Source of the DNA: Symbiodinium sp. CCMP2592
Lineage: Eukaryota > Sar > Dinophyceae > Suessiales > Symbiodiniaceae
Assembly (NCBI GenBank): GCA_905221615.1
Contig: CAJNDT010003301.1
Coordinates: 142,001-206,000 of the forward strand
Direction: 5' to 3'
Length of the DNA: 64,000 nucleotides
The notes below the pieces were generated by a model. The model was not told the origin of the DNA, ran no database searches, and saw only the letters and a program-made list of their open reading frames with translations. Shown here piece after piece: positions 1 through 64,000 of this stretch. The translations under genes and the position numbers were made by a program. Position 1 is the first letter of the stretch; each line of letters opens with the position of its first letter.

Positions 1-542
1 CTGGATCCTACTGTTTCGAAAATTACGTAGAGTGAGAGCCTTGCCTTTGAGGGTCCGAGGGCTAACATTTCGATGTTCTCATGGGCGGTCGTATGTGGGC
101 CACAGCTTTGCCTTGTCGGAACCATCTGGTTTATTGCGTATTGCTTACCTAAACCCGCCCTACACCAAGGACCCATGATCACCGTCATCATCACCATAGC
201 GACATCATCATCATCACCACTCAACTCTGCAAATCACCATAGTCTGCCTCATCATCGGCATCTCTTCGATCAGAACCAGTGTCGGTTCCGAAATAAAAAA
301 TCGAGGAATGGCCAGGATCATCTTCTGCAGCTGGAGGTCCGTCAGCTGTTTTACACAGCATGTTTCGAGACAGCTTATTAGCTGACCGCCGAAATGAAAA
401 TAGCATTGTAAACCCTCAGCCCCAAATCCCTACTGAAGCCACACTCGCTGAAAATGCCACCGAGCATCTTGCTTCGATCTGCCCGATGCCTAGCGCGCAG
501 GCACTTTCCAAGGATTGAACACAGAATGTCTGGCTGAGCATC

Positions 543-646
543 TACCTTAAGGCTCCTGGACCCTTGTAGTGAGATCCCGAACCCTCGCCCCCAAAGCCGA
601 AACAATCCCCAAGAAAGCCCAAGACCCTCTTAAGAGCCTTAGGGTA
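543..646. repeat. Family P palindromic element
   Basis: The ends are TACCTTAAGGCTCCTGGACC on the left and AAGAGCCTTAGGGTA on the right, so the copy is an inverted repeat of about 104 bp. Five other copies lie at 5290, 27269, 28293, 31444 and 39643. Both orientations occur. The core carries a GAAACCC..-type purine/pyrimidine stretch. Confidence 0.8.
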
Positions 647-1904
647 GGGGTCAAGCCTCCAAGCTGCAGGCCAAAGGGTGTCCCCAATCATAGGCCCGAA
701 GCCACAAACCCAAACCCCCCACAACACCAAACCCTGAACCCTCGCCTCTACATGAACCCCTAAACACCAGCACCCTCAACCCTGAACCCTAAACTCTAAA
801 AACGCCGCACTGAATCCGGGCCTTTGGTGTACTTGCCGATGACCGTCGGGCCGTACCTCTTATGATGTTGAGCGTAGGGTTTGGGGTTCAGCGTTGCCCT
901 CCGAAACCAACGTCGCTGCAGGCTAAAGCTTTGTTGACGCAAGAGCAGTATGAAGCCTGGCTTACATTAACCTCTAGGTCTAGGTTTTGGGTTTAGTAAG
1001 GGCCCTGTACGGTTTTCTGATGGTCATGGTCTGTCGACTATGAACCTGACATGCCTGAAGGAGAAGCCTTAGAGATTTCTTTTGCAAGGGTGCTATGCTC
1101 CGAAGGGCAGATAAAGTTTAGGTTTACATTCGAAAAGCCCTCCCCATTTAGGTTTAGGGTTTAGGCGCTTGCAGGTTTAGGGTTTAGGAGTTTAAGGTTT
1201 CCAGCGCCGAGTCTGCAAAGACCAGCATGGCATTTTCCGGTGTTGGTCTACTTGCCAGGGTGATGCACAGACAAATGTCGAAATACTGTTCCGAAGGCTG
1301 GGACAAACCGGCAACGAGCTCAGAATTCAGCATCCATCTCAGCATCCATGAGTTTCAGGGGCTTTTATGATCCAGCTCAGCTCTAGCTATTCAGTGCTTA
1401 GAGTTCTGTGAAGGCAAGCCATGGTATTGGTAGCCTGGACCCTAAACGCAAAAAACGCACTCGACCTAGCCAGCTTCGTTGCGAATTTGTGTTGAACTAT
1501 GTGTGTCCAGACACCCATCATGCATGGATTTGCTGAATCCAGTGAGCCTCCGAGTATTGCACCGCAGCCCTCGAGGGATCTCAATCCACAGGGTCGTACG
1601 GTTTAGGGCTTAGGATTTCCCAGAGGGTCCATGTACACTGCCATTATGGAAGTCGTTGCAGCCAAAGCCATACTCTTTTCGTACCGAATAATTTCAATAA
1701 TGGTAGGGTATATGGACCCTCCGGGTTTAGCATCAAGGGGTTCTAAGCTTAAGTAGGGTGACAACCAGGTATGGTTCTAGTCGTTGATGGACCAAAACCA
1801 TGCAGTATCGGTAGAAAGAACGTATATGGTGGTTGCCATTAACCAGCTTCGGGTACGGACAGTGATGCAGGAATTGTTACATCTGCCCATGCCTGAAACA
1901 CAAG

Positions 1905-2014
1905 CCCAGAGGGTCCTAGGTAGTGTTATGGGGGATACTTCCCCAAATCATAATGGTAATTCCCAATATAGAAGCCCTCAACTATATAGGTACTTATATC
2001 TAGGACCCTTTGGG
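1905..2014. repeat. Family B MITE-like element
   Basis: The TIR is CCCAGAGGGTCCTAGGT / ...GGACCCTTTGGG, length 110 bp. It is flanked by a 3-bp direct repeat AAG on both sides, which supports transposition. The interior contains the family-typical GGGGGATACTTCCCC palindrome. Confidence 0.85.
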
Positions 2015-2890
2015 AAGCAAAGGCTGTTGGCCGAAGGAGGCAGACCTCCGCCATGTAAAACCGTCTGTTCGGATGGGACGACAGGAGGGACAGGGTTCCA
2101 AGATGAATACTCCTTTCGAAGAGCCCGGGGTTTTGCAGCTAACAGTGCTCTACGCCTGTAGGCTCTACAATTTAGGGAAGAAGGCTGACGCCGGATGAAG
2201 GTTTATTCTTCCTCAAATAAGGTTGAGGGCCCTAAACCCCTCAACTTGAGGGGTTTAGGGCCTCGGGAAAATCGGGTTCAAAGCTCTCTGTCTGGTTATT
2301 TCCATTACTTTTTGCACTCAAACCCTTCCCCCAATCCCCCATGCTACTCGCAATATTGAATGCGCCCTCTCCCCCCTCCCCTGTGCTCCCACACGCTGCC
2401 CCCTCCCCTCAAATTTCACGGCGAGCCATTCTTGCTATTGGAAAGGAACATAATGAAATGGTGAATTACTATGTGCTATAGGGCCAGGTTTGCAAAGTGT
2501 CGCAGGTTATCGCTCAATTATCTCTACAAAGGTGACCTTCGAACAACAGCTGTGACACGAGAGTAATCAGGTTTGGCTTTGGCCATCCAAGTCGTTAGGG
2601 TTTATGGAGCATTAGGAAGCCACCAGTTCTGGCAACCCGAGTCACGTGAAATAAAGACCTGCGCATGCTCGTCCCCTCTCCGTCCCCTCCTTGAGGCATT
2701 GAAACTTCCTGGCGCTTGGACCTTTACACAGGAGGCAAGCCCGGCTCAGGATGGTTCAGAAAGTGCCGGTTCAGGGTGTCCAGTGTACTGGAGTCTCATA
2801 CAATTAGGGGTATCTTAGGGGTTCCCTTAAAGGGTTACTATAAGAGTACAAACTATAAGGGTTCGCTTAAAGGGCTCCAAAAGGGTTTGG

Positions 2891-2991
2891 AGAGTTTCCG
2901 AAAATTGGGGGTACCTTATTTTGCGATCCTTATTATAAGGATCCTACTATTTAGGGTACTATATTAGGGTCCCCTGTTTTCGGAAACCCCC
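2891..2991. repeat. Family E MITE-like element
   Basis: The ends are GAGTTTCCGAAAATTGGGGG and CCCTGTTTTCGGAAACCCCC, about 101 bp. The centre is the small palindrome GGATCC within CTTATTATAAGGATCCTAC. Other copies are at 7481, 29332 (nested in family A) and 48512. Confidence 0.8.
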
Positions 2992-3452
2992 TTATAGGCT
3001 TTAAAGCTTTCGATAACTGGGGTACCTATGAGTTCAAAACATCAAAGGAACCAAACCCAACACAGGACACTTACAGCGGAGCATGGGCAAGGCCCTGAAC
3101 CTTCAAGAATGTAAGGAAAACCTCAATTTCGATCTGGGGTCGACGTTTGAACGTCGACCCCTTTCTTGGTGGCCGACTGGCTACTCAGCAGCTCTTCTGG
3201 GTTCGAATGTGTTTAGGGGGGCTTACACTAGAAGCCAAAATGTTGGAAACCCAATAGCCTCAATCCCTAAGAGTCAAGAGTAGTGTATATTGAACCCCAG
3301 CACTATTTGGCCCTAATTCGGTTTCCAACTCTATGGGGTTCACTGTATACGGTGGGTTTAAGGGTTGGGGTCCAGGGTTCAAGGAGGCACAATGGAGTGC
3401 AGGGACACAAGGCTACCTAGAGGCTCATACCCTACCCCTTTTTGAGGATACC

Positions 3453-3557
3453 TACTGTTGATGGACAAAAACCTGCATGACCCAATATAGGGAATATACC
3501 ATAATTCCCATAGTTTAGGGTCCTAAAGGTCATGCAGGATTTTGTCCATCAGCAGTA
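3453..3557. repeat. Family F MITE-like element
   Basis: The left arm TACTGTTGATGGACAAAA pairs with the right arm TTTTGTCCATCAGCAGTA. This is a diverged copy of the family better seen at 25481, 28660 and 53601. It shares the core GGAATATACCATAATTCCC. Confidence 0.8.
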
Positions 3558-3783
3558 TTGTTGAAAAGAAAAGTACCCCAGGATTCAGGGCAAAGGTCTT
3601 CGAAAGCATGACCTAGGTTTCTGAGCAGCTCCCTTAACGAGGGACTCTTTGGGCTCCTTGAAAGGGATCTAAAGGGGTACTATGAAGGTTTAGGGATTAT
3701 TCAGGGTTTAGGATTTCTTAGTAGCCGCTTTAAAATGAGGGTATCCTTTTTCCTATTATTTGGCTTTAGTTCGGGGACCCTAA

Positions 3784-3871
3784 CCCAAAGGGTCCATGTA
3801 TCACTATGGGTTATACTTAGACCCCAAAACACCCTATAAGTATACACCAGAATGATACTTGGACCATTTGG
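3784..3871. repeat. Family A MITE-like element
   Basis: The ends are CCCAAAGGGTCCATGTATCA and GATACTTGGACCATTTGG, 88 bp. The interior has the family pattern of ATATACTTAG ... CCCTATAAGTATATAC around a CCCCAAAA centre. It shares only the terminal CCCAAAGGGTCC with family B. Confidence 0.8.
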
Positions 3872-3960
3872 TTAAGATACAAAGGGCAAAAGGGTACTAC
3901 TCAGGAACTCAGCAGCTGCCTCGCAGCAAGTGCTGTGCTGCTGGTGCCTATCCGAATTCC

Positions 3961-4056
3961 CCTACTTGTCGGGTATCATGGGGAACTAAAGGTTAATGTA
4001 TAGGGACTAGACTATACTACCCCCAAAAAATAAAGTTTACCTACTCGACTACTAGG
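3961..4056. repeat. Family D transposon-like element with TTCC duplication
   Basis: The ends are CCTACTTGTCGGGTATCATG and ACCTACTCGACTACTAGG. A perfect 4-bp direct repeat TTCC flanks the element (3957-3960 and 4057-4060). The other two copies (52970 and 61177) also have perfect but different 4-bp duplications. Confidence 0.88.
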
Positions 4057-4145
4057 TTCCACACCGCAGCAGTTTGAGGAGTCGCCCTTCAACGAGAAGG
4101 CCAACAGCACTGAATAAGCTTAAACCGCAAGCACCGGCAGACTAT

Positions 4146-4216
4146 CCCAGAGGGTCCAAGTATCAGTATGGAAAAACGTATAGGGTATTTTGGGCGAAAT
4201 ACTTGGACCCTTTGGG
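4146..4216. repeat. Family A MITE-like element, short copy
   Basis: This is a 71-bp copy with ends CCCAGAGGGTCCAAGTATCA and ATACTTGGACCCTTTGGG, flanked by TAT on both sides (3-bp target duplication). About 20 bp of the usual interior is missing. Confidence 0.82.
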
Positions 4217-4547
4217 TATACTGAACTTGTGAAGCAATCTGGTCCCAAGTTGGCTCAGCATTCAAATCCGTCAGAGCGCAACGTGGCCGCCACGCAAAGA
4301 TCGAATACTTCCTGTTTTTGAGCGTGGCAAGCTCTCGTCCTGCCTGACCGGGGGATACCGAAGTCGAAGTAAACTTGTAAAGAACATCCTAAACAGCATG
4401 GACTCAAGGCCTCGCTGGGGCTGGATTTCAGCGCTGGTTTCTTCCGAATTGAGATTCAAGCTTTGCCCCGGGGCATTAAGGTTAAGTAAGGGTGTCCCGA
4501 AAAAGCGAAGACTTGGGAGCCAGTGCAGGTGACGGGGCCCTTTCTCT

Positions 4548-4653
4548 GAGATCTCAATACCCTCAATTCAGGAATTATACACCTGAAACTTTCGGGGGCT
4601 TAATATAATTATGCTTTAGGGTACATTCCTCAATTAAGGGATATTGGGATCTC
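4548..4653. repeat. Family I inverted-repeat element
   Basis: The ends GAGATCTCAATACCCTCAAT and ATTAAGGGATATTGGGATCT pair as an inverted repeat. Related copies are near 49474, 57058 and 58107. Confidence 0.65.
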
Positions 4654-5289
4654 AAGGTGAGGGTGCCTTAACAACTCGAACAGAGTTTGGGGACGTATTG
4701 GGGTATAGCTTTTTAATCTATAACGGGATGCTGCTAACTATTCCGGTCCTTAGCCTTAGGGTATACTCAGCACTGGGTTGAGGATTCGCAATAGGGCCAA
4801 GGCCCCCGGCCAACAAAAAATCAGTTCTGACAACCTTACGAGTCGTGATCCTGGATTCTCGACCCAGGCTTATATGTATGACATACTATTGACATCGCTG
4901 CTGATTTGGCGTGCAGAGCATCGCTGAAAACTGAGGGTTTTGTCATTTCCATTGCACAATTGAAATGCATTGGATAGACACTTTGAAATTGGCCCGAAAG
5001 TATCCAAATAGGGACTACTTAAAGTTCTTTAAGGCCGAAGTTTCTACTATCTCGGTACATGGACAGGCATGTCTTTTCGTTTTTGTGTTTTTGTGGAGGC
5101 TTGCGGTGTAGAATTAGGACTTACTGTTGAGGCTTGAAGGCTTGCTGTTTACAGCTTGACGGCTTCACAGCTTCGAGCTTGGAGCGCACTGCTTCGGGTC
5201 GAGATTCCTTAGGATCTTCTTGCTACAGTAATACATACCATCTACCCTAACTCCGAAACCCCTTTTCGAACTTGCTCCAATGGAAATGA

Positions 5290-5393
5290 TACCCTAAGGC
5301 TCTTAAGAGGGTCTTGGGCTTTCTGGTGGAGGGTTTCGGCTTTGGGGTCGAGGGTTCGGGATCTCACTACGAGGGTCCAGGAGCCTTAAGGTA
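5290..5393. repeat. Family P palindromic element
   Basis: This is a near-complete copy, TACCCTAAGGCTCTTAAGAG ... GTCCAGGAGCCTTAAGGTA, in the opposite orientation to the 543 copy. Confidence 0.82.
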
Positions 5394-5677
5394 TGGTACC
5401 CTCAAGGGAACCCATAAGGCGCATGGACCGCTACGGTGAATCCGAAATAGCCCCCGACTGCCTGGAAGGAGTCGACCGGCTGCTGCCCCGACTCGCACTC
5501 CTAGTGAGGAGGCTTCTGCGCTCTCAGAACCACATAAAACCAATTTACATATTCCCCCAGAGCTCGTTTTGTTATAGTAACATCAGAAATCAGGGTTTTA
5601 AAGTAATCACTATAGTAGCTACAGGGCGTTTCAATACAAAGGAAACAAGCAAAATACTTCCTAAGAATACAAATTAA

Positions 5678-5786
5678 CCCGAAGGGTCCTAGGTGCTGTC
5701 ATGGGGGATACTCCCCCAAATCATAATAGTAATTCCGAATATAGAAACCCTACATTCTAGTATAAAGGTACTTCGGACCCTTTGGG
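5678..5786. repeat. Family B MITE-like element
   Basis: The ends are CCCGAAGGGTCCTAGGTGCT and CTTCGGACCCTTTGGG. The flanks are TAA and AAA, a degraded 3-bp duplication. Confidence 0.82.
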
Positions 5787-6606
5787 AAAGGCAACGCCTC
5801 GGGCATAGAGCATGGGGCTGTGAACATAGGGCTTAGGGGTTTAGGGTTTAGGCTCAAGGGCTTAGGGGTTTAGGGTTTTCGAGCTTCGGGTTTAGGTCTG
5901 GCATAGAACGCTCAGGGTCCAAGTAGTCCCACCTGCTCCGCTGTCGCCCTCCAGCGATGGGAAAGGACCACGCCTCACAGACTTAAGAAGGATGGGTTTA
6001 GGGTTAAGGGTTTATAGGGTTTAGATACCTGTAAATACGGGTTCCTGCCATGGTTACTCTTAGCGTTCAATACAGGGGCCTTATACTAGTTTCAGTAAGG
6101 TGTTGGGTACATTATATGCTACATGTGTAAGGGTTCCTTAAGGACTTGACAAGGAGGAGTCCTGGATCCGAATGTAGTGGCCTTGTTATAAGGGTTCCTT
6201 GGAGGGTTCCTGTAAGGGCTACTATAACAAGGGTTCCTGGGGCTACTATGGGGGTTCCTCTCGCAACGATGAGTCCTAGACCCTACCCAAAGGGTCCAAA
6301 GTATCTATAAGAGTTCCTTGACACAAGGGCTCCTTTAAGGGTTCACAACGATGAAATCCTAATTAAGGGGCCGCAAAATTAGAAATAAGGTGTTGGCTAC
6401 ATTGTACTATACACCAAACATGGAGGGAGGCTTTATCATAATCAGCATAAAGGAGCTGTTTCAAGGCCTTGGGTACATGATTCTATATATATATATATAT
6501 ATATCTAATCCGAAACCCCAAGGAAGGAAAAGACTTATCAGCTTTTCGGCCCCCCCCTATAGCAACTCCAGGCCAAGGCGATCGAGCGGGGGTAGGCGCC
6601 CCCTTT

Positions 6607-6715
6607 CCCAAAGGCTCCATGTACCCATATAGTATATACTTAGGCCTTAAAGTACCTATATAGGGACCCCTTTAAGGCCAAAGTATCCACTATAAAGGTA
6701 CATGGAGCCTTTGGG
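6607..6715. repeat. Family N MITE-like element with perfect 19-bp TIRs
   Basis: CCCAAAGGCTCCATGTACC at the left end is matched exactly by its reverse complement at the right end. TTT flanks both sides. The perfect arms suggest a fairly recent copy. Relatives are at about 25231 and 39438. Confidence 0.85.
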
Positions 6716-7093
6716 TTTGGGCTTATCCATAGGCTTGGGTTCTCTGCCACAGCCAGGGCCTGATACTGATTTTTTTCGGATATGTCAGCGTCTATGGGTT
6801 CAGGGGTTCAGGGTTCACGTTCGGGCTTTGTGGACCTACCCATCGGCTTCATTAGAGGTCCTTTTTGGATTACCTTCTAGGGCCCTAAATATGAACCACA
6901 AAAAGGAACTACAACAGAGCCTAAAGGTATCCTGAGTCTTTTACCGATTCTTGCACCAGGAAATCAAGGGATGGAGAAATGAGTGGACAGAACATACAGG
7001 GTCTTTGGGGAACGTGGGTGGGTCGGTGGCTGGGTGAGGTGGGTGGGTGGGAAGTCCGCTTACTATCCATCTATACCTCAAGAGACAATCTCT

Positions 7094-7201
7094 CCCAAAG
7101 GGTCCAAAGTACCTTTATACTAGAATGTAGGGTTTCTATGTTAGGAATTACTATTATGATTTGGGGAAGTATCCCGCATAACAGAACCTAGGACCCTTTG
7201 G
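7094..7201. repeat. Family B MITE-like element
   Basis: The ends are CCCAAAGGGTCCAAAGTACC and CCTAGGACCCTTTGG. This copy is inverted relative to those at 1905 and 5678. Confidence 0.82.
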
Positions 7202-7480
7202 TTATGCTAGTGTGACATGTGACAGGGAACCAGAAAGCCACAAGCCCTTTAACCCAAAAACTTCGCCTGTGAAGCAGCTTCCACAGCGAGGTGAAGGCAT
7301 CCAACAAGTGATCCCAAGAAGGTGTCGTACTCGAGACCTTTCTTCGCTTGTGCAGCTTGGCTAATGAATCTACTCTTAATTATGAACCCTTCCTAGCTTA
7401 GCTAAGGAATCCACCTTCAATCATTCTGGGGATCCTCCTAAAAACCATGGTACACTCCGTAATTAAGAGGCTTTAGAGAT

Positions 7481-7582
7481 GGGAGTTTCCGAAAATTAGG
7501 GGTGCCTTATTTTGGGGTCCTTATAATAAGGATGCTACTATTTAGGGTGCTACCTTAGGGTCCTCTATTTTCGGAAGCTCCC
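7481..7582. repeat. Family E MITE-like element
   Basis: The ends are GGGAGTTTCCGAAAATTAGG and CTATTTTCGGAAGCTCCC, 102 bp, closely similar to the 2891 copy. Confidence 0.82.
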
Positions 7583-8407
7583 ATATCCTCAGCACGGAAC
7601 CTTACCGCCAAGATCCCGGCCCATGCCCTGAACCCCCTGCTGGTAAAAGGAAGCTTGGGGTTTGCGCTGATACATACTTCCCCAATAAGCCCCGAAAACA
7701 ACATGTTAAACTTTCAGCTTACTACTAAATTATACTCGAAGTTTACAGGTTGGGTTTTGGAGAACTACGGATATTTGCAGCAGCAGCTGGTGCGCAGTTC
7801 TTGCTGTACTACGCGGCTTATCGTAACCTTCGTTCATGTTGCCCGGTTAATCTGTATATTCTAGGACAACACGACATGCTGCATGTCCGGTGTTGATGCG
7901 GCCAGAAAGTGATGCAGGATTAAAGTAGGAGAAACTTCCGCAGGCAGTCATGAACGTCTGGAAACCTCAACAACGAGACGGGCAACTCAACCCACCCAGT
8001 GCTCACAACTAAACATGGGCCCCAAGCGCTGGACACAATGCTACAGCAAGGAACTCAATCACTACATTACTAACGCTAGGAGGACATCTGGCTGCACTGC
8101 CAGGTGGCGCAAGGATTCGACCTGCAGCAAGTTCAGATGGCGATGCACCCGACGCGCTAAACCCTAACATAAACACTAAACCCTAATCCCGAAAGTCAGC
8201 GTGAATGACCACGCTTTAAACGCAAAAGACAGGTCATTCCAACACACCTGTACTAAGCCCTCATTAGACCGCTGGACCTCACGTTAAGCAAACGGGCCGC
8301 TCCGAACGACTGCCCAACCTAGTAACCATTGAAATTCTAATGTTTCTTTTTGAGTTCTGATTCGCATCTAATGCCCCGTTCGCCTACGAATCAGGGCTTT
8401 TAGGACT

Positions 8408-8443
8408 TACCTAGACAACCCTGCGTAGTACCTTTATTTGGTT
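8408..8443 (+). repeat. Left terminal inverted repeat
   Basis: It starts TACCTAGACAACC and ends ATTTGGTT. It pairs without gaps with 24609-24644 (28/36). It is followed by the 18-bp palindrome at 8454-8471 and four AAGAAT hexamers between 8490 and 8535. Confidence 0.85.
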
Positions 8444-8649
8444 CATCGACAATAACCAGAAGATTCTGGTTCAGTGAGTTGAGAAAGATAAGAATGAATA
8501 AGAATATATTGAGAATAATAAGAATCCATAAGAAAAACTTGGAATGTCATAAGAAGGGTGGTAGGTTACGAAGCGTATTATGAAGTAAAGAAATGCTCCG
8601 AACATGTGTGGTTTTGTGGTGTTCTGGCGATGCTGCACAGCCCACCTGC

Positions 8650-10574
8650 TCAATATGCTTCCAAACATGCCGTCAACAACAGAAACTTTTTTCCACACCA
8701 GCGTTGCTTTGCATCCAAGATGTACTTCTGCGCAACACGCAGAGGCATCGACAAAGGATGCACTGATCGGCTAAGAATGCTCAGCCTTCCAACCGAATCC
8801 TCTGCCATAGCAGTGCTGAAGAGATACGGGTTGAAGATGTGACGAGCTCCACTTGATAGTTGCACGGCCACATCATACTCAACATGCATCAGATAATGGA
8901 ATTTCGGTGTTAAATTCCAGAAGATCTCCCTGTGTCGTCGTGCAAGATCGGCTGCTTGAATGTAGTTCCGAAAAAACGCACGCAAAAACTCACAGGCTCT
9001 GGTTGCTTGTGCCCGTGTCATGTATGTTCTGTCGGCCGTGTAGCACTCATGCAAGAAGTCGTTCATGCCTCAGCAACCACCATAACAGAAGACGTACTAC
9101 AGCTGACAGGTAAGTATAGGACTGCAAGAAAAATACCGATACACTTGCTTGCCAGGACACCTCTTGCTGCCGTAAAAGCATGCAGGAGAGTTTGGTTGAA
9201 GTTCCATGGACCAGATAAGTAGCATACTAACCATCGTAACATCAAGCGGCAGTCTGAAGCTTTCATAGTAGATTCAGGCATTTTGTTTGTGGATGCCCAC
9301 TGGAAGTTCTCACGAGTGAAATGCTTGATATGGGGAGTTTCTCCGAGAACCTCACGACAATACTTCTTGAAACACACGTAAGCCTGCTGCAATCTCACTG
9401 GCACACCTTGGCCAGAAGAAGAATCCGGTGCATGAAAATGCCCAAGGAAGATCAGGTAGCATAGCAAGGAAGAAACCAGCGTTCTTGCGATACCCAGCGA
9501 GCAAATATGAAATATATCCTTTTGCAAGAATTGCTCTTTAGCAGCCCCCGGAATTCGAATCATTGGAGATGGGGTTTCTGCAACCCATGGCCGTGATTTG
9601 TAAATTGTTTTGCGCCAACGTGCATCGTCATTGTAGTCCATGGCCGGACATAAACCGTCATCTGCAGAACACCATGGACACAGCAAGTTCGGACTGCACT
9701 GCCAATTCCGAAACAAATGAAAAGCTTTTGCTTGGGCTGGTAGATCCCCTTCTAAGCCAACACAAACAAACCGAAAGCAGTGCTCCCCAATGGTGATGCC
9801 GTTGTGATATGCAGCTGTCAGCTCCACTGTCAAGTGCTCTGTCAAGCTATCTAAGACAGCATTGCCAACCTCGTAGCCCATGTTGTGATGCTTATACTGC
9901 TCTTGCCCCATACAACTCCAGAAGAAGTAGCGAGACCATGAAGCAGCCTCACTCACCAACACAGGGCCCCATGTAATCTGCAGCACAGCAGCTTTTCTCA
10001 GGCCTGTGCCTTCGTCCATATGAATTTTGATCGGTATACAACAGCCACGATCAAGAGTATCATCCTTGTATATATCATGATCTGGAGCCACACGTCTAAA
10101 GAGCCTCCAAAATCGTCGTAGATGACCTTTGAAGTCATTCACCTTGTTCCACGAACATCCCATCAAAAGCTTCTCTGGGTAGGAATTGAATATTTCAGTT
10201 GCCAAGCTTGCAATAGGAATAACGACATGGTTCCCATATGACTCATCCTCCAGCAACACCTGCACAGTTGTAGTTGTCACATTTAAGCCCAGACCCAGCG
10301 ATGCAATGGCACCCGACAAATCTCGCTCCTTGTTGGATGCATTGCCACTCGGATGTGCTAGCTCTGCAACCGCTGCATAGCCACGAAGGCCGGGGGTCAT
10401 TGTTCTCAAACAAGCAGCTGCTAGCGATGTTGCTTGCTCAGCGTTACCATCCTTAGCTAATTCAGTCATGGAGCTCATCATAACTTGGATGAATCATATA
10501 CTTACGTGTTAAGCCTCGGGAACCAAGCATCAATATAGGAGCGGATGATCTTGTCGATGTTGTCTCTGATACCT
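8650..10574 (-). CDS. Transposase-like gene (Tnp2/Plavaka-like pattern), three visible exons
   Basis: The main exon is an uninterrupted 472-codon frame (10481-9063). It is preceded by a small exon, 10574-10506, coding GIRDNIDKIIRSYIDAWF and ending at a GTAAGT donor. A C-terminal exon (9066-8650, 138 codons, ends TAG/TAA region at 8650) follows. Visible motifs are IHMDEG (D156 of the 472-residue frame), VGLEGDLPA (D246) and CPWC (268-271), then KDIFHI (321-326). The downstream exon has TPKFHYLMH and MAEDSVGRL (E89). A D, then D-x-PA followed closely by CxxC, then a late acidic residue resembles DDE transposases of the Tnp2/Plavaka/CACTA group; this assignment is inference. I recognise close relatives as abundant in Symbiodinium-type genomes. 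The exon junction near 9066-9110 is uncertain. It is the gene nearest the left TIR, as expected for a transposase. Confidence 0.65.
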
Positions 10575-10773
10575 GCGGCAACGGTATTCACTGAATACGA
10601 TCGTTTTGTTTAGATTACAACTTGCGAGCATAGCAACATGAGTTCCTTTTGCCGTGCATGCGAAGTTCCTCACCTCGATCGGCATCCTAGTGAAAGCACA
10701 CGCACACACTTACAGTGTGCGAAGGCCGTAGCCAATTCGAAAAGATCCTTCGGATCGAGAGCAACAACCAAAC

Positions 10774-11268
10774 TCAGTCAGTAGGTTCCTGCGGCCCTGC
10801 CGCCTTCTTTGCCCGTGGCTTCGCTGGCGACTTCTTGAAGTGTGTCCTGGCGGTGATTGCGATTTTAGCTGTTTTAGATAAGTCTTGCTTGAAGGTGAAC
10901 AACAATAACATGCTGAACCCCTGAGCGGTAGACTTCAAAGCGCTGAGCTCGTTCGAGAATACTGTGCACCTGAAATAACAGGCTTACACACAAGAGCTGA
11001 GAACTCTATGACATTTGTCACAGAATCGAGCCTGTCACGGATCTTCGCAGTAACATCAGCGTAAAGATTCTTCGTCCTTGGTGCATAGGAGATCTTGTAC
11101 CATTGTTGCAAACAGACATAATTCCGTAATGCTAGGCTGTAGCTATGTGCGACTAAGTCTCTTGGCTTCCTTTGACAGGTCCAAGTCACAGATCTCCTTG
11201 TAGAGTGAGTTCAGCTCAGTCATCGTCTTCTCGCACGCGGCCAAATCGTCCCTGCTATCGAGCTATTG

Positions 11269-11304
<36 letters not shown>

Positions 11305-14300
11305 TTATTCAGCATATTGTAAGTATACATATATACCGTGCAATCACATATTGCATGCTAGCTTGCAGGTGAGGAGCCGGTGGGTTGTGCATGCCTCCTT
11401 TTCCAGCCTCTCCTTAGCCTCCTTAAGGAGGCCCCGCTTGTTCAGCAGTGTCTTCTTGTACTTTGAAACAAAAGTATCCACAGACTCACTGCCATCCAAT
11501 GGCGGCAGGCCGGAGCCTTTGGCTTTTTTTGAATTTCCATCTTGTCCCCCGCCTTTTCCATCTTTTCCATTCTGTTCATCCTCCTCATTGTCAGTGAGAT
11601 CCAGGCAGTCACCCAGCGACAGGTCAAAGTCACCGGTAAAGCAGCCTGCGGCATGAAGCAAACCCACATGCCATGTTTGAGTACTGGGCGTAGTAGTATA
11701 GTATTTCAAGCATCTCAAATATCATGCCCAACGACACCTGTCTCTTCCATGAGCTGCTCGAGCTCCTGCAGTCGCTCGGTACCTTGCCTGATGCTTTCAT
11801 GCAGCGTCTATTTATTATGCCTCCCACATTACTGATGCCTCCTGTGAAGTCCCAGACATGACTGCATACATATTAGTCATCACCAAGTTGCTCTACCGTC
11901 TCCGAAATGAGCACCAAAAATTTGCGGTCTCCGGTGTATATGCACTTCTTGTACATCTTTTTTGCAGTGCACAGTGCTACTGCTCCAGCAATCTTGCGCC
12001 TTAGCTATGATCAACAAGAGCATCGAAAGAACACAATAATGTATGAACTCAGCACATACCGTATGTTGCGATGGGAAGTCCAAGCATCTCCGACCATCCA
12101 CGATCCTTAAGCTCTTCCTCCGTCTGCCACTCGTACCCGGATTTCCCAGTTTTCCACGACTTTGACACTTGCTTCAGGCGAAACAGTGCTTCCAGGCGAC
12201 CCTGCCGAGGCTGCAGATCAAGGACACTCAGAGGGCGCATGTATAGTTCGGACAGTTGCATGTGTGACTTGCTGTGAACAACAATCATGGTTAGTCAGAG
12301 CAACATACAGACATGTACAAATGAACATAGCAAACAACCTTGTTGTCATCATAGGAGTTGTCCGGCTGATAGACCTTCTGAACAAACTCCTTCAAGAGCT
12401 TGTTCCGAGTGGAGCCACCTGCGAGGGGCACATATAGAATTCGAAATTAACATGGAGTATGTCATTTGCATCAATTCATGCACAACAAACCAAACATGCC
12501 TGCAGACCAACGATCCACAATGTCTTTGCTTGTCTTACACTTGCTCTTGTCTCGACCACACAGTCTGTAGAGGAAAGCCCATGCTTCTGGACACGTGGCA
12601 CTGTTGAACACTGCAATCCTCAAGTTGATTTTCGACACGAGCAGCATCATGCACTCTGAGTGTTGACAAATCAAGTGAAACAGCCAGCATTGCTATTGTC
12701 ATCGCACAACCAGAATATATTGCACCAAGTCACGTCGACTCACGGCGGCCTTTTGGATCTGCTGGTGCTTCTGGGGGATTGCTGTTGGCTTCTGGTGCGA
12801 GATTCCCGGTGGCTGCTGGTGCGGGATTCCTGCTGGCTTCTGGTGCGGGATTCGTGTCTACTCTTGGGGGATTGCTGTTGGCTTCTGGTCCGGGATTCCT
12901 TGTGGCTTCCGGCACAAGATTCCTGCTGGCTGCTGCGGGCTTGTCTGTAGAACCTGGAGGGGGGCTTTGAGCCGGCATGGTGGCCTTTGTGGTAGCTCCT
13001 GCGAGGCCCTTCGGCGCAGGAGGCATGCCTGATTTGGCAGCCTTCGGGGGTGCCGGGGGTGCAGGGATGGAGGCGGCGATTTCTTGCATCTTCTGCTCAA
13101 ACTCCTCCTGCGTCAGAGGCGGTGGGGGCACAGGCAACCCAGCAGCCCCAAATACGGTTGTTGCGCATTTGGGCATAGCCTTGGGAGGTGCAGCCCAGTC
13201 CTGATCATGGTTAAATTTCCGTTTATGGCCCGAGCTGGTCCACAGATTCCGTTCATCATCTTCCTTGTCCGCATCATAGTCTTGCTCAGCTGCATCCACC
13301 TGTATCTGCGAAGCCACACGTAAGAACTGCGAAGCAAGGTTCCGTTTCGGCAAGGCAGACGTAGCAGGGGTGGGACCATCTGTTTTGGCTTGGGGCGTTG
13401 TGGTTGCTTGTGCTGCTGCTGCTGCTGCTGCTGCTCTGCTTTGGCACTTCTTCAACAAAGCTTCCAGTTGCTGTGCCTTGCCGGCCCAATCAATATCCTG
13501 CTCCTCAGCCTGCCCATGGCCTGCCAGCTGGGTAGTTGTCTTTCTCAGCTCGAACTCTACTTTGGCTGGCGATGCCATTCTCACATCCTCGTCGACCTCC
13601 TCCATTCCTCGCTCATATGCTTGATCTGCTACATGTGTGTCCCAGGCAGCGTCACGGAATGGAGTTGCACGAGGGCTTGGTGCAACCGCTGGCATTGCGG
13701 TACATGGTGCTGTGTGCAGGGATGGTGCGATTGGCCATGCTGGGGCTGCTCGGGCTGCTTGTGCTGCTTGGTGCTGTTGCCCTTCCATATGCAAATACGC
13801 ATGTGCAAAGTCGGCTGTCATGGCCGTGCAAGCCAAGTCCTTGTTGAACTCAGGCCTTGATACTGGGCTTTGGCGAACGGTGGGGGTCGTTGCGGCAGGC
13901 TTTCGAAGTGCTACGGCTGGCGGTTCTTGGTCAATAAGTGTGTCCTGCCACTGTTGCTGCTGCTGCTGCTGCCAGTACATCTGTTCTTCTGTCTTTTGCT
14001 GTAGTTGTAGTTCCTGTACGTACATGGCTTCCTGGAGGGCTGCTCGCTGCTGTGTTCGCACTGCGGCTTCCTGTTGCAACACAGCAAGTTGCTCAGCGGC
14101 CTTTCTTTCAGCCTCCATGTAAGCTTCTTCTTGCTGCTGCTTTTGCATAGCAAGCTGCTGCATCTGCACATAGGCAGCTGCTTTCGTCTGCTCGGCCTCA
14201 TGCTGCAGTTTTCTGGCTTCTTGCTCAGCATGCTGCCTGTGCTGCTTCTGCAGTGTTGCCACTGCCGCAGCTTGCTGAGCAGCCACCTCACGTGCAGCAT

Positions 14301-15000
14301 CCAATGCCTGCTGCTGCTGCTGCTGGGCCCTTTGTTGCTCCTCAGAGTAAACGGTGCCGGCACGAGCCATCAGCTCCCTCTGTTCGTCACTCATGCTCTG
14401 CATATGGTGTAGCTTTGCTTCGTCCTTGATCTTGTGCATAGTAGCCCTGGAGACACCGCTCGGGGTGTCACGAAACTCTGCTTTGGTCCCAGGATTTGGG
14501 GGATCACCTTGTATCGAAAGCTGCTGTATGTCTGTATGGTGGTGACAAGCATGCTGTAGAAACAACATGAAACTAGCAATCAAGAAGCACACAAACAACA
14601 ACATGGCTTAAATGTTTGCAATCAAGAATCTCAACATGTCACCCTGCAGCTGCTTGGCCTGCAGGAGCTTCGCCACGAGCTGCCGGGACTGGGGCGTGTC
14701 GTTGAGTCCACTCACGAGCTTCTTGGACTCCGGAGAAAGTCCCCTGGTCATCCCCGATAATCCACGATTATCCTCCTCCATCGGCTCCTGCTTCACCCTT
14801 GCCTGGGATGTGCATTTTGACAGATAAAGGGAAAACGGTTGGAGAAAAGACAGTCATGTGTAGCCTAGGCACTGGCACAGGTTCCATGGGCTGAGGTTGA
14901 TGCTCTAAGGCAGTGATCCCTGCCTTCAAAGTCCCGCAGGACCAAGCCCTAGACATGCCCTGTGTGTGCGGGCTCGGGCACAAAATGATCTGCATGTTCC
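10774..15000 (-). CDS. Glutamine-rich coiled-coil protein gene of the transposon, about 12 exons
   Basis: Exon-like blocks, read 5' to 3' on the minus strand, are about 14947-14778 ([19 protein letters not shown]), 14803-14611 ([14 protein letters not shown]), 14545-12733 (long Q-rich exon), 12625-12510 ([18 protein letters not shown]), 12420-12339 ([18 protein letters not shown]), 12275-12060 ([16 protein letters not shown]), 11960-11882 ([16 protein letters not shown]), 11815-11715 ([18 protein letters not shown]), 11660-11350, 11262-11165 ([18 protein letters not shown]), about 11160-10990 and 10975-10774, ending ...AAGPQEPTD then TGA. Several gaps have GT...AG ends. Gene order and the [12 protein letters not shown] block match an accessory protein I recognise from dinoflagellate transposon-derived genes. 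Its role is unknown. It may be DNA-binding or structural. Confidence 0.6.
11350..11660 (-). CDS. Exon of the coiled-coil gene: acidic/lysine-rich segment
   Basis: It reads [20 protein letters not shown], then an acidic/glycine-lysine linker ([20 protein letters not shown]), then [20 protein letters not shown], an amphipathic helix. It sits between GT/AG-like boundaries and continues the same transcription unit. Confidence 0.5.
12733..14545 (-). CDS. Long exon: Q/A-rich coiled coil plus proline-rich tail
   Basis: This is the largest open block of the coiled-coil gene (about 600 codons). The N-terminal third is a long heptad-like run rich in Q, A and E ([19 protein letters not shown] onward), consistent with a coiled coil. 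The middle has acidic and [19 protein letters not shown] segments. The C-terminal 100 residues are proline-rich with imperfect repeats of the form NPAPEAS(R/N)NP (12760-12960). The shadow frames on the other strand are compositional artefacts. Poly-Ala ([10 protein letters not shown]) is encoded by a GCT/GCC triplet run near 13412-13440. Confidence 0.65.
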
Positions 15001-15189
15001 ACTCATGTACAATCAGTGCAAGCTTGCTTGCAAGCAACACCGTCAGCAACCTATGCCCAGCAATCAAGCAATCATGTTGATAACCAAGACGACAGCAGAA
15101 CAAGTGCACTCAGGACGGCGGGAGGGGCGCACCGTCGTCGAGATCCGCCCCGAGTCCTGGCCAAGAAGAAGGGAAGAAACAGTGAGGGA

Positions 15190-15724
15190 ATATATACACA
15201 TACAAGCATATATGCAAGCATATATATATATATACACTATATGTACTTATAAATATATGTACATTTATATCCAAATATACAGAAAGAAATATACATATAT
15301 ATATATATGCATATATATATACATATACATAGCTACATGTGTGTATATATATATATATGGATTATACGTATACATATACATATTTGTATAGATGTGCACA
15401 GGAGCTTGGAGTGTGTGTGATTTGAACCTTTGTATGAGTCTACTATCCTGCATGTGGGTGTATATGTGTATATATATAAGTGCATACATATATAATACAT
15501 AGACATATATATATATATATATACACCCACATTGACATACTCTCTCTCTATATATATACACAAAACAACCAATAGATTAGATGTAACCATATATGGTATT
15601 ATACAATATATGTACCCATGTGTATACATCTGCATGTATGTATATGCATATATATATATGTATACATGAGGGTGTGTGTATATATATATATGTATATATA
15701 CATACATATATATATATATATATG

Positions 15725-15777
<53 letters not shown>

Positions 15778-15800
15778 CATATATATATATATGCCGATGC
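15190..15800. repeat. AT/TATA microsatellite-rich spacer
   Basis: Runs of (AT)n and (TATACA)n broken by short unique patches fill the spacer between the two upstream genes of the transposon. Open frames rich in Y, I and V here follow the dinucleotide composition and are not genes. Confidence 0.9.
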
Positions 15801-15979
15801 CAGCCTCCACCTGCAGTCGCAAGATCTCCGCCGAGGGTATTTGTCGAGCCTGCCAGCAAAGCATTAAAAACCTCATGGCATAGGAGTGACAATAAAGGAC
15901 AAACAATAAAACAAATCAACTGCCAGCAAACAAAAAACACAAGCAACCACAAGGGATCCAACCCGGTGGAAAAAATAAA

Positions 15980-16390
15980 ACGACCCAAGGCGAGAAACCA
16001 CAGCAAATCTAACCCATTGGGAACAACCCCAAACCACCACAGGCGAGAAACCAGAAAAATCCAAACCAAAACCACCACAGGCGAGAAACCAAAAACAATC
16101 CAACCCGCTGGGAAGAAACCAAAACCACCACAGGCGAGAAACCAAAAACAATCAAACCCGCTGCGGAAAACCAAAACCACCACAGGCGAGAAACCAGAAA
16201 ATTTCTAACCCGCCGGGAAAACCAAAACCACCACAGGCGAGAAACCAGAAAATTTCTAACCCGCTGGGAAAAACCAAAACCACCACAGGCGAGAAACCAG
16301 AACATTTCTAAACCACTGGGAAAAAACCAAAACCACCACAGGCGAGAAACCAGAAAAAATCTAACCCGCTGGAGAAAAACCAAAACCATC
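15980..16390. repeat. Tandem minisatellite, ~52-bp unit, 7-8 copies
   Basis: The core CACCACAGGCGAGAAACC recurs at about 16035, 16072, 16127, 16178, 16230, 16280 and 16332, with a degenerate copy near 15985. Between cores lies AAAATTTCTAACCCGCTGGG or variants. Period is 50-55 bp except the first step (37 bp). It lies in the spacer between transposon genes. Confidence 0.9.
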
Positions 16391-16624
16391 ACACAAAAGC
16401 GAGACAGACCAAGCCAACCACAAGCAAAAAACCAACCACTAGCCGCACCGGTTGCGGACAGAGCGTAAATCCTAAGATCCCGGGCTGGTCCTAAGATCGC
16501 CCAGAGAATTGGTTTCCTGGCCTAGAGACTTGGTTTCCTGGCGCCGTCTGGCGCGGTGTTTTTGCAACAAGAAACTTGGACAAAGCGTTCCAGATATTCC
16601 CGTGCAAAAAAAGGTGTTTTTGTT

Positions 16625-16658
16625 AATGAATATATATATATATGTATATATGTATCTA

Positions 16659-16690
<32 letters not shown>

Positions 16691-17140
16691 CTTTTTGTAT
16701 GTACATTGTGTATCTGAATACATACTATCATAAGCGGTCCTGTCTGGTTATATATATATATCAATATCACTATAAAATTATATATATATATATATATATA
16801 TAATTATTATATATTATTATATATTATAATATATTATAATATATTATAATATATTATAATATATTATAATATATATATAGATATATATATTCTACCATGC
16901 ATAAAATAAGCAATATATACAACAAACAATATTTGACAAGCCACGACTTATTTCACAGTATTTAGAAGATGTATAACAACAATGCATCATATTATAACAC
17001 AAAACATGTAGTATGTATGTATGTATATATATATATATATACAGATGCGTATCGTACATAAAATTGTTTTATGAGCTATATCTATACATATATATATACA
17101 TATATATATATACATATATATATGTATGTATGTATGTATG
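16625..17140. repeat. AT microsatellites including an (ATATT/ATAATAT)n block
   Basis: (AT)n tracts occur at 16629-16690, 16750-16800 and 17010-17130. A 10-bp period (ATATTATAAT) array lies at about 16805-16870. No coding signal is seen from 15.2 to 17.6 kb. Confidence 0.9.
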
Positions 17141-17664
17141 TATATACGATATTGCACAATCGTCCAGGATTATGTGTTACTTACTGGTCCCGAATACTTA
17201 TCATATAGTCTGACCTATCTTTACTTTGTCGGGAAGCTGTGGACTAAGCATCAGTTCTGTGCTTGGTACATCGCCGATGATCATACAAAGAATGTTACAT
17301 ATTGTCATTTCTACTTCGTGTTGTAGTTTTACAAACAAGAAACTTGCTAAGGAGGTTTGCTATGGCATATAATTATCCCATTCAGTCCAACCTTCAAAAA
17401 TATGTATGTATGCTTATATATATATATATATATAATAGATGAGAGGCATGTTGCCTTTTTGCATGCACCCAAACAACCAAAACTCAGACACCCTCCCCCC
17501 TTTGTCGACAACTACAAACACAAAGCACAACACAACATCATGCTTGCTGCTCACGACCAAACAAGCAAGCTGCTGCTGCATACTTTTTGCTCAGCCAAAT
17601 GCATTACTCAGCATCAAAGCAAACAGTTCTGAATTAGGCGATTGCAAGAAGCCATTTGAGATTC

Positions 17665-18350
17665 TATACACGTAGGAGCTTCTTTATGTCATCAGGGATA
17701 TTCAATCCTTTACAGCCACGAAGGTAGGCATTTACATCGTCCATCTTTGCGTCCAGCCAAAGGTCAGTATCGATGAAGCTCCTCAGCATGTCGTCTCCAG
17801 TCATAGTTCCACTCGCCTTGAAGCACCATATATGCAGCAGACAGGACATCCGACATGCACAGTTCTGTTAAACAATACAACAGCATTTGGTCTGCAGATA
17901 AAGACTCCTGCGGATTGCGGAGACCGCGAAGACCATCCATTAGTCGTGGAATGAGGGCAGCAAAGTTGTATCCGAACCCGCAGGTATAGGACCTTATAGT
18001 GCAGGCCAAAGTTATGTGCAATATATATATATATATTGATGAGCACACACACCCACTTCCCGATACAGTTCAGGGCTGGGCTGGCTTTGCTTCAGGCGTT
18101 TGTTGCCTGTGTATCTCTGGCGTCCCCGACCATCCTCGTACCGATGAACTAGATGTTTCTTTTGCTTCTTCGTGCACTTCGCCTTCTCCTCATTTTGGAT
18201 GCTATAGGCAGAATATTTGCTCATAATGACGGCATTGCAAGCATGATCGATATTATGAATAAGGTCGAGCCGCTGACGAGTCCTCGCCCAAGTGCAAGGC
18301 AGAGATGAGGTGGCTATTGCTCCATAGACAAGTAGGCTTGCGTGTTTCTG
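17665..18350 (-). CDS. C-terminal exons of the methyltransferase-like gene
   Basis: The exon at 18350-18070 reads RTRQRLDLIHNIDHACNAV, then KKHLVHRYEDGRGRQRYTGN. The next, 18010-17815, reads ALIPRLMDGLRGLRNPQESL. A last block in another frame reads DMLRSFIDTDLWLDAKMDDV and stops. Composition is that of soluble helical protein, without membrane segments. I do not recognise a catalytic motif. Confidence 0.45.
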
Positions 18351-21300
18351 CACCATGCATGCTCATCCAAATTTTTTGCTTGAAAACCTGAAGTTGCAAT
18401 CTTGTAGGTCTGGCTCATGCACCGAAGTTATTTACCAAGTATGAAAATGATGCTTTGCATGCAGACAAACAACAATGAAAGTGATGCTTTGCATGCAGAC
18501 AAACAACATAAGCAACATGATCGCAGAAAAACTTCCATCTGGGTAAGTCCCCGAATCTAGCGCTGCCTGGTTGTTCAAGGACAAAGACGATGGAGAGAGC
18601 CATGCAAATGTAGCAGAGCAATATAGTCCTGGTCATGAACATGATTCGGGTGGGCCCAGGCTGTTTCCCCTAAACATTCAGATTCTTTAGTGCAGTAGAG
18701 CCGCCTATGCGCCAATAGATTTCCAGTGCGAACGAAATCCCGAGACTCATCTCCCAACGGGCAATACCAAGCACGCTTGCTCTGTGCGAGACACATGTCT
18801 GAAAAACTGGAGCAGACTGGTGCAAAGAAAGCCACACCACCGGGCTCCAATCGCAGCAAGGCTGCAATGGCCAGCCTCTAGAATCATACTCACACACAGC
18901 TACAGTAAACATGCGGTAGGCTGACACATGTGTATGTCAACAAGCGAAGCAACTTAGATTTGAGATACGGTGCCCCATCCCAGCCGGCGTTAGGAGGTCC
19001 ATGAACTTCCCTCCATAGGTGATATCCAAAGAGATCGATTTGTAGTTCAAGGCTCGAGAACAGAAAGTCAGATTCCCATCACCGGCGAAGAATTCCACCA
19101 CTCGCCACGCCTGCAAAGCAAACCCAAAAAACAACAAGCACATATATATGGTGTATATATAATATGTACTGACATATTCATCCATGTATAGGTGGTTTTA
19201 TTGAGTCATGAGTGAAGCATGTGTGCGTGTGAGAGGGATGTTTGTATTCTGTGCTTAATTGCATCCCCGGCACCTGGCTCAAATCAATATCATCGATGAA
19301 GTATAAGAAGATCACAGCCAGCACCAGCACCTCGGCACCGTGCCAATGAAGGTAAGCTCACCAGAATCTGAGCTATCGAGTATATATGCAGCTGCGAATC
19401 TCTCGGGAGTGCCGCTGCATGCATTCTGCAGAGGAGCCGATCGAATTTCCATGATGCAACCCTATTGAGGGAAATTCCCTCCATTTCATGCATGAGCCAC
19501 TTCGAATTTAGAAACACGAGAACAGAATCAACAACAAGCAAATCGCAAATGAGTTTAAACATACCAGACCGTACTATATATAGATCTTATGCATACAAGC
19601 CCTATGCATGCCAATAACGGTTGGACTGCCAAACATATATACACACTTTAAGCCGAACTTTGCTGCCAAACAGTTGCTCACAGAACTTGCTGTCACTCAA
19701 ATCAGACTGCTCACAGCTGTCCTGTCCCTCTCCCGGAAAGGTGGATGCCTCCGACGGTGCTGCTGCTGAGCTGCCGCCGTGCCAGGCCTGGCAACCAGCC
19801 ATGAATAGTTCAATAGAGGGTAGTAGACACCCAAACGGTGCAACAACATGTGCTCCTGAAACGAGCCATAAAACTAGCCGACATAGCTTGCAACATCTTC
19901 TGCATCATCCACGGGTCTCAGAAGCCGCTTGCGCCCTCGAGGCATCCCGGTCCTAGCCATATCAAAAGACTACACAGCACAATACATGCCACACATGTTG
20001 AATAAAGCCAGCCACCACGTCCTGCTGGCAACGACACCGCCAAAGAAGATGACCTCACGTCGTTTGTTGATCAAGCACTCATTGTATGGACAGCACTTAC
20101 AGACAACCTTGTATGCTTCATGGTGCGAATCAAGCAAGCAAGCTCAACATGCCCACAATACTTTTCGGCGCAGTCGGATCTCCACATGTTCGACGGGTTG
20201 CCCCAGCAGGCCCTACACTGACGTGCTACGTGGGATTTTCGATGCCACGGTCCTCCCCATAGGTCCCCAGCCATGTCTGAAACGAAGATGCAGATTCACT
20301 TATCAAGAGAATGTTGTGGATAAGATTCTCATAAAATATGCAATTAAATCATCATGGCTGGCACCTATTGACCCTGTGACCTCTATGCATCTACCCACTC
20401 ACATCAGCGTGCCCTGCAGCCCGTGTTGGGAACTTCATAGGAACTGTTCCCGAAAAAGCAGCCTGGTCAAGCATGCCTGTCTATTCACAAACAATCTATG
20501 CGTGCTCGTGCCTTTGTACTGTTTTGGAACATATGTTGGAATAGTCCAGGTTATGTTCAACACCAGCTGCTGCACTTCAAACCAGGCCAGCGGCCAACTC
20601 AGTTGCAAAATCCTTTTCAAGCTGCTTCAGGTGGACGTCGGCCTTGGCCCACAGCTGCTTCGGTGTCACCTTCTTGTTGTCTTGCAAGTGCTGCGCCTTG
20701 GCATTCGTTCATGTTGTGTGCTGCTGTTGTTTGCGTGTCTATTGTACGACAACAAACATCATGCTGCATCCGAGTGACAGCCCAGTTGCAAAGCCTAATC
20801 AGCACAGTGTAGGAGGGGTAGCTCATATTCAGGACCGAATGTCCCGTGCTCTTCTCCCGAACACCGGCTTTCTTTTGATTGCCAACCCAGTAGACCTCGA
20901 TGCGGTAGATCTCAAACTTCATGATCATCCTTAGACAATGGCCGTATATTGTAGGATTTCGTCAAGCATATATTCCCCATGTCTAAATGATTGTGGCTTC
21001 AGTGCTCAGGGTGATTGAGTTAAGAGTCTATAGGGATATTCTGTTTGTGACATCAACCATAGAAGGCTTGGTGAAGGTGTAGACCCCGAGCATGTGCGAG
21101 CCAAGGCAAGAGCAAACAAGCACAACAACCGACATGTACATGCTCCTATTCTGTATGCAGGCTAAAGTTCTTCTTGAGCTCCTGCTTCTCCTCCTGTGTG
21201 CACAACGGTTTGCCGACCTTCTTCCTCTTGGGATTGCCTTCCCCCTGCTCCTTGGTTTGATCCGGCTCCTCGTTATCCACAGGCTTCGCCTTCGACTTAG

Positions 21301-24066
21301 CTGCACTGGCTTTCGGCGTGGCTGCTTTGGCTTTTGCCTTTCCTTTCGGAGTGGCTTTGGCTTTTGCCTTTCCTTTCGGAGTGGCTTTAGCTTTTGCCTT
21401 TCCTTTGGGAGTGGCTTTGGCTTTTGCCTTTCCTTTGGGAGTGGCTTTGGCTTTTGCCTTTCCTTTGGGAGTGACTTTGGTGTTTTTTGTCGGCTCGGAC
21501 TTCTCCTGGTCATCTCCAGCCGGCTCCTCACCTTCATCATCTGACTCCGGATCCCCAGCTCTACCGGCCTGTCGGAGGACAGCAAGTTTCTCCTCCTCTT
21601 TTGGGGTGTTTGCTTCGACTTCATCATGCTTTACCTCCAATGATACGGATCGCGGAGGACTTGGAGGGTCTCCGAGCAAGGGTGGGGGACTTGGCGCAGG
21701 GGCAGCAACATGAGCCATCGGCGGCTTCACCTGAACGGGGACAAACGGCCCCAATTGCAAAGCTCCAGATGCTTCAGAGGCCCTGCTCGCTTCCTGGCGG
21801 GCGAGCCCGGCCGCTTTGAGATCGCCGGACCTCTCAGCTTCAGAAGCCCTCACCATTGCAGCCTCCTCAGCTGCTTTATGCATCCAAAAGTCCAGGTGCT
21901 CAGGAGCGAACAGGAATTCCTGACGATTTGCTGCCTCAGCCAAAACATCTCGCATCACATCGGGAGCTTCAGCATCTGCTTCCGACTCTTCGGAAAGCTC
22001 TGGAATCTCCGCATCGTAGTCCACGTCCTGGGCCAGCTGAACCTCTTCTGGAGCATCGGGCCCTGTCACCTCGATGGGCGAAATACATACCTGCGATGCC
22101 AAAGCTGCAGCAGGCGAACTCACCTGAATCATGTCTCGGTAAGGGGATACGGTTTTCCCGGTCTTCCGGGATCCAGCTGCTTTGTCTGGGGAGGCTACCC
22201 TGGCCTTCTTTTTTTCACGACCTCCCTGCTCGCTCTCACTAGAGCCATGCACTTCACCGAGTTTTAGTGTCTTGGCATGTAGCAGCTCGTACTCGTCCCT
22301 CGGTTGTTCGCACGTCATGTTTGATTTGTATGCACAGCACATCAAGCCAGCATATTATGATAATGCCGAAAAGGATCGGATCCATCTTAGGAGACTCCTC
22401 AGCCTGCTCATGTGAATCGTTGGACTTGCTAAGAAGTAAAAATATTGTTTACGAAGCGGTGCCTGCAGAGCTTCAGCATCCTTTGCATTCAGCTGCTGCA
22501 ACACCCAGTCCACAGAGCCCTAGCAAGAGAAGGTAGAGGTGAATCGCTTGTGCTATTGATTGACGACACTGCAAATCACGAACATGTCTGAGGTACACAT
22601 TGGTGGCCTGAACATCCTCATCGGTCATCTTCTGCGTTTCGACGTCATCAACGGGTCTTGGCTATACATTTGCAAGCAAGCATGCAAGCAGCACGAACAT
22701 CAACAGCAACAGTACTGACACATACCATAATATTAATTTGCAGTCAAGTTGCTTGCTGCGTTGCTGCTGGAGCTTCATCTTGATGTGTTGTTTGATGGCA
22801 TCCACTGAGCCTGCAAAGAACTTACATCAACAACACATGCATTCAACCTCATCTGATAACTCATTAGACAGTAGAAGAAGTACCTAGCCTGCGTAGGCAT
22901 TGCCTTGCCATCCTTTGCCAAAGACTTCGGACCGGCACGGTGTAGCAACAATGTTATTTCCTGGACCCTTGCTCGACGACGAAGGCTCTGGAAGCGGAAC
23001 ATCATCCTCGAGCTCGGTCTCCGTGATCGAGGGGGAACTAGCCACAACCAAAGCTTCAGCCAAGGCATCCTCCTTGAGTGGAGCCGCCTCCTCCGGCTGA
23101 TGCAGACTGTCTTTCTCAGCCTTGGCACGTTTGCGCCCCGCCTTCTCATAAATAAATCGTGGAATGCGGAGTTCTTCGTTCGTGTGCTCACGGTATAGCA
23201 CCTTCAAACAACTCAAGCATCACAATGCATGCCCATGAGTTTGTTAGTGAGCTGGCTGAGCAACAACTCTGTATTGTGTGTATCTGAGACAACAACCGAC
23301 AATCAAGCGCAAGCATGCCGGGTCAAATTGCTGCCGAGGTGCTGTGAGCTCGTTGACCTCAGGATCTCGTTGACTCTTCGACCGATCTGCCAGTCCTGGG
23401 CCGCAGGTTGAAAAAGACACACCGTGACTGTCTTTATGATTGCAACAATCATGTCCAGCTAAGTGTCGCCGGTGGGCACCAGCCAAAGTTTTCAGTCCAT
23501 GTGCATCGGAGTTGATCCTTGCCTCACTCAAAGGAGCCTGAGCAGCCAAGCCATCATGAATTTTTTTTTGCTGGTTGCACTGCATAGTTATTGCAGATTA
23601 GTCGCTTCCCACTTGTTCGCCACTCTCTGTAGCACAGGCTCGAAAAAAGGCACACGTATCATGCTCGGATTGTCGGCCGTCACGACCACAACATGTCGAA
23701 GAACGATCTCAGATGCAGTTAAACAAACTTGCTATGGAACCGAGCTATCAATACCGTTCTTGCAAGAAAGATATATCAAAGCCAGGCAGCCCGATTCAAC
23801 TTCATTGCCTTTGCGGTGGCACGCTTATCCTCGTCACCCTTCTTGTTGTAAGGCCACATAAGGAACCGTTTCAGGTTCCCCGTGCGAGTTTTAAGCTCCT
23901 CGTCTTTGCATAACGCCTGCGGCACGAAATCTGCGAAACTCTACATTCGGTGGTGTTCATGTCAACATGCAGACATGTATATGTCTCCAACCTCGTACAA
24001 CATATCCGACAATCGCTGGATCAGTTGGAGGTCGACCGGGGCATTATTTCCACGAGCAGGCGGCAT
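17665..24066 (-). CDS. Methyltransferase-like gene of the transposon, many exons
   Basis: The start is proposed at ATG 24066-24064 (MPPARGNNAPVDLQLIQRLS). Exon-like blocks follow at 23945-23767 (NLKRFLMWPYNKKGDEDKRA), 23716-23600 (NPSMIRVPFFEPVLQRVAN), 23545-23480 and 23460-23300 (TVTVCLFQPAAQDWQIGRR), 23205-22884, 22812-22735 (IKQHIKMKLQQQRSKQLD, GTATG donor), 22665-22575 (PVDDVETQKMTDEDVQAT), about 22520-22440, 22330-21146, 20930-20580, about 20260-20040, 19960-19870 (MPRGRKRLLRPVDDAED), 19800-19640, 19110-18965, 18860-18670, 18350-18070 and 18010-17665, ending IPDDIKKLLRV then TAG. The combination of FAGDGN and APVCSSF blocks suggests an SAM-dependent nucleic-acid methyltransferase. Boundaries are approximate, and it could be two genes. 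A frame change near 17815 implies a further small intron or a frameshift. Confidence 0.55.
18670..19110 (-). CDS. Methyltransferase-like domain (FAGDGN and APVCSSF motifs)
   Basis: There are two exons. The first reads VVEFFAGDGNLTFCSR, then LDITYGGKFMDLLTPAGM. The second reads LRLEPGGVAFFAPVCSSFSD followed by SRDFVRTGNLLA. FAGxGxxT resembles motif I (SAM-binding glycine loop) of C5-cytosine methyltransferases, and the acidic LDI follows at the expected spacing for the residue binding SAM ribose. PGG...APVCSSF sits where the catalytic PCQ loop (motif IV) would be, with a cysteine present, but without the P-C-Q triplet. That makes function uncertain. Between the exons is a ~110-bp gap ending in AG. 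Confidence 0.5.
20040..20930 (-). CDS. Cysteine-rich and helical exons of the methyltransferase-like gene
   Basis: 20930-20770 codes MIMKFEIYRIEVYWVGNQKK. 20720-20580 codes KKVTPKQLWAKADVHLKQLE, a helical segment. 20270-20130 codes CRACWGNPSNMWRSDCAEKY, and 20110-20040 codes CKCCPYNECLINKRREVIFF. The paired CxxC-type cysteines suggest a small zinc-binding region. This is inference from spacing only. Confidence 0.4.
21146..22345 (-). CDS. Large exon with TPKGKAKAKA repeats
   Basis: An open frame of 399 codons. The N-terminal part is polar and acidic (DVDYDAEIPELSEESEADAE). The middle is A/E-rich helical (HKAAEEAAMVRASEAERSGD). Residues ~285-350 are a tandem decapeptide, TPKGKAKAKA, five times with the first four nearly identical, encoded by a 30-bp DNA repeat (21310-21480). 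The tail is basic (NPKRKKVGKP), a likely nuclear localisation signal. Lys/Ala/Pro decapeptides resemble histone H1 C-terminal tails and dinoflagellate basic nuclear proteins. A DNA-compaction or DNA-tethering role is inference. Confidence 0.6.
   Translation of the reverse strand: MMCCAYKSNMTCEQPRDEYELLHAKTLKLGEVHGSSESEQGGREKKKARVASPDKAAGSRKTGKTVSPYRDMIQVSSPAAALASQVCISPIEVTGPDAPEEVQLAQDVDYDAEIPELSEESEADAEAPDVMRDVLAEAANRQEFLFAPEHLDFWMHKAAEEAAMVRASEAERSGDLKAAGLARQEASRASEASGALQLGPFVPVQVKPPMAHVAAPAPSPPPLLGDPPSPPRSVSLEVKHDEVEANTPKEEEKLAVLRQAGRAGDPESDDEGEEPAGDDQEKSEPTKNTKVTPKGKAKAKATPKGKAKAKATPKGKAKAKATPKGKAKAKATPKGKAKAKAATPKASAAKSKAKPVDNEEPDQTKEQGEGNPKRKKVGKPLCTQEEKQELKKNFSLHTE
22884..23205 (-). 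CDS. Exon: basic then acidic/serine-rich linker
   Basis: It reads VLYREHTNEELRIPRFIYEK, then AGRKRAKAEKD (possible nuclear signal), then SPSITETELEDDVPLPEPSS. It continues the reading direction of neighbouring exons. It has no recognised domain. Confidence 0.45.
23767..24066 (-). CDS. First two exons of the methyltransferase-like gene
   Basis: Exon 1 (24066 to about 23975) begins with ATG and codes MPPARGNNAPVDLQLIQRLS then DMLYEVG. A GT lies in GAGGTTGGAG. Exon 2 (about 23945-23767) codes FVPQALCKDEELKTRTGNL, then KRFLMWPYNKKGDEDKRATA. This block lies about 580 bp inside the right TIR, so a promoter probably lies between 24066 and 24609. I see no TATA-type signal that can be told apart from the AAGAAT-rich DNA there. 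Confidence 0.5.
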
Positions 24067-24469
24067 GGCTATACAGAGGCAAGGCCAAAAAAGCAAGTCT
24101 ATAAACATGCACCGAACAGTTTTCCGAACGTCTGTATGGAAAGTGTATGTGTTCTATTGCTACTGATTTTGATCGCCCCTGCTGTCGGCTGATACAAATG
24201 CAAACACCAGCTTGAAAAGATGCTGCTGCATAAAGACAAGCTTGCAGCAGCATGAAATGCATCTCATACCGGCAAACGTTGCTCGACCCATTCTCAGCCT
24301 CCGGCAGTGGGTTGGAATCGAATCCACGACCATTGCATGCATGTCCATGTTGTTGTTGCTGCTGCGGTTGTTGCTGAATTTGTTACTGAGCTCGTCTTGT
24401 TGTCACACACATGCCCAACATGCACACAACAAGTCCAGCATATTTATTGATATATTCAAGACTACTTGA

Positions 24470-24644
24470 GAAGAATCAAAGAAGGCACAAGAATATATTC
24501 CCCATTTTAAGAATTCTCAGAACTATATAAGAATAGTGAGAATATGAAATCTTACCACAAGAACTAGGTAAACCAGAAAGTATTGGTTTAAACCAAGAAG
24601 AACTACTCAACCAGAAAAAGGAACGCCAAAAGGTTGTCTAGGTA
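24470..24644. repeat. Right terminal and subterminal repeats of the transposon
   Basis: The TIR is 24609-24644 (ends GGTTGTCTAGGTA). Inside lie AACCAGAAAGTATTGGTT (24571-24588) and several AAGAAT motifs. The motif AAGAATATATT occurs near both ends in the same orientation (about 8502 and 24490), so subterminal repeats are direct while the TIRs are inverted. Confidence 0.8.
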
Positions 24645-25230
24645 TAGGGTGCACTACGGACAAGCGGTTCATGGACACCACTATGCATCACCCGCGAACT
24701 CAACCTTCATGCCTCAAAGCCGGAACGCACGAGACCAGTCCCTACACCCTTTAAGTTTTATGAACCCTATAAACATGATAAACCTTAAACCCTACAACCT
24801 TAAACCCTAAACCCTGAAACCTAAATCCGACACCTGTACTCCCTTAGCCTATCTCAACTTCAAAGTCCCCGCAAACCAGCTTTTTCCAAGACCTGATGCC
24901 CTACGTACGTTTTGATAAGGGCTTGGGGTCCATGCTTGCTGGTGCGTAGTAGGGAATGGAGGAATGGATCCCTATAGTAGTCCCTCTGTATATAAATATT
25001 TATTTATATGTATATATATATATATACAGATAGGGTTTAGGGTTTAGGGTGGTAGTAGTGCTATATAATCCCCAACACTAGTCCCCATTAATCCGTTCCC
25101 TACGAAGCACTAAACAGTCCATGGGGGCGGGTTTGGCGGTTCATGGGTTGCAGGTGTAGGCTTGAACCCTATCACCGCGAATCCTCTTTGACCGTCTTGC
25201 TGTCCAGGCTCTGAACCTCCCAAACCCTAG

Positions 25231-25330
25231 GGCCCATGTACCCAAACAGTATTATGCAAAGGCCCCAAAGTGCCTGTATAGGGACTACTTTAATTAAGGC
25301 CAAAGTAATTACTATTTGGGTACACGGACT
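25231..25330. repeat. Family N MITE-like element, diverged
   Basis: The ends GGGCCCATGTACCCAAACAG and ACTATTTGGGTACACGGACT pair. The core TATAGGGACTACTTTAATTAAG is like the 6607 copy. Confidence 0.65.
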
Positions 25331-25431
25331 CCTGAATCCTAAAGCCCTTGTCGAATCCTTTGTGGGAAACCTTCTCAAACTCCAATCAGGTACGCTCGGC
25401 CCTGGGACCCTCAAGGACAACGTCACCGCAA

Positions 25432-25583
25432 TACGGTTGATGATATAAATCCTGCATTACCTTAAGGCCCCTAAACTATGCGGTTGATGATATAAATCCT
25501 GCATTACCCATAACAAGGAATATACCATAATTCCCATAGTTTATGGGCCTTAAGGTAATGCAGGATTTATATCATCAACCGTA
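25432..25583. repeat. Family F element plus an extra inverted arm
   Basis: A complete copy spans 25481-25583 (CGGTTGATGATATAAATCCT ... AGGATTTATATCATCAACCG). Directly before it, 25432-25480 repeats TACGGTTGATGATATAAATC through AAGGCCCCTAAACTATG, which is the reverse complement of the full copy's right arm. The locus thus has three arms instead of two. Confidence 0.85.
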
Positions 25584-25680
25584 TAATGTAGGGGCCTCAA
25601 TAATTAGAATTGGGTTTGGGGCCAACTATACTTCAATTGTATTGAGGAACCACCTATTTAAGCCCCTATATTACGGCCTG
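25583..25680. repeat. Family J element abutting family F
   Basis: It runs TATAATGTAGGGGCCTCAAT ... AAGCCCCTATATTACGG and starts exactly where the family F copy ends. Other copies: about 36674, 41532, 43773, 49717 and 50743. Confidence 0.75.
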
Positions 25681-25697
25681 GCTGACTCCTTGACTAG

Positions 25698-25803
25698 GTT
25701 TGCTGACATAAACCCTGCATTACCCATCATAAGGAATATGCCATAGCTCCCATAGTCTAGGGTCATTCAGGTATTTAATGCAAGGTTTACATCATCAACC
25801 GTA
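25698..25803. repeat. Family F element, diverged copy
   Basis: The core GGAATATGCCATAGCTCCC and the right arm GGTTTACATCATCAACCGTA are recognisable. The left arm is eroded. It is the second F copy within 350 bp. Confidence 0.7.
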
Positions 25804-26119
25804 TGGTTTTCTTTGGGGAGCCGCAAGGAAGCGTAGAGTATGAGCAACTATACATTTAGGGTCAGGCCACTTTACACATCCCTTTTCTTTCGAGAAACTC
25901 CAACCGATCTGAAATAGTCAGGGTATTGCACAAACACATACATTCTGGGCTCCCTACTAAACATCACCACTCAAGGGATCCAAAGAAACTGAAACTAAGA
26001 AGTCTAGGTCTTAAACCCCCCGCCTCAAATCCCAGCAGGTGTAGATTCTGAAAGTGGATCCGCGGACTGGGCTGTCTGCCAACCTCGCAGACCCCAAAGC
26101 ATCGTTTCAGTTTAAGGGT

Positions 26120-26345
26120 TTCGGGTCGAGGCTTTTTAACGGTCTGACAGCAACAGCCGACTCGAAGATAGACTGAATGTATTCGTCAACGCGTATACCC
26201 AAAACTCTGGCAAGTGCTGCTACCACTCCTCCTGCTCCTGCAACTAACTCTACAGAGAAATGCTTTTGCAGCAATGCGACAGTCTCGGGTAGCAAAATGG
26301 ATGCCCAGCTACTTGAAGGTTTACGGGCACTTAAAACTCGGGCCA
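26120..26345 (-). CDS. Candidate exon, unrecognised
   Basis: The minus-strand frame reads SSSWASILLPETVALLQKHF, then VELVAGAGGVVAALARVLGI and RVDEYIQSIFESAVAVRPLK. It has balanced, helix-rich composition unlike the surrounding repeat-derived frames. A further protein-like block lies upstream (about 26560-26450, ATAWRTPDVRKLHAMVLAAP). Without splice evidence it could also be a gene relic. Confidence 0.35.
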
Positions 26346-26639
26346 TATAGCAGTACATATGGCCACTACATTTCTACCCCCAGTAAGAACCTCGAAGTAA
26401 ATTTAGATTGGTGGTCCAAGCTTCCGGTATTTCACAACAAACTCATGCTGTCTCAACACTACAAACAAGATCTTGCACTCTCGATGGTGCAGCAAGGACC
26501 ATGGCATGGAGTTTCCGAACATCAGGGGTTCTCCATGCAGTGGCCCTGAAATCGAGGCTCCGCAACCCCTTAGGCATCTATGAAGGGGAGGCTGAATATC
26601 ACAAACCCCTGCAGAATACGATCATGGTCATGTAGCCCA

Positions 26640-27050
26640 TAACCCTAATTCGAAACCCTTAAACCTTAACCCCATAACTCCCCATGACGCTAAGTCCTAA
26701 ACCCCTGAACCTTTAAACCAGAACCCTAAATCTAAACCCTTCAACCTTTAAGCCATAACCCTAAAGCCTGAACCCTTAAACCTTTAAGCCATAACCCTAA
26801 ACCCTCAACCCTAAACCCTTGCACCTTTAAACCACAACCCTAAACCCTACCTTACCCCTGAATCCTGCGCCTTCTGTCTGATTCATGGGCCCTCCCCAAC
26901 CACCACTGAACCGAATCTACCCTAAACCCAAAGCAAACCCCACTTGGAGATAAACCTAAACCCTAAACCCTAAACCCTACACCCTACACCCTAAACCCTA
27001 AACCCTACACCCTAAACCCTAAACCCTACACCCTAAACTCAGAGCCCAAC
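26640..27050. repeat. Degenerate interstitial telomeric array (CCCTAAA strand)
   Basis: More than 25 CCCTAAA-type heptamers, many altered (CCTTTAAACC, CCCTACACC), include a tight run at 26950-27045. A short inverted cluster (TTTAGGG strand) follows at 27195-27260. Confidence 0.9.
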
Positions 27051-27163
27051 ATTTTTTATTTCGGACACGGGTTGCCTGGTTGATTGCCAGCTGCACCTGC
27101 TTGCAAGCGTGCTCGGAGTCGGGGGGGGCTTCGAGCACTGACGAGCTTAAGGTTTAGGATGTT

Positions 27164-27373
27164 AGTCCCGAGGTCTGCGGTGTTGTGCCAAAGCTCCTGG
27201 GTTTAGGGTTTAGGGGTTTAGGGTTTAGGGCTGATTCAGGGTACCCGAAGGTTTAGGGGTTTAGGCTTTACCCTAAGGCTCCTAAGAGGGTCTTGGGCTT
27301 TCTGGACGAGGGTTTCGGCTTTGGGGGCTAGGGTTCGGGATCTCACTACGAGGGTCCAGGAGCCTTAAGGTAA
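27164..27373. repeat. Duplicated block, copy 1 (contains family P element)
   Basis: It is nearly identical to 28181-28397. It starts AGTCCCGAGGTCTGCGGTGT, runs through a TTTAGGG cluster, and ends with a complete family P palindrome (27269-27373). Confidence 0.9.
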
Positions 27374-28180
27374 GGCTTGGGAGGTTTAGAGCTGAGGATT
27401 TGGGGGTTTAGACCCGTTTGGGAACTATTTGGAGAACTTGTGCATCTGATACAGCAGGCCTGCCATATCTGCATGAAATCACGATAAAGACAAAAACAGT
27501 TTTCGAAGCCTTAAGCAACCAATGCACCAGCAAACCACGGTTCAGACGGACTCCGTTCTAGTCTAAACTTTCTGTCTTAAAATGTCCAGGTTCCTGGGGC
27601 TGCATTCTACTATAGAACCCATAATTAAACAACGCTGAACCCTAAACTCCCCTCCAAACTGCTGTAGGCCCCTAGGTAATTTTGGGTTTAAGGGCTGGTT
27701 ACAAAGTTGCCTCAGTCTAAACCCTAAACACTAAGCTTAAACCTTCTCAGCAGTACGCCGGTTACGGCAAAGATGATGCTGCTGGGGATAGGAGAGGGGA
27801 GCCTAGTAATCTAGTCGCAGGCTGTCCAGAGGAAGGACACAGAAACGTGGACCCTAGGTGTAGGGTTTAACTCTAGAAACGGGAAAAGACCGATGCCATA
27901 CAGATCACCTTGTAGAACCCTTAAAGAACCCTTATTTCCGAAATCCAAAGCTTGATTTCCATCCCAAACCGCCCAAAATCCGGATTGGGGTCTGGGGCTT
28001 ATAGATGATCGCGCTTATGGTTTACATAGCTTGGGGGCTTATAGGCTAAAGGGTTTACGCTTTAACAATTCCCTAAACCCCAAACTCCCTAAACTCCCTC
28101 AAAACCCTAGACCGTTTAGGTTTAAACCTGGCCTGCGCCACCAAAGACTGTTGACCCCCGCTTCCGGGAAAGTCGTAGAG

Positions 28181-28397
28181 AGTCCCGAGGTCTGCGGTGT
28201 TGTGCCAAAGCTCCTGGGTTTAGGGTTTAGGGTTTAGGGGTTTAGGGTTTAGGGCTGATTCAGGGTACCCAAAGGTTTAGGGATTTAGGCTTTACCCTAA
28301 GGCTCCTAAGAGGGTCTTGGGCTTTCTGGACGAGGGTTTCGGCTTTGGGGGCTAGGGTTCGGGATCTCACTACAAGGGTCCAGGAGCGTTAAGGTAA
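28181..28397. repeat. Duplicated block, copy 2 (contains family P element)
   Basis: It lies 1.02 kb from copy 1 in direct orientation. It differs mainly by one extra TTTAGGG heptamer and a few substitutions. Family P occupies 28293-28396. Confidence 0.9.
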
Positions 28398-28659
28398 ACC
28401 CTAAACTCATGGAACAATTGAAACCTTGCAGCCTAATTAGGATTTCTCACAGGCGAAACCCTCAACTCCGAACGGTCACGTCTTCATGCATCTTTATTGC
28501 AGTCCGTATATAGCGACACTAGTCATTACTTACCCCCAAGCCCCATTCAACACGTTATTGCGCTTGTTGTGAACACCTCAAAAAGCATAAGTCTCCTCAG
28601 CCAGGAAGAAAAACTCAAAGAAGAAACCGTTACACCCAGCCGAGTCGGCAATAGAGCGA

Positions 28660-28762
28660 CAGTTGATGATAAAAACCCTGCAGTTCCCATAGTAAGGAAT
28701 ATACCATAATTCCCATAGTTTAGGGTCCTTAAGGGAATGCAGGATCTATAACATCAGCCGTA
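28660..28762. repeat. Family F element
   Basis: CAGTTGATGATAAAAACCCT ... GGATCTATAACATCAGCCGT, with the core GGAATATACCATAATTCCC intact. Confidence 0.8.
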
Positions 28763-28798
28763 AGACAAGCTACGGAATGTCTCCAAATCTTAGCGGCT

Positions 28799-28892
28799 GA
28801 GTACCCTAGCCCACAAAAGGTTAACCTTTGCAAATTGTTGTGGGATCATACACACTCTCCAAAGATTAACCGTTATCTACTCAGCTACTAAG
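28799..28892. repeat. Family C MITE-like element
   Basis: The ends CTTAGCGGCTGAGTACCCTA and ATCTACTCAGCTACTAAG pair. It is related to the C' copies at 47025, 60454 and 60654 through CTTAG(T/C)xGCTGAGT. Confidence 0.78.
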
Positions 28893-29300
28893 CAATTTAG
28901 AGTCAGAAGCCCTAGATTGGATTAAGGGTTCAAGGTTTCAGGATGCGGGGCTATGGGTCCTAGAACTAGCAAGGCATGTGGGCTCTCTTGCAGCCGAGTC
29001 TCTTCAGAATGTTGCCGCAACCTGTCTGAAACGAAGAAGACGGCCAAGCTGCTGACATCGAAGATGACATCACAGTCAAGATTGCCTCGTGGAGATTAAA
29101 GCTGCGGTGGTTTTGGGGCTGTAATGTAGGAGCCTGAAACATGAGAATAGGGTCTCGGGGCCCAAAATAGTATAGGTAATTGTGTAGGCCCCTATAGTAG
29201 GGCTTTAGGGTTCGAGTCTTAAGGTGCCAGGCTTGTGGGGAATTGGGGCTGTGGAGTGTTCGTGCTTGGCGACTGAGGTTAAGGGCGTCTCGGGAATAAA

Positions 29301-29498
29301 CCCAAAGGGTCCAAGTATCATTATGGTATATGGGAGCTTCCAAAAACAGGGGACCCTAAACATAGTACCCTAACATAGTAGGATCCTTACTATAAGGACC
29401 CAAAAATCAAGTAACCACAGTTTTCGGAAACCCCCATAAACTTATAGGGTGTTTTGGGGATCTAAGTATATACCATACTGAGATTTGAACCCTTTGGG
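29301..29498. repeat. Family A element with a family E element nested inside
   Basis: Outer ends CCCAAAGGGTCCAAGTATCA and TTGAACCCTTTGGG are flanked by AAA on both sides. A 104-bp family E copy (29332-29435) interrupts the arm at GGTATAT. Removing it restores a normal family A copy. Confidence 0.85.
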
Positions 29499-29783
29499 AA
29501 ATCAATAGCCAGGCCTGCGATCCTTCTGGATACCAAACCCCAAGGGTCCAATGAGTTCAGGGTTTAGGTGTTATAGGGTTTAGGGTAGTAGTTATGTAGC
29601 TTACTATTTTGGAAAGTATATGATCGTTAGGTACTGTGACCCTTAGGGTAACAAGAACCGGCTCAGACGAAGCCCTTGAGATGCGTTGTGTCAATACCAA
29701 TTTGCGTAAACTCGACCCCTCAACAGTCGTGCGTGCAAGCCAATGCCGCTCAAATGTCCCAGGATGCCGCTCCATGTGCTTTT

Positions 29784-29841
29784 CCAAAGGGTCCAAGCAT
29801 CATTATGGTATATACTTCTGGTGACACTTGGACCCTTTGGG
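29784..29841. repeat. Family A element, internally deleted (58 bp)
   Basis: Ends CCAAAGGGTCCAAGCATCAT and TGACACTTGGACCCTTTGGG remain. The CCCCAAAATACCC middle is gone. CTTT occurs on both sides. Confidence 0.78.
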
Positions 29842-29849
29842 CTTTTTTT

Positions 29850-30443
29850 CACCTGCAGCGAGCTAAGGATGCTGCCATTAACACTTCTGAATTCAGAAGT
29901 GTGAATGAGGCACGGCCGTGTGGGCAAGGAAGCAAGTCCTTTCTTGACTGGGCAGTAGGCGCCACTTTGGATTTCCAAGGAAGAGCCCTAGTTATAGTTT
30001 GTGTCAATGAAACCGGACGCCCTCCCAGCTTCACTTGACCCACGGAATGAGATCTGCTGTGAGGGAAAGGCGACATGCCCAGCCTTCTTTGTAAGGAAGG
30101 CAGCATGTCAATGAAATTAGTGCTGGAAGAGGAAGACGTGACACTTACGATAGTGCACCCTGGCGAATATGTACTCGGTCTAGATGTGCAAGTGGCTGGG
30201 GCCAACTGGGGAACCTTCTTCATACCCGACGACTTGTGCGTTTTTGACTCTACAGCAACGGCTACTCTAGCGCATCGCTGCATTCTTTCCGAAGCAGATG
30301 CGCGAATGGTAGTTGTTGGGCCGGTTCCAGAGCTTTGCTCTTACCACGCTGACACCCGCATGCTTCAGCACATAGAGCGTTCGGTTGTTGAAGGTGTAGT
30401 ACCGCCCAGCAGACCGTCAAGCCCATGTCATTGGGTTGGATGA
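29850..30443 (+). CDS. Candidate plus-strand coding segments, unrecognised
   Basis: After a CACCTGCAG acceptor-like site, 29861-30038 reads KDAAINTSEFRSVNEARPCG and FLDWAVGATLDFQGRALVI. A second frame, 30075-30443, reads MKLVLEEEDVTLTIVHPGEY, then VQVAGANWGTFFIPDDLCVF and LSEADARMVVVGPVPELCSY. The second has the alternating hydrophobic pattern of beta-rich protein. It is the only plus-strand candidate in the right two thirds. Function unknown. Confidence 0.35.
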
Positions 30444-30769
30444 CACCCGCTCGAACCTAGTTCATGGTTCGCGTAATATTAAACATTTACATGCTTATTC
30501 CTTTTGGGGTTTTGAGTACCATGAACATGTAAAATGTTACCCAACTATCGCAAAGGAACGTTCACGATCACATCTGAGAGGAAATCTCCAGCATTGATCC
30601 CATGGCGGAACCGGCAAGACACGCTCTCCTGGGTGAAGTAGCAGTCCGCCACCTGGGCATGGGTAAGTGACTGCAGAGGAACGGACTTGCACTGGCAAGT
30701 TGCCACCAGCCATCAATAAACTATCGTATAATGTAACAGAAAACACTCAATGAAACATAATGTCACAAG

Positions 30770-31400
30770 CCATGCGGGAATTCAAGGAACGATAAGACGA
30801 CGAGCCGTGCCTGCAGGCTGATGAAAGAATCGGCCTGGGGAACGCGAGGGAGAAAGCTCCGACGTCTCGGGAGGAAGAGGCCGTCGTCGCTTTCGTAGTC
30901 GGAATCGAACCTGCTCCAAGTCTCGTGCAAACTCGCTTCCTGATACCTTTAAACCTTCAATGGCTTCAACATGAGACTTTGGAACGAGTGGCAAAGGCCG
31001 TGGGAGAATTCAACGAACCTTCACGGCAACATCCTCATTTTCAATCGTTTTCTGCTGAGAAGCAACCACTCCATATCTCCGGCCTCCCTTGTCAAAAAGA
31101 ACCCTCCGATTCAAAGAACCCTGCTACACTATGCAACCGAGACCACCTTCCGAAGTCCAGGTCATCATCAAACGCAAAGCGGTCGCGAGCGAAGTACATC
31201 TGCTCGAGCACAGGATCTGTAATGAGAGCAAAGCAATATTACCTCCTGAGCCCAACAGCTGCGCGCACGGAGCCTCAAGCACGGTTCCAAGCAGCACGGG
31301 CAGGCGAGGTCAATCGCCGTATTATGAGCACTATCGGTCACTATCGGCACTGGCTTTGACTTGGTGATGAAGCCTTGGAACCTTAGAAGTGTCAAGCAAA
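30770..31400 (-). CDS. Candidate multi-exon minus-strand gene fragment
   Basis: The frame PVLLGTVLEAPCAQLLGSG is followed by GTAATATTGC...TTACAG (26 nt) and continues in phase as DPVLEQMYFARDRFAFDDDL. Further blocks read GSLNRRVLFDKGGRRYGVVA with ENEDVAVK, SHVEAIEGLK, and FDSDYESDDGLFLPRRRSFL up to TGA near 30773. The G-x-YGVV...VAVK block is weakly reminiscent of a kinase N-lobe, but too short to claim. The junction between the second and third block is out of phase, so this may be a decaying gene. Confidence 0.35.
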
Positions 31401-31443
31401 GTTCAACTCATTCCACTTGTTCGTTTGCTTAATTAGGGCGGGC

Positions 31444-31556
31444 TGCCTCAAGGCTCCTGGACCCTTGTAGTGAGATCCCGAGCCCTAGCCCCCGAAACCC
31501 TAAACCCTAAACCCTAAACCCCAGAAAGCCCAAGACCCTCTTAGGAGCCTTAGGGT
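31444..31556. repeat. Family P element containing an expanded telomeric patch
   Basis: The normal core GAAACCCT is expanded here to four consecutive AAACCCT units before the sequence resumes with CCAGAAAGCCCAAGACC. The arms are otherwise typical (AAGGCTCCTGGACCC / TAGGAGCCTTAGGGT). Confidence 0.85.
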
Positions 31557-32650
31557 GGGCCCTAAACCCCTGAACCCACAAGGCCCAAACTGATCGCGCC
31601 TGCTCGCTCTTCGTCCGATTGGGCCACTTCTGTTGAGCCTCTGTGTGGGGCGTCACCAAGAAAGCCCAATACTCCGCAATTGTGAATAGTAGACCTGAAA
31701 AATACTGGGGCCGTAAGATTGTATGTAAAAGTTCTACTCCTGAATTAAGGGGTATGGGGCTCTCTGGGCAGAGGGTTTGATATGGGAATTGCCAGGCTCT
31801 TATCGGACTCATTTGTCTCGTTTGGAAAGCCCTAATCTCTGAACCCTAAACTCCTGAACTAGATATGTCCTGGACCCTTTGGCATTTTCAACATGGCAGG
31901 CAATGGCAGGCAATGGCAGGCTTTCAAACTCTTTCACTTATGCCTCTCGAAGACTCCAGGTATTCCTTTAAAGGGCTTATTGTATGCAGAACACTTCAAA
32001 CTGAAATAAAATGTGAGCAACAACAGCTTCCAACCCAAATGGGCTAAGGGTTTCTTGTTGGTTGTCCACTTTGCTTTTGAGCCCACGAAAACACACCAAA
32101 CAACTAAAATTAGATCCTACCTTAACCCCAAAGAGCCCGCAGTTTTCGGGTTTCTTGTCATGACTTGTTGCTATTGCTTCGTAAACGGCTAGGGTTTTGA
32201 ACGGTCCAGAGTCCAGGTACACCCCAAAAAGCCGGGACACACCCTGATGATTCAACCAAACACCAAACACCAAACACAGAACAGAGGGACAGCCACCTCC
32301 AAGAACCCCCCAAAACCCTGACATCTAGCAGTGTTTAGGATGTATATAGGGTGTAGGGTTTAGCGCAGTAGGGTTACTATAGTTACTATAACGGATTGCT
32401 ATTGGGGTTAATAGAAGGGTTACTACAAGGGCTTTCGCCCTGTACAAAGAAGCCAACCTAAGCCCCATACGCTGAGTCCTAAGTCGCCCGCCTAAGGTGG
32501 AGGAAGGAAGGTCGGCCATGATCAAGGGCCCGACAGCCTGGGTTGCGGGCTCCGAACTTCACAGGGCTTCTTGGGCTCTAGGATTGGCCCTTCGAGTAGA
32601 GTTTAGGGTCTGGATTAGGGGGTTTATAGGGTTATAGGGTTACAGGGAAT

Positions 32651-32762
32651 ACTTGGAGGTTCATGGGTAGTTAGAATCGGAGTTTTGAGTCGCCGAATAT
32701 GGGTTGTAATCATAGTTACCCCACTTATACTTCCACTTATATCTACCCATGAACCTCCAAGT
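32651..32762. repeat. Family O inverted-repeat element, perfect 20-bp arms
   Basis: ACTTGGAGGTTCATGGGTAG at the left is exactly complemented at the right end. It is a single copy in this window; a distant relative with ACTTGGAGGATCATGGGACT lies at 44268. Confidence 0.85.
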
Positions 32763-32904
32763 AGGGTTTGAGAGTATAACTAAGGTTATAGGGCTTAGGG
32801 GTTGTAGGGTTCCGTGCTTCAATAGCTGAGGTGTTGATTATTCTATGAAGTCTCAGGGCACTGGGGCTCGCGGCCTGGAGGAGACCCTTAGGGTTTAGGT
32901 GTAG

Positions 32905-33007
32905 CTTAGCGGCTGAGTACCCTCGCCCAGAAAAGGTTAACCTTTTCAATTATCGGTAGGATTTTCTCAGCCCCAAAAGGTTAAAGGTTACCTACTCACC
33001 TACTAAG
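32905..33007. repeat. Family C MITE-like element
   Basis: CTTAGCGGCTGAGTACCCTC ... CCTACTCACCTACTAAG. Flanks GTAG and TTAG are a near 4-bp duplication. Confidence 0.78.
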
Positions 33008-33665
33008 TTAGGGTCTTGAAGGTTGCTTAGGGTTTTGGATTTAGGGTCTAGGTTTAAGGGCTTCGGGTTTACGGATTGGCAAGTATAGAGGACCAAGAAG
33101 GAGTACCCATCGTAAGGGTCTGGTGTTTGGGGCCTATGTCGCAAAATGCGCACGTCCGAGACCCAAGCCCACTGCAAGGCTGACCCTACTAACAGAGCCA
33201 CCTGCGCAAAACAACTGGTTGCTGAGATACTGTCATATGCGTGCTGGCTTAAGAGTATAGTTTTAAAGTTCAGGGGCCATTCGCAGATACAAGTACAAGG
33301 GCGGATGCAACCATGTTAATGGGGGGTCACAACCGCTAACTGTCATGGACGTAAACACCTCCACGCTTGTCATTTCAAACAGAACTTGAATCCTAAATCC
33401 TAACCCCTGGTTTTACAGTTCCTTCCCTAACCCCTGGTTTTACAGTTCCTTGAAGGGTTCTTATAAGGTTTAAGTAAAGGTAGTGTAGGGTTTAGGGTTT
33501 AGGTTTTCGAGGTAGCCCATCCAGACGATAAATACAAAGGCAAGGAGGGAGGAAATCCCTGAGACCAAGTCAACCAACCGGAGCGCAACAACTTTAGGGT
33601 CCAAGGCGCACCGATCTTATGCAACCATGTCCTCAAAATCCTGACGGCCAATCTTTGTATCAAGA

Positions 33666-33866
33666 CCCAAAGGGTCCAAGTATCATTCCGGTATATACTT
33701 AAAGGGTATTTTGGTGGTATAAGTATATAACATATAAAGGTAGTTGTCAAAATTAGTGGTTCCTTTTTGGATCCCTATTACGCATGATACGGCACCTATT
33801 ATTTAGGGTACCCAAGAAGGGGCCCTAATTTTGACAACCACCCTGTTGATACTTGGACCCTTTGGG
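33666..33866. repeat. Family A element with a family K element nested inside
   Basis: Outer ends CCCAAAGGGTCCAAGTATCA and GATACTTGGACCCTTTGGG are flanked by AGA on both sides. A family K copy (33739-33843, GGTAGTTGTCAAAATTA ... TAATTTTGACAACCACC) sits in the right arm. The free-standing K copy is at 42068. Confidence 0.87.
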
Positions 33867-34397
33867 AGATCTGACTGCCTGAATAAACCTTACGCCCCGG
33901 ACCACCAGAGCGCGCCCCCTCAAGGCCCACAACCCTCCATCGCAAAGCCCTCTATGAGCTTTCGCCGGGCGGCTGCAACATCCTGATGGAACTCGCGGAT
34001 GCCGACCTTGCATGCGGCAGGAGGCTGGAATTGCCCTGAGCTGCCAATACCCCTTGATTAAGGAAGATACCTTCAATCATAGTATTAAGCCCCCCCATCA
34101 TTTAAGATATATTCCTTAACTAAGGGGTTTTTGGTTCTCTGGGGAGTCTGGCATTGTAGTCTCAAGAACCGCATCTAAGGCGTAGTAAGTCTGACCCATT
34201 TCGACTAATCTTCGGCGCTGTGCCCTAAACCCTACACCCTAAACTCCTAAACCCTAGACCGTACAATGCCGTATAGTAACCCTATAGATCCGTTTGAAGG
34301 AACCCCTAAACCCTAAACCCTACATCCCAACAACTCTAAACCCCGTAAGGGCGAGCTGCAAAGCTAAACCCCCGACTTAGACCCTTAAACCAATAAA

Positions 34398-34509
34398 CCC
34401 AAAGGGTCCAAAGTACCTTTATAGTAGAATGTAGGGTTTCTATGTCAGGAACTACTATTATTATGATTTGGGGAAGTATCCCCCATAACCGTACCTAGGA
34501 CCCTTTGGG
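34398..34509. repeat. Family B MITE-like element
   Basis: CCCAAAGGGTCCAAAGTACC ... ACCTAGGACCCTTTGGG, flanked by AAA on both sides. Confidence 0.85.
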
Positions 34510-34913
34510 AAAGGATTTCTCACGATGATGTCGGCTTTGAGGTCGGGACCACGTGACGTATGCAGCCCTCCGTCCTCTCGAAGGGAAGATGCAAGAGCTC
34601 CACGTTGATACCTGGCTGTCTTTGGGGGTTTCCTAAACCCCCAACAGTAGGTAAAATAATGGCCCAACACCTATAAAAGACATAATTTTGGGGTCCAGGT
34701 TAAGGTTTTTCAGGGTTTAGGGTTGGGGTCCCTAATCCAGCAAATCCGCAAAGTCTTGACTGATACCCGATGTTTAGCGCTAGGGCCTTTAGGGTGTAAG
34801 CTTCCCTTTTCAAGGACTTAAATAAGGAACTTCTTTGAAGGGATTAGGGATTAGGGCGTATAGAGTCTGATTAGGGAGAAAAGAGTTTAGGGGTTCGGGG
34901 TTTATGGTTTACT

Positions 34914-35018
34914 TATAGTCTCCATTGTAGTTCCTTTTTTGGTTAACCAAAGTCTCTATTATAGGATCCTAACCATAAAGCTGGTTAACCAAGAAAAGGA
35001 AATACAATGGAGACTATA
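34914..35018. repeat. Family G MITE-like element, long arms
   Basis: TATAGTCTCCATTGTAGTTC at the left and GGAAATACAATGGAGACTAT at the right. The inner arms GGTTAACCAA also pair. The centre is CTATTATAGGATCC. Confidence 0.85.
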
Positions 35019-35438
35019 GGTAGGGTCTATCATTCCGCAGGGGCTTGAAAGTCTTTGCGCCATGTGCACCTAGTCCCTATAGGCAGGCAGTTTGTGTCCT
35101 GGGCTCACAGCCGCATAATGTAGAAGACGGAATAATTGCCTATGAAGGTCCTAAACCAGGACTTAGGTTAGGGTTGAGGGTTGCGAGCCTTGGTAATTAG
35201 AATAGGATTCCTTTAAAGGGTTCTTAAGAGGGGTTCTTTACCGGATCTATGGTATACAGGGTCGAGGGATGAACTTTCAAGGAAGGCGCAGTGCCAACTT
35301 CAACCGAGAGCCGCTGTCCTTTTTGTGGGGTTTCAGGTTCAGTTTCCTGAAGCACGAGACTGCCTGCGTTTGAGCTGGAACAAGGCAGATGTCCACCTGT
35401 TGGGGTTTAGGGCTGAAGCTGAGGGTTTAAAGGGAACT

Positions 35439-35523
35439 CCAGAAAGTTGGAATATGGTTTCAGGGTAGGATACCCTATAATTTACCATAAAGGGTTTAGG
35501 ATAATCATATTCCAACTTTCTGG
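35439..35523. repeat. Family H inverted-repeat element
   Basis: CCAGAAAGTTGGAATATG ... CATATTCCAACTTTCTGG, a perfect 18-bp inverted repeat. Copies are also at 50031 and 51573. Confidence 0.85.
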
Positions 35524-35623
35524 CTTTTACTTTAAAGGGCTGGGGTTTAGTAGGGTGCAGGGCGGTCGAAACTGCAGAGGCTTTGCTGCCAAGAGCGCAG
35601 TCACCCATCTTCACGGATCCAAG

Positions 35624-35744
35624 GGTAAAAGGAGGGACCCTTAATAAGGACCCCTAGGTATATACCCTTAATATAGCCATTATATACCCGTTATGCCCCA
35701 TTATAAGGTAGGGGTCCCCATTAAGGGTCCCTCCTTTTCCCCTT
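35624..35744. repeat. Inverted-repeat element (family M)
   Basis: GGGTAAAAGGAGGGACCCTT pairs with AAGGGTCCCTCCTTTTCCCC across a TATATACCC-rich centre. Only copy seen. Confidence 0.75.
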
Positions 35745-36032
35745 TGAGCGGAGCCCAACACCCACAAGCAAAAAGTGTATGCACAGCAGGGCTGCACATT
35801 CAGGGCAGGAGCCCACAAGCATATAACATGAGTCCTAGAAGATCCTAGTTGGGGCTTTTAAAGCCTTTGAAAAATAGTAGTAAATAAGATCCTCTTAAGC
35901 CCAATAAGGAAAAATATATAATCTCCCAAAGCCCTACCTAGAGATCCTAGAAGCCAGCAAGATTGTCGAAGTCTGAATATTTGCAGATATCGTTCCTGGA
36001 GATTTCTATCATAATCATCGTTGATTATATAA

Positions 36033-36122
36033 CCCAAAGGGTCCAGGTATTATTATGGTATATACTTAGACCCCCAAAATACCCTATAAGCATATACCAT
36101 TATGATACTTGGACCGTTTGGG
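36033..36122. repeat. Family A MITE-like element
   Basis: Full-length 90-bp copy with the interior ATACTTAGACCCCCAAAATA. It serves as a good reference for the family. Confidence 0.85.
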
Positions 36123-36208
36123 CAGCAGCCCCTAAAATGACAAAACCCTGACAGTGAGCCGGAAAGAACCCCTTAAGGGAAACCTTTCAGTTTGCCCCCG
36201 AACACAGG

Positions 36209-36335
36209 CCCAAATGTCCAAAGTATCTATATATTGGGGTTTAGGGTTTTGGGTAGAATGTGAGGTTTCTGTGTTCTGAATCCATATTCTGATTTCGGGA
36301 GTATGCCTAAACCCTAAACCCTAGGACCCTTTGGG
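36209..36335. repeat. Family B element with telomeric patches in both arms
   Basis: Compared with the 38060 copy, about 20 bp containing GGGGTTTAGGG are inserted after CTATATA in the left arm, and CTAAACCCTAAACC replaces CATAACAGTACA in the right arm. The two patches are complementary, so the palindrome is kept. Confidence 0.85.
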
Positions 36336-36539
36336 CAGGTCAAGGTGCAGTTTCCCGCAGAATCTTGCAGACCCGCGTTCAGCGCCAAAGCCTTTCCGGA
36401 AGCTGCTAAACCCTATATGTGTACCCTTATAGATCCCTTAATTAAAGGACCCCTTAAGCACCCTTACATCTTCCCGGTCAACCCTTATCAAACCCCGCAA
36501 CCTCTAAACCCAGCGACTTAACCCTAAACCCTTAACCCT

Positions 36540-36660
36540 CTACCCTAAGGGTCCAGGTATCTCCTTCTATAGGAGGGTCCGGAATCTCCTAGGGAGAGCC
36601 CTTGGGCCTCTTTGGTGTCTCAGAAATCCTACCCTAAAGTGTTAGGACCCTGAGGGTAAA
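36540..36660. repeat. Family L repeat, copy 1
   Basis: ACCCTAAGGGTCCAGGTATC ... GTTAGGACCCTGAGGGTA. It is closely similar to 52434-52556, including the unusual GGAATCTCCTAG and TCTCAGAAATCCTAC interior. Confidence 0.78.
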
Positions 36661-36673
36661 GCCTCTTTATGTA

Positions 36674-36775
36674 GGGGCCTTAGTAAGTAGAATAGGGTGT
36701 GGGTCGGCATATTATACTATAACTAGTTCAAGGAACCCCACACCCGATTCTAGTTATCAAGGCCACTGCATTATC
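36674..36775. repeat. Family J element
   Basis: Contains GGGGCCTTAGTAAGTAGAAT and the family's CATATTATACTATAAC centre. Confidence 0.65.
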
Positions 36776-37382
36776 TGTTGAAGAACTCCTTATGATAGGA
36801 CTTTGGGTCCTTTTTGGGTACCGGAAAATCCTAGGACTACTTGGACCCTTCGGGTTGAGAGCGCAGGGGCTAACATAGCGGGCCTTCACAACTAGGATTT
36901 GGGTTTCGGGTTTAGGGTTTAGGGTTCAAGTGTTGCATACCGTACAACTACTACCGCAGGACGAAAGTTCGCCACACTGCCTCTAACTCAACATTTGTAG
37001 CAGTGCCACCCCTTTTCCACCTTAGACTCCTGACACAAGCTCCCTAAGGCTCTCCGCGGAGAACATTAGATTATAGTAGTATAATATTATTCCAGGAAAT
37101 TAACCACCCCGCCACGCTGACTGATCTGCGAACTCCAGATCTCGAACTTTAAACCCTAAGATTTACCATAACCCCAAACAACCTACCTTTTGAGGGCTGC
37201 TTATTATGACTTCTTGACATAACAAACCTAACCCCGGGGCTCTAAGGACTCATGTGTCAAGGCTGTTGGGCCCAACGAGCATACTACAGTATATAAGGCT
37301 CTTGGGCTAGTTTGAGCCTTCGGGTAAGTCGTACATCCTACAATCTACGTCTTCAGTTTCAGGGGGGCCCCTGAGAAACGCA

Positions 37383-37478
37383 CCCAAAGTGTCCAAGCAC
37401 CATTATCGTAGGTACTTACAAGCAGCAAGTGTTTGGGCCCCAAAAGTATATACCATACCAGTACTTGGACGTTGTGGG
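37383..37478. repeat. Family A element, diverged
   Basis: CCCAAAGTGTCCAAGCACCA ... GTACTTGGACGTTGTGGG. Both arms carry several substitutions. Confidence 0.65.
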
Positions 37479-37765
37479 TCATATCATATGGATAGTTCTC
37501 TAAATTAGGGCCATCTTTAGGTCCTGTTTATAAGGCTGCCGTACTATTTTAGAGACCTACAGCGGGCCCTGATTTAGAGAACAACGTATATGGAGATTCC
37601 CAGGGACAATTGTAGGTACTTAGCCCTAAACCCTAAACCCTTTGAGAAGGTCATATATGGAGATTCCCAGGGACAGGCTGTCCGGCGTATATAGTCGCCG
37701 AAGACAACCGCTGGCGCACATGATCCCGATCCTCCGAACTAGGTAGGGTCAAGAGCCTTAATAGT

Positions 37766-37900
37766 TATGTGTATGTATATGTGTATATGTATGTGTATGT
37801 GGATGTGTGTGTATGTATGCATGCATGCATGCATGCATGCATGCATGTATGTATGTCTGCATGCATGTGTGCATGTATGCATGTATGTATCTAGATGTGT
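37766..37900. repeat. GTAT / ATGC microsatellite
   Basis: Mixed (GTATGT)n leads into at least seven ATGC units, then degenerate GTATGCAT. This explains the M/C/Y-rich open frames on both strands. Confidence 0.92.
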
Positions 37901-38059
37901 GTGTTTCTGTGCATACAATTGTAGAACCCTGAAACATGCAATGCGTAGATCTGCATTCCAAACAGTAATGTATGAACAACATGTATTTGTAACAGAGAAG
38001 GAGTAAGAATAGCAGTAGGCGTAGGAGTAGCAGCAGAAGTGGGAGGAGGAGTAGTCGTT

Positions 38060-38168
38060 CCCAAAGGGTCCAAAGTACCGATATAGTAGAATGTACGGTT
38101 TTTCTATTAGGAATTCCTATTATGATTTGGGGAAGTATTCCCCATAACAGTACATAGGACCCTTTGGG
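38060..38168. repeat. Family B MITE-like element
   Basis: CCCAAAGGGTCCAAAGTACC ... TACATAGGACCCTTTGGG, an uninterrupted reference copy for the family. Confidence 0.85.
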
Positions 38169-38913
38169 CTTAAACCCGTACAGCAACCCTCACATGCTAT
38201 GGAGAGCCAGCGAAAGGTTCGGGTCCTGGGAGCGGAAGCAGGATACGAAGTCGTTGCCGGCAAGATCTGTCGAGGAGCACCCACGCAGGAACCTTTGTTT
38301 GTTTTTTTGGGTGGCGGGATTGGGTTTGAGGGTCGACGGGTTCAGGGAGAATGGGTGGGTTTCAGGAGTTATTGTCGTTTAGGGCTCTTGGTGTTTGATG
38401 CTTTTGGGGGCGATTGGTTGCCGGTTTATGACTATGTAATCACGCTGCACCCTGAACCCTGCCGGCGTGTCTGAATAGGGATCCCGCAGGTAATTAGAGA
38501 CCTTCGGATGGTCCATCTGTTTTTGGTTGAGGGCTTAGGCTCAGGGTAGACAGCTAGTGCCTATAAGCCATATCCCCGCATAAAACCCTGCGGATGGCGC
38601 AGGCCCTCGCTCAGTCCATTGCATCGCGGAACGCATCAAACATAGAGCAAGCAGAACAAAACTATGAACTTTATGCCGAAATGCGTCAACCCCACTTGCA
38701 ACTATGCATCAGCCTTTATACCCGCATAGCTCCGTGTAGAAACTCCAGTTTAGAGGACAACTTTGCATGCGATCCTGAACCCGCCCTCCCCCCCAAAAAA
38801 ACATTCCCTGCTTGAAAACACCCATGAACTTGCTATTGTTATTCGTGCTATCCTAACATTGTCACCATGACATTTTGTTAGTGCCACGATGATGATTACT
38901 ATCACTAACTGCG

Positions 38914-39006
38914 CCTCCGTTGTAGTTCCTATTTGGTTAACCATGTTTATGGTTCGGATCCTACAACACAAAACTGGCTAACCAAAACCGGAGCTACAAT
39001 GGAGAC
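38914..39006. repeat. Family G element
   Basis: CCTCCGTTGTAGTTCC ... GGAGCTACAATGGAGAC with inner TTTGGTTAACC / GGCTAACCAAA arms. Confidence 0.8.
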
Positions 39007-39437
39007 TTTTCTGCATGGCAATGGAATATCACCCTAAGGGTCAAAAGGAACCAATAATTAGGTACTAGGGTTTCGGATAGTAGGTAGTTATGTAGGTCAG
39101 TTTTGGAGAGTATATGACCGAAAGGATCCAAGCACCATTAAAGTCGGTACATGGTAGGTATTTGGGTGCCAGAAGTATATACTATACAATCACTTGGACC
39201 GATAGGGTGATAATTAGGTACTTGGACCTTTAGAGTAACATGTCAAGGAGCAAGGTCGACAAAGCAGCAGAGTCCTTGGTCTAGCCCGAAGATTCAACAT
39301 CTAAGGCATGCCTGAAACTGCGCCAGTATGGAACCATGTATTCAAATAGGGATCCTTTAAGGATTCCTTTTAAGGGTTACTTTCAGGGTTCTATAAGGGT
39401 GTATAGGATTAAGGGTGGATTCTACCGTGTATTCGAG

Positions 39438-39533
39438 TCCACGTACCCAAGTGGTATATACTTTGGCCTTAAATAATGGGTACTTTGGAGGCGAAGTATA
39501 TACTGTTTGGGTACATGGACCCTTGGGAATGTA
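39438..39533. repeat. Family N element
   Basis: GTCCACGTACCCAAGTGGTA ... TTTGGGTACATGGACCC around TATATACTTTGGCC. Confidence 0.7.
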
Positions 39534-39642
39534 GAGGGTCCTTCAACCAAAAGCAGGGGCCTGTTTGGTAGTTGACGTTCAGCTTTAGGGACTTACTTGG
39601 TTTTTGCACTGCGGCCCTGCTTTGCTTGCGGGTTAGCCTGTT

Positions 39643-39746
39643 TACCCTAAGGCTCCTGGACCCTTGTAGTGAGATCCTGGACCCTAGCCCCCAAAGCCGA
39701 AACCCTCCCCCAGAGAGCCCAAGACCCTCTTTGGAGCCTTAGGGTA
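39643..39746. repeat. Family P palindromic element
   Basis: TACCCTAAGGCTCCTGGACC ... GGAGCCTTAGGGTA, in the same orientation as the copies at 543 and 31444. Confidence 0.85.
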
Positions 39747-40545
39747 CAGCCCTACAGTCCAAAATTGCAACCCAACGGGTCGTCTCCGTCTGGCTGCCTA
39801 GGCCCCTAAACCCGGAGCCTGTTCTAGAGTCCTTCTAGTTTCAAGTTTCAATAGGTCCATGCTTGGGTTTAGGGTTTGGGGATTAAGGTTTCGGGCTTGG
39901 GGTTCGATGGTCGCTGTTCGTGGTCCCTCTCTTGTGGTAAGTAGCGCGTACTCCCAAAGATATTACAGCGCTTATGGTGTAGAGGCTCGGGCCGATACGG
40001 GGATTCTGGAAATAACCAGAGCTAACCAGCCGGCTCTGGAAACGTGCCCCGGATAGCAGCAGAATGGTATCGAACGTTTAGCCACAATCCTTTTAACCAT
40101 GAAGCTGCCTAAACCCTACAAACCCCTGAACCCCAAAGCCCTTATAGAACCCTTATAGATCCCTCTAAAGGAAGCCTTATCGATCCCTGTAAAGGAACCC
40201 TTATGAACTTATGGATCCCTTTAAAAAAACCCTGAACCTCGGAGAATTCGACCACAAGCGCCTCGGTGAGTTGCAGCGAATCATCCAGCATGACCACAGC
40301 ATCACAGAGCCCACCGAGGATTCGATAAAGGGCAGCGAGCCTAGGGTTTAGGGCTTAGGCTTTAGGCTTTAGGGTGGATAAGATTCAACATGTACATGCT
40401 TATTCCTTATTGGGCTTAAGCACCCATAAAAATGCAAAATGTTACCCAACTATGACAAAGGAGCTCCAGCTCGCTGTTCTTCAGACTCACACCTGCAACA
40501 CGGAAACGATGCTGGCAGCGAGGGCGAGGACGACGAGAACCACCG

Positions 40546-41255
<710 letters not shown>

Positions 41256-41304
41256 CTCCGGTCACTATCATCAAGACCACGTTTACTCAGACTCTCATGC
41301 ATAT

Positions 41305-41407
41305 CCCAAAGGGTCCAAGTGTCACTATGGTATATACTTAGACCCCCCCCCCCAAAAAAAAAAATACGCTGTAAGTATATGCCATAATGATACTTGGACC
41401 CTTTGGG
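41305..41407. repeat. Family A MITE-like element with homopolymer expansion
   Basis: Flanked by TAT on both sides. The usual CCCCCAAAATA centre is expanded to nearly 10 C followed by about 10 A, the likely product of slippage. Confidence 0.87.
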
Positions 41408-41531
41408 TATGCTTCACTAACGAAGTCGAGTGCCCCTTCTCTGTCTCACTGAGCTGCTATTTCGTCCAGCACAGCCCAGATGACGAAACTCAGAACTTGA
41501 GTGATAATACAAAAGTGATTCGGGTACAGGG

Positions 41532-41633
41532 TGTAATGTAGGGGCCTTAATAATTAGAATGGGGTTCTGGTGTCCATTGTACTATAATTATAGTAAGGGG
41601 CCCCAAAAAATAGTATTGGGCATTATTTGTGCT
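41532..41633. repeat. Family J element
   Basis: TGTAATGTAGGGGCCTTAAT onward, with centre TGTACTATAATTATAGTA. Confidence 0.7.
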
Positions 41634-42067
41634 CAGACTGTCGGAAGTCCAGATATCGAAGCCTCTCTGCGCTCTGGCCCAGATTTGCGTGCGGATGGCG
41701 AAGGTGCCGGCAAGAACCTCGAAGTTGTTGAAAGTTTAGGGTCTAGGGTCAGGGATTTAGGGTATAGGTTTTTGCTTTGCTTTAGGGTATAGGGTTCAGG
41801 GTTAAGGGCTCCGGGCCGCCAGCAAACTGCCCTCACAAAACACAACCCTAAGCCCAACAACACAAAATCGTAAGAGCTGCAATCCATACAACCGGAACCT
41901 CATGGATCCTAACCGCGACATGCCCAACACCTCCGACACTAAACCCTCACTCTAAGCCCAAGCCCTGAGGGTCCATGTCTCTATAAATCTTGTACACTGA
42001 CCTAGAGATCCAAAACAGGAACCCCTCCAACGCGAAAGCACCAATAAGTACAAGACAAGTACAGATG

Positions 42068-42170
42068 GGTGGTTGTCGAAATTATGATACATTTTTGGGT
42101 ATCCTAAATCATAGACGCGGCAATACAATAACGACCCGAAAAGGGACCCTAATATTGACAACCACCCAGA
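42068..42170. repeat. Family K inverted-repeat element
   Basis: GGGTGGTTGTCGAAATTA ... CTAATATTGACAACCACCC. It is the free-standing counterpart of the copy nested at 33739. Confidence 0.82.
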
Positions 42171-43486
42171 TGAAACCTTTAAGGTTGAACAGTTTAGCCC
42201 GGCGTCCAGGACTATCTGATAAAATGCTTCGCTGAAGATGGCCGCGCTCGCTCCCTGGCCCGGCGACTGAACCGGTTTGAGGCTGTAGGGCTCAGGGTTT
42301 AGGGTTCAGGGTCGAGGACTTTTCGGGTTTTTGAAGCGGGGTTATGGTGTGGAGCTCAGGGCTTTAGGGCTCATAATTATGGCCTGAAGCTTTATACAGG
42401 CTTCGGGTTCAGGGTCCATAATATGCGTTGGACGGGTTTAGGGCTGTAAAGTTTACCCAGATCTTGCCGGATCTGGTAATTCAGGAACTTGCCTCATTTT
42501 GCAATCGGACCCCTACTAGTTTATGTCTCCTAAATCCCGAAACCCTTGTACCCTAAACCCTGATAGAACCCTCAACCCCTAAACCCTTATAGAGAGCGTT
42601 CAGTTCACGGAACTCCAGGGTTCGAACCCTAAACCCTAAACCGGTATAACTATAACCATATTTAGGGTTTAGGGTTTAGGGTTTAGGGTTAATAGTATAT
42701 TTCAGGGTCCCCTTTCCAATTACCCAAGGCCTGAATATTTCGCTTCCCTTCTACAGGTCAGTTCACGAGGCTTCTAGGATCAGTCTCTTCTATACCTCAC
42801 TGTGGGTTTTCAGGTTCTGGAATTGTTGATCCGGTTGGCACTCCTTACCCCTAAACCCTAAGCCCTGAAATTTGAAGCCCAACAAAACCCTGAACCTCTT
42901 ATTACTTATTACCCTTACCTCCTCTAAGCAGGAGTTCCTACATCCTTAAAGTCCGGGCCCCTGAAGGCCTGAAACCCCAAAAGCCCTAAACACAAACCCG
43001 AAGAACCTGCTGTCATGAAATGGCTCTTTGGGTGTAGATTCCAAGTTTCGGCTTTGGAGGCTCATGGGGATCGGGTCTTCAGGGGTAGGGGTCTTAAGTT
43101 TCAAGCTTAGAGGGTTGCCCCTAATCTTCAAGTTTTCGGGTTTACTGAGTTGTCCTTTAAGCCCTTTGAAAAATATCTACTATTATGGCTCTCTACAAAG
43201 TAGTAGGGGAAATGAAATCAGATCCGAAAGGACAACCCAGTTTAGGAGCTTTGAGGGGATGGGTTGGGATCTTGTGAGTTCTGGGATTTTGGGTGTCAAG
43301 TTCATGGGTGCAGGGTCGGGTCTTTGGGGTGGGGGCGGGGGCTTCTTTGGTCAGACTCCTCAGGTCGGAGGAGATCATGTTGTAGACTTACATGTATCAG
43401 AACCCCAATTAGGACTCTGAATCCTTGAGAAGCTTTGGGAGGGTGGGGGGACTGAGTACGTAGTTAATAAGTAGACTTGTAAATCC

Positions 43487-43578
43487 CCTAAGGGTCCAAG
43501 TAGTCCTTATTTTGGTTTTTGGCACCTACCCTCCCCCCAAAATCAAATAATATTCAGTATATACTTGGACCCTTAGGG
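43487..43578. repeat. Family A-like element with CCCTAAGGG ends
   Basis: CCCTAAGGGTCCAAGTAGTC ... ATACTTGGACCCTTAGGG. The terminal motif differs from family A by A to T/C changes present at both ends. Confidence 0.75.
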
Positions 43579-43673
43579 CACTCAGCGGGTTCAGGGCTTC
43601 GGGGCACATGGGTTCAGGGCTGACGGGTTTAGAGTCCAAGCGTTTGCTGGTCTGGGGCCTCTGGGGTGCCCTG

Positions 43674-43772
43674 AGTTTAGGGTTTAGGGTTTAAGGGTTT
43701 AGGGGTTTAGGGGTTTAGGGTTTAGGGTTTAGGGGTTTAGGGTTTAGGGTTTAGGGGTTTAGGGTTTAGGGT
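43674..43772. repeat. Interstitial telomeric array (TTTAGGG strand)
   Basis: About 13 units alternating TTTAGGG and TTTAGGGG, the cleanest array in the window. It directly abuts a family J element at 43773. Confidence 0.93.
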
Positions 43773-43876
43773 TTTACTAGAGGCGCCTCAATAGTTAGAA
43801 CAGGGTTCTGGCGCATATTATGCTATGATTATGCTGAGGAACCCCTAAAGTAGCGTTGGTAATCATTTAGGCCCTA
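43773..43876. repeat. Family J element next to telomeric array
   Basis: CTAGAGGCGCCTCAATAGTT ... TTTAGGCCCTATATTACAGG, centre ATTATGCTATGATTATGC. Confidence 0.7.
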
Positions 43877-44267
43877 TATTACAGGGTTTATGTCGGAGTC
43901 CCAGCTGCGAGTAACCAAGCAATGAAGGGGAGTAAGGAACCTTAATATACACGGCTAAAACTCTGGAGGATTCTTATAACCTGCAATGAATAGTGACTGA
44001 AAGCTTCCCCGAACTATGTTACGAAATCCCCGCGCAAGTCTCCGCCTCCTCCCCATCCTCTGACGTCATGAAGGCCACATGCACCTTAAGACTGCAACCC
44101 TAAAACCCTAAACGACAAACTTAAACCCGAAAACACTAAACCCTATAAACCCGAAACCCTATAAACCCGAAACCCTAGAAGCCTAAAACCCAGACCCTAA
44201 ACCCCCGAGAGCCGACACCTCTAAACCCTGAAACCCTACACCCCCAAGCCCTGAACCCCCTAAATTA

Positions 44268-44382
44268 CTACTTGGAGGATCATGGGACTTAGTAAGTATG
44301 GCTATAAATACCTTAACTGGGGTTATAAGCAATTATAAGTATAGTTACCTTAATACTAATACTAGTTACTAAGTCCCATGAT
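44268..44382. repeat. Inverted-repeat element related to family O
   Basis: GATCATGGGACTTAGTAAGT pairs with AGTTACTAAGTCCCATGATT. The centre is TA-rich. Confidence 0.72.
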
Positions 44383-45136
44383 TGGCTTAAGGGTATTTAG
44401 GGCTAGGGTTTAGGGTTTACGGTTTGGGGTTTATAGGGTTTAGGGTTCAGGAATGGGGGGACTCTGTAGGGCTTCGGGTGCAGGGTTAGTGCCTCAGGAA
44501 TGGACTTTGTAGGGTTTTGTGGATAGGTTTAACCCTAAACCCTAAACCCTAAACCCTAAACCGTGGCTTAAAGCTTAGTATGAAGCTGTGGGGTTGGGCT
44601 CACAACGTTTACGAAATTACGTCATCGCACACCTCTGCGACTCCCGGCAAGCACTTAGAGCCGTCGGGGTTGAGGCCTACACAGCTCAAGGAGTTTAATG
44701 GCTGAGTGTGTACACGCCCTGCACCCTATGTGTAGAATTTGGGAAACGCAGAGAGAACACCAATACTGGTTTCACAACATCAGCCACGCACCTTGCGAGA
44801 CATGAATCGAGATAGCGTCCAGAGCAGGACGACTTGAAAAGGAGCATTCTGAGCCGAAGGCGGTTCAAAGGTTCAGGGTGTAAGGTTTATGTCAGGGAGT
44901 CATACCAAAGAGTACTAAAATGCTGGGTTCTTAACGGTCCAGATGGGTTGGGATCTTTATACTAGCATCTTGATACAGATAAGAAACGGAAACCAAGAAG
45001 TATGCACACCTGCAGTTAAGGCGCGTCCACACCTGTGCAAATGAGGTTGTAGAGAACAACGAACCCGTAATCCCTGCGGCGCGAGGGTATAAGGCTTCGG
45101 GCCTGAAAATTCGAAGTCTGATTGCATAATAAAAGT

Positions 45137-45244
45137 CCAAAGGGTCCTAGGTACTGTTATGGGGGATACTTCCCCAAATCATAATAACAACTCCTAACAT
45201 AGAAACCTTACATTCTACCATATAGGTACTTAGAACCCTTTGCG
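45137..45244. repeat. Family B MITE-like element
   Basis: CCAAAGGGTCCTAGGTACTG ... ACTTAGAACCCTTTG. Ends are slightly eroded. Confidence 0.8.
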
Positions 45245-45790
45245 ATTGGTTTAGCCCGCCGCCCAGGTGTTGTGCCCCACTTTCTGAGGAGCCTCACGTG
45301 CTGCGTTTTGCGACGCATCCCTAGTTGTCCTTGACGCTGACATTCGCAGGGGCCACCGGTGTTTTCGGCAATGCTACTAACTTTGAGTCCCATTCACAAA
45401 GAACCTATGTCGGCACTGCTTATACGCTTATAACGTCCGTGATCCGGCATGTCCCACTGGGAGAGCATGCATGCCTGCACCACTGTTTTCAGGTACCACT
45501 GAGCTGCTCGGAGAAAGCATCCATGCTCGTACCCCTGATCATGTTCAAATGTCCCCCCCCTAGTGGGAGAGCATCCATGCCCGGGTAGTTTGGAGGGCCG
45601 TTACCTTGGCCGGCACTTTTCCCGCCAATACGATGTTCAGACTCATAGTTTCCAATTCCGGGCTTTTTTGAAATACTTGAAATCAAATTCACTGACGTCC
45701 GGCAGCCGTAAGGTCTAGTGCTGAGGGGCTTATAGCTTTTAGTGTTGAGGCTGTTCGGTTCAGACTTTAGCTGGACTCTAAGAACTTACT

Positions 45791-47766
45791 CTAGAGAACA
45801 ACCAGGACACCTATGCAAAGAAGCAACACCAAAAACAGCACGTAGTGGGTGGCATGCTTGTTGGTGATGAACCGCACGACCTTTGTCAAGCATTATCATA
45901 ACCTAGGGCTCCAGTTGCCTAAATAGTAAAATGATTGGGGTTTAGGGTTTAGGGTTTGGGGTATATACAATGTCCTCTTGACAGTGGCTTTTGATCATTT
46001 GCCTATGGAGGTCTCAGCAAAACGAAGTCGTGGTAACAGTCAGGGGGAACAGCGAGCGGAGTGGTGGATGAATTCGGGTGGGTCGAGGCCATAGTGTCTC
46101 GACAGCATGAACATGTAGAGGACATTCCGTGGCAAGTCAAAGCTCTCAAACACCGTCTTCCCATTATTCAACACCCAATCGGTCCCGAACAACTGAGTCA
46201 TACCCAACACGAAGAAGCACCAAGAGCCCAGTAAACTGCACAGTAGGCTGTTGGGCTCTGTTTTCTCCAACATATATGAACTCACTGTGCACGCAATCAT
46301 GCTCCTAGGGAGGTGTCGATTGAAGAAGTTGTGACCATACTGACGCTCAACTGCCAATCAGGGGGGGTCCTGAAAAGACTTGAGGTGTGTTTTGCCCCTC
46401 AACCCTACACCGTTTGTACCATGGCAGTGTTTGGTATGGCTTGGGCTTCGGGCTTCTAGCGCTTCGGGTTGGGTTATTCTACGGTCTGTAGCATTCACAG
46501 GGGGGAATGCTCACCATGCCAAAGACTGAACACTTAAATCTTCACGGACGAACCATCACGAACCCAAATCCCTAAACCCTAAACCCATATACTCCTAAAG
46601 CCCTGGCTATGTCCCCCTAGCTTATCCCCAACTGACCTACCTGATAAGGACTCATACAAGCAACTTCTAACAAGGATCCCTAAAAGCTCCTGTTGCAGTT
46701 TGGAGGGTGTTCAGGTAGCCCTTACACAATAAGCCAACAGTGGGCTCCTCGTGGTGATGCCGATAAGCAGTCTTGACGCCATAGTGCGCGAATAGTTGTT
46801 GCTGAGGGTCACTGTAAAGGCCATGAGAACCCCCGACCTTCTTGGCGAATTTAGGGTTAAGGGTATTGGCGTCTGGGGTTTGGTGTTTAGGGTTTTGGAG
46901 TTTGGGTTTAGGGTCACTTTAAGGGACTGGGGTCAACGGTGCATTCGTGGGGCTTCTATTGGGCCTTTTTCGGGATGAGGGCATCTTCAGGCACATGTAT
47001 AAGGTGGTTTGGTGATTTCAACGTCTTGGTTGCTGAGTTCATCAGCCCCAACAAGTGTACACTTTCAGTTTTATAGTGGGTAATATCATCCAAAAAGTGC
47101 ACAGTGTATCCACTCAGCTACTAAGACCTTTTTCAGGTAGGGCATACGTTTAAAGTGCTCACGTAAGCCCAAACCCTACACCCTAAACCCCAGGAGCCTT
47201 AGGTTCTCGTAGGTTTTCATAGTCCCAAAGGCCCTTCAGTTTCGGGCTGAAGGGGTCATGACCATGAACCATTCAGACCGTAGGAAACAGTCTGAGCACC
47301 CCAGTATGTTTATACTTCTAAGCTTAAACCCAAAACCCTAATAACCTAAACCCTATAGAGCCGTCCCCCAAAACCCTAAACCTTCAAAGCTTCAGTTTAC
47401 CTAACGACTCCGTTGTACATCGTCGTTGCGCATAGCCAAATTTAAACCTAACCAAAAAAAACTTGGTTAATCAAAACAAGGAACCCATAGAATCGAGACT
47501 ATCGGAACCTTGAAAGTAATCCTTGTAGCAAGCCTTACAGTAAACGAGAAACCCGACAGGCACCTCTAAAAGAAGTCTATCCGAAGTCTAGGCTATGACG
47601 CCTACAAGCAAGGACTCGTCGATCTGGATTCAAGCATCTAGTTTAGGGTTGAGGTTATATTCATTTCCAGGAACGAAAGCGAAAGCATACGCTGAACGCA
47701 TACAAGTAGGGGCTTTAATCTCCTTAGTGTTTTCAACAGGCGGTGGCGGGGGATGCTACAGCATAA

Positions 47767-47797
<31 letters not shown>

Positions 47798-48490
47798 CAT
47801 ATGCATATATGTACATCTGTGCATACGTATACAGCGACTGTTGTAAGTGAAAATTGACAGCCAGGTCGCAGTACATTCAACAGGCACGGCGAGGACAAGC
47901 ACCCGAAGTTGAGATACAGCAACGTAAAACATAGCATCACCAAGGTAGGGGCATCTTCCACACGATGCCGCCCTGGAATTTGCTCCGGAGAAGCAAGCCA
48001 TCGCAGCTGATACGAGAAGCAACGCAGGAGCAGAATACTAAAGATAACCATGATCATGTAGCGGAAAAAGTCCGACAGCGAGGCGTAGAACATTTTCCAA
48101 ATCTTCTGCTCGGTCAGCGGGTCAGCCGACTTCGTCGCAATCAGACCACACTGCTCACACAGAGTTCTGCCAGATTCTTTAACAGCCTTGCTTCTCCATT
48201 TAATCACCACGAAGAAAGCCGAAAGAGCTCAACAAAAACCCAACTCCCCCAACGACGGCACTACTTCTCCCAAAACCTATAATTATGCTGTAAGCATCTG
48301 TAAGCCCTAGCCGTCATAAGCGCTTCACCCCTAAAACCATAAAGAAGACACTAAAAAGCACTTCCAGTGGGATCGAAGTGGCGGATCTGTACTTCACCAC
48401 GCGAGGGAGGATTGTGAACGCCGCCACAGCTTCTACGAGGAAAATCCCGGCGACGAAAGCAGACTCTTCCATGTCCATGTCCAGGCTCAT
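45791..48490 (-). CDS. Multi-exon, multi-pass membrane protein gene, unrecognised
   Basis: Exon 1 starts at ATG 48490-48488: MSLDMDMEESAFVAGIFLVE then AVAAFTILPRVV, open to 48314 with a GT near its end. A second block (about 48210-47880) reads ADPLTEQKIWKMFYASLSDF then YMIMVIFSILLLRCFSYQL and TLVMLCFTLLYLNFGCL. A third (46357-46025) reads FFNRHLPRSMIACTVSSYML, LGSWCFFVLGMTQLFG and NVLYMFMLSRHYGLDPPEFI. The last (about 45885-45791) reads THYVLFLVLLLCIGVLVVL and stops at TAG. That is at least six hydrophobic helices. A 100-bp C' element and telomeric heptamers lie in its introns. I do not recognise the family. Confidence 0.5.
46957..47125. repeat. Family C' element plus 68-bp shared flank
   Basis: The C' element (47025-47125) has CTTGGTTGCTGAGTTCATCA and CCACTCAGCTACTAAG ends with ACGT / ACCT flanks. 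The preceding 68 bp (TATTGGGCCTTTTTCGGGAT onward) recur, almost unchanged, before the C' copy at 60454. It lies in a presumed intron of the membrane gene. Confidence 0.85.
47770..47810. repeat. (CT)n / (AT)n microsatellite inside an intron
   Basis: CTCTCTCTATATAT... repeats lie between exon-like blocks of the membrane gene. Confidence 0.8.
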
Positions 48491-48511
48491 TGCAGTCAGG
48501 GTTTAGGATCT

Positions 48512-48622
48512 ATATGGGGGTTTCCGAAAATGGGGGACCCCAATACAGGAACCCAAAATAGTAGGATCCTCAGTATAAGGACCCCAAAATATGGTACCCC
48601 TAATTTTCGGAAACTCCCATAT
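48512..48622. repeat. Family E element, extended TIR
   Basis: TATATGGGGGTTTCCGAAAA ... TTTTCGGAAACTCCCATATG. It sits just upstream of the proposed start codon of the membrane gene. Confidence 0.82.
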
Positions 48623-49473
48623 GGTTCTTCATTGATAGAGCTTAGGGTTCTACAAAGCTTTCTTTAGGGTACTAAGACTTGTAGATAGTAGGGCTCAGGG
48701 CGCTCGGTGCCGATGAAATCAAAGTCTCCTTGGGTTCAGGGTTTAGGGGACCAGGGAGTCATGGGATGATTCCCTATAAAGCTTCCAAAGGACCTGTAGC
48801 TACGGCATTACAATGGGGACTCCACCCCCGAAACCGTGTCGTTTCTTCCTTAGGGTTTTGAGGGCTTGGGGCAGGTGTCTGGCACTCTGAAAGTATGGGG
48901 CTTCAAAGCAGAATGACTTCAACACCTACAAGGCAAAGCGGTGCATTAGCCATGTTCCATGGTCGTGGGTTGCCGCCTTGCCGGCACACACAGGGGATCG
49001 TGTTCTGCGGATGGTATCTATATAACCATCAGACTGGCTGGAGCAGGAAAGGAAGGGCAGTTGATGCATAATTTGAGTGAAACCCTTAATGCCTATGCTC
49101 AGGACTTAGTAAGGCCTATTTAAGGAAGTAGAGTCCCCTACCCCCCTCCCCCCTACCCCCCCTAAGGGTCACTATGACTAAACCCTAAGCCCCCAAGACT
49201 TTAAGCCGCAGACTGAAGCGTCGACTAGTGATCAAACAACGAAACTGAACCCTAAAATCCCGGTATTGAACCCTTGCATCCGAAAGTCCGAGAACCCCAA
49301 ACCCCTAAGCCGTGGCCACTAAGCCCTCAACCGACACCTCCCGTCTCCGTGCTAATATGGAGCCTTAATACTTAGAGTATTGATATTATTCTGCTTTGAA
49401 GGGCTCCTTGATGGGGGCTTTGAAGGGTTTGACAAGGAGCTATAGGGCGTCATAGGCTGTTTTGGGGGCTTTC

Positions 49474-49580
49474 CCAGAGAACCCAATACCCCGTAATCAA
49501 GGAATAGACCTTAAATCATATTAGGGATCCTACTATAATTTAAGGTCTATTCCTTAAGTAAGGGGTATGGGGACCTCTGG
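49474..49580. repeat. Family I inverted-repeat element
   Basis: CCCAGAGAACCCAATACCCC ... GGGGTATGGGGACCTCTGGG, with inner arms AAGGAATAGACCTTAAAT / ATTTAAGGTCTATTCCTT. Full-length reference copy. Confidence 0.85.
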
Positions 49581-49716
49581 GTTTTTCTCTACAAGCATCT
49601 GGGGGTTTATGACGCGTCAGGTCCGGCTCCCGCAAATAGGGTTAGGCCTTACGCGGTGAGGCTTCAGGGTTTTAGGGTTTACCGTTCTAAGGGTTCAGGG
49701 TTTGCGGCCTGAGGTG

Positions 49717-49833
49717 CAATATAGGGGCCTTCATGGTTAGAATAAGGCTTTGCGGCCCACTATGCTATAAATATAATAAGAAACCCCCAAAATTGTATAG
49801 GAAAATATTCAGGCCCCTTTCTAAGGGCCTCAG
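49717..49833. repeat. Family J element
   Basis: CAATATAGGGGCCTTCATGG onward with a CACTATGCTATAAATATAAT centre. Confidence 0.68.
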
Positions 49834-50030
49834 GTTTGGAGCTTGTGGTATACTCTAGTCCCGCAGGCAACCCGAACAGGGCATCTTACGCCATATTCAT
49901 GATGATGCCCTCCGCCTCAAAGTCAGGAATTGGTCGCACAGCAATGATAACAACTATTATTGCAAACAGTCATAACAACAATAAGCCGTACTACGAACCA
50001 ATCAGCCGCAAAACACATACAGTGAACCCC

Positions 50031-50126
50031 AGGAAGTTGGAGCATGGAGCAAGGATGATTCGTGCCAGGATCCCCTATGCTTTACCTCACAAGGGTATGA
50101 GGATGATGATGTTCCAACTTTCTGGC
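50031..50126. repeat. Family H element
   Basis: CCAGGAAGTTGGAGCATGGA ... ATGATGTTCCAACTTTCTGG. Confidence 0.75.
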
Positions 50127-50742
50127 TTCTACTGTAACGACATTCCTGCATGAGCCGGGCTCTCCAAACCGGGAACCACCCAAATGCGGACCTCTCTGCG
50201 CGTGCATCGAACTCCTGTCATTTCGTGCTTCCAGAACTGGGCCCGATATCCGAAAACCCGAAAAGCCCTGAAAACCCCGTAAATCCTAAACCCTATGACG
50301 AAGAAGAACCCCCCCACTCCAAACGCCAAGAACCCCAAAACCAGGGCAGCACCTCAGGATTCGTGTTCGGGTCTCATGGATTTCACGGGCCAAAGCGACT
50401 CGGTCTTCGAAGATGTTTCCGTTCTGTGATTGGGTGTTGGGATAATGTTGGACCTCCGACACGAGTAGTGGTAGTAGTAGTCGTAGCAGCAGTAATGGTT
50501 GCTAGTAGTAGCAGAAGTAAGTAGTAGTATCGTAGCAGCAGCAGCCCAGCACCAACATCAAGAGCAGCGGTATCAGCGAGAGGCTTCATCATCGTTAGTA
50601 TAACACTGCTACCTCCCTAAACCCTTAACCTTGAAATCGCTGAACTCGAAACAGACAAACTCCAAAGACCCGCAAAAAACACAGAGCTTTCGTCCGTCAG
50701 AGTTTCGAACACGGCAGACATCCACTACTTGAAGGTTTAGGG

Positions 50743-50862
50743 TTGTATTGTAGGTGCCTTAATAATTAGAATACGGTTTTGGGGGTATATTAAACAAAAG
50801 TTATAATACCAAACACCCACGATAGTAGTGGCAAGTATCCCAGGCCCCTATGGTACGGTTTA
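50743..50862. repeat. Family J element
   Basis: TATTGTAGGTGCCTTAATAA ... CCAGGCCCCTATGGTACGG. An extra ~15 bp lies in the centre compared with the 25583 copy. Confidence 0.68.
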
Positions 50863-51005
50863 GGGTCAATGGCTTGAAATCGGGGCTTAGTTTAGGGTTT
50901 AGGGTTTAGGGTTTAGGCAGAAGTCCTCCATCTCTACCTGTGAGAAGTAGAACTGCGGGAAGTAAATCTCAATGGTGTGCTGGCCTCGGAATGGTGGAAG
51001 GTTTT

Positions 51006-51101
51006 CCCAAGGGTCCAAGTATCATTATGGTATAGACTTAGACCCTCAAAATACCGTCAAACCCTAAACCCGATACCATAGTGATACTTGGACGCTTTGG
51101 G
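51006..51101. repeat. Family A element with a telomeric patch
   Basis: In the right arm, the usual CTATAAGCAT between ATACC and ATACCAT is replaced by GTCAAACCCTAAACCCG. TTT flanks both ends. Confidence 0.85.
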
Positions 51102-51572
51102 TTTGGGGGTAGCAAAGTGATTTGGGAACCAGTCAGTCTATCCGTACAGATGCCTCCAACGATGCAGTCAAAGTCAGCAACTGGTATACAGGGAAGGGTC
51201 CATAACATGCAAATGAGTAGTATGTACGTATCTACATCTATATATATATATATATGTATATGTATCTACGTATATACATGTGTAACTGAAGACAATGCAT
51301 GTATGTGTATATGTATGCGTGTCTGCATGTGTGTGTATATACATATATGTGTTGATGGCAGACATACACAATATACGTAGCTAAAGCGGATCGTCAGGCT
51401 GCGAGGTTCAAAACTCTAAACTCTGCAACTCTAAAAAACCGCGAAACTGCCAAGGCCTGGTAGCAGTGTTCAAGCTACTCCGACAAAACCCTGGCATGGT
51501 TGTAGCAAAAGATGGCTGCGAAGTCTGTCGACCCGAAATTGTTTACAGTCCCCCGTGAGGCCTCAGTACAAG

Positions 51573-51668
51573 CCGGAGAGTTGGAACATCATCATCCTCA
51601 TGTCCCTATGGTGAAGTATAGGGGATCCCAGTACTAATGATCCTTAAATCTATGTTCCAACTTTCTGG
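51573..51668. repeat. Family H element
   Basis: GAGAGTTGGAACATCATCAT ... TCTATGTTCCAACTTTCTGG. Confidence 0.75.
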
Positions 51669-52090
51669 GTACGCTATATTTTACGGTTTCGGGGTTGAGT
51701 CTTAAGGTGCTGAGTTCAGGATTTTCGCGTCAAGGTACATCGTTTAACTGCGGCTTATAGTGCAGGTTGAATGTATAGGGCTTCGTTTCAAGAACGCTTG
51801 ACGGCTGATGCGTACCGTTTGGGCTGCAGCTAACTGCAAAGACATCTACTGGCGGATCCTGGGTTGTCAGGTAGGCTTATACCCTAAGCCCTATAGTTGA
51901 ACCCTCAAACTTGAGACTCTTCAGCGCCAAACCCGCAAATTCATGCATCCCACGATAGTCACTCCGAGATCTAAGCTGTAGACACTACACTGCAGAAGCC
52001 CAAGCAGCCACATACAGTACACATGTACAACATCAACGTACATAGCTACAAACATACTCACGCACAAACATTTTTGCATATAGTCACATG

Positions 52091-52135
<45 letters not shown>

Positions 52136-52224
52136 ACATATACGTATACGCATTCAGTTATGTATGTGCTAATATACTGAGTTCTTCATGTATACATTTG
52201 GCTTGCTGGCTATACATTTATACA

Positions 52225-52260
<36 letters not shown>

Positions 52261-52433
52261 CATACATGCATATGTAAACATATACATGTATATGAGAGGC
52301 CTGTGTTCAACCGGAAGCCAACGTAAATGGTGCTCAAGGTAGACCTGGGGGCCCTGCCGGCATTCCGGCTCCGACGGCCCTGCGGGACCATCTCCTTCTT
52401 GGGGTTTGGGGGACCTGGGGATTGTTAGGGCTT

Positions 52434-52556
52434 ACCCTAATGGTCCAGGTATCTCCTTAGGGGGGTCCAGAATCTCCTAGCAAGAGCCCTTGTGTCTCTT
52501 TGGGGTCTCAGAAATCCTACATTTTGAGGTTCCCTTGGGTGTGAGGACCCTTAGGG
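52434..52556. repeat. Family L repeat, copy 2
   Basis: ACCCTAATGGTCCAGGTATC ... GTGAGGACCCTTAGGGTA. It matches 36540-36660 along its length. Confidence 0.78.
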
Positions 52557-52969
52557 TAGGGTTCAGGGATTCTTGCCGTTTGGGGGACCTAGGGTTTAGG
52601 GATTCTGAGGGTTCAGGGTTTTAAGTTTTAGGGATTCTTCAAGTTTAAGGTTCAGGGGTTAGTAAGGGGTTCCTAGGTCGTAGCGTTTAGGGATTCTTGG
52701 GATTCAAGGGTGTAGGGATTCTTAGGGCTTGGGGTTTAAGGTTTACGAATTTGGGGCTTAGGGTTTAGAGAGAAGGATTCAAGGGCTTAAGGCTTAACGT
52801 GACTTTCATCTTCTAAGTTTAGGGACCCTACGGTTTAGGGATTCTGAAGGTTTACGGTTTAAGGTTTGCGGTTTAAGGTCTTTTTTTGTCGGGCCCTTTT
52901 GCAGACGTGGTTTAAGCTTTAGGGTTTAGGGTTCAGGGATTCTAAAGGTTTACCTGTAACCTACTTGTC

Positions 52970-53072
52970 GGGTATCATGGGGAACTACAGGTTAACCTTT
53001 CTGGTTATACAGGGAGTATATAGGGACTATGCTACCCAAGAAAGGTTAAAGGCTACCTACTCGACTACTAGG
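52970..53072. repeat. Family D element with GTAA duplication
   Basis: CCTACTTGTCGGGTATCATG ... CTACTCGACTACTAGG. Perfect 4-bp GTAA lies on each side (52966-52969 and 53073-53076). Confidence 0.9.
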
Positions 53073-53600
53073 GTAACGGAAATACCTAGCTAAACGAGCT
53101 GGTCAAGGTCCTTGGAGCAGCTTTCCTTCTGGGTATCTTCGGGTTCAGAGGGCTTCGCGATCTGGCACTAGTAACAAAAACGGTGAAGGCAATTTCTCAG
53201 TCATGAAAATCACCGTTATGCGCAAAGTAATGACAATGAAATGTATGTAATGCTACACATCCCACAGGTTAGGGTACTTGCTGAAGGGCCGGATCTTGTT
53301 CATTACTCGAAGGAGATGGGAGGTTTCGAAAGGGTCTGGTTCAGGGTTTAGGGTTTAGGGTGAAGGGAACCGGATGGAGGCCATATGAGCCCGAAGGGTA
53401 TGTGGTAACTGTAGTGCTCGACGACTATGTAGTGCAGATATAGTTCTAGTTCCAGTTGTAGGTATAGCTACAGCTAAATGGCAATCGGCCATGAGGCTTT
53501 AACATCCTTCCCCCAAGCAGCAATGCACAAAACAAGGATCCCTGCAGGAACTCTACATTGGAAGCGGGAGGACAAAACCGATGTGCCCTAAACCCTGAAC

Positions 53601-53705
53601 TACGGTTGACGATATAAATCCTGCATGACCCATAATAAGGAAAATACCGTAATTCCCATAGTCTGGGGTCATTAAGGTAATGCAGGATTTATATCATCAA
53701 CCGTA
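53601..53705. repeat. Family F element
   Basis: TACGGTTGACGATATAAATC ... GATTTATATCATCAACCGTA, nearly perfect arms. Confidence 0.87.
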
Positions 53706-54044
53706 GCACCAGCCCCAAACAAGAAACCTCGCCGTTCTCGCCCTATAAACCCAAGGCACACGAAGCCCTGAACTTTAACTCCCGACCCCAAGCCGTAAAT
53801 CCAAGTCCCCCCGTTTCAAAACAGAAACCAAGACCCGACATCCCACACAAACCCGGCACCCTCCTTTTGGCACATAAACGCCAAGACAACCTACAAAAGG
53901 AGCTACATCGGAGACTACGCGTCGACACAATTTTCCGGAACAGATTCTGGCTCCTGGCTGCCCACGCCGTCCCAGGTCTCCACGCCTTCAGCTGCTGTGT
54001 GTGTGTGTGTGTGTGCGGTTGCACATTCGAGGGTGCTCCTACTG

Positions 54045-54047
54045 CAG

Positions 54048-54084
<37 letters not shown>

Positions 54085-54353
54085 GGTAGTGGTAGTGGTA
54101 GTGGTAGTGGTAGTGGTAGTGGTAGTGGTAGTGATAGTGGTAGTGGTAGTAGTAGTAGTAGTAGTAGTAGCAGTAGCAGTAGCAGTAGCAGTAGCAGTAG
54201 CAGTAGCAGTAGCAGTAGCAGTAGTAGTCGTCGTCGTAGTAGTGGTTCTAGTAGGAGTAGGAGCAGGAGTAGGACTAGTAGTAGTAGTCGTGGTGGTAGT
54301 AGTAGTCGTCGTATGTACTACTACTACTGCTGCTACTACTACTACTACTACTG

Positions 54354-54395
<42 letters not shown>

Positions 54396-54415
54396 CTACT
54401 GCTACTGCTACTGCT
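54045..54415. repeat. Triplet-repeat giant hairpin, (GTA)n facing (CTA)n
   Basis: 54047-54310 is GTA/GTG/CAG-type triplets and 54313-54415 is CTACTA-type. The second is the reverse complement of the first, giving a potential hairpin with ~100-bp arms. Preceded by (GT)n at 53997-54014. Open frames across it are artefacts. Confidence 0.92.
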
Positions 54416-55509
54416 GCGACAAGTGTGGAAGTAGTGGACATGCTAAGCCGGACCCTAGAATCCTGTACCCTTTTGAGCAACTACATGAAGAAATCATGAA
54501 AAGGAACTCAAAGGAGGTAGGTAAGTTGAGGTTAATGAGATAGTTGAAAAGCAGCAAGCCTCCTTTGGAATGTCAGATTTGAGGTATGAAGACACCTGGT
54601 TTCGAAATCTGACCCCAATGCTTAAAATCTGAAGAACAAGCCTACCGGAATACTCATCTACCTCAAACCACCATAACCTACATTATTGAAGGCTTTCATT
54701 TCTAAACCCTAACGTGGAGTTTATAGAGACCCCGCAAAAAGTAGGGTTTGGTAGTTGAAAGTAAGACGAACTAATCAGGGTTTCAGGCCTATTCTATTGC
54801 TAGGGCCCGCAGCTTTCAGGAAAGCCAAAGATTAACAACTTCAACAGCTGACTTTCCCCAAGGGCCCAAAGCACCCAGAAACAAGGTACTTGGGTTCAGG
54901 ATAGTAGCTCGAAATTGGGAGAGTATACGACTATTCGGTACTTGGACCATTCGGGCTTACCGGTGCCGTTATTTTGAAAAGTCTACGAGTACCTCAGAGA
55001 CAGGAACATGCTACCAGGCGGAATTTCCGATCAACATCATGCCTTGAAGCCCTGCAGCCGGGAAACCTCCTAGGTTTCGTTGCTGCCGGCATCGCTTCTC
55101 TTTGGCTAACATAATGCAGATTTATGATTTCAAACGGTCTATACTACGAAAGCCTGACCCTGCTGCATAAGCCAGGTTGGAAACTACCGACATCAAACAC
55201 ACAACAAAGCCTAAATTACAAAGAAACACTTGTAAGCAGTATAGAATTCCATAAACCCATAATCGCACGCAGCACTATACAAAACACAATTCTGCAAACT
55301 GGAACACCTAAAGCTTTAACCTTGAACCCTTAACCCTGAACCTTAATCCCGAAGCCCTAAACCTTGAACCCTGACCACCCGAAGCCTTGTCCTGCTTGCG
55401 GGTTCTCTGCCACAGCCAAGGCCTGATACTGAAATTTAGGATTTGTGAGAGTTTTGGGCTTATTATGGGGTTCAGGGTTCGCGTTCGGGCTTTATGGACT
55501 ACCCATAGG

Positions 55510-55572
55510 CCTCCATTGTAGTTCCGTTTGGGGGGTTACATTATAGGATCCTAAATATGAACCAAAAAACTA
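55510..55572. repeat. Family G single arm
   Basis: CCTCCATTGTAGTTCCGTTT ... AGGATCCTAAATATGAACCA is the left arm and centre of a G element. The right arm is missing, and the DNA passes straight into the exon-like block at 55574. Confidence 0.7.
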
Positions 55573-55573
55573 G

Positions 55574-55942
55574 AGTGGCAGGGGCGAAGCTCTTCCTTGC
55601 GTCTCTTAGGTCTTTACGCTGTGTGAGAGCACGCCTTACCCGCCTGACGAGAGGATCATCCAGCAGTGGGGTGTTCGCAGATTTAAACCTAAAGTTGTAC
55701 TGCACCGCAAGGTTTGGGCTTAATTACTGTAGTGTTCATCGGAACAACTTACGGGCCATTACAGCACATTAGGGGGTACAGGAAGATCTGCGTACTGAAT
55801 GCTCAACGCCCTGCAGGGCACATGCACATGGGAATAAACACAAAGTCATCCACCGACAACTTGCGGCCAGGATTCACGCTCCTTGACGGGCGCCTGTCAA
55901 TCATCTTGTCTACGACTCGTGTTGGGCACTCGGTATGATCCT
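55574..55942 (-). CDS. Two candidate exons of an unrecognised gene
   Basis: The upstream exon (about 55942-55806) reads HTECPTRVVDKMIDRRPSRS, then GRKLSVDDFVFIPMCMC. The next (about 55690-55574) reads SANTPLLDDPLVRRVRRALT and RKDLRDARKSFAPATL. Composition is that of a charged soluble protein. A TTAG acceptor precedes the first. A GT follows the second (CTAGTTTTTTGG) within the family G arm. The VDDF-type helix pair is loosely EF-hand-regulator-like, but too short to assign. Confidence 0.42.
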
Positions 55943-56069
55943 AAGCCGCAGGTCCTACAAGACATATGCGTATGCAACTACATTAAGGAAACGATGAGCA
56001 CATCACTACATAATTCGATAAACAGATACAGATGTGATTGTTGACTTACAGAAGATATGCATGTACAAA

Positions 56070-56280
56070 CGAGCAAACAGACATACGAACAAACAACCAG
56101 CCAACCAAACAAACAACACAACCGCAAACAACAAAACAAGCAACCACGCAAACGAGCAAGCAAACAAGCACACAAAGGCACAAACAGACGAACGAAAAAG
56201 CTAGCAAGCAAGCAAGCAAACAAACAAACAAACAAGCAAGTATGCAAGCAAGCATGCAGAAACAACCCTCACACATATTC
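56070..56280. repeat. CAAACAAG-rich low-complexity tract
   Basis: Imperfect (CAAG)n and (CAAA)n units create overlapping K/Q/T-rich and L/C-rich frames. No gene is supported. Confidence 0.85.
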
Positions 56281-57057
56281 AGCTTGAAACCAACGCACAA
56301 GTAACCAAACAACCAATCAAATGGAGCAATAAGCACACCTACAAACAAGCAAACACACCATACATACGTGTACATGTAAAGCTCTGTGTATATATGCGTG
56401 TGTGTGTGTACCGCACGTACACATGTACTTCCGTAAGCGTGAAAGTTTAGTTTGGAAATCAACGCTCACTCGGAATTCAAGTCGAGTGGTTTAGATACTA
56501 GGTCTACAAAAAGCGCATGAATCGTTGCTTAAGCCTCCGAATATTTGATATCCTTCCCACACTGTTCTGGCCTTTGTAGTGCAGAAATGTGCGAACGTTT
56601 CTTGACGGGGGAGGCACTCGGGAACCCAGCACTACCATTTCTGCCGCAAATGTATGCAATCATTATTACGACCACCGCCACCACCATCACCAAAGCAACC
56701 ATGACCACTAAAAAAACTTGTCTGACTACAAACCTACTACTGCAACTCTCTCACTGAAAGTACGACTACCACGACGATGACGATGACGAACATGGCGACG
56801 ATGTCGACTTTGGCGAGGACGACGACGAGAAGGAGTAGCAGGAGGACAACTTCGACCACGACGACGACTGCAGCGATCACGACTAGTGCTTTTCAATTCC
56901 TCGCGGTGCTACGACGACAACAGCGACGAATAACTATACACCCTAGACCGTCATCTCCGAACTCTAAACCCTAAACCTTCGAAGCCCTGTTGAACAACCC
57001 GCCATGAGAGTGTGAATGCCGAGCCCCTAAACCCTGAGCCACCGGACCTTCCACTTT

Positions 57058-57207
57058 CTCCCAGATAAGGAATGCTCCTTACACTACATTAGGGACCCTG
57101 ACCTACTATAGTCTAAGGAATGTACTTTGAAACATAGTACGGCTCCTACTAATTATGATCTAAAGCATGTTCCTAAATTAGTGATTTTGGGGCAGCTGGG
57201 CCCCTAA
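57058..57207. repeat. Degenerate inverted-repeat element (family I-like)
   Basis: CCCAGATAAGGAATGCTCCT pairs weakly with AGCATGTTCCTAAATTAGTG around repeated CTACTATAGTCTAAGG. Confidence 0.45.
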
Positions 57208-57929
57208 ACCCTAAACCTAGCAGGAGTGCCTCATCAGACTTCCCGCCACGGGCATTTTGCGCCAGCCTGAGAATATTTCGTGTTTAGGGTTTAGGGTGTT
57301 GTCGTTCGTCGATCAATGGTTGTGAACAGCCGCAGAGGGATGCACCCTTGACCTCATAGGCCTCAAGCTGAAATCTTTGACAGAATGGAGAGGCAGTGGT
57401 ACTGCGACCGCTGCTGCTGGTGCTGCTGGTGTTACTTTTTTAATTCCTCACTTACATGCTTGCTTGCTTACTTACCCAGACTTGCTTCTCTAGGCCCTGA
57501 ACCCGAAACGGCAAGACCACCGACTGCCAACACGCAATACTATTATGACATATTCTAGTACTTTTCATACTGTAATGTACTATATTGCGCATAATGAGAC
57601 TAGACAGTAGTCTTCTGTTTTTCTGCCAAGAACTCGCCGCACGGATCCTTAGGCTGAGACATGGCTTTCATCTTCTCCTCCATCGGCGACGGCATGATGA
57701 CCTAGGGTTTAGGGCTTGTTTTGGGGTTTAAAGTTTCGGGCTCAGAGCGTCTGAATTTGCGCAGACCCAGGTTGCCCTCAGCATTGAACCCACCGCCCTT
57801 TTGCCCTGACAAGTTTTCGTTATGCCCAAGGATGTTTGAACGAGAACGCAGACCATGCACAACACCAATCCCCGAAACCCTGAGCTCCTGAAGCCAGAGA
57901 GCCGAAATCCTTAACCCTAAACCCCAATA

Positions 57930-57933
57930 TATC

Positions 57934-57965
<32 letters not shown>

Positions 57966-58020
57966 AATACATAAATAAATACATAAATAAATAAATACAT
58001 ATGTATATATATATATATAC
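57930..58020. repeat. AT and ATAA microsatellite
   Basis: (AT)n, then (AAATACAT)n, then (AT)n. It explains Y/I-rich frames. Confidence 0.9.
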
Positions 58021-58106
58021 TTGTAGGGTATTTTCGGGAATCTTGAAGAAGCCCAAAACCTGCCAACCCTCTAGAATCTTTCAGCCACGAAACCCGTGCT
58101 CTGAAC

Positions 58107-58222
58107 CAGGAAAGCCCAATACTCCTGAAAAAGGAAATATACCTTCAATTAAGGGGGCCTTCATACTATGTTTTAACAACTTTAAGGCCTATATACCCCT
58201 CAATTAAGGGGCATTGGGCTCT
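58107..58222. repeat. Family I element
   Basis: GAAAGCCCAATACTCCTGAA ... GGGGCATTGGGCTCTCTGGG with inner arms around TACCTTCAATTAAG. Confidence 0.68.
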
Positions 58223-58344
58223 CTGGGAACCATCATACTATGTTGAAGGCATACATTCCTCAACTAAGGGGTATTGGGCTCCCTGGGAACCCTTAACCAA
58301 AACCTCGAAACTGTTCAACGGAGTGCCCCAAGATCCTCTCGGGG

Positions 58345-58436
58345 GCCTCAAAAGGTTTGATGAAGGTAGGTGGGATATTCCCAAGTAAGAGTCCTTATAT
58401 AAGGAATCCTTATTCCCACCTACCTTCATCCCACCT
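58345..58436. repeat. Inverted-repeat element
   Basis: TTTGATGAAGGTAGGTGGGA pairs with CCCACCTACCTTCATCCCA; inner arms are TATTCCCAAGTAAGAG / CTTATTCCC. Confidence 0.72.
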
Positions 58437-58469
58437 TGTGAGGCCTCCGATCCTCTCAGGATCAGACCT

Positions 58470-58486
58470 GGGGGGGGGGGGGGGGT
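58470..58486 (+). repeat. Poly-G tract (about 17 nt)
   Basis: An uninterrupted G run after CAGACCT. Unusual in this window, and an assembly or slippage hot spot. Confidence 0.9.
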
Positions 58487-58639
58487 TCGGTTGAAGGTTG
58501 GGGTCTCTAGGGGTTTAGGGCTCAGGGAACAACGTGTTTTGGGCTTTTTGTTTTGAGGTTTGGGGTTTAGGGTAGCTTAGGGTTGGGGGTTTAGGGCTCA
58601 GGGAACAAAGTGTTTTGGGTTGTTGTTATTTTTTGAGGG

Positions 58640-61300
58640 GGTGGGGTGTCAGCTTGGTGTGTTTAGGAGCCAGGGTCTCAAATGTACGGCCTTGTCCTTC
58701 TTTAGGAGCTGTGTAACCTTCAGGAATGCCAGGTGTTTCCTGCAGTTTTAACCGCATCTTCACAATCCCACTCCAAAGAACCCCACAATCAAACATCGAA
58801 ATCTCTGTCCGAACCTTCCGTCGATATACAGTACAAGGTACCGTCAAGGTTGGGCATCGTGATTGCTATTATTGCTAGGCTTTGCCTGGATTGCATTTGC
58901 ATGACTCACGTAGCTGTATAGATCAGTCTGCCAAATGCACAAAAACTAAGCTCTGGCATAAGGATCCCACCTATCCTTCAAGATGTTCATGCCCCTCCCT
59001 CCTTATGATTATTGTGACCGTTGCTGCGAAGGCCTTCCGTGAACTGGGGCAAGTTTGTTGATTTTCGGGGAACTGACGGCACAAAGTCTCCACAAAAGTA
59101 CTGCCCGGAGGCCCCCTTTGCCTAAGCCCTAAACCGCATGCGTTCCCCGAATAATCAATATCATTCGTAGGCTTGTATGACATAAGTATTATGAGATATA
59201 TAGCCAGAAGCCCTGTGTATCACTATTCTTGTAATTTTCCGGGCCCCTGTATTGCATCTGTCGGAGGATTCGCTGCATCACCGGGCTCTCCCATACAAGC
59301 TGCGCCACAGCGACGGCGCAAGGGCTGCTGCTGGCTTCGTCGAACCTTCTCGCTGCCGGTCCGCCCGAAACTGCGAAACAGCGCTCTTTCGACTCAAACA
59401 GTCTCGGCAACACGAGGATCCTGTTTCCCGGTCAAGACCGCCAAGGTCGAGGTGCACTTCCCGGTAAACGGCCCTTACTATCCCATAGAGACTCATGAAG
59501 ATGCTGATGTTGAACTGGGTAGCGGCGCCGCTGCTCAATGAAGTCAGCGCTGTACCTTGTATGAGCATTGACATAAAACTCTCCATCAGCCTCTCCGACT
59601 GCACGATCCGGAGCAGAACGTCGGTGCAATATCCCAGTCTTAGCGACTCCCTGACAGAGGAGGCAACTGCAACAATTCCAACCCGCAGCTGCTGCAGTAG
59701 ACTTAGAGAGAGTACGGCAGCCTGGCAGCATGCCAGGATATACTGGTTGCTTTGAATCAGCGTGGCTAAGCAGCTAGCATCGAGCATCATGTCGATCAGA
59801 AGGTATGCGATCTCAAAGAGTATGCATGCTCGTGATGAGCATTTCGGAGTGCATCCATCCCCCGATGTTTGCATGCAGCGTGACACCCTCTGAATCTCGG
59901 CTTGAACCTGAGCTTTCAACTCATCTTCATCAGGCTTCAAGACCACGAAGAGCAGATAGAGGCAGAGCCACACGGGCGGCGCGATGACGGCGCAAAGGAC
60001 CACGCTGGTGCGCTGCAGCAAGGCATGCGGGGCCCCATCGAGGCCGGTAGAGCAGAAGATTGGCCCCAAACTGTAGCAAAGATTCCTGGGCTACGATTTC
60101 ACGGCGCCAGGAATGATAGTCATAAATCAACTGTTGTGCTTATGAATAATAACAAATAAAGACACACTGAAGTGTGGAAAGATCTCACAAAACAGCCATG
60201 AGTAAATACATCTATATCTTCAATAGGTAAACTGAAACCTGGAAAAGATATCCCAAAAGAGCCAGCTAGATTCGTATGAATGCCGGCCCTCTGAATGCAG
60301 TGACAAGCCCGCAGTCGGAGGAGGCAGGCCTCACCTCCGTCTGCCTCATGCGCAGCTAGCAAGGCCTCTCGGGCCACATCCTTAGTATTGGGCCTTTTTC
60401 GGGATGAGGGCATCTTCAGGCACATGTATAAGGTGGTTTGGTGATTTTAACCTCTTAGTTGCTGAGTTCAGAAGCCGCAGAAAGTGTAGACTTTTAGTTT
60501 TACAGTGGGTAATGTTATCCCAAAAAGTGTAAAGTGTATCCACTCAGCTACTAAGCATCCCCACAGCCCAGAAGTGGACAGCCTCGAGCCTCCGACTCCT
60601 GAGCTTCTCTTAAGGACGGTTGCTCCGCACACATCGAAGATAGAGCATCCCACCTCAGTTGCTGAGTTCAGAAGCCCCTAAAAGTGTACACTTTCAGATT
60701 TATAGTGTGTATCATTACCCCAAAAAGTGTAAAGTGTATCCACTCAGCTACTAAGCCACTGAATGGCCAGAGAGACAAAGGCGAGACCAGAGAGGAGCAC
60801 ACGGAAAGTTGCTTCCCATGCACAGCAGCAGACATCTTCCGGCACCGGCCCTTGTGAAAGTCCGAAAAGGGAACTGCGGGTGCTGGTCGCAAGCATGGCA
60901 GGCTTCTGAAGTAAGGAGAGCAAAGGTACTCTCCGAAGCAGCTTCATCAGTACAAGCAGCACAAGGCCTGCCACATAGATGTACTCGTTCATCAGGAACG
61001 GCAATACCAAGATACCAAAGCCACTTAAAATCTCAGAAACCAAAATCCACCACACAAGCCAAGACAGCATCCTATACTTGTGTTTCAGCACCGACTCAGT
61101 CGTACTCAGGTGAATGGCCAGTGGCAGCTGAGGCGGCATGTCAACGAGGGCAGCTACTGCAATCAAAGCACGACCACCTACTTGTCGGGTATCATGGGGA
61201 ATTACAGGTTAATCTTTTTGGGGTACATAGGGATTATATAGGGACTATACTATCCAATAAAGGTTAAAGGTTACCTACTCTACTACGAGGACCATCTTGG
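58640..61300 (-). CDS. Multi-exon, multi-pass membrane protein gene, partly interrupted by MITEs
   Basis: Exon-like blocks on the minus strand: about 61166-60760 (PPQLPLAIHLSTTESVLKHK, MLSWLVWWILVSEILSGFGI, YIYVAGLVLLVLMKLLRR); 60653-60556 (WDALSSMCAEQPSLREAQES); about 60430-60330 (KDVAREALLAAHEADGG); 60090-59278, a long exon after a TAG acceptor (VVLCAVIAPPVWLCLYLLFV, ACILFEIAYLLIDMMLDASC, AAVLSLSLLQQLRVGIVAVA, TQFNISIFMSLYGIVRAVYR); and a further possible block near 58800-58640 (GYTAPKEGQGRTFETLAPKH). At least six hydrophobic helices imply an integral membrane protein. Long soluble loops separate them. I recognise similar proteins as common in dinoflagellates but cannot name the function. 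Confidence 0.5.
59278..60090 (-). CDS. Long exon of the membrane protein gene
   Basis: About 270 open codons ending at 59278. The reading frame closes upstream at a TAG that doubles as a splice acceptor (ATCGTAG before CCCAGG). It has four hydrophobic segments: residues ~25-50, ~85-105, ~115-140 and ~195-215. There is a conserved-looking SERLMESFMSMLIQGTALTS segment before the last helix and a basic serine/arginine tail. Confidence 0.55.
   Translation of the reverse strand, partial: PRNLCYSLGPIFCSTGLDGAPHALLQRTSVVLCAVIAPPVWLCLYLLFVVLKPDEDELKAQVQAEIQRVSRCMQTSGDGCTPKCSSRACILFEIAYLLIDMMLDASCLATLIQSNQYILACCQAAVLSLSLLQQLRVGIVAVASSVRESLRLGYCTDVLLRIVQSERLMESFMSMLIQGTALTSLSSGAATQFNISIFMSLYGIVRAVYREVHLDLGGLDRETGSSCCRDCLSRKSAVSQFRADRQREGSTKPAAALAPSLWRSLYGRAR
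60386..60555. repeat. Family C' element plus 68-bp shared flank, copy 2
   Basis: C' proper is 60454-60555 (CTTAGTTGCTGAGTTCAGAA ... CACTCAGCTACTAAG). The flank 60386-60453 matches 46957-47024. Flanks on the two sides differ (AACCT / CATCC), so no target duplication is visible, unlike the neighbour at 60654. Confidence 0.85.
60654..60755 (-). repeat. Family C' element acting as a probable intron (introner candidate)
   Basis: The 102-bp element CTCAGTTGCTGAGT ... ACTCAGCTACTAAG is flanked by a perfect CCAC duplication (60650-60653, 60756-60759). On the minus strand the duplication reads GTGG and provides GT, while the element ends AG. Removing 60759-60654 (106 nt) rejoins CCATTCA to GTGGGATG and keeps a frame open (LAIQWDALSSMCAEQ) through the next 97 nt. 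Confidence 0.7.
61177..61290. repeat. Family D element with ACCA duplication
   Basis: CCTACTTGTCGGGTATCATG ... TACTCTACTACGAGG with ACCA on both sides (61173-61176, 61291-61294). It lies at the 5' side of the membrane gene's first visible exon. Confidence 0.9.
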
Positions 61301-62859
61301 TAAAGTGCTCTATCAGCTCAGGGTCTTTGCACTTGTTCCTAAGGGTTTAGTACTAGGGTTTCAGGTTTCTGATTAAGAGGTTTGGTCCGAAAAAAACTAG
61401 GGCGCCTCACGACGACCAGGTGGTTAAGGCTCTCGTTTATGGCAGCTTGCAGAAAACTACAAGCGATAACACGCAGTCATACACGCAAACCTTCGCGCTC
61501 TAGCTGAAAGCACCAAGCCTTCAGGATTCATAACCTGTTGAGAGCCTAAATTTCGCCCCTCCGCTTTGCGGCGCGCACCTCCTGAAGTTCCGACAAAAGG
61601 TGCTACTTGTTATCGTGGTTATAGTGTGTATATCAGGCTGTAAATTAGGGCTTTGGGGTTGAGCATTTAGCATACATGGTCTGGTCCGGGGTCCCACTTC
61701 CCTAAAATTCGCTGGGACCGGTTTAGGGTTTAGGGTTTTAGGGATTGTGTGTTGCAGCCAAGGAGTTGTACTAGACGGGGTTCGTCTGCTATTGAGCCAC
61801 GGCAGAAAACACGTCGCATCTGCCACACATCGACAACTCTAGGTCGTGACAGGAAGAACATTACAGGCGCCACGGCACAGCAACATGGAGGGACAAGAGT
61901 ACAATCAGGGTCAGTCGTCTTTGGAGCCTGCATAGTTGGGGTATGGTCTGGGGGTATATTCGGTTGTACGGATACTAGCTATACTGAACTTAGAACCCAA
62001 GCACAAATTGTAATTTCAGCTGTCTCTTAGGGTTTCTAATAACCAAAAAATTGAACATTATTTCTAAGTACCTCTAAGTAACTACTGCAGAGCTATAGCA
62101 CGGTTGTCGAGCCAAATTAACCCTAAACCCTAAACCCTAAACTAAAATCTCTCCCAGGGTCCGGAGCGCTAACGTTTAGTATCCACCGAGTCCGATTGCA
62201 TAGGTTTAGGGCTCACCTTAAGGGCTTTTGGTGGGTTTCGGGTTCAGGGGTTGGGGGTTTAGGGTTTAGGGTTTAGGGGTTTAGGGTTCAGGATTAGGGC
62301 TTAGGGTTTGGAAGGGTTTGGGGTTTACCTTTGCCCTGAATAACCTACCTTTTTAGGGTTCCCGATTATGATTTCCTTATATAAGTCCTTAAAACGGTAG
62401 GTTCTTCAGGGTTAAGGGCAGGGTCTATATCCTAAAACCTAGGGCCAGTGATACGTTCAACCGGTCATGTATACCGAAAACTTCGAGTGAATCCTATCAT
62501 CTCGCCATCGTCTCGGGCTGGCACCGGGATGTGTCGCCGTCAGGGCCGATCTCGTGCCACTAGGACTGGCTTTGGGATTCTAAGTCCTCGTCGCCCCTGG
62601 GATTTTGGATAAGTAGACTTCATTCTGCTTCTCAGGTACAACCAAACTCAACTTAGGCACTTGATGTGAACACTTGACATTTCAGATACCGACCATTGCC
62701 CTAAGCTCAACTCGTCAATGTCGCTTGCATCCAAGAGAATTTGCATCACTTGGCTAGGGCCTGGCAGCTAGCACAGCGCCGCAAACCGTGAAATCTGCAG
62801 AAACCTTTTCCCAACACCTAGCCTCCACAGCCCCAAAATCTAAACCCTACGCATCATGA

Positions 62860-63060
62860 ACTCTAATCTGAATACTGTTACTAAACCCTGAACCCTAATC
62901 CCTAAACCCCTAAACATTTAAACCCTGAACCCCTACACCCAAAATCCTCAACCCCTAAACCCCTAAACCCCTAAATCCTAAACCCCTAAACCCTAGTCCT
63001 TCTAACCCTGAGCCGAGATCTTTAAACACTGAACCCTGAATCCTAAACCCTAAACACCCG
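62860..63060. repeat. Degenerate interstitial telomeric array (CCCTAAA strand)
   Basis: About 18 CCCTAAA / CCCCTAAA units occur with substitutions such as CCCTGAA and CCTAATC. Confidence 0.9.
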
Positions 63061-63161
63061 AAACCCTCGCCCTTCCCAATAAGCAAGCCACGGAGAAGGT
63101 CCACAGAGCGCCAGCAGACCCAAAAAGCTTCGTATCGGATCAAGACGTGACTACCTATTGT

Positions 63162-63306
63162 CACCATTGTAGTTCCTTTTTGGGGGTACCTTACAGGATC
63201 CTGACCACCTATAGTCACGATTCTAGTTTTTTTTGTTTGGGCTACTTTATAGGGTCCTGAATACAAAACTTGTCAAACCAAGAAAAGGAACTGCAATGGA
63301 GACTCT
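63162..63306. repeat. Family G element with a duplicated left arm
   Basis: Two successive left arms (CCATTGTAGTTCCTTTTTGG..GGATCCTGA, then CGATTCTAGTTTTTTTTGTT..GGTCCTGA), each introduced by CCTAT(T/A)GTCAC, precede one right arm (AAAAGGAACTGCAATGGAGA). Confidence 0.82.
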
Positions 63307-63807
63307 GGGCAAGTTCTGAATGGGCAACAGGCAGAAAGGATCCCGAAATCAGTCAAGCAGACCCCAAACACTTCCGAAGCTGCACAAAATGCCACGGTGA
63401 CGATCTTAAACATTCGGATTTGTGATATCTAATCAGACAATGTATAATTACTACCTCCGTGGCCGTCTAGCCCGGGTCAGGTTTAAGGTTTAGGGTTTGG
63501 TGAACCTGCGGTTTTTCAAAATGCGGGAAATTTTAAACAGAACGTTTTGTACTACCTCCGCGGCCGTGGCAGAGTACAACAAGAGCCTGAATAATGAGAC
63601 TGAGGCGTCGAAGCTTACATACTATACATAAGCTTAGTGTAGGGTGTAGGGTGTAGGGTGAACCCTCTTCACTAATGATTCAAGCTCCGCTTTTAGGGTT
63701 TCAGGCTGACAAACCATAGGATCGTGCATCAAAGCATTAGGCCCTGAAAAGATATAGTTGGGGTTTAGGATTTAGGGTTCAGGGTTTAGGGGGCACGGTT
63801 ATGAGTT

Positions 63808-63810
<3 letters not shown>

Positions 63811-63848
<38 letters not shown>
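63811..63848 (+). repeat. (AGC)n trinucleotide repeat
   Basis: About 12 uninterrupted AGC/CAG units in non-coding DNA. Confidence 0.95.
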
Positions 63849-63850
<2 letters not shown>

Positions 63851-64000
63851 ATACTAGGAATTATGTTTGTACCTTATACCTTCCTTATAAGCTTGCACAT
63901 CGTATAAACCAAATCAAGGTGCGAATCCGGAATATGTAAGACTAAAAACTCTAAATCATAAGCCTTTAAGAACATCAAACGAGGAAGTTGAATGAACAGA

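Follow-up and report, generated by a model that had tools for sequence, protein, structure and literature searches.

Can a 16-kb interval of dinoflagellate DNA, closed at both ends by inverted repeats and carrying a transposase-like gene beside one of them, be a single mobile element? The question arises in a 64,000-nt stretch of the Symbiodinium sp. CCMP2592 genome, hereafter the window (C3301:142001-206000 in a 1.098-Gb, 5383-contig assembly). A first-pass annotation, made from the letters of the window, had proposed one large element with terminal inverted repeats (TIRs) and a transposase at one end. Here we examine the ends, the boundaries and the genes of this candidate, called E1, together with its relatives in the same assembly. 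Positions of E1 features are those of the window.

Results

E1 spans 8408-24644 with the TA on each side included (16,237 bp, or 16,233 bp between the TAs); it starts TACCTAGACAACC and finishes GGTTGTCTAGGTA. The TIR at the transposase-side end lies at 8410-8443 on the plus strand and differs at 3 positions from the form of the family motif used in the search, while the far-end TIR at 24609-24642 on the minus strand matches that motif exactly. The imperfect 36-bp repeats of the first-pass annotation were found where it had placed them: 8408-8443 and the reverse complement of 24609-24644 are identical at 28 of 36 positions, TA counted, and the outer 13 positions agree without exception (TA plus CCTAGACAACC). 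No other reverse-complement 36-mer in the window scores as high as the true partner (28); the next scores are 24, 23, 23, and 23, and three of those runners-up (at 34987, 63276, and 6894) are themselves ends from this motif family. This best-partner score, together with five occurrences of the family end motif in the window against none in 100 shuffles, means that the pairing of E1's ends is not due to chance. The TA at 8408-8409 and its copy at 24643-24644 are presumed to be a target duplication, and TA is found on both sides of the related elements E2 and E3 as well; a 2-bp TA could instead belong to the end itself. A search of the assembly for an empty E1 site returned E1's own flanks only. 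TTTAGGG-like repeats are present in the window, and no spliced-leader sequence was found there at up to 4 mismatches.

The proposal of a single large element gains from what lies at other loci. Four more inward-facing pairs of ends were found in the genome, 16.9, 18.5, 19.3, and 20.0 kb apart against 16.2 kb for E1, each around a transposase-like gene. Two of the pairs are E2 (C5129:118152-135035, 16.9 kb) and E3 (C1779:1636978-1656323, 19.3 kb). The other two, C4907:539428-557884 (18.5 kb) and C624:385217-405207 (20.0 kb), each have a methyltransferase-like match inside as well, as read from end and match positions. E3, fetched whole, is collinear with E1: tblastx matches begin in the first kilobase and continue through to the end, most of them with 30-70% amino acid identity (rows of microsatellite-coded peptides excluded). 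In E2, also fetched whole, the methyltransferase-like and transposase genes follow in the same order as in E1 at 26-42% amino acid identity, and Lys-repeat and coiled-coil-like frames occupy places corresponding to E1's. A direct DNA alignment of E1 and E2 was uninformative, yielding one 54-bp match (E = 5e-4).

Copies at other loci indicate where the similarity stops. Among 30 transposase loci fetched, near-identical groups are formed by L003/L004, L005/L006/L007, L008/L012, L010/L011/L014, L015-L019, L020-L024, L026/L027/L030, and L028/L029/L031. Within these groups, similarity stops at TA followed by CCTRGA-N12-GTTCCTTTTTNTGGTT (or a variant of it), or only a few bases away, and the DNA outside is unrelated; the end copies L035/L048 and L034/L037/L042 likewise part from each other at the motif. 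Boundary alignments were reported only above 80 bp for ends and above 300 bp for transposase loci. In six indel-free pairs, identity was 0.997-1.0 over the last 300 bp inside against 0.18-0.32 over the next 100 bp outside. Four further pairs with indels near the end gave 0.27-0.82 inside when compared ungapped, and their boundary rests on BLAST extents. L008 and L012 share some microsatellite past the end motif. The flanks of L005/L007 and of L021/L023 are shared too, and these are therefore not separate insertions. Of the 27 listed copies, 24 have TA immediately next to the end (the exceptions are L008, L022, and L025), and in the families delimited the transposase gene reads toward the end and stops 0.06-0.6 kb from it. 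Copies at unrelated sites with boundaries at their TIRs were found for E1's relatives; the left 301 bp of E1 itself matched only itself in the assembly, which therefore yielded no near-identical sister for this end.

The transposase-like gene of E1 lies on the minus strand. Its main exon is a frame of 476 codons from stop to stop (9063-10493), presumably the 472-residue frame of the first-pass annotation, with the motifs HMDEG (10008-10022), GLEGD (9744-9758), CPWC (9669-9680), and KDIFHICSLG (9492-9521). The last exon (8650-9069), joined through a predicted splice junction, carries PKFHYLMH (8884-8907) and MAEDSVG (8788-8808). With the 476-codon frame as query, 104 matching segments were obtained, itself included (89 candidates scored of 913), the best relative showing 46% identity. 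The 672-codon frame of E2 gave 66 scored candidates of 1162, and among the 66 main rows there are 59 with frames at least 600 codons long, three of them containing one stop. In a tree of 31 sequences, 10 rows that include E1 (clade I) are separated from 21 that include E2 (clade II) with support of 100/100. Five of seven pairs gave dN/dS values of 0.25, 0.22, 0.15, 0.07, and 0.18, of which 0.07 is unreliable at a dS of 3.4; the remaining two pairs were saturated.

Across the 31 rows, GD and CxxC are invariant, HxD[EK]G is kept in at least 90%, and DxxH followed by G is nearly invariant. KxHxxxH followed by E[DG]xxG was found by pattern in 20 rows and on the following frame in six more (E1, L003, L008, L010, L013, and L014), and by pattern KxHxxxH is absent from five (L056, L069, L070, L071, and L073). 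The order in E1 and its relatives is D, D, CxxC, HxxxH, E, with CxxC following closely on the second D and HxxxH a short way ahead of E. Clade-II genes were fetched with about 0.65-0.7 kb past the stop. A TACCTRGAC-like end, variants included, occurs in 9 of 20 (L057, L058, L060, L061, L069, L070, L071, L073, and L075), with TACCTAGACAACCCGCCCCCG, TACCTAGACCACCCGCCCCCG, and TACCTRGACCCC as examples within 0.65 kb; the other 11 have no clear end in the stretch fetched. Given these clade-II ends, TACCTRGAC is common to the ends of both clades, and the subterminal block differs.

A Pfam profile search with the transposase frame, for which Transposase_21, Plavaka, and KDZ had been named in advance, matched no family, and the transposase-like frames had no meaningful match among PDB sequences either. 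This would include the KDZ transposase domain, whose model is probably part of that Pfam copy. PF02992 (Transposase_21) had no matches in this genome, and control genomes were equally silent. Weak library matches (Mustang, Prok-JAB, T2SS_GspM, and a GCN4 chimera) were taken as chance or composition.

The order of its motifs would place the transposase in the EnSpm/Transib/RAG1 (CMCT) clade, with both superfamily and catalytic role predicted. The strongest competing account is a DDE transposon outside CMCT, or a stand-alone new superfamily, in which the order D, D, CxxC, HxxxH, E is convergent; we give it appreciable weight, short of preferring it. It is favored by the missing Pfam match and by the termini. 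The family has CCTRG..CYAGG, whereas 5'-CA..TG-3' is given for most CMCT lineages in the accessible text of PMC12730594. Yet five CMCT-type features stand in the right order, CxxC and HxxxH are properly spaced, and TA duplications are known in ESTA according to the same text, all of which argues for the CMCT assignment.

Three genes on one strand had been proposed for E1. The strand is upheld, all coding blocks described here being on the minus strand, while the count was too low: conserved coding blocks form at least four groups. Beyond the transposase-like gene lies the core of gene C (11007-12419; E1-oriented 12226-13638), a set of short exons with no family assigned that is conserved in E3 at 32-59% amino acid identity. 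A 625-codon, Q/A-rich, coiled-coil-like frame (12730-14607), for which Pfam gave no match, is perhaps the first part of gene C, and a K/E/A-rich frame of E2 (L053:1009-2217) is found at the corresponding place. An AT-rich stretch (14608-17666), either spacer or intron, contains microsatellites as well as a 53-bp minisatellite and separates gene C from the methyltransferase-like gene, and the corresponding spacer of E3 also has microsatellites. Gene A includes a 402-codon acidic, Lys-repeat frame (21146-22354) with a 30-bp tandem repeat (21324-21480), whose E2 analogue is a Lys/Ala/Pro-repeat frame (L052:4412-5032). Two further gene A exons were located by their similarity to E3, at 23322-23396 (68% amino acid identity over 25 residues; E1-oriented 1249-1323) and at 23836-23904 (43% over 23 residues; E1-oriented 741-809). 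A DUF6764 match on the Lys-repeat frame was set aside as chance or composition.

The methyltransferase-like gene (about 17667-19119) has several exons and contains EFFAG, PVCSSF, LEQPGS, and KPTCLWSNS. Its protein is 52% identical between E1 and E3 and 36% between E1 and E2. E1 and E3 both have the motifs E[FL]FAG, PVCSSF, EQPGS, and KPTxLWSNS, E2 has weaker forms of them, and the relaxed versions E[FL]FAG, CS[ST]F, E[QN]PG, and KxxxLWSxS are retained across all three. These may correspond to the SAM (FAGxG-like), PC-type catalytic, and ENV/ENP-type motifs of a C5-cytosine methyltransferase. The label rests on these motifs, as the libraries searched recognize nothing: the protein had no meaningful match in Pfam, PHROGs, NCBIfam, or PDB sequences, and Pfam matched neither a single-frame 215-codon relative (45% identical to E1's) nor a 385-codon relative (33%). 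Two PHROGs of unknown function matched weakly and were taken as chance or composition. Methyltransferase activity of the gene product is accordingly a prediction from motifs.

At 22 of the 27 exon-type loci among the matches listed, a transposase lies 7.1-14.5 kb downstream on the same strand; two have one at 28 and 53 kb, and for three none is listed. These counts take one row per locus, second segments of the same gene being dropped, and the 27 include one single-frame gene and its copy, many of the loci being copies of one another. On this positional evidence, the element's gene set recurrently includes the methyltransferase-like gene. Another class of such proteins, mostly 385-codon frames with 31-36% identity, abounds away from these transposases, with a transposase within 20 kb downstream at none of its 118 listed loci (50 + 68) and within 20 kb upstream at one of the 68. 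This second, mostly single-frame class, and the fact that none of the curated families matches the protein, would suit a captured host gene or a degenerate non-enzyme outside the function of the mobile unit. We consider that less likely than not, as the position of the gene with respect to the transposase does not differ between E1 and E3 (clade I) and E2 (clade II), and the three proteins have kept their motifs at 36-52% identity.

Across the genome, 12,076 sites match the 35-base end motif when up to 3 mismatches are allowed, against one for the pattern reversed. The exact 13-base TIR was rejected as proof of other copies, with 20 genome matches against 32 for its reversed control and hence no enrichment; the evidential signals are the 35-base motif and inward pairing, not the 13-mer alone. 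Many of 100 motif matches listed are TACCTAGAGTCTCCATTGTAGTTCCTTTTTTTGGT or close to it, and such ends probably belong to short high-copy elements. The window itself holds two short elements that begin and end with the family motif, one of 113 bp (34910-35022; 5 mismatches on the left, 3 on the right), a probable non-autonomous relative, and one of 160 bp (63152-63311; 4 and 3 mismatches), as well as a single end whose partner was not identified (6894-6929, minus strand; 2 mismatches). The first-pass annotation had called the surroundings MITE-rich, a description that we would refine: part of them are probably E1's own non-autonomous relatives, since the short elements share its end motif.

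Ends of this kind being so common in the genome and present in the window, and E1's left end matching itself only, one might see in E1 a host-gene segment between two unrelated MITEs, with the TIR pair a coincidence or composite, but this is highly improbable: the two ends of E1 have CCTAGACAACC in common, which sets them apart from the frequent TACCTAGAGTCTCC end among the motif matches listed, a like gene set lies inside paired ends at other loci (E2 and E3 already contradict a host segment), and in the families delimited a transposase near an end reads toward it and copies part at the end motif.

Discussion

We conclude that E1 is very probably one element, complete in structure, and that it belongs to a large family of TIR DNA transposons of giant size (16-20 kb). 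The sequence itself shows the ends and their pairing, the boundaries, the order of the genes, the multiplicity of copies, and selection. Given its open frames and the purifying selection among its relatives, it is plausible that E1 is autonomous.

A mechanism can be outlined on this basis. The transposase, encoded beside one end and read toward it, would bind a bipartite end, which in E1's clade would consist of TA and CCTRGA plus the subterminal GTTCCTTTTTNTGGTT block. Recognition would have to rest on terminal sequences, because 14 kb separate the transposase gene from the far end. Cutting would be performed by a DDE-type, RNase-H-like active site, and insertion would occur at TA, which would be duplicated. 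Our guess from its motifs is that the methyltransferase-like protein may methylate the element's own DNA or an intermediate, against silencing or as protection, and the products of gene A (Lys-repeat) and gene C (coiled-coil-like) could, more speculatively, act as DNA-binding helpers. The same-ended short elements, probably thousands of them, would likely be mobilized in trans.

Among known systems, the closest likeness is described in the accessible portion of PMC12730594. ESTA has TA duplications and Plavaka duplications of 2-3 bp, their transposase has two D, C(2)C, H(3-4)H, and E, and some fungal CMCT families carry a TET/JBP DNA-modifying enzyme as an extra gene. As far as that portion goes, the E1 family resembles ESTA/Plavaka in its short duplications (TA, as in ESTA), in the same transposase motifs, and in an extra gene of DNA-modifying type. 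It differs in its CCTRG..CYAGG termini, in an extra gene that is methyltransferase-like and not a TET/JBP dioxygenase, in the missing Pfam match, and in its length of 16-20 kb. With EnSpm/CACTA, Mirage, Chapaev, Transib, and RAG1, compared by their description in the same text, it shares the order of catalytic and zinc-binding motifs, and it is unlike them in termini, gene content, and the lack of a Pfam or PDB sequence match. The KDZ transposons (Kyakuja, Dileera, and Zisupton) are also associated there with TET/JBP, and Zisupton has TIRs; its duplications are 8 bp, whereas E1's family has TA, and the transposase-like frames had no Pfam match.

Dinoflagellate mobile elements with a cytosine-methyltransferase gene are on record in the accessible text of PMC5890265, as SymbioLINE-Dnmt and SymbioDIRS-Dnmt3, and methylation of the element or an intermediate is suggested there for retrotransposon DNMTs in Symbiodinium. 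Those elements are retrotransposons with recognized DNMT domains, whereas E1 is a TIR element whose methyltransferase-like protein is recognized by none of the libraries searched. Pfam recognized no reverse transcriptase among the E1-family frames scanned.

The family is set apart from known TA-duplicating DDE-type TIR elements by its size, its termini, its methyltransferase-like partner, and the fact that Pfam has no match for it, and it is possibly a new superfamily. No description of it was found in the accessible parts of the open literature searched, including PMC12730594, PMC11453091, PMC5890265, and PMC8045281 (subscription journals, Repbase Reports, and preprints lie outside this scope). 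A bolder reading, which we offer tentatively and hold at somewhat less than even, is that of a new giant-TIR superfamily of this dinoflagellate lineage, with two deep transposase clades and a core divergent DNA methyltransferase marking its own DNA, and the source of thousands of MITEs.

Conclusions

About 12,000 element ends in one genome may be explained by the end motif, the source elements, and their gene set taken together. If the methyltransferase works, the family would be a further case of mobile DNA with a DNA-modifying enzyme, after the dinoflagellate retrotransposon DNMTs (PMC5890265, accessible text) and the fungal TET/JBP genes (PMC12730594, accessible text), and in a host group that is one reported to have unusual DNA methylation.

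Repeats within and around the element

Two tandem repeats were identified inside E1, the 16.2-kb transposon. A 53-bp minisatellite (6.3 copies, 90% matches) lies at window 16063-16393, in the spacer that separates the methyltransferase-like gene from gene C, and a 30-bp repeat (5.2 copies, 96%) at 21324-21480 gives a Lys/Ala/Pro repeat when translated. A comparable repeat protein is found in E2, the related giant element of the same assembly (L052:4412-5032). Outside E1, arrays of the 6-base repeats CTGCCG, CAACAG, and ACTACT lie side by side over ~ 680 bp at window 40576-41254. A repeated sequence also forms an inverted pair outside E1, from window 25432-25467 onward and at 53670-53705, with 28 kb between copies and a best identity of 35/36.

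Additional ends and insertions at related loci

At L061, a clade-II transposase locus on contig C5063, a TACCTAGAGTCTTC-type end was observed 276 bp beyond the transposase frame. It lies ~ 0.1 kb outside the presumed end of the L061 element itself and is that of a relative inserted next door. In one clade-II family, a 35-base terminal motif that faces outward from the gene precedes the transposase frame by ~ 0.9 kb, with equal spacing in three copies (C2668:9475-9509, C4046:490825-490859, and C2001:789227-789261), reflecting either the insertion of a relative in their ancestor or a different layout. At C4557:296367-350921, a methyltransferase-like exon and a transposase share a strand with 53 kb between them, perhaps an element made larger by nested insertions.

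A second class of methyltransferase-like protein

The genome search also recovered a separate methyltransferase-like class, comprising 118 rows among the matches listed: L077:2027-3184 (C4112:1702306-1702818 region), which carries the motifs GTPCSSF, IEQPCSS, and KPLQLWSN, and 117 others. In the 20 kb downstream of the gene, none of these 118 listed loci had a transposase of the giant-transposon type. Among the matches listed, the class consists mostly of 385-codon single frames in very many, similar copies, and it probably represents another mobile element.
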